This document shows, one piece after another, positions 1 through 21,957 of a stretch of DNA of 21,957 nucleotides. The stretch is from positions 1 through 21,957 of IMG/VR virus record IMGVR_UViG_3300035698_005893; one strand, given 5' to 3'. A model generated the notes under the pieces. It was not told the origin of the DNA. It made no database searches and worked only from the letters and a program-made list of their open reading frames with translations. The translations under genes and the position numbers were made by a program. The DNA comes from a virus. Positions within the stretch are counted from its first letter, which is position 1. Every line of letters begins with the position of its first letter.

Positions 1-216
1 ACAGACATTTCATATTTATCAGATTCTAATTGACTCATAGTGTTAACCGTCCCTGGAACAGACATTTCATATTTCTCAGATTATAATTGACTCATAGAGT
101 TAACCGTCCCTGGAACAGACATTTCATATTTCTCAGATTATAATTGACTCATAGAGTTAACCGACCCCTACACAGACATTTCATATTTATCAGATTCTAA
201 TTGACTCATAGTGTTA
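1..216. repeat. Four tandem 57-bp direct repeats upstream of terS
   Basis: Units lie at 1-57, 58-114, 115-171 and 172-216 (the last is partial, 45 bp). The period is exactly 57 bp with no indels. Two unit subtypes alternate as A-B-B-A: units 1 and 4 agree with each other, and units 2 and 3 share three substitutions (A to C, C to A, and T to A within TAGTGTT). Read on the minus strand each unit is a 19-codon block in one constant frame, beginning ATG AGT CAA TTA. Type A units stay open, while type B units have TAA in place of GAA at the sixth codon, and TAG falls at the junction of units 4 and 3. The array may be a decayed coding repeat, a duplicated gene end, or a DNA site such as a packaging or origin signal. 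It has no spacers and is not a CRISPR. The array may extend left of the window. Confidence 0.95.
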
Positions 217-326
217 GGGGCATCAATATTCGTAAACTTGCTTGAGGAGCGAAGCGGAATCACTCCATTTGTTCCAATAGGTTGCATAGTTATAGTTGAA
301 TTTGGTCTTTTAGGTTGCAATTGCAT
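168..326 (-). CDS. Possible small divergent gene, 52 aa, unknown
   Basis: On the minus strand an ATG at 326 opens 52 codons and ends at TAG (168-170) inside the repeat array. An AGGAA ribosome site lies about 7 bases before the ATG, at good spacing. The product begins MQLQPKRPNSTITMQPIG and ends SDKYEMSV; the last 13 codons are repeat unit 4. I see no signal peptide, membrane segment or known domain. The frame continues through the other repeats but is broken by stops, so the gene may be a shortened remnant of a longer leftward gene. It runs opposite to the packaging operon, with 27 bases between the two start codons if terS starts at 354. Its length and ribosome site could arise by chance, so the call is tentative. 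Confidence 0.4.
   Translation of the reverse strand: MQLQPKRPNSTITMQPIGTNGVIPLRSSSKFTNIDAPNTMSQLESDKYEMSV
269..296 (+). promoter_or_regulatory. Possible sigma70-type promoter before terS
   Basis: TTGTTC (269-274) and TATAGT (291-296) are separated by 16 bases. The -10 matches 5 of 6 consensus bases and the -35 only 3 of 6. It would start RNA near 302, about 50 bases before terS. It overlaps the possible minus-strand small gene, so both being real would be unusual, though not impossible. This is the best candidate I see for starting the packaging operon inside the window. Confidence 0.3.
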
Positions 327-353
327 AAAGGGGTTCCTATATTAAAAGAAGGT

Positions 354-878
354 ATGAGCAAAAACGAACTAGAAGTTGATAAGAAATTACAGAGAATCGC
401 GGTCGATGTACTAGATATGATCGCTGGTGGCGCAGATGAACAGACTGTGTGTGAGTACTTTAAAGTTAAACGCGGGACTTTTGTCCAGTGGATTATCAAA
501 TACCCTCAATTTGAAAGTGCAGTAAAAGAAGCTAGGAAACAAAGAGCTGATTCTTTTAAGTCTATAATACAAGATAGAATGTACTGTGATGAAATAACTT
601 ATTATGGTCCTGATGATTTAGAAGGGACTAAGACTGGTAAACGGATAATACGTGAATTACATAAGGATCAAGTCCCAGGTGAGAAACTTATCTTTGATAA
701 ACTTAAGTGGTTAGCTGAGATGGACAACCCTGAGAAGTACGGCACTAAAGTTAAACACGAAGGTAGTAACATCATGCCAGTGCAGATTGTTGTTGATACA
801 GGAATAAGTAAACAAGTAACACCAAATAAGGTGGTTGAGGCTGAAGTAGTTAAACCATCTAAGATAGACTTATTATAA
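354..878 (+). CDS. Terminase small subunit (TerS)
   Basis: This 174-aa protein fits the phage small terminase, which recognises the packaging site and hands DNA to TerL. The N-terminal half is helical and HTH-like (IAGGADEQTVCEYFKVKR, then FVQWI), followed by the family pattern of an EARKQRAD helix. Near residues 122-136 comes the diagnostic stretch around FDKLKWLAEMDNPEKYGTKV, equivalent to the usual 'R/K-W-L-A-...-P-kkYG' of this family. The C-terminal 40 residues look disordered and could contact TerL. The ATG at 354 has AAGAAGG only one base upstream, which is poor spacing. TTG codons at 315 and 321 are in frame, but using them would overlap the possible divergent gene, so I prefer ATG. 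It is the first gene of the operon, 9 bases before the next start. Confidence 0.82.
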   Translation: MSKNELEVDKKLQRIAVDVLDMIAGGADEQTVCEYFKVKRGTFVQWIIKYPQFESAVKEARKQRADSFKSIIQDRMYCDEITYYGPDDLEGTKTGKRIIRELHKDQVPGEKLIFDKLKWLAEMDNPEKYGTKVKHEGSNIMPVQIVVDTGISKQVTPNKVVEAEVVKPSKIDLL

Positions 879-882
879 GGAG
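877..882 (+). promoter_or_regulatory. AAGGAG ribosome binding site fixing the start at 888
   Basis: A perfect AAGGAG sits 5 bases before ATG 888. It overlaps the terS stop codon (876-878). It decides against the in-frame GTG at 882, which is part of the site itself. Confidence 0.85.
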
Positions 883-887
883 TGAAC

Positions 888-1391
888 ATGTCAGATGTAA
901 CTGGGAAATCAGGAGTAGGGAAAAGAGTATTAGATGATCATGGTAATTGGAGACCAGTAACTTCATTATCAAAAGAAGTACAAGAAGAAATCAAAGCTTC
1001 TCAGAAAGTAGCTGCTCACCAGTTTAAAGAGAAAGCACTAAGACATAATAAAGATTACCAAGATCACAAAGCTAAAGAGTCTGAAAAAGGACTTAAGACT
1101 GAGAATGATGAGCTTAAAGATTTAATCAAAACTCAAGGTGATATGTTAGCGAAACTTAATGCTAAGATGGAACTAGGTGCTACCGTTGCAAAAGAAGAAG
1201 TTGTTGTTGCAGCACCTCTAGAAGTTACACCAAGACCAGTAGAAGTTCAGCCAAAACCACTTACTCCAAAGAAGAAATTACAACTTGAGGCAGAAGAGTT
1301 AGGTCTTGATTTTGAAGAACTTACTACTATTGCTGAACTAAAAGATATGATTGAAGAGTTTAAATCTGAAGATGCAATAAAAGATTTATAA
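888..1391 (+). CDS. Coiled-coil protein with HeH/SAP-like C-terminus
   Basis: A 167-aa hydrophilic protein of unknown role between TerS and TerL. Residues about 10-25 hold a short conserved-looking segment (RVLDDHGNWRPVTSL). Residues about 30-100 are very charged and predicted helical, with a heptad-like coiled coil around ENDELKDLIKTQGDMLAKL. A Pro/Val/Glu-rich linker follows (APLEVTPRPVEVQPKPL). The last 40 residues (KKKLQLEAEELGL, then LTTIAELKDMIEEF) have the helix-extended loop-helix look of HeH, LEM or SAP-type small DNA/RNA-binding modules. The location suggests a packaging accessory or DNA-binding partner of the terminase, but this is inference. Its TAA stop lies in the same frame as TerL. 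Confidence 0.72.
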   Translation: MSDVTGKSGVGKRVLDDHGNWRPVTSLSKEVQEEIKASQKVAAHQFKEKALRHNKDYQDHKAKESEKGLKTENDELKDLIKTQGDMLAKLNAKMELGATVAKEEVVVAAPLEVTPRPVEVQPKPLTPKKKLQLEAEELGLDFEELTTIAELKDMIEEFKSEDAIKDL

Positions 1392-1421
1392 TTGTCTTGG
1401 TTAGGGAAGTATACTGGCGAT

Positions 1422-1426
1422 AAGGA
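1422..1426 (+). promoter_or_regulatory. AAGGA ribosome site favouring the TerL start at 1431
   Basis: AAGGA lies 4 bases before ATG 1431. The TTG at 1392 directly follows the previous stop codon and has no upstream ribosome site, so ATG 1431 is the more likely start. Confidence 0.6.
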
Positions 1427-1430
1427 ATTG

Positions 1431-3833
1431 ATGGATGAAGGTCCAGAGATTTCTAGCATGGAACTTCCCTACAACCGGGAATTACGAAAAGAAATTAAGA
1501 AGATATCCACTGGATATGTACCAAGGCCATTACAAGCGGTCATCCATTCGCGACTGAAACGATTCAACGTTCTCGTTTGCCATCGTCGGTTTGGGAAAAC
1601 TCTCCTCGTTATCAATGAGATGATTAACAAGGGGATCCAAAATCAGAGACATAATCCTCAATACGCCTATATAGCACCTACCTACAAACAAGCGAAGATG
1701 ATTGCTTGGGAATACATTGTAGATTTCACATCAGAAATACCAGGCGTGAAAGTAAATAAGTCAGAACTATCGGTCGAAATACTGCGTGAAGGGATTAAGA
1801 ATTCTTCAGGTGGTTGGGCGAAGAAACCTGACAAGATCAAGTTCATGCTTCTCGGTGCAGAGAATCCAGATTCTATTCGTGGTATTTACCTCGATGGTGC
1901 TGTTCTTGATGAGTACGCTCAATGCGATCCTGTTATTTGGGGTGAGATTGTTCGTCCTGCTTTAGCAGACCGGAAAGGGTGGGCGATTTTCATCGGGACT
2001 CCAAAAGGTCAGAATCATTTTTATAGACGGCTTGAGAAAGCAGATTCCCTCCCAGAAACTTGGTTCACCGCTATTTATAAAGCTTCTGAAACCGGAGTCC
2101 TACCACAAGACGAATTAGAAGATATGATGTCTGATATGGAACCGGAGGAAATAGAGCAAGAGCTTGAATGCTTCCCTGCTGGGACTAAGATATCTACTTC
2201 TAAAGGACATAAGAATATTGAGGACATCCTAGTAGGGGATGTAGTCCTGACTCACAAAACTAGATGGCGCCCCGTAACTGAAACTAAGAGTAAGTTGTAT
2301 AAGGGTGATTTTATACTGATTGATTGTTTCGGAGGAGATTCTTCTAATATAAAAGTCACGCCTAAGCACCCATTCCTAACCCATGATAAGAAATCCCAGA
2401 AAAGAACTTGGGTAATGGCAAAGGATTTAAAAGAAGGGGATTACTTAGTTAGCCCTAAAATGAATGTAGGGCCTAGTATACTGACCGAGAACTTTATTAA
2501 ACTCCTGGCATGGTATATTTGTGAGGGTTCTGTTACACAAAACTCCATAAGTATATCCCTTAATGGCGGTGACTCTTCCGAAGTAAAAGAAGTTTCAGAC
2601 TTAATCACTTCTTTAGGCTACAAATACAAATGGCACCAAGGTAGGAAAGGATCTAAGTCAGGGAGTCTCATAATAGGCAGTACTTCCCTTGGGGATACAC
2701 TAGTTTCTCTTTGCGGATCAGGTGCTAAAAATAAACGAATCCCTTTTGACCTTATAGGCGGGCATCTACAGGAATTTTTCGATACCTTAATAAAAGGGGA
2801 TGGATGTAGACATGAATTGGAGAGTGGCTCGATACGTACAAAATACTCAACAATATGTAAATCTTTGGCCTATGACGTAGCTCAACTGGCAGCCCATCTA
2901 GGTAGAAGAAGTTCAATAACTATACGTCCAGCTAAAATAGGTATTATAGAAGGCAGGGAAGTTAATTGTTCAGAAAGCTACTGTTTAAATATCTCAGAAG
3001 GCGGCTACCCTAAGAACTTGGCCAAACATAAGGAAGTGTATCCTTCCAAGTACGGGATGGCTTACAAGATCAAATCAGTCGGGGTTGAGCAAGATACCCA
3101 GAGGGTTTTTAACTTTTCAGTAAAAGAAGACGAAAGTTACGTTGCGAGTGGGAAGGCAGTACATAATTGCTCCTTCCACGCTGCCGTTAGAGGATCTTAC
3201 TATGGTGAAGCCCTACGTGAAATGGAAGAAGGTGGCGGCGATCAGATCGGTTACGTTCCCTGGAATCCAAGGTACCCGGTCGATACCCATTGGGATATTG
3301 GTATTGGAGATTCCTGTGGTATTGTTTTCCGACAAAAAGTCCATGGTATTTGGCATTACATTGATTATATTGAATCGAATGGTAAAGGTGTCGATTGGTT
3401 TATCAAAGAACTTGAAAGGAAACCGTACTCTTACGGTCGGCATGTATGGCCACATGATGGTAAGAATAGGGATTTTATAACCGGACAGACCAGACTCGAA
3501 GTAGTTAGGGAATTAAAACCTGGCTGGGAATGGGAAGTCCAAACTAAACAGTCGGTCGATGATGGTATCCAAGCCGTACGTACCCGATTGAAGACTTCTA
3601 GGTTTGATGCTCAGAAATGTGCGAGATTGCTTGACTGTCTTAAGAATTATCAACGAGAATGGGATTCAAAGCTAATGTTATTCCGTAATAAGCCAAAACA
3701 TGATTGGGCTTCCCATGGTGCAGATGCTTTCAGATACGATGCCTTAGATGACAAAGATACTAAGGAACTGAAGATGCGCAGGGATAACTTGCCACGAACG
3801 GCCAATAGCGATTATAATGAATTAGAGTATTGA
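1431..3833 (+). CDS. Terminase large subunit (TerL) precursor with intein
   Basis: An 800-aa precursor of the ATP-driven packaging motor and nuclease. Without the intein (residues 247-579) the mature protein is 467 aa, a normal TerL size. Numbering from ATG 1431: Walker A is CHRRFGKT at 50-57, Walker B is GAVLDEYA around 156-163 with Asp160-Glu161, and the coupling motif IGTPKG starts near 188. After the intein comes the RNase H-like nuclease: a first acidic pair in HWDIGIGD (Asp622, Asp627), and a last acidic residue in SHGADAFRY near the C-terminus, the characteristic end of this family. The intein sits between Glu246 and Cys580, in the conserved ECSF segment linking ATPase and nuclease. 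The start is set by AAGGA at 1422; the frame is also open from TTG 1392, adding 13 residues. The protein is expected to dock on the portal and be inactive until spliced. Confidence 0.95.
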   Translation: MDEGPEISSMELPYNRELRKEIKKISTGYVPRPLQAVIHSRLKRFNVLVCHRRFGKTLLVINEMINKGIQNQRHNPQYAYIAPTYKQAKMIAWEYIVDFTSEIPGVKVNKSELSVEILREGIKNSSGGWAKKPDKIKFMLLGAENPDSIRGIYLDGAVLDEYAQCDPVIWGEIVRPALADRKGWAIFIGTPKGQNHFYRRLEKADSLPETWFTAIYKASETGVLPQDELEDMMSDMEPEEIEQELECFPAGTKISTSKGHKNIEDILVGDVVLTHKTRWRPVTETKSKLYKGDFILIDCFGGDSSNIKVTPKHPFLTHDKKSQKRTWVMAKDLKEGDYLVSPKMNVGPSILTENFIKLLAWYICEGSVTQNSISISLNGGDSSEVKEVSDLITSLGYKYKWHQGRKGSKSGSLIIGSTSLGDTLVSLCGSGAKNKRIPFDLIGGHLQEFFDTLIKGDGCRHELESGSIRTKYSTICKSLAYDVAQLAAHLGRRSSITIRPAKIGIIEGREVNCSESYCLNISEGGYPKNLAKHKEVYPSKYGMAYKIKSVGVEQDTQRVFNFSVKEDESYVASGKAVHNCSFHAAVRGSYYGEALREMEEGGGDQIGYVPWNPRYPVDTHWDIGIGDSCGIVFRQKVHGIWHYIDYIESNGKGVDWFIKELERKPYSYGRHVWPHDGKNRDFITGQTRLEVVRELKPGWEWEVQTKQSVDDGIQAVRTRLKTSRFDAQKCARLLDCLKNYQREWDSKLMLFRNKPKHDWASHGADAFRYDALDDKDTKELKMRRDNLPRTANSDYNELEY
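2169..3167 (+). mobile_element. In-frame intein with LAGLIDADG homing endonuclease in TerL
   Basis: 333 residues, Cys1 to Asn333. All splicing blocks are visible. Block A starts CFPAGTKI. Block B is VTPKHPFLT with Thr64 and His67. Block F is FNFSVKEDESYVA. Block G is AVHN followed by extein Cys, giving a class 1 intein with penultimate His. The insert between blocks B and F carries two LAGLIDADG helices, LLAWYICEG (112-120) and FFDTLIKGDG (203-212), each with its acidic residue (Glu119, Asp211), so a dodecapeptide (DOD) endonuclease looks intact. Splicing would join ELE to CSF of TerL. The endonuclease is expected to cut intein-less terL alleles and so spread by homing. The insertion point, next to a conserved Cys in an essential protein, is typical for inteins. 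Confidence 0.95.
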
Positions 3834-3852
3834 CTTTAGATAAGGATTAGAT

Positions 3853-4296
3853 ATGGGCATATTGGGTTATATCACTGGTGATGATGATAATGATATTGAT
3901 TTCACGGGTAGCGGCAAAGGAAAAAACAACTTCTTCTCTAAACCTTTTGGTACTGGATCGGGAAGTGTTAGTGAGTTCTTTAGTCCTACAAACCCTGATG
4001 TTGGGGCTGCCCGACATAAGGTAGAAGGTTTCAATAGGGCGGAAATAGCTGCTTTCTCAAAAGCCGCAGGGTCTTTGGCCACTGCTCGTAAAAGAGTTAA
4101 CCCAGATGAAGCTGCTCCTCAACTACAATCACAAAATTTAACTACTCGAGAGTTTAATAAAGGTTTAAGGGATGGTTTCGCTTTAAATCGTAACGTGGAC
4201 CAATTGAAAGGGTTTATTGCCAGCTTCAGCGCAAGACAAGATGAAGTTTTTGGTAAAAGAGCCAAACCGGGTATCGCACAAACAAGGTTAGTATAA
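3853..4296 (+). CDS. Unknown virion-region protein upstream of portal
   Basis: A 147-aa protein I do not recognise by family. The N-terminus is acidic then Gly/Ser-rich (GDDDNDIDF, GSGKGKNNFF), the middle is Ala-rich and helical (EIAAFSKAAGSLATARK), and the end is basic (GKRAKPGIAQTRLV). There is no signal peptide or membrane helix. A TAAGGA site 6 bases before ATG supports the start. It ends in TAATG overlap with the portal gene. In T7 the same slot, just before the portal, holds gp7.3, a small tail-assembly virion protein; position and a disordered basic C-terminus fit, but I see no clear sequence match, so this is only a positional analogy. Confidence 0.8.
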   Translation: MGILGYITGDDDNDIDFTGSGKGKNNFFSKPFGTGSGSVSEFFSPTNPDVGAARHKVEGFNRAEIAAFSKAAGSLATARKRVNPDEAAPQLQSQNLTTREFNKGLRDGFALNRNVDQLKGFIASFSARQDEVFGKRAKPGIAQTRLV

Positions 4297-5906
4297 TGAA
4301 AATTAAGCAAGATAAGTCTATGGCAGAATCTCACATCAAGAGATACAAAGCTTCTAAAAATAAAAGGACGAACTGGGATGAACACTGGAGAGACGTTGCT
4401 AGATATGTTATCCCAAATAAGGAAAACGTCTTCGATTATAAGTCCAGAGCAAAAGGCGATAAGAAAGGTCTTAGACTCTATGACTCTTCAGCAGCTCATT
4501 TCAATGAATTGCTCGCGTCCGCTTTACACTCAATGCTCACAAACCCGTCAGTACAATGGTTTGAGCTTACGACGGGAAATCGAGAAATCGATAAGAACCC
4601 AAAAGTTAGAGATTACTTACAGAAGACTGTTCGCCGTATCCATCAAATACTCAACAACACGAATTTCCAAACCGAAATCCATGAACTCTATTTAGATCTT
4701 GGGTCTTTCGGTACAGGGGCCATGTTAATAAGTGAAGATGATGAGAATATATTAAACTTTAGCTCTCGTCCTATATATCAATTCTATATTGAAGAGAACT
4801 TCAAGCACGAAGTAGATACTTTCTTTATTGAAATGCCTATGAGTGCGAGACAACTTATCCAAAAATACGGTGAAGACAATTTATCGGACAAGTTATGTAA
4901 AAAATGCAAGGAAAAACCGGACGATATGCATAACGTTCTAATGATGGTTACTCCTAATACCGACCGTGATACCAAACGAAAAGACTCAAAAGGGAAGAAA
5001 TACTCATCTATACACATATACGAGAAGGAAGCTCTTATCCTTAAGGAAGGCGGATTTGATGAATTCCCAGCCGTATTCCCTAGATGGATGAAAGATTCAA
5101 TGGAAGTATATGGTAGATCGCCCGGTATGAAGGCGCTTCCAGAGATTAAGATGATCAACGCTATGATGAGAACGATTATTCGTGCAGCTCAAAAAATGGT
5201 TGATCCGCCTCTTATGATCCCTGATGATAGTTTCATGAATTTCAACACAAAGCCTGGTGGCCTAAACCCATACAGATCTGGCACACAAGATAGAGTGTAC
5301 CCAATAGAGATCCGAGGGCAGATTGGTATTGGGATGGAGATCCTTCGTGATACTAGAGATAGAATCAAAGAATCTTATTTTATAGACCAACTTCAGCTTC
5401 GTGAAGGTCCACAAATGACCGCGACTGAAGTCAATGCAAGAACTGATGAACATCTTCGTTTATTAGGACCAATCTTAGGTAGGTTACACTTTGAACTCCT
5501 ACAACCGTTGATAGTAAGGGTTTTAGGTATTCTTAAGAGAAAAGGTGAGTTACCTGACAATCCTCCTCAAGAATTGCAGGACCAAAGTATTGAAGTATTC
5601 TACTCTTCACAAATTGCTAAAGCTCAAAAGATGTCTGAAGGGAATAACTGGAATAGATTCTTATCTTCTATCGCACCCCTTGCTGAATTTGATCCTAAAG
5701 TTATGGATAATTTAGATATGGATGGCGTAACGTCATACCTTGCCGATATTTACGGTGCTCCTCAAGAAACTATGAAGGAACCTAAAGAAGTCGCTAAGAT
5801 GAGAAAAGCCAGACAACAACAACAAGATGAAGAAAGACAAGCTCAAATAGATCAAGCAACCGCTGATACTATGGATACAACGGCGAGTGCAGTAAGTAAG
5901 GTATAG
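4296..5906 (+). CDS. Head-tail connector (portal) protein, T7 gp8-like
   Basis: 536 aa, the same length as T7 gp8. It is expected to form the dodecameric ring at the capsid vertex through which DNA is packaged and to which TerL and tail tubular A bind. The N-terminal segment (NWDEHWRDVARYVIP, residues about 22-36) and the following GLRLYDSSA, FNELLASALHSMLTNP and WFELT motifs are typical of the T7-type head-tail connector family, as are LYLDLGSFGTGAM near residue 130 and the later GPQMTATEVNAR helix. The C-terminus is Gln/Glu-rich (RQQQQDEERQAQ) and probably flexible. The start overlaps the previous stop as TAATG, indicating translational coupling; a second ATG lies 9 codons in. Confidence 0.95.
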   Translation: MKIKQDKSMAESHIKRYKASKNKRTNWDEHWRDVARYVIPNKENVFDYKSRAKGDKKGLRLYDSSAAHFNELLASALHSMLTNPSVQWFELTTGNREIDKNPKVRDYLQKTVRRIHQILNNTNFQTEIHELYLDLGSFGTGAMLISEDDENILNFSSRPIYQFYIEENFKHEVDTFFIEMPMSARQLIQKYGEDNLSDKLCKKCKEKPDDMHNVLMMVTPNTDRDTKRKDSKGKKYSSIHIYEKEALILKEGGFDEFPAVFPRWMKDSMEVYGRSPGMKALPEIKMINAMMRTIIRAAQKMVDPPLMIPDDSFMNFNTKPGGLNPYRSGTQDRVYPIEIRGQIGIGMEILRDTRDRIKESYFIDQLQLREGPQMTATEVNARTDEHLRLLGPILGRLHFELLQPLIVRVLGILKRKGELPDNPPQELQDQSIEVFYSSQIAKAQKMSEGNNWNRFLSSIAPLAEFDPKVMDNLDMDGVTSYLADIYGAPQETMKEPKEVAKMRKARQQQQDEERQAQIDQATADTMDTTASAVSKV

Positions 5907-5911
5907 GGATA

Positions 5912-6238
5912 ATGGACGAAAAACAGGAAGAGATGGCCAGGCAAAAAGCAAGCTTGGTCCAAGATTATTTACAAGTATTTGATGGTGACGAAGGGCAAAG
6001 AGTCCTTCTTGATCTAATGGAAAAGGGCCATATTTTAAAACCCACTTCCTCTGTTAATGGAGACAGACACTCGATTCTAAATGAAGGGAAGCGGGAGCTG
6101 ATTCTCTATATACTAGATATGGTCACTTATGATGTGAAAGATATTATGGATTTAATAGGAACGAAGGAAACAAAGAAACAAAATGGAGGAAGAAGTAATG
6201 AAAAAGAGGAACTATTCGATTTTTTCGAGTCTGATTAA
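5912..6238 (+). CDS. Bbp19-like small phage protein
   Basis: A 108-aa protein. Residues about 17-80 match the Bbp19-like family pattern found between portal and scaffold in many podoviruses: YLQVFDGDEGQRVLLDLMEKG, a polar loop, then NEGKRELILYIL. The family's role is not known to me; it is usually annotated only by domain. The C-terminal 25 residues are charged (KETKKQNGGRSNEKEE). It begins 5 bases after the portal stop with AGGGA just ahead. Its last 41 bases overlap the scaffold gene, and the scaffold ribosome site lies inside it, so the two are probably translated together. Confidence 0.8.
   Translation: MDEKQEEMARQKASLVQDYLQVFDGDEGQRVLLDLMEKGHILKPTSSVNGDRHSILNEGKRELILYILDMVTYDVKDIMDLIGTKETKKQNGGRSNEKEELFDFFESD
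6186..6190 (+). promoter_or_regulatory. GGAGG ribosome site fixing scaffold start at 6198
   Basis: GGAGG lies 7 bases before ATG 6198, inside the upstream gene. It favours 6198 over the in-frame ATGs at 6183 and 6258, neither of which has a comparable site. Confidence 0.7.
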
Positions 6239-7127
6239 TAATGAACGCGGTAATTTTATGGGCGCCGGAGATGGTGGTGCTGGAGATCCGGGAGCTGGTG
6301 GGGAACCAGGCGCGGGAGATCCGGGAGCTGGTGGGGAACCAGGCGGGATTGAATACGCTTACCCTGAAGGTTTCGATGAAACTCTCAAAGGGAACGCGAC
6401 GCTCCTAAAATACGCTGATGATAAAGGTCAATTTAATGTACCTAAAATAATGAAATCTTTGGTCCATGCTACTGGCATGATTGGCAAAGATAAGGTAACT
6501 CTTCCAGACGAAACCTGGACTGAAGACCAGTACAGTGACCTTTATAATAAATTAGGTCGTCCTGCAGATATTAAAGAGTACGGTGTTGAAAATAATGTCC
6601 CTGAGAATATCGAGGCCAATAAAGAATTTTTTGATAGTTTTAAAGAGGCTGCTTATACTGCTGGTCTAGCGCCGAAGCAAGCTCAAGCAATGTCTAATTT
6701 CATGAATGATTTTCTTGGTAAATCAGTTACTCATCAGAATGAATTATCTGAAAATGCCTATAATGCTGACCTTACTTCTCTTAGAGATGAATGGGGGGAT
6801 GGCTTCGAACGCAAGGCTCAGCGGGCGTTTTCAGCTTTAGAACAATTCGCATCTAAGGAAGAAATCGCTGGAATGAAGTCAAAAGGACTTCTAGATAGCT
6901 CTTTAATCACAAAATTATTTGATAAAGTGGCTGAAGGAATGTCAGAGGATTCTCTTCACGTAAAAGGCGGGAATACTTTTGGACTTACTTCTCAGGAAGC
7001 AGCTTCCGAAATAGAGAAATATTACGTGAAAGGACACCCTTTCATGACTCAAGGACATCCAGAAAGAAAGTTTTATCAGGAAAAGATGATGAAACTACAA
7101 AGAATCAAATTAGCAGGAAAAAGATAG
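6198..7127 (+). CDS. Capsid assembly scaffolding protein
   Basis: 309 aa, close to T7 gp9 (about 307). It is expected to direct procapsid assembly of the major capsid protein and then leave the head. After a short lead (MKKRNYSIFSSLINNERGNF) comes a Gly/Pro-rich tract of duplicated 11-residue units, then the family core: LKYADDKGQFNVPKIMKSL, MIGKDKVTLP, LYNKLGRPADIKEYG and the helix GLAPKQAQAMSNFMNDF. The rest is helical and charged and ends in a basic tail (KMMKLQRIKLAGKR), as scaffolds use to bind capsid protein. It lies between portal and capsid genes, as expected, and is the last gene before the terminator at 7138. Confidence 0.88.
   Translation: MKKRNYSIFSSLINNERGNFMGAGDGGAGDPGAGGEPGAGDPGAGGEPGGIEYAYPEGFDETLKGNATLLKYADDKGQFNVPKIMKSLVHATGMIGKDKVTLPDETWTEDQYSDLYNKLGRPADIKEYGVENNVPENIEANKEFFDSFKEAAYTAGLAPKQAQAMSNFMNDFLGKSVTHQNELSENAYNADLTSLRDEWGDGFERKAQRAFSALEQFASKEEIAGMKSKGLLDSSLITKLFDKVAEGMSEDSLHVKGGNTFGLTSQEAASEIEKYYVKGHPFMTQGHPERKFYQEKMMKLQRIKLAGKR
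6282..6347 (+). repeat. 33-bp tandem duplication in the scaffold gene
   Basis: Copies at 6282-6314 and 6315-6347 differ at one base. They encode two repeats of GAGDPGAGGEP, GC-rich compared with the rest of the window. The period is a multiple of three, so the frame is kept. It probably forms a flexible linker and is a likely site of copy-number change. Confidence 0.9.
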
Positions 7128-7137
7128 TACGTAAGAT

Positions 7138-7170
7138 TAGGCGGTATGTGCCCGCCTACTTTCCTTTTTT
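7138..7170 (+). terminator. Intrinsic terminator after scaffold
   Basis: TAGGCGG (7138-7144) pairs perfectly with CCGCCTA (7152-7158) around a 7-base loop, and is followed by a T-rich run (TTTCCTTTTTT). It lies 11 bases after the scaffold stop and separates the packaging/portal operon from the capsid cassette. Confidence 0.88.
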
Positions 7171-7171
7171 C

Positions 7172-7199
7172 TTGACACTGACAGGCATGACCATTTAAA
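7172..7199 (+). promoter_or_regulatory. Sigma70-like promoter for the capsid cassette
   Basis: A perfect TTGACA (-35, 7172-7177) and TTTAAA (-10, 7194-7199; 4 of 6) are separated by 16 bases, directly after the terminator. RNA would start near 7206, giving a leader of about 130 bases before the major capsid gene. The match suggests transcription by host-type RNA polymerase rather than only a T7-type enzyme. Confidence 0.7.
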
Positions 7200-7212
7200 C
7201 TGAAATTACATC

Positions 7213-7260
7213 CTCTACAGGAAACTCCTTATGGACCCGTTAAAAGTAGAGATTAGGTAG
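7213..7260 (+). promoter_or_regulatory. Structured capsid mRNA leader with possible 9-codon peptide
   Basis: In the untranslated leader, CTCTAC (7213-7218) can pair with GTAGAG (7246-7251). Inside that loop AGGA (7219-7222) can pair with TCCT (7226-7229). The same AGGA sits 8 bases before ATG 7231, which opens MDPLKVEIR and stops at TAG 7258-7260. The stem would hide the ribosome site of the tiny ORF. The rest of the leader (7261-7320) is AT-rich with no further clear structure. Its role is unknown; a 5' stabilising stem or translational control is possible, and the peptide may be chance. Confidence 0.35.
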
Positions 7261-7338
7261 AACCCTTTTTGGACACTTCTCCGAGATAAATGTTTTATTT
7301 AATTTTTTATTATTAACCAGGGCAAGGAGAACTACCCC

Positions 7339-8328
7339 ATGAAATTACTAAATATGCTATTAAGCCTATTCAAAATGTTAGGTCAAAGAGGATCTTTCGA
7401 AATAGATGAAGCTTTTGTTGAAACGTATAAATCAAATATCTATATGCTTTCTCAGCAAATGGATGCTCGTCTTGCAAGAAGTTGTAGACAAGAACAACAA
7501 GGTGGAGAGACAGATTACTACGAGAGATTAGGTCTAGCGGAAGCTAACAAGATTACTGATCGTCATGGTGACACTGTTCACTCAAACACTCCTCACACAA
7601 GAAGAGCTGTAGATCTTGAAGAAGCAGATTACTCTGATCTTATCGATAAGATGGATAGAGTTAAATTACTTATCAACCCAGACGATGCTTATGTTAAAGC
7701 TGCTGTTATGGGTATCAATAGATACAAAGATGATGTTTGGATCGCGGCTGCTCTTGGTAATGCAAGAAGTGGGAAGAAAGGAACTGTTAACGTTGCACTT
7801 TCTTCAAGCCAAAGAATCGGAGCAACAAACGGTACAGCTTCAAGTGGGCTTAACGTTTTCACTCTTACTATCGCTTTAGAAAAATTTGATTCAAATGATG
7901 TTGATGAAGATATCCCTAAGTACCTTGCTTACTCTGGTAAACAAAAGCAAAACTTATTGAATGAAACAGAAGTTACTTCTGCTGATTACAATACTGTAAG
8001 AGCTTTAGTTCAAGGGGAAATCGATACTTTCATGGGATTTAAATTCCTTAGATCTGAAAGACTTCCGGTTACTGCTGCTTCTATTACAGCTTTCGAAGCA
8101 ACAACTGGTGCAATTACTGGTGGATCTTCCACTATCGCTGCTGGAGCAAGAAGATGTATTGCTTGGGCTGAAGATGGAATGATCTTTGCAACCGGTATTG
8201 ATATGGTTGTTAGAGTAGACGAGCTTCCTACCAAAAGATACTCAACTCAAGTATATGCTGCTCACCAAGTTGGTGCTGTACGTATGGAAGAAGAAAAGGT
8301 TGTTGAGATCCTTTGTTTAGAAGCATAA
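7339..8328 (+). CDS. Major capsid protein
   Basis: 329 aa, forming the icosahedral shell. The N-terminal third carries the recognisable family core: FVETYKSNIYMLSQQMDARL (26-45), the Cys/Arg and Gln-rich SCRQEQQGGETDYYERLG, then RHGDTVHSNTPHTRRAVDL (75-93) and DKMDRVKLLINPDDAYVKA (103-121). The middle is Gly/Ser/Thr-rich beta structure and the end is a short beta segment (VEILCLEA), consistent with an HK97-type fold. AAGGAG lies 9 bases before ATG. The first 15 residues (MKLLNMLLSLFKMLG) are hydrophobic and unlike a usual capsid N-arm. It has its own promoter and lies between scaffold and decoration genes. Later members of the operon follow after a hairpin. Confidence 0.92.
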   Translation: MKLLNMLLSLFKMLGQRGSFEIDEAFVETYKSNIYMLSQQMDARLARSCRQEQQGGETDYYERLGLAEANKITDRHGDTVHSNTPHTRRAVDLEEADYSDLIDKMDRVKLLINPDDAYVKAAVMGINRYKDDVWIAAALGNARSGKKGTVNVALSSSQRIGATNGTASSGLNVFTLTIALEKFDSNDVDEDIPKYLAYSGKQKQNLLNETEVTSADYNTVRALVQGEIDTFMGFKFLRSERLPVTAASITAFEATTGAITGGSSTIAAGARRCIAWAEDGMIFATGIDMVVRVDELPTKRYSTQVYAAHQVGAVRMEEEKVVEILCLEA

Positions 8329-8334
8329 TTTAAC

Positions 8335-8352
8335 AGGGTCTTTCGGGGCCCT
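8335..8352 (+). other. Intergenic hairpin between capsid and decoration genes
   Basis: AGGGTC (8335-8340) pairs with GGCCCT (8347-8352), with one G-T pair and a TTTCGG loop. No T-run follows, so it is not a full intrinsic terminator. It may protect or process the capsid mRNA. Confidence 0.5.
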
Positions 8353-8372
8353 AACAAACTTGGAGAATTATT

Positions 8373-8834
8373 ATGGCATCTTTATCTGGTGTAAATTATA
8401 CAAAAGAAACTGCCTCACCAAAGGCAAAAATTGAGAATGGCGAGGTTTTCGGATCTGTTCATTACCTTAGAGAAGAGTACGCTTTAGCTGGTGCTGTTCT
8501 TGCAATCGGAGATACTATCTCTGGACCAATGTTACCTAAAGGTGCAAGAGTTCTTGATGCTGCTATTAAAGTAAGTGCTACTCTTGGAACTGGTGGAATC
8601 ATTGATCTTGGATACCAAGCTTCGGCTGACGGTCTTGAAGCTGCTGATCCTAACGCTTTCGTAATTGGAGCTGATGCTGGTGGACAAGCTGTTCTACTAA
8701 AAGCTGCTATTGCAAGTGCTGCTCTAGATAAGAAATTCGTATCTGCAGTTAGAACTGAAGCGATTATGACTGAAGCTTCTTCTGCAACAACTGGTGTAAC
8801 AATTAGTTTTTGGATTGCTTACGTAATTAATTAA
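8373..8834 (+). CDS. Probable capsid decoration/minor structural protein
   Basis: 153 aa, Ala/Gly-rich and mostly predicted beta strand (VFGSVHYLREEYALAGAVL, MLPKGARVLDAAIKV, ending TGVTISFWIAYVIN). It has no signal peptide and no catalytic motif. Small beta proteins directly downstream of the capsid gene and co-transcribed with it are commonly shell decoration or cement proteins; the function is inferred from that position and composition. GGAG lies 9 bases before ATG. The gene ends 5 bases before a strong terminator, so it shares the capsid promoter at 7172. Confidence 0.75.
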   Translation: MASLSGVNYTKETASPKAKIENGEVFGSVHYLREEYALAGAVLAIGDTISGPMLPKGARVLDAAIKVSATLGTGGIIDLGYQASADGLEAADPNAFVIGADAGGQAVLLKAAIASAALDKKFVSAVRTEAIMTEASSATTGVTISFWIAYVIN

Positions 8835-8839
8835 TTAAT

Positions 8840-8860
8840 GGAGGGTTCGTCCCTCCTTTT
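8840..8860 (+). terminator. Intrinsic terminator after the capsid cassette
   Basis: GGAGGG (8840-8845) pairs perfectly with CCCTCC (8851-8856) around TTCGT, followed by TTTT. The next gene starts 12 bases later with no room for a full promoter, so tail genes likely depend on readthrough. Confidence 0.85.
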
Positions 8861-8872
8861 ATAAAGGCTTTA

Positions 8873-9457
8873 ATGGCTACGTCGAAGATAGATATTTGTA
8901 ATTCTGCGCTCTCTAAATTAGGTGTGGAAGCGATATCGTCCTTTGCCCAAACCTCTAAAGCCTCTGTCCTTTGCAACCTTCAGTACGATAAAATCCGTAG
9001 GAAAGTTCTTCGTGAGCACTTATGGAATTTCGCTGTAAAAAGAGCTGCATTGGCCAAACTTGTAGCCGTTCCCTTATTTGGGTATGGAGCCGCATTTCAA
9101 TTACCATCAGATAACCTTTTACCCATTGAAGTCGATATTGACGACGACTGGGAAGAAGAAGGTCACACAATTCTGATTAATAGTTCTACTTGTAACTTGA
9201 AGTATATATATGATGTAACCGACGTTTCTTTATTTGACGTTGTTTTCGAGGAAGTTCTTGCCTATATGTTGGCAGCCGAACTTGCTTATGCCCTGAAACA
9301 GAGTAATGGTTTAAGAGAGTCTATGGCGGCTTCTGCAGATCTTGCTTTACGTAACGGTAGATTCTATGATGCTAAAGTTGGAAGAACAAGTAAAACTAAG
9401 AAGCTTCAAGCTGATGTATGGCTTGATGCTCGTGTAAATGGATTGGATGCGGATTAA
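8873..9457 (+). CDS. Tail tubular protein A (adaptor), T7 gp11-like
   Basis: 194 aa, nearly the length of T7 gp11 (about 196). It forms the ring between portal and tail nozzle. The family pattern is clear: DICNSALSKLGVEAISS (7-23), YDKIRRKVLREHLWNFAVKR (38-57), then GYGAAFQLPSDNLLP (70-84), followed by a beta segment and a helical AYMLAAELAYALKQ. An AAAGG site precedes the ATG, placed just after the terminator stem. It is coupled by TAATG overlap to tail tubular B, matching the conserved A-B gene order. Confidence 0.93.
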   Translation: MATSKIDICNSALSKLGVEAISSFAQTSKASVLCNLQYDKIRRKVLREHLWNFAVKRAALAKLVAVPLFGYGAAFQLPSDNLLPIEVDIDDDWEEEGHTILINSSTCNLKYIYDVTDVSLFDVVFEEVLAYMLAAELAYALKQSNGLRESMAASADLALRNGRFYDAKVGRTSKTKKLQADVWLDARVNGLDAD

Positions 9458-11742
9458 TGACAAAATTTACGACTGCCTACAATAACTTTTCTGGTGGAAA
9501 GGTTTCTGAGAAATTTAAGGGTCGATTCGATCAACCTACCTACCAAAATGCTTTAGAAGAAATGCATAATACGTTCCCCGATAAGATAGGTGGGGCATTT
9601 AAAAGAACTGGAACCATCCAGATACATGACATAACTTCTACTTTGGCATCAATTTCAGGAAACGCGTTTCGACCTAGTTATAGGGGTATCCCGTTTCAAG
9701 CTGGTGATGGTGAAAGCTACATAGTCTATGTCACAAAACACACAATAACTATGGCAAATTTTGCCACCTATTTACATATTTTCCATAATGATAGAACTAA
9801 AGCGGCCAACATTTATGGGGCTTCAGAAATAACTGCTAGGGATAGAGGATACACATGGACTCCAAACACAACTACCCTAAGTACGTCTGGGGGGAATCAC
9901 GCTTGGAAGTATTGCCAGGTAGGTGATTTACTTTTCCTAACACATTCATCAGGAGAGCAACGTCCTTTAGTCCTATCTAGAACATCTATCGATTCTTTTG
10001 AACTAAATTATGTTGATCAAGAAACTACCAGTAATGGTGGGATGGGACAGGATTTACTAGTCCCTTTCAGTGATGCAAATACCACCGGAACTCAATTGAC
10101 TCTTGTCGGGTCTACCCTTACAGCAAGTGCTGCTACTTTTGAAAACAGTATGTCCATATCTCAGTCACTTTTTACGGTGGAAACTGCAGGAGCTACGAGA
10201 GTACTTATCGTAACGGCTTACGCCTCTGCGACCTCTGTGACAGTTGCCAATCTTCTAGGTTCTGGGAATATAACTGCGACTGATGACTGGAGACAATCCC
10301 TATGGAGAAACCCTACTTACGTGGGTGGGTTGGTTGTCGGATATGGTTGGCCCACATCAGTAGCCTACCAAAATCAAAAACTAATATGGGGTGGAAACTT
10401 AAAATTTCCTGATACTATATGGGCTTCATTAACTGGAAATTTATTCCACTTGAATGCCACTAGACTTACTCAAGATGCAACCACCGACGTTTCAGGTTCC
10501 AACTTCTTTGGGGATGCTGTCCTCGGTGTTGATCCTTTCTCTCTTCCAGTAGGTTCCACGGAATCAAACGCCATACAATGGATGACAGGTGGTAGAGTTC
10601 TGACAATTGGGACCACGGGCGGTGAGTACTTGATTAAAAATATTGGTCTGGATACAATCGCTATAGAAGCCAATTCTAACTATGGTTCTTCCTCGTATCA
10701 AGCTATCCGTATGGGTAAAGATATCGTATTCGCAGGGGCCACACGAAGAAACTTTAGAACTTACAGATATTCAGAAGATAACGGATCATGGGTTTCAGAT
10801 GATTTATCTGTCAAATTAGACGATTTCAATGATAATAATTATACAAGTAGTCCTTATTTTAAACATATCCTGGACTTCACATGGAACTCTGAGAACAAAC
10901 TACTATTCGTAGCAATGAGTAATACTGTGTACGTATTTGGGAATGACCCAGAATTCGGTATAAATGGTTGGTCCACGCTAGATTTAGGTGTTGAAGCAGG
11001 CCATACGACTTCTGTAATATCGATCACGAGTCTTAAGAATACTGAAGGGGATAGTGAAGAAGTCTTCATGTTGGTTAGACGAAATGATGGGTCTGCTGAT
11101 TCCTACTTTATTGAAAAATTAACTATCCCTTACTACGAATCAAGCTTGAAATTAGCGCCCTACGTATACTCATCCACAACTCGTTACTACGATAGTATGA
11201 ATAACATGCCTAGGTTTTTGGACTTAGCCGTGCATGACCAGGCAAACGGTTCTGGGATTGTCACTGGTTTGGATGTTGCTTTCATCGGGAGAGTAGTTAC
11301 GGCCACATATTTCAGCACAACCACCTTTGGTTATGTTGATGATGTTGATATCATAACAGATGGTGCTGGTGGGTCTAAGCTAGATCATACGTTTGCTGCC
11401 TCGGAATACGTCATATTCGGTTACAAATACAGTGCTAATATTAAGACATTACCTCCAGAATCCGGAGGGCAATTCGGTACATCTATGGGCGATATTAAGC
11501 AGATCCATGAATCGTACCTAAAACTATACAGAACTAAGAACTTCTCGATAGGGTCTATCGATAAAAGAAGTGGAGCTGACTTAAACTTTGAAGATATCGA
11601 GTACGATGACTTATATACCTCTGATCAAAGAATCCAGTTAATGGATAATCCTGATACAGATGGACAGATTGTAATCAGGAGTACTACCCCAACACCTCTA
11701 AACATACTGGCATTGGTGAGTAAGGGTATTTCTTATGATTAA
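9457..11742 (+). CDS. Tail tubular protein B (nozzle), T7 gp12-like
   Basis: 761 aa, near the T7 gp12 length (about 794). It forms the tail nozzle through which DNA leaves the virion. The N-terminus has the family signature: AYNNFSGGKVSEKFKGRFD (7-25), then NTFPDKIGGAFKRTGT. Most of the protein is predicted beta propeller-like, rich in Thr/Ser and aromatic turns. A conserved region follows mid-protein (WASLTGNLFHLN, IQWMTGGRVLTIGTTGGEYLI) and the C-terminus returns to the ring base (LKLYRTKNFSIGS, PTPLNILALVSKGISYD). The start overlaps the previous stop, so translation is coupled. Confidence 0.93.
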   Translation: MTKFTTAYNNFSGGKVSEKFKGRFDQPTYQNALEEMHNTFPDKIGGAFKRTGTIQIHDITSTLASISGNAFRPSYRGIPFQAGDGESYIVYVTKHTITMANFATYLHIFHNDRTKAANIYGASEITARDRGYTWTPNTTTLSTSGGNHAWKYCQVGDLLFLTHSSGEQRPLVLSRTSIDSFELNYVDQETTSNGGMGQDLLVPFSDANTTGTQLTLVGSTLTASAATFENSMSISQSLFTVETAGATRVLIVTAYASATSVTVANLLGSGNITATDDWRQSLWRNPTYVGGLVVGYGWPTSVAYQNQKLIWGGNLKFPDTIWASLTGNLFHLNATRLTQDATTDVSGSNFFGDAVLGVDPFSLPVGSTESNAIQWMTGGRVLTIGTTGGEYLIKNIGLDTIAIEANSNYGSSSYQAIRMGKDIVFAGATRRNFRTYRYSEDNGSWVSDDLSVKLDDFNDNNYTSSPYFKHILDFTWNSENKLLFVAMSNTVYVFGNDPEFGINGWSTLDLGVEAGHTTSVISITSLKNTEGDSEEVFMLVRRNDGSADSYFIEKLTIPYYESSLKLAPYVYSSTTRYYDSMNNMPRFLDLAVHDQANGSGIVTGLDVAFIGRVVTATYFSTTTFGYVDDVDIITDGAGGSKLDHTFAASEYVIFGYKYSANIKTLPPESGGQFGTSMGDIKQIHESYLKLYRTKNFSIGSIDKRSGADLNFEDIEYDDLYTSDQRIQLMDNPDTDGQIVIRSTTPTPLNILALVSKGISYD

Positions 11743-11754
11743 CGGGAGAATATA

Positions 11755-12195
11755 ATGGCAATTCCTATGATAGCAGCGATGGCTGGTTCAACTATATCCG
11801 CATGGGGTAAGTATAAAGCTGGTGAAGCTGAAGCTGGTGCTTTCCAGGGATCTGCGATAGCCAAGCGTAGAGCAGCAAAAGACTTAATTAAAAGATCTGA
11901 AATTAACTCAGAATTCTCCAGACTAGCTGGTGAAACCTTTAAAGGGAAACAGATAGGGGCCTTTGCTTCTTCTGGGATCGATGTTGGTTCAGGACTAGCA
12001 CTTTCAGTTTTGGAAGATACCGCTAAAAAAATACAGAGACAAATAATGGTTGATGAAATGGAAGCCGAAGCCCAAAAAGATATGCTCTTACTAGAAGCTG
12101 ATCTTGATTGGGATAGGGCAAAAGCTGCCGATACCGCTGGTAAGATAGGGGCTTTTAGTTCTTTGGCCGGTGGATTTATGCAGGCATGGAGCTAA
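11755..12195 (+). CDS. Internal virion protein, T7 gp14-like
   Basis: 146 aa, Ala-rich and helical. The core pattern of small ejection proteins is visible: a start with AAMAGSTISAWGKYKAG, a middle with LAGETFKGKQIGAFASSGIDVGSG (split around residue 64-80), and repeated charged helices to the end. The Gly-Ile-Asp-Val-Gly-Ser-Gly segment is the clearest family mark. By analogy with T7 gp14, it would be packed in the head core and ejected to form an outer-membrane pore. GGGAGA lies before ATG 11755. One base separates its stop from the next start. Confidence 0.82.
   Translation: MAIPMIAAMAGSTISAWGKYKAGEAEAGAFQGSAIAKRRAAKDLIKRSEINSEFSRLAGETFKGKQIGAFASSGIDVGSGLALSVLEDTAKKIQRQIMVDEMEAEAQKDMLLLEADLDWDRAKAADTAGKIGAFSSLAGGFMQAWS
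12188..12191 (+). promoter_or_regulatory. GGAG ribosome site fixing the start at 12197
   Basis: GGAG lies 5 bases before ATG 12197, inside the end of the previous gene. It rules against the in-frame ATG at 12170, which would overlap the upstream gene by 26 bases. Confidence 0.7.
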
Positions 12196-12196
12196 A

Positions 12197-14389
12197 ATGG
12201 CAAGAATACCTACACTATCCGATTCCCCTAGGGTTTCGACTAGAGCAAACGTAGCCCCAACCCAAAGACCGGGTGAGGCTGGGGCTGGATTTAGACAAGT
12301 GTCCCAAATAGCCGGACAAATCGGAAATGGGATGATGAATCTTAGAAAGAAGCAGATCGCTGAGTCTAATAAAATCGCCTACACGAAATCAAATATTGAG
12401 TTATCCAAAAACTTTAATGACCTTGATAGGGAAATGGAAGTTGAATACCGTGAGAATAAGCCTAACTTTGATGGTTACGCTGCTGATGGTATGGCCCGAC
12501 TTGCTCAAAAAAGAGAAGAAATCCTAGAAAAAGCGCCTGATTCTGCCAAAGATTCTATAAATCTAGCATTTGATGAGAAAATGGTTAGGATGGAGAACAG
12601 GTTTCACAATAAAGAGACTTTCCAAAAGTCCCAATATGCTACCTTTGAAAACAAGAATCAAATTAAGCTAGCTTCTCAGGACTCATATCAAAATTCTGAC
12701 CCTATCGAAGTGATGAATAAAGTAAATAATCTTACGGTATCAGTAGAAAGCTCTTCCCTATTCGATGAGAAAGGCAAAGCTGTCCTACGTAACCAGATAA
12801 ATGATCTCCCAAAAGACATGTTAAATGGTGTTTTGGATAGAGAAAACCCTACTGAAATGAAGGGTGTTTTGGATTCTATGGATGACCCAACTTTATCTAG
12901 AGTTTATTCTCGAATGGATCCTAAAGTAGTTACTAAGGCCCGAGCAAGTCTTGAGCGAAAACTTAAGTACAAAGAGACTGAAGGGATCAACGAAGTAAAA
13001 GGTAAATACTCCGATAGTATCGCTGGACTTAGTATGGGAACTTTAAGCCCTACCAACCCAGACCATAAGCAAATTTTGACTAAAGTTAAGAATGAGATAG
13101 TCACCAAGATGGGTGAAGATGGTCGGGAATTAGTCGATACTATTGAAGCCCATGAGATGGCTTCTTATATGCTTAAAGAAAGTGCTTTCGACTTGAACAC
13201 AGTTGACTCAAGAAAATCGGCTGCTGAAATATCTTCTGACATAAGCGATCCTCTAAAACAAGCTGCTAGTAAGGGTAGAGTTGGGAAGATCATAGAGTCT
13301 CAAAGACAATCAATGCTTAAAGAAATGGGCAAAGATCCTGCCACTTACATCGCTAAAAACGATGCTGGAGTGGCTTTAAATTCTCGTGAAATGATAGGAA
13401 CTAAAAGCCCTAGAGCTTACAATGATATGATCAATGCTATGGATTCCAGATACGATCAGATGGGAATTTCTGCGAATCAAAGAGATTATATGCCTGCGAA
13501 TGTTAAGGAACATTTTGAGGGATCGTTCAAAACTTTGATAGATAATAGTGATCACAAAGGAGCTGAAACTTTACTTGTGGACTTCGATAGGATGACCAAC
13601 GGTAATGCTTATAAGCACTTTGATGAGTTAGATATTCCTAAAGAATACGCAATTGTTTCTGAGTTAACTGATCAGCAAGATAGATTAAATGCTGTGAAAA
13701 ACTTGATGGATAAAGATCTTCAAGAAACTTATAAACATAGAAGGCTAGACTCTAGTATCAAAGAAAGTGAAGTGCAATTAGCCTTAACCGACAACCCTAT
13801 CTTAGAAGCTATGAGTGTTCAAGATGGCGGGACTCGCGCAGGGGCAGCACATACTAAAGCTATGTATGATACTGTTTATAATGAGTACAAAAGATTGGTA
13901 GTTACTCATCCAAACATGGATCATAAAACTGCTACAAAAGAAGCCTGGAAAGGTTTTAGTAAAAGGTATGATGTACTTAAATCAAGAGGGAATAATATTC
14001 CTATCTCGAAAAAACATAATACTGTTAACACTCAAAACTTTTTAGATACGTACAGTAGTAGAGGATCAGACTTCGTTAAAGATTTCGATATTAGACTCCC
14101 AGCTAAAAAAGTAAATGGTGTCGATATCGGTACTACTAAAGAAGAGATGAATGACTCTTTAGTTGAAGACGGAAGATGGGTTTACAATAGAAAAGCGGAA
14201 GGTCTGGCCTTAATGGGTAGAAACTCTCTTGGGAAATATGGGCCTGTTTTTGATACTAAAGGTAAACCAGTAATAAGATCTTTTGAGCAAATAAATAATG
14301 TGATTTACACTGAAGATGTGAAAAAAGAGAAAGAAAGAAAGTTCTCAGAAATGGTTAGAAAGCGTAGCGGTAGAGGGAGAGATCTATAA
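12197..14389 (+). CDS. Internal virion protein, T7 gp15-like by position
   Basis: 730 aa, close to T7 gp15 (about 747). Starts MARIPTLSDSPRVSTRANV, a Pro/Ser/Thr-rich arm often seen at the front of this protein in podoviruses, followed by RPGEAGAGF and a long, highly charged helical body with heptads (for example around MVRMENRFHNKETFQKSQY). The C-terminal 60 residues are basic (KKEKERKFSEMVRKRSGRG). No enzyme motif or membrane helix is seen. The assignment rests on size, helical content and order after the gp14-like gene, so it is weaker than for the tail genes. In T7 gp15 lines the periplasmic tube for DNA ejection. It overlaps the next gene as TAATG. Confidence 0.78.
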   Translation: MARIPTLSDSPRVSTRANVAPTQRPGEAGAGFRQVSQIAGQIGNGMMNLRKKQIAESNKIAYTKSNIELSKNFNDLDREMEVEYRENKPNFDGYAADGMARLAQKREEILEKAPDSAKDSINLAFDEKMVRMENRFHNKETFQKSQYATFENKNQIKLASQDSYQNSDPIEVMNKVNNLTVSVESSSLFDEKGKAVLRNQINDLPKDMLNGVLDRENPTEMKGVLDSMDDPTLSRVYSRMDPKVVTKARASLERKLKYKETEGINEVKGKYSDSIAGLSMGTLSPTNPDHKQILTKVKNEIVTKMGEDGRELVDTIEAHEMASYMLKESAFDLNTVDSRKSAAEISSDISDPLKQAASKGRVGKIIESQRQSMLKEMGKDPATYIAKNDAGVALNSREMIGTKSPRAYNDMINAMDSRYDQMGISANQRDYMPANVKEHFEGSFKTLIDNSDHKGAETLLVDFDRMTNGNAYKHFDELDIPKEYAIVSELTDQQDRLNAVKNLMDKDLQETYKHRRLDSSIKESEVQLALTDNPILEAMSVQDGGTRAGAAHTKAMYDTVYNEYKRLVVTHPNMDHKTATKEAWKGFSKRYDVLKSRGNNIPISKKHNTVNTQNFLDTYSSRGSDFVKDFDIRLPAKKVNGVDIGTTKEEMNDSLVEDGRWVYNRKAEGLALMGRNSLGKYGPVFDTKGKPVIRSFEQINNVIYTEDVKKEKERKFSEMVRKRSGRGRDL

Positions 14390-15657
14390 TGGCAATGCCT
14401 TTTAGTGACAACCCATACTCTGAGGAAAACGCTTTCGTTCCTCCAACATCTACCTCCAGGATAGCACAAGCCTCTTGGGACATGGGGGTTGGCGATAGAG
14501 AGACTAGTGTCCTCGCTAAAATGCAGGCAAGAACTGACTTATCTAAGATAGGTGAGAAAGTATCTCCAGAAAAATTAAATGCTCAATACAAAGGATTAAA
14601 CGCTGATAGGGAGATGACTCCTAATGAAGCTCAATTCGTATTTGATGAGAAAGAAGAAAAAAGAAAACAAGAAGCAATCATAAGTTCTGCTAGTGGTTTT
14701 TGGCAGGGAACTGCCCTACCATTTGTGGCCGGTGCTGCTAGTGCCATGTCCGATCCAATAGGGTTTGCCGTTGGTGCTTTCACTGGATGGGGATTAGGTA
14801 AAGTCGCTACTAAAGCTGCTGGTGGAGTGGCCCTAAAAGGTATGAGTAAATTCGCCTTAGATGCTGTGGATAACACCATTGGAAACTCAATTGCAGAGGG
14901 ATTAGTTTGGAAGGATCGAGAAGAAACTTTCGAAGAATACACCGCTAAAGATTTCCTTAAGAACGCCATTGGTGGTGCTGTCCTTATGACAGGCGCTATT
15001 CACGGGGGCTCTAAAATACTTAAATCCGCTGCTAAGGCTGGGGATAGGTACTTAAGAAATACCCAAAATGTTGTTGATACCTTAATCGATAGTAATAAAT
15101 CCACTGAAGCTGTGGGCGACATGCTCAAGACTGTGGACAATGTGATCACTCACACAGATGAATCAAATATAATTATAAAAGAATCTTTCGGAGATAAAGT
15201 AGAAGCTGGTGAAACATTAGTTGATACGGCAGCCAATATTAGGGAAGCCCATGCTGATGGTAAGATCGATGATGTTGAGGTCCAAGGATATATTAGTAGA
15301 GTAAACGAGTCAGGGGTTGTGGATAGTCGGGTAGGCGAAATGATCGACCCTGAGTATGAGTTCAAGTACACTGATAGTGAGCTTGAAGAATTTAACACTA
15401 AACTTAATGATAAAAGCTCAGATGTTGGTTACGATAAAAATGTAGATGAGAGAGCGGATTCACTTAGTGGATACAATCCTGAACAAATCAGAGCTGAGTT
15501 AGATCAGGAAATTGAAACGATCTTCCAAGAGAAAACAGGTGAGGATGGTGTGGCTTTAGAGCTTGATCCTGAGACTGTAAAAATCAAAGAAGAAATGGTT
15601 AGAGATACTGAGATAACTAAGATCCAAGAAGCATACGCTAAATGTAGGGTAATATAA
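14389..15657 (+). CDS. Internal virion protein with membrane-like segments (gp16-like part 1)
   Basis: 422 aa. Starts MAMPFSDNPYSEENAFVPP. Residues 104-149 are a long hydrophobic Gly/Ala stretch (FWQGTALPFVAGAASAMSD, then PIGFAVGAFTGWGLGKV), and a second lies near 190-207 (LKNAIGGAVLMTGAIHGG). These could insert in membrane, as proposed for the channel-forming core protein of T7. The second half is acidic, helical and probably extended. No lytic transglycosylase motif is present. Translation is coupled at both ends by TAATG. With the next gene the sum is 1214 aa, near T7 gp16 (about 1318), suggesting a split core protein. The role as ejection protein is inferred from position and these segments. 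Confidence 0.72.
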   Translation: MAMPFSDNPYSEENAFVPPTSTSRIAQASWDMGVGDRETSVLAKMQARTDLSKIGEKVSPEKLNAQYKGLNADREMTPNEAQFVFDEKEEKRKQEAIISSASGFWQGTALPFVAGAASAMSDPIGFAVGAFTGWGLGKVATKAAGGVALKGMSKFALDAVDNTIGNSIAEGLVWKDREETFEEYTAKDFLKNAIGGAVLMTGAIHGGSKILKSAAKAGDRYLRNTQNVVDTLIDSNKSTEAVGDMLKTVDNVITHTDESNIIIKESFGDKVEAGETLVDTAANIREAHADGKIDDVEVQGYISRVNESGVVDSRVGEMIDPEYEFKYTDSELEEFNTKLNDKSSDVGYDKNVDERADSLSGYNPEQIRAELDQEIETIFQEKTGEDGVALELDPETVKIKEEMVRDTEITKIQEAYAKCRVI

Positions 15658-18035
15658 TGGCCAAAACACATGACGAATGTTCATTAATTGTTAAAGAGAG
15701 TTTAACCCAATTTTTTGGGAAGAAGGATCTTGATAAAAGACTTAAAAAGTTTGATGAACTTGTGTTAGATATCGTACAAAAAGCTGAGAAAGAGGGCGTT
15801 TCTCCTGAGATAGCACTACAAAATGCTACCAAGGATATGACCCTAAAGATCAGACAAAAAGCGAGACAGAATTATCTTAATCAAGAAGCTTATAACAGGG
15901 CCAAAACTCAAGTAGACCAATTCAAAGACAAAGATATGTGGAGAGGGATTCAATCCTTAATCGCTATTGAAGGTGGTGTTAAATACACCGCTGAAACTGC
16001 TAGTCTTTATGGCAGAAGGGAAGCTTTACAAAATATATCAATGGGTCTTTTGGTCCGTAACCTAGACAATGCTCAACTTAAAAAGTTCTCGTCCGGTGAA
16101 TATGATCTTGAGATAAAGAAAATACTATCAGGTGAGTTAGATGAGGTTGCCATGGGTAAGATGGATCCTGATCTTATCGCTATCGCTACCAATGCCAGAA
16201 AAATGCAGGATCATTTACATCAAGTAAAGAATCAAGCTGGTCTGGATGTTGGTTATACGAAAAATAGAATCGGGAAGCAATTCCATAGTGGACCAGGAAT
16301 GATCAAATATGGCGCACAAGAATGGAAATCTCTAGCAAGAGAGAGATTTGACTTTGATAAAATGGGTCTAAAAACTGAAGAGGATATTGTAAAAAGACTT
16401 GATGATATGTGGGATAAAAGAACATCTAATGTAGGCCATAAGTTTATACAAGGTGTTTCTGATGATTTGGATGAAATCACAATACAATCATCCACTAAGA
16501 ACATGGGGACTAGTAGATCTGTCCACTTCCTAGACGCTGAATCAGCCCATATTTACGATCAAGAGATAAACGGTGGTCAAAACCTTATGACTTCACTCAT
16601 GACTGAAGTAGAGAGGGATTCTGGTAAGGTGGCCGCGGTAGAATTACTTGGCCCAAACTTCTCAGCGAACTGGACCAAAATTATGTCTGAAGTAGAGATG
16701 CCAGCGTACCGTCGTAGTAGTCTGGACAGTCAATTCAATAATACAGTTTATGGTTCTAAAGGGAAGGGAGTTGGTTTCTTTCCTGGTACTGTAAACACCC
16801 TCAAGAAAATATCAAATATGACTATGCTCGGACCAAAAACCCTAGCAGCTACCATGACAGATATGGCGTATGGTCCTATGATTCTATCAGCGGATACAGG
16901 GCAAAATATGCTCCAAGCCGCAGTAACAATTCTTTCATCAGTCCTAAAGACTTTCCCAAACCAAAAACAAGCTGCGATACAGGGATCAGTATTCCTTCAA
17001 GATATGCTGGATTCTACATTCAATGCTAACTTCCATGAGAATGGGTTAGTTACAAATTGGTTTGATAAAACACATGATTTTTATATGAAGGCCACTGGTC
17101 TTCCTATGCAATCAAGAATGTTCAAGACCGCGAATGCAAACGCATTCAACCACATAATGTTCAATAATAAAGGAACTGCTTTCGATGCTTTGGACAGAGG
17201 GACTAGAAATCTCTTTGACAGATATGGTATTGGGGCTGATGAGTGGAGTATCTTAAGTAAAAATGAAGGATCTAACCTCCCTGATGGTAGGGGTGTGCTA
17301 GATGTATTGAAGATATTAGATACCGATTTAGCTGAATTTAGTGGAACTGCTACTCAAAAGAGATTCAAAAGAAACGAATTAGCTACAAAGTATAATGCTA
17401 TGTTGGTGGAGTTTGCTGAATCTGGTTCACCTACACCTACTTCCCAAACTATGCATTGGGTAGAACAGTCTGACCCTAATACACCTTTAGGTATGGCAGC
17501 AAGATTAGCAGGGCAATTCAAATCCTTCGCTTTTTCTATGCCGAAAACAATTATGAGAATAAAGGGAGCTGACCCTATAAACATGAAGTCAGGAACTAGA
17601 TTGGCCGCAGCTGTAATGGCAGCTACTACCTTAAGGTATGGAGTGGATTATCTCCGAGCAATTTATGACGGTAAAGAACCGCCTGATGCTACGGATGGGA
17701 AAGTCTGGGCGCAAATGGCAGCAAAGTCCGGTGTTGGCGGAATTTACGCTGATATGTTGTCAGTGGATTACTCAACTAATATCTGGAGAGATCCAGTAAA
17801 AGACATGGCCGGTCCCGGTGCTAGAGTATTTACTGATGCAGTTAAGGGAACTATAGAAGCTGGAAAGTACGTGTATAGCTCACTTGACGGAGATTCGAGA
17901 GAAGCCGACAAGCAAATGGGCAAGATAATAAAGCGCCTAGAAAAGAACACCGCATTACCCTTCATCCAAAACAAACTTAACAAAGAGATCTATGATCATA
18001 TACACTTATTAATGAATACAGGAGCACGACGATGA
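15657..18035 (+). CDS. Large internal virion/ejection protein (gp16-like part 2)
   Basis: 792 aa. The N-terminal 110 residues are charged and helical (FGKKDLDKRLKKFDELVLDIV). A mid region shows the pattern I associate with large podovirus ejection proteins: RKMQDHLHQVKNQAGLDVGY, then YGAQEWKSLARERFDFDKMG and RLDDMWDKRTSNVGHKF (about 180-265). Later segments are Ala/Met/Gly-rich (TLAATMTDMAYGPMILSAD, GTRLAAAVMAATTLRYGVDY) and may contact membrane. No catalytic motif of a lysozyme or transglycosylase is seen. The start overlaps the previous stop (TAATG), and its TGA stop overlaps the tail fibre ATG. The assignment rests on position and general pattern. Confidence 0.75.
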   Translation: MAKTHDECSLIVKESLTQFFGKKDLDKRLKKFDELVLDIVQKAEKEGVSPEIALQNATKDMTLKIRQKARQNYLNQEAYNRAKTQVDQFKDKDMWRGIQSLIAIEGGVKYTAETASLYGRREALQNISMGLLVRNLDNAQLKKFSSGEYDLEIKKILSGELDEVAMGKMDPDLIAIATNARKMQDHLHQVKNQAGLDVGYTKNRIGKQFHSGPGMIKYGAQEWKSLARERFDFDKMGLKTEEDIVKRLDDMWDKRTSNVGHKFIQGVSDDLDEITIQSSTKNMGTSRSVHFLDAESAHIYDQEINGGQNLMTSLMTEVERDSGKVAAVELLGPNFSANWTKIMSEVEMPAYRRSSLDSQFNNTVYGSKGKGVGFFPGTVNTLKKISNMTMLGPKTLAATMTDMAYGPMILSADTGQNMLQAAVTILSSVLKTFPNQKQAAIQGSVFLQDMLDSTFNANFHENGLVTNWFDKTHDFYMKATGLPMQSRMFKTANANAFNHIMFNNKGTAFDALDRGTRNLFDRYGIGADEWSILSKNEGSNLPDGRGVLDVLKILDTDLAEFSGTATQKRFKRNELATKYNAMLVEFAESGSPTPTSQTMHWVEQSDPNTPLGMAARLAGQFKSFAFSMPKTIMRIKGADPINMKSGTRLAAAVMAATTLRYGVDYLRAIYDGKEPPDATDGKVWAQMAAKSGVGGIYADMLSVDYSTNIWRDPVKDMAGPGARVFTDAVKGTIEAGKYVYSSLDGDSREADKQMGKIIKRLEKNTALPFIQNKLNKEIYDHIHLLMNTGARR

Positions 18036-19243
18036 GTATTGCCGATTTAGATACCAGTATAAAGTACGCCGGAGATGGTGCGATAGTTGATTTCGCTCTT
18101 AACTTCGCTTACAAATCTGGTGAAGTTACAAATATTAAAGTTATTAAAAGGGATACAACTGCTTCCCCTCCAACTGAGACAGCTCAAACTGCTCCTACTC
18201 ATTGGGCTTTTGATAACGCTACTAACCCTACAAAAATAACTTATGCAGTAGCACCTTTGGCCACTGACGAAATATTGATTTATAGAGAAACAGTTATCAA
18301 CCAGGAAACAAACTTTCCTACCGCTGATCAACTTACTGAAGATCAAACTGACCGATTAACCCTAATGCTTCAAGAGGTTAACGCTAAATTAGATAGAGCA
18401 TTGTTGGCCCCAATATCATCCGATAATCTACCTACCGCACTTCCAGAACCGGAAGATGGTTTATACTTAGGTTGGAATGGTACTGATCTTGAAAACCTAA
18501 CTGCAGTAGCAGGAGCGACCGGACCGACTGGTGCCACTGGTCCTGCAGGAGCTATGGGAACGACTGGTAATACAGGAGCGACCGGAGCTGCTGGTACAAA
18601 TGGTGGCGACGGAGAGGATGGTTTAATCACAGCGATTGCTTCTCAAGGAGAGGCTGAAGCTGGGACAAATAATACTAAGGCCATGACTCCTCTTCGTACT
18701 GAGCAGGCAATTGCTAATAGATTACTAACTTACTACACCCAAACACTTATAGATGCTGCTCAATTAGCACAAGATGCTTTGATTGTAGATGCTAGACAAA
18801 GAATCCAAGTAGTAGAAGATAACTTAGACATAAACCAATTCTCAGGAACTCAAGCAATTCAAAATGCCGAAGCGACTGGGATAGCTTTAGAAGGGGCCGA
18901 AGCACTTTCCGCCGAAGCTCCTAACTATGGAGATCCGCTTTCACGTAACAACACAGGGACAACGTTTGCTAGAATTGTATGTCTAGTAAACCGAGTGGAT
19001 GATGCGGAAACTCGTTTCGTACAAGTTACCATAGTAATGCATTATATAGGTTCGACATGGTTTGTTGGAAGGGAATCTACCGTTGTTCTCAACGATGGAA
19101 ACCCCGATGGTCTTGTCTTCACCGTGGCCACGGATGGAAACGGTGTAGGCTTGGTTTCATATACTTCAGACAATATGGCCGGAGGAAATGAGTCAGGAAC
19201 GATTACATGGTTAGGAAAAGAAATACCAAATATAACTAGTTAG
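18032..19243 (+). CDS. Tail fibre with T7 gp17-like N-terminus and collagen-like segment
   Basis: 403 aa. Residues 1-130 match the particle-binding N-domain of T7-type fibres (SIKYAGDGAIVDFALNFAYK, VIKRDTT, ILIYRETVINQETNF, ADQLTEDQTDRLTLMLQEV). A collagen-like Gly-X-Y segment at 161-197 should form a trimeric rod. The shared fibre motif AEAGTNNTKAMTPLRTEQAI follows (about residues 208-227), then a helix and a C-terminal beta domain (DAETRFVQVTIVMHYIGSTW, TITWLGKEI) with a possible receptor-binding role. It is shorter than T7 gp17 (about 553). The overlap with the previous gene (ATGA) couples translation. It may act as an adaptor on which the next, longer protein is mounted. Confidence 0.88.
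   Translation: MSIADLDTSIKYAGDGAIVDFALNFAYKSGEVTNIKVIKRDTTASPPTETAQTAPTHWAFDNATNPTKITYAVAPLATDEILIYRETVINQETNFPTADQLTEDQTDRLTLMLQEVNAKLDRALLAPISSDNLPTALPEPEDGLYLGWNGTDLENLTAVAGATGPTGATGPAGAMGTTGNTGATGAAGTNGGDGEDGLITAIASQGEAEAGTNNTKAMTPLRTEQAIANRLLTYYTQTLIDAAQLAQDALIVDARQRIQVVEDNLDINQFSGTQAIQNAEATGIALEGAEALSAEAPNYGDPLSRNNTGTTFARIVCLVNRVDDAETRFVQVTIVMHYIGSTWFVGRESTVVLNDGNPDGLVFTVATDGNGVGLVSYTSDNMAGGNESGTITWLGKEIPNITS
18512..18622 (+). repeat. Collagen-like Gly-X-Y coding repeat in the fibre
   Basis: Twelve consecutive Gly-X-Y triplets plus a closing Gly (residues 161-197, beginning GATGPTGATGPAGAMG), rich in Thr, Ala and Pro. At the DNA level CAGGAGCGACCGGA-type blocks recur. Such segments trimerise fibres and vary in length between relatives. 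Confidence 0.9.
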
Positions 19244-19254
19244 ACGGAGATAAC

Positions 19255-21957
19255 ATGCAAAAAATGATAATTTTATTACTCTTCACCTTGGTCATAGTCG
19301 GTCCTGTCGAAGCAAAATACAAGATATTCGAGGATCCTATTTCTGTAGGTAGCCCACCAGCAAAGCCGGAAACTGGGCTTATGTTCTCTTTAATATCTAC
19401 GGTGAAGGCTTCGAAACCTTGCCCAGATATGACTGAAGTTCAAAGGGATGCTTTAAGCCCTAAAGTCACAGGATCTTGTATATACAACTTAACTGCTTTC
19501 GAGACTCAGTTTTATAACGGGGTAATTTGGATTTCTACAGGGGGTGGAGCTGTACTGTCTATCTGGACTACAGGTGTTTCTTATGGAATAGGAGATTTTG
19601 TCTATACCGCTGGTGATTTTAAGTTGTGGGTAGCGAATACTTCCCACACGGCCGGGGCAACATTCGCCGGAGACATTGCAAATTGGGATGAAGCTAGTTC
19701 AACCGAAGTAGTAGACCTGGCAACGGCAGATGTTACGGGGATTTTACCTATTGCAAATGGTGGTACAAATAGTTCAGCGGCGCTTACTAGTGATTTAGTA
19801 ATGCGATCTAACGGAACTTCCGTTATAGAATCTAGTGTTACTATAGATGCTTCTGGGAATATGGGAAGTTTAGGGACTTTAAATACACATACAATCCCAG
19901 CAGGGACAGGAACTTTCGCCTTAACTACTGATACGGCACCAGCAGCGAATACAGTCATATTTCAAGCAAGAGTTGATGAAGTTGGAGGTGTAGTTCTTGG
20001 GGATGTTGTTTATATAAATGGAGTAACCGGAAACCAGATGGAGGCAAGTAAGGCCATCAATAATGACTTTACTAAGGTTGAAGCAATTGCGGTGGCCACT
20101 GAAGTTGGTGCCAACAATGCCACGATAGGATTTCAAAACTTTGGAGAGTTATCAGGTTTGGATACTTCTTCTTATACGGAAGGGGATGTTTTATACCTTG
20201 ACTCTACTTCAGGGCAATTAACTGCGACGCATCCTTCTGGAATCCAGGGTGTCATGGAAGTGGGTAGAGTAGTTAGAGTCCACGCTAGTTTAGGTACTAT
20301 CTTTATAAATATAGAACGCCAAACAATTGCTGACTCTCACGATGGGATTGAGAGATTCCAACTAGTAAATTCTAATGCAGGGACTTCAGCTAGTGCAGCA
20401 TACACTATTGTTAATGATGCCTCTCATAGAGTGTCTTTATCTTTAACAGGAAGTAACTATAGTGCGGTGGCAGGAATAGCCGATTCACTAGTACTATACA
20501 ATGAAGGTTATGGTAGAACTGTAAATGCAGTAGATGGTAACTTTGGTTTCTCTTGGTGGACAGATGTGAGTGACTCTCACGACTTAAGTGCTACCGAAAA
20601 AATGAGCTTAAGCGCGGCCGGTATATTGTCCGTTTCAAATGATATTCTATTGGCCGGTACTGGACAACTAGATCTTCCAGTAGGGACAACTGCTCAAAGA
20701 AGTGGTTCTCCTGATTCTGGTATGCTTAGATTTAATTCCGACACAGTATCTTTTGAAGGACACAATGGTACTACCTGGGGTTCTCTCGGTGCTGGTGGTG
20801 GTGGTGGAATTAATTATTTACAAGATACGAAAGACAGTGATTTTGAAATTGATGTTGGGAATTGGGTTGCCTTTAATGATGGCGCGGTTGCTGTTCCCGT
20901 TGATGGTACTGGTGGTACTGCAGTATGGACTTGTACCCAAAATACAACAACACCAATAAGAGAAACAGGTGATCTTAAAGCACTCGCGGCCGCCAGCGAT
21001 ATGCAAGGGGAAGGCTGCTCAGTTGATTTCGATGTAGATCTAGGAATGCAAGCGCAGAAATTAACAGGTTCATTCTGGTATGATTTTTCTGATGCTGGGT
21101 TTAATGATGATGAAGTAAAAGTCTTTATTTACGATAAAACAAATACAAATATTATCCGAGTAAACGGTGAAGATTTAAAAGGTGGAAATGGGATTCATTA
21201 CTTCCAATTCCAAACAGCAAGTGATTCAACTTCATACCGACTAATTGTAATGCAAACTGATGCTAGTAACACTACTGGATTTTCAGCTTATCTAGATCAG
21301 GTAGTTGTTGGACCTACTAACTTAGCCTTCGGTACAATTGTTGGTGATTGGGAATCCTTTACTCCGGCACTAACTAACGTAACCATAGGAAATGGTACTA
21401 TATTTGGAAAAAGTCGTAGGGTAGGAGATTCTTTAGAGATGCAAGTTACCTTTACCATGGGGACTACTTCCAGTATTTCAGGGACTGTACTAATAGGTTA
21501 TCCTACAGGTATAACAATGGATACTGCAAAATCAGCTATTTCGACTCAAAACTTTGGATATGCTTATTTAGAAGATAATGGTACAGCCGTAAATAGGATA
21601 GGATCACAAGTAAGGGCGAGCGCAGATTCAGTTAATTTTGTTGCTGAAGGAGCGGGTCAAGTTAATGCTACAGCTCCTTTTACATGGGCTACATCAGATA
21701 AAATATCTTATACTGTAACTATACCTGTAGTAGGTTGGTCATCTAACACTCAAATGTCAGAAGATCTTGGCGGAAGAGAAGTTACTCTAAAAGCAGAAGG
21801 GAATGCAGGACAAACTGTAACAGCATCAGCAACAGATATACCTTTTATAGCCACAAAAGACACAACAGCTTCTTGGGACGGAGATCAATTTACTGCTCCA
21901 GAGACAGGTGAGTATTTAGTATCAGGGGAAGTTATATACACTGTAGCAGGTACTAAT
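19255..21957 (+). CDS. Long fibre-like protein with signal peptide, partial at window end
   Basis: 901 codons are open and no stop occurs before the window ends. GGAG lies 5 bases before ATG. Residues 1-20 form a Sec-type signal peptide: a short Met-Gln-Lys start, hydrophobic MIILLLFTLVIVG, and VEA before Lys21. After it comes a region with Cys56 and Cys75. Then fibre-type modules: DVTGILPIANGGTNS (160-174), a GDVVYINGVTGN module (about 239-355), GTTAQRSGSPDSGMLRFNSD with a Gly-rich hinge, a carbohydrate-binding-like jelly roll (about 523-687, from DFEIDVGNW to YLDQVVVGP, with Cys560 and Cys588), and a WESFTPALT...RRVGDSLEM module from 699. The C-terminus begins a C1q/TNF-like domain (FTAPETGEYLVSG). 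It is probably a receptor-binding or surface protein; its role and site of action are open. Confidence 0.88.
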   Translation, partial: MQKMIILLLFTLVIVGPVEAKYKIFEDPISVGSPPAKPETGLMFSLISTVKASKPCPDMTEVQRDALSPKVTGSCIYNLTAFETQFYNGVIWISTGGGAVLSIWTTGVSYGIGDFVYTAGDFKLWVANTSHTAGATFAGDIANWDEASSTEVVDLATADVTGILPIANGGTNSSAALTSDLVMRSNGTSVIESSVTIDASGNMGSLGTLNTHTIPAGTGTFALTTDTAPAANTVIFQARVDEVGGVVLGDVVYINGVTGNQMEASKAINNDFTKVEAIAVATEVGANNATIGFQNFGELSGLDTSSYTEGDVLYLDSTSGQLTATHPSGIQGVMEVGRVVRVHASLGTIFINIERQTIADSHDGIERFQLVNSNAGTSASAAYTIVNDASHRVSLSLTGSNYSAVAGIADSLVLYNEGYGRTVNAVDGNFGFSWWTDVSDSHDLSATEKMSLSAAGILSVSNDILLAGTGQLDLPVGTTAQRSGSPDSGMLRFNSDTVSFEGHNGTTWGSLGAGGGGGINYLQDTKDSDFEIDVGNWVAFNDGAVAVPVDGTGGTAVWTCTQNTTTPIRETGDLKALAAASDMQGEGCSVDFDVDLGMQAQKLTGSFWYDFSDAGFNDDEVKVFIYDKTNTNIIRVNGEDLKGGNGIHYFQFQTASDSTSYRLIVMQTDASNTTGFSAYLDQVVVGPTNLAFGTIVGDWESFTPALTNVTIGNGTIFGKSRRVGDSLEMQVTFTMGTTSSISGTVLIGYPTGITMDTAKSAISTQNFGYAYLEDNGTAVNRIGSQVRASADSVNFVAEGAGQVNATAPFTWATSDKISYTVTIPVVGWSSNTQMSEDLGGREVTLKAEGNAGQTVTASATDIPFIATKDTTASWDGDQFTAPETGEYLVSGEVIYTVAGTN

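Follow-up and report, generated by a model that had tools for sequence, protein, structure and literature searches.

We found that the last gene of the window, a 21,957-base IMG/VR virus record that covers the late region of a podovirus fragment, encodes a phage fibre-like protein which, judging from its sequence, is very probably moved out of the cytoplasm and stabilised by disulfide bonds. The simplest account of the signal peptide of this fibre, the signal peptide of a small partner protein encoded behind related fibres, and the cysteine pairs is export to an oxidising compartment, which we regard as likely. The core of the original prediction, an exported fibre-like protein with cysteine pairs, is well supported by a signal peptide conserved among relatives, by the partner's own signal peptide, and by a cysteine pair that tracks the signal peptide. 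The accepted view is that dsDNA phages produce and attach their tail fibres inside the cytoplasm, and under the terms tried the open literature yielded no account of a phage virion with a Sec-exported tail fibre. If true, such export of a receptor-binding-type fibre, recurrent and coupled to a partner, would imply either a new assembly route, with fibres mounted after lysis and disulfides in the tail, or a class of exported phage adhesins or receptor blockers; the combination of signal peptide, fibre tip, and signal-peptide partner provides a signature for finding more cases.

The window carries a set of virion genes (listed below with the features of the fibre gene), of which the portal protein shows up to 44% identity to the HTVC010P group of pelagiphages and the internal virion protein 21–24% identity to its counterpart in that group. 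The terminase large subunit gene contains an intein with Hint/splicing and LAGLIDADG-type domains. The fibre gene is encoded in the tail module beside the virion genes, in the window as in podo- and siphovirus-like relatives, and it starts directly 3' of a T7-like fibre gene, as originally described. It runs past the end of the record, and its nearest complete relatives are 1001–1568 aa long.

Features of the window and of the signal-peptide fibre gene (positions in the 21,957-base record)
Feature	Position	Strand	Basis or remark
Terminase with intein	1392–3833		Hint/splicing and LAGLIDADG-type domains
Portal			PHROG 332
Tail protein			PHROG 376
Internal virion protein			PHROG 684
T7-gp17-type fibre/adaptor, 403 aa, with collagen-like GXY stretch	18032–19243	+	No signal-peptide score
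Shine-Dalgarno region, GACGGAG before ATG	19240–19254	+	Same GACGGAG before ATG in relative G001
Signal-peptide fibre gene, 901 codons present, 3' end past record end	19255–21957	+	
Sec-type signal peptide MQKMIILLLFTLVIVGPVEA, predicted cleavage after A20	19255–19314	+	Rule-based scorer
TT..QRDAI-type fibre module with cysteine pair C56/C75	19372–19539	+	
W..YG.G.FVY...D.K.W.A....AGATF.GDIANWDE module, putative carbohydrate-binding (CBM5/12-like)	19552–19698	+	Alignment
Beta-sandwich (jelly-roll-like) domain with pair C560/C588	20803–21324	+	Beta-rich model
C1q-like region: first domain about 21343–21760, second from about 21850, incomplete at window end	21343–21957	+	

The N-terminus of the fibre (MQKMIILLLFTLVIVGPVEA) has a lysine, a long hydrophobic core, and V-E-A followed by K-Y, and thus shows the n-region charge, hydrophobic core, and small residues at −3/−1 of a Sec signal peptide. 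Signal peptides were called with a rule-based scorer rather than SignalP, and its scores were bimodal; among the 17 genes of the window only the fibre gene scored. The predicted signal peptide ending in VEA at residue 20 was confirmed by a strong score, an ATG preceded by a Shine-Dalgarno sequence, and a predicted VEA|KY cleavage site, and the only cysteines of the protein are the four that had been named (56, 75, 560, and 588). A lipoprotein was ruled out by the absence of a lipobox, and a frameshift fusion with the upstream gene was ruled out because the fibre frame opens only five codons before the ATG. Of the two domains originally proposed, the C1q-like one was recovered by profile matches to C1q and cerebellin chains (best 6e-11), by Pfam C1q in the complete relatives, and by Foldseek C1q matches for the model of a relative (target TM-score about 0.8), while the jelly-roll is supported indirectly, by a beta-rich model of moderate confidence. 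The predicted model of the N-terminal half was too poor in quality for fold assignment. Within this half, one module looks CBM5/12-like and may bind carbohydrate, and a CBM_5_12 match in a relative (L050) was weak and below the cutoff.

We searched for relatives with the portal and the fibre N-terminus and recovered G001 (38.6 kb, with a portal 93% identical to that of the window), G009 (a 31 kb contig), and the L027/L035 phage. In each of these, a T7-type fibre gene is followed by a fibre with a differing, equally clear signal peptide and K-Y. Conservation of the signal peptide among phages that share this gene order, a check that the original prediction had proposed, is borne out, and a Shine-Dalgarno sequence accompanies it in G001, G009, and L035. 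The T7-gp17-type fibre kept beside the signal-peptide fibre is 82%, 70%, and 59% identical in G001, L035, and G009, respectively. A more distant homologue was found at the same gene position in the complete podovirus MW202898 from Manatee Spring (32% identity over the tip); its N-terminus is unrelated to that of the window fibre, yet it is a signal peptide with AAGGAG upstream. The signal peptides vary in sequence and length, while their hydrophobic character and the mature start persist, as AKY.IF in one class and AKTLKVD in another, and the Shine-Dalgarno sequence was properly spaced in every inspected locus. Random mutants kept the signal peptide in 29% of cases; its retention in one pair of relatives is, taken alone, a weak sign of selection. 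The tip itself is 57% identical between the window and G001, compared with 75–93% for most other proteins of these phages. In the G001 phage, we also identified by eye HNH-type homing endonuclease-like ORFs (L024:7725-8192, 10072-10563, and 17028-17729).

With a profile of the tip we recovered 115 related loci from viral contigs and retained 80 of them, applying one start-choosing rule throughout. Sixty-eight fibres with homologous tips and without a signal peptide served as a natural control. Seventeen loci, including the window, MW202898, L033, and near-identical copies, scored 3.8–5.1 as signal peptides, and L051 scored from a start slightly further in; the remaining N-termini of the tip family were non-scoring except for the marginal L056 (2.8), which leaves almost nothing between the two sets. 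The second class, with a signal peptide followed by AKTLKVD, adds a dozen more loci on siphovirus-like contigs, to give about 20 distinct signal-peptide fibres on podo- and siphovirus-like contigs, from a scattered set of uncultured bacterial viruses. Other long genes of these phages rarely score; of 401 further long ORFs taken as background, 21 scored, and several of the 21 were lipoproteins or copies of the fibres themselves. Relatives without the hydrophobic start, the kind of evidence against export that had been foreseen, do exist, but only outside the immediate clade, and their N-termini are entirely different, not a later start of the same one. On the tip tree, 9 of 13 signal-peptide fibres group in a single supported clade that includes both podo- and siphovirus contigs, and the others stand apart; five changes of signal-peptide state were counted, of which two are forced, against a mean of 12.2 after shuffling, and, as most signal-peptide fibres belong to one tip clade, statistics on the two classes are not independent. 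One further fibre-like gene (L097:5531-6502, TTNYNLNKPGDRDRNYG...) has a strong signal peptide and immediately precedes the gene of an ordinary tip-family fibre that has none.

The cysteine pairs follow the same division. Of the 13 signal-peptide fibres, 6 carry the jelly-roll pair C560/C588, which all 68 ordinary fibres lack; its cysteines never occur singly, and the pair requires at least two changes on the tip tree, one of them in the long-branched L125, whose placement is unsure. The pair C56/C75 is found in all full QRDAI-type modules of signal-peptide fibres and otherwise only in L082, for which no fibre start was assigned and whose partner has a signal peptide; the same module has no cysteine in ordinary phage fibres or in an exported Aureispira protein. 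Total cysteine content did not differ between the fibre classes (p=0.5) and was rejected as an indicator of export. The tree offers too few independent pairs for covariation to reach significance, so the strength of the case lies in the pairing and in the agreement of three separate traits. In L100, at the 5' end of a contig, a fibre with no assigned start has the C560/C588-type pair; a signal peptide is predicted for it if the rule holds.

The third trait is the partner, a small protein (SWGKxERW...EYTI..TDITAEV) that is encoded directly behind the fibre in G001, L035, L038, L041, L125, L153, and L161 and has a signal peptide of its own. The window record ends before any partner gene of its own could appear, and the search behind the fibre genes of MW202898, G009, and several other loci yielded no partner. 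With the signal-peptide fibres drawn mostly from one tip clade, the partner has a signal peptide in all seven clear cases behind signal-peptide fibres and in none of 16 behind ordinary fibres (Fisher 4e-6); when the doubtful L050, a signal-peptide fibre with a possible partner lacking a signal peptide, is counted, the table becomes 7-1-0-16 (Fisher 2e-5). When the partners are aligned, the signal peptide stands as an extra N-terminal segment ahead of the aligned first strand, and a Cys69/Cys86 pair is invariant in five aligned signal-peptide partners. Several ordinary partners match the “tail fiber assembly” family PHROG 4912, and one also matches Phage_tail_APC (PF16778), while the signal-peptide partners gave no match to these models. 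The matches fall in a C-terminal half that is missing from the exported partners, which share only the N-terminal domain, and we can therefore only infer a chaperone role for them. The partner fold was modelled well (pLDDT 87), with no confident match in PDB or BFVD. The L035/L027 phage encodes, behind the fibre and partner genes, yet another protein with a signal peptide, the third (280 aa, structural-looking; L027:11419-12258).

Ordinary jelly-roll/C1q fibres of tailed phages have homologous tips, the same position at the end of the tail module, and a homologous small downstream gene (PHROG 4912, PF16778), but neither gene carries a signal peptide, and both C560/C588 and C56/C75 are absent. 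In branched T7-like receptor-binding systems, a T7-gp17-type anchor gene is followed by a second fibre gene, the order seen in the window, but in the known systems all parts are cytoplasmic and are mounted before lysis. Receptor blockers of the T5 Llp type are likewise exported to the envelope during infection, but are small phage lipoproteins and not fibres of the tail module. On sequence grounds, we file the window fibre with the tail fibres, as a probably exported form.

These comparisons bear on what the fibre does. Its place, tip family, partner family, and tip divergence, which resembles that of receptor-binding proteins, lead us to prefer, tentatively, a receptor-binding fibre that would mature in the periplasm and join virions at lysis. 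Sequence comparison establishes the signal peptide and its conservation, its coupling to a signal peptide on the partner gene, and the covariation of the cysteine pair; we infer the export, the disulfides, the trimers, the chaperone role of the partner, and the docking at lysis, and the following route is proposed. A homotrimeric, C1q-tipped fibre would be made late in infection and carried into the periplasm by the Sec machinery of the host, where its signal peptide would be removed and disulfides would lock it, probably with help in maturation from the small co-exported partner. Most likely still the receptor-binding protein of the phage, it would wait there until freed by the lysis genes encoded next door, and then join the tails of released virions. 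In podo- and siphovirus contigs the fibre gene does close the tail module, with lysis-type transmembrane and lipoprotein genes coming next, and among the uses originally proposed, addition to the virion at release is favoured by the tail-module position and by a partner that resembles fibre-assembly proteins. Virion assembly might then be split between compartments, with the cytoplasm producing the capsid and tail and the periplasm the disulfide-bonded fibre and its exported helper, and the two sets would meet only at lysis; this wider picture is a more tentative one. To our knowledge, no tailed phage has been described in which a fibre docks onto virions after lysis.

A protein exported to mask receptors or to promote adhesion is nearly as likely as the periplasm-matured fibre. 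Such a non-virion effector might mask receptors, exclude superinfection, keep progeny off debris, or serve as an adhesin, and it is a somewhat less probable reading; both signal peptides and the cysteine pairs would suit it, and the separate T7-type fibre gene (18032–19243) could supply the virion fibre. Exported phage-like fibres also exist in bacteria, namely the Bdellovibrio MAT proteins (PMC10769870) and the Aureispira protein WP_264793655.1 (Bacteroidota, “tail fiber domain-containing”). The latter resembles the phage fibre in having a signal peptide followed by a QRDAI-type module, but it is bacterial, its module is without the cysteine pair, and its gene adjoins one for a T9SS-sorted protein, with no partner gene behind it. 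Against an effector, ordinary tail fibres occupy the same position and have tips and partners of the same families, no route across the outer membrane before lysis is apparent, and no N-terminal module is common to all classes, unlike a surface anchor.

It is improbable that the hydrophobic segment stays uncleaved and anchors the fibre to the tail or to a membrane. A hydrophobic helix was predicted, with low confidence, for residues 2–19 of the L035 relative, but the AxA-type cleavage motifs followed by conserved K-Y or K-T, the cysteine pairs, and the gain of the same kind of start by an unrelated neighbouring protein all speak against such an anchor. Still less probable is the reading that the fibre belongs to the Bdellovibrio MAT adhesins and that a phage of a predatory bacterium carries it to widen the prey range of its host. 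MAT proteins likewise join a signal peptide to phage-like trimeric fibres with diverse tips, but they are bacterial and in all 21 the signal peptide is followed by one shared beta-rich domain of about 130 aa (PMC10769870), whereas the fibres described here are phage late genes with N-terminal modules that differ between classes and with an exported partner; the MATs were compared by description, and searches of solved structures in the PDB returned no MAT chain. That translation merely begins further in is hardly credible, as nothing in its support was found, the Shine-Dalgarno sequences are well placed at the inspected loci, about 20 distinct loci carry a signal peptide, and the partner shows the parallel pattern.

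The only match in a genome was L034 / G010:C79 in the Bacteroidia MAG CPBay_Spr15L08_66, apparently an entire 38,442-base phage contig that was binned in error and is related to the phage of the window. Assignment of a Bacteroidia host from this match was rejected, since the match is the phage contig of the bin, its translation signals differ from those of the MAG, and the partner gene is absent elsewhere: Shine-Dalgarno sequences precede 8 of 14 and 6 of 11 ORFs in the phages versus 1 of 32 MAG genes, and none of the 295 other Bacteroidota genomes among the 296 sampled has the partner gene. The neighbouring small lipoproteins resemble outer spanins, which suggests a diderm host.
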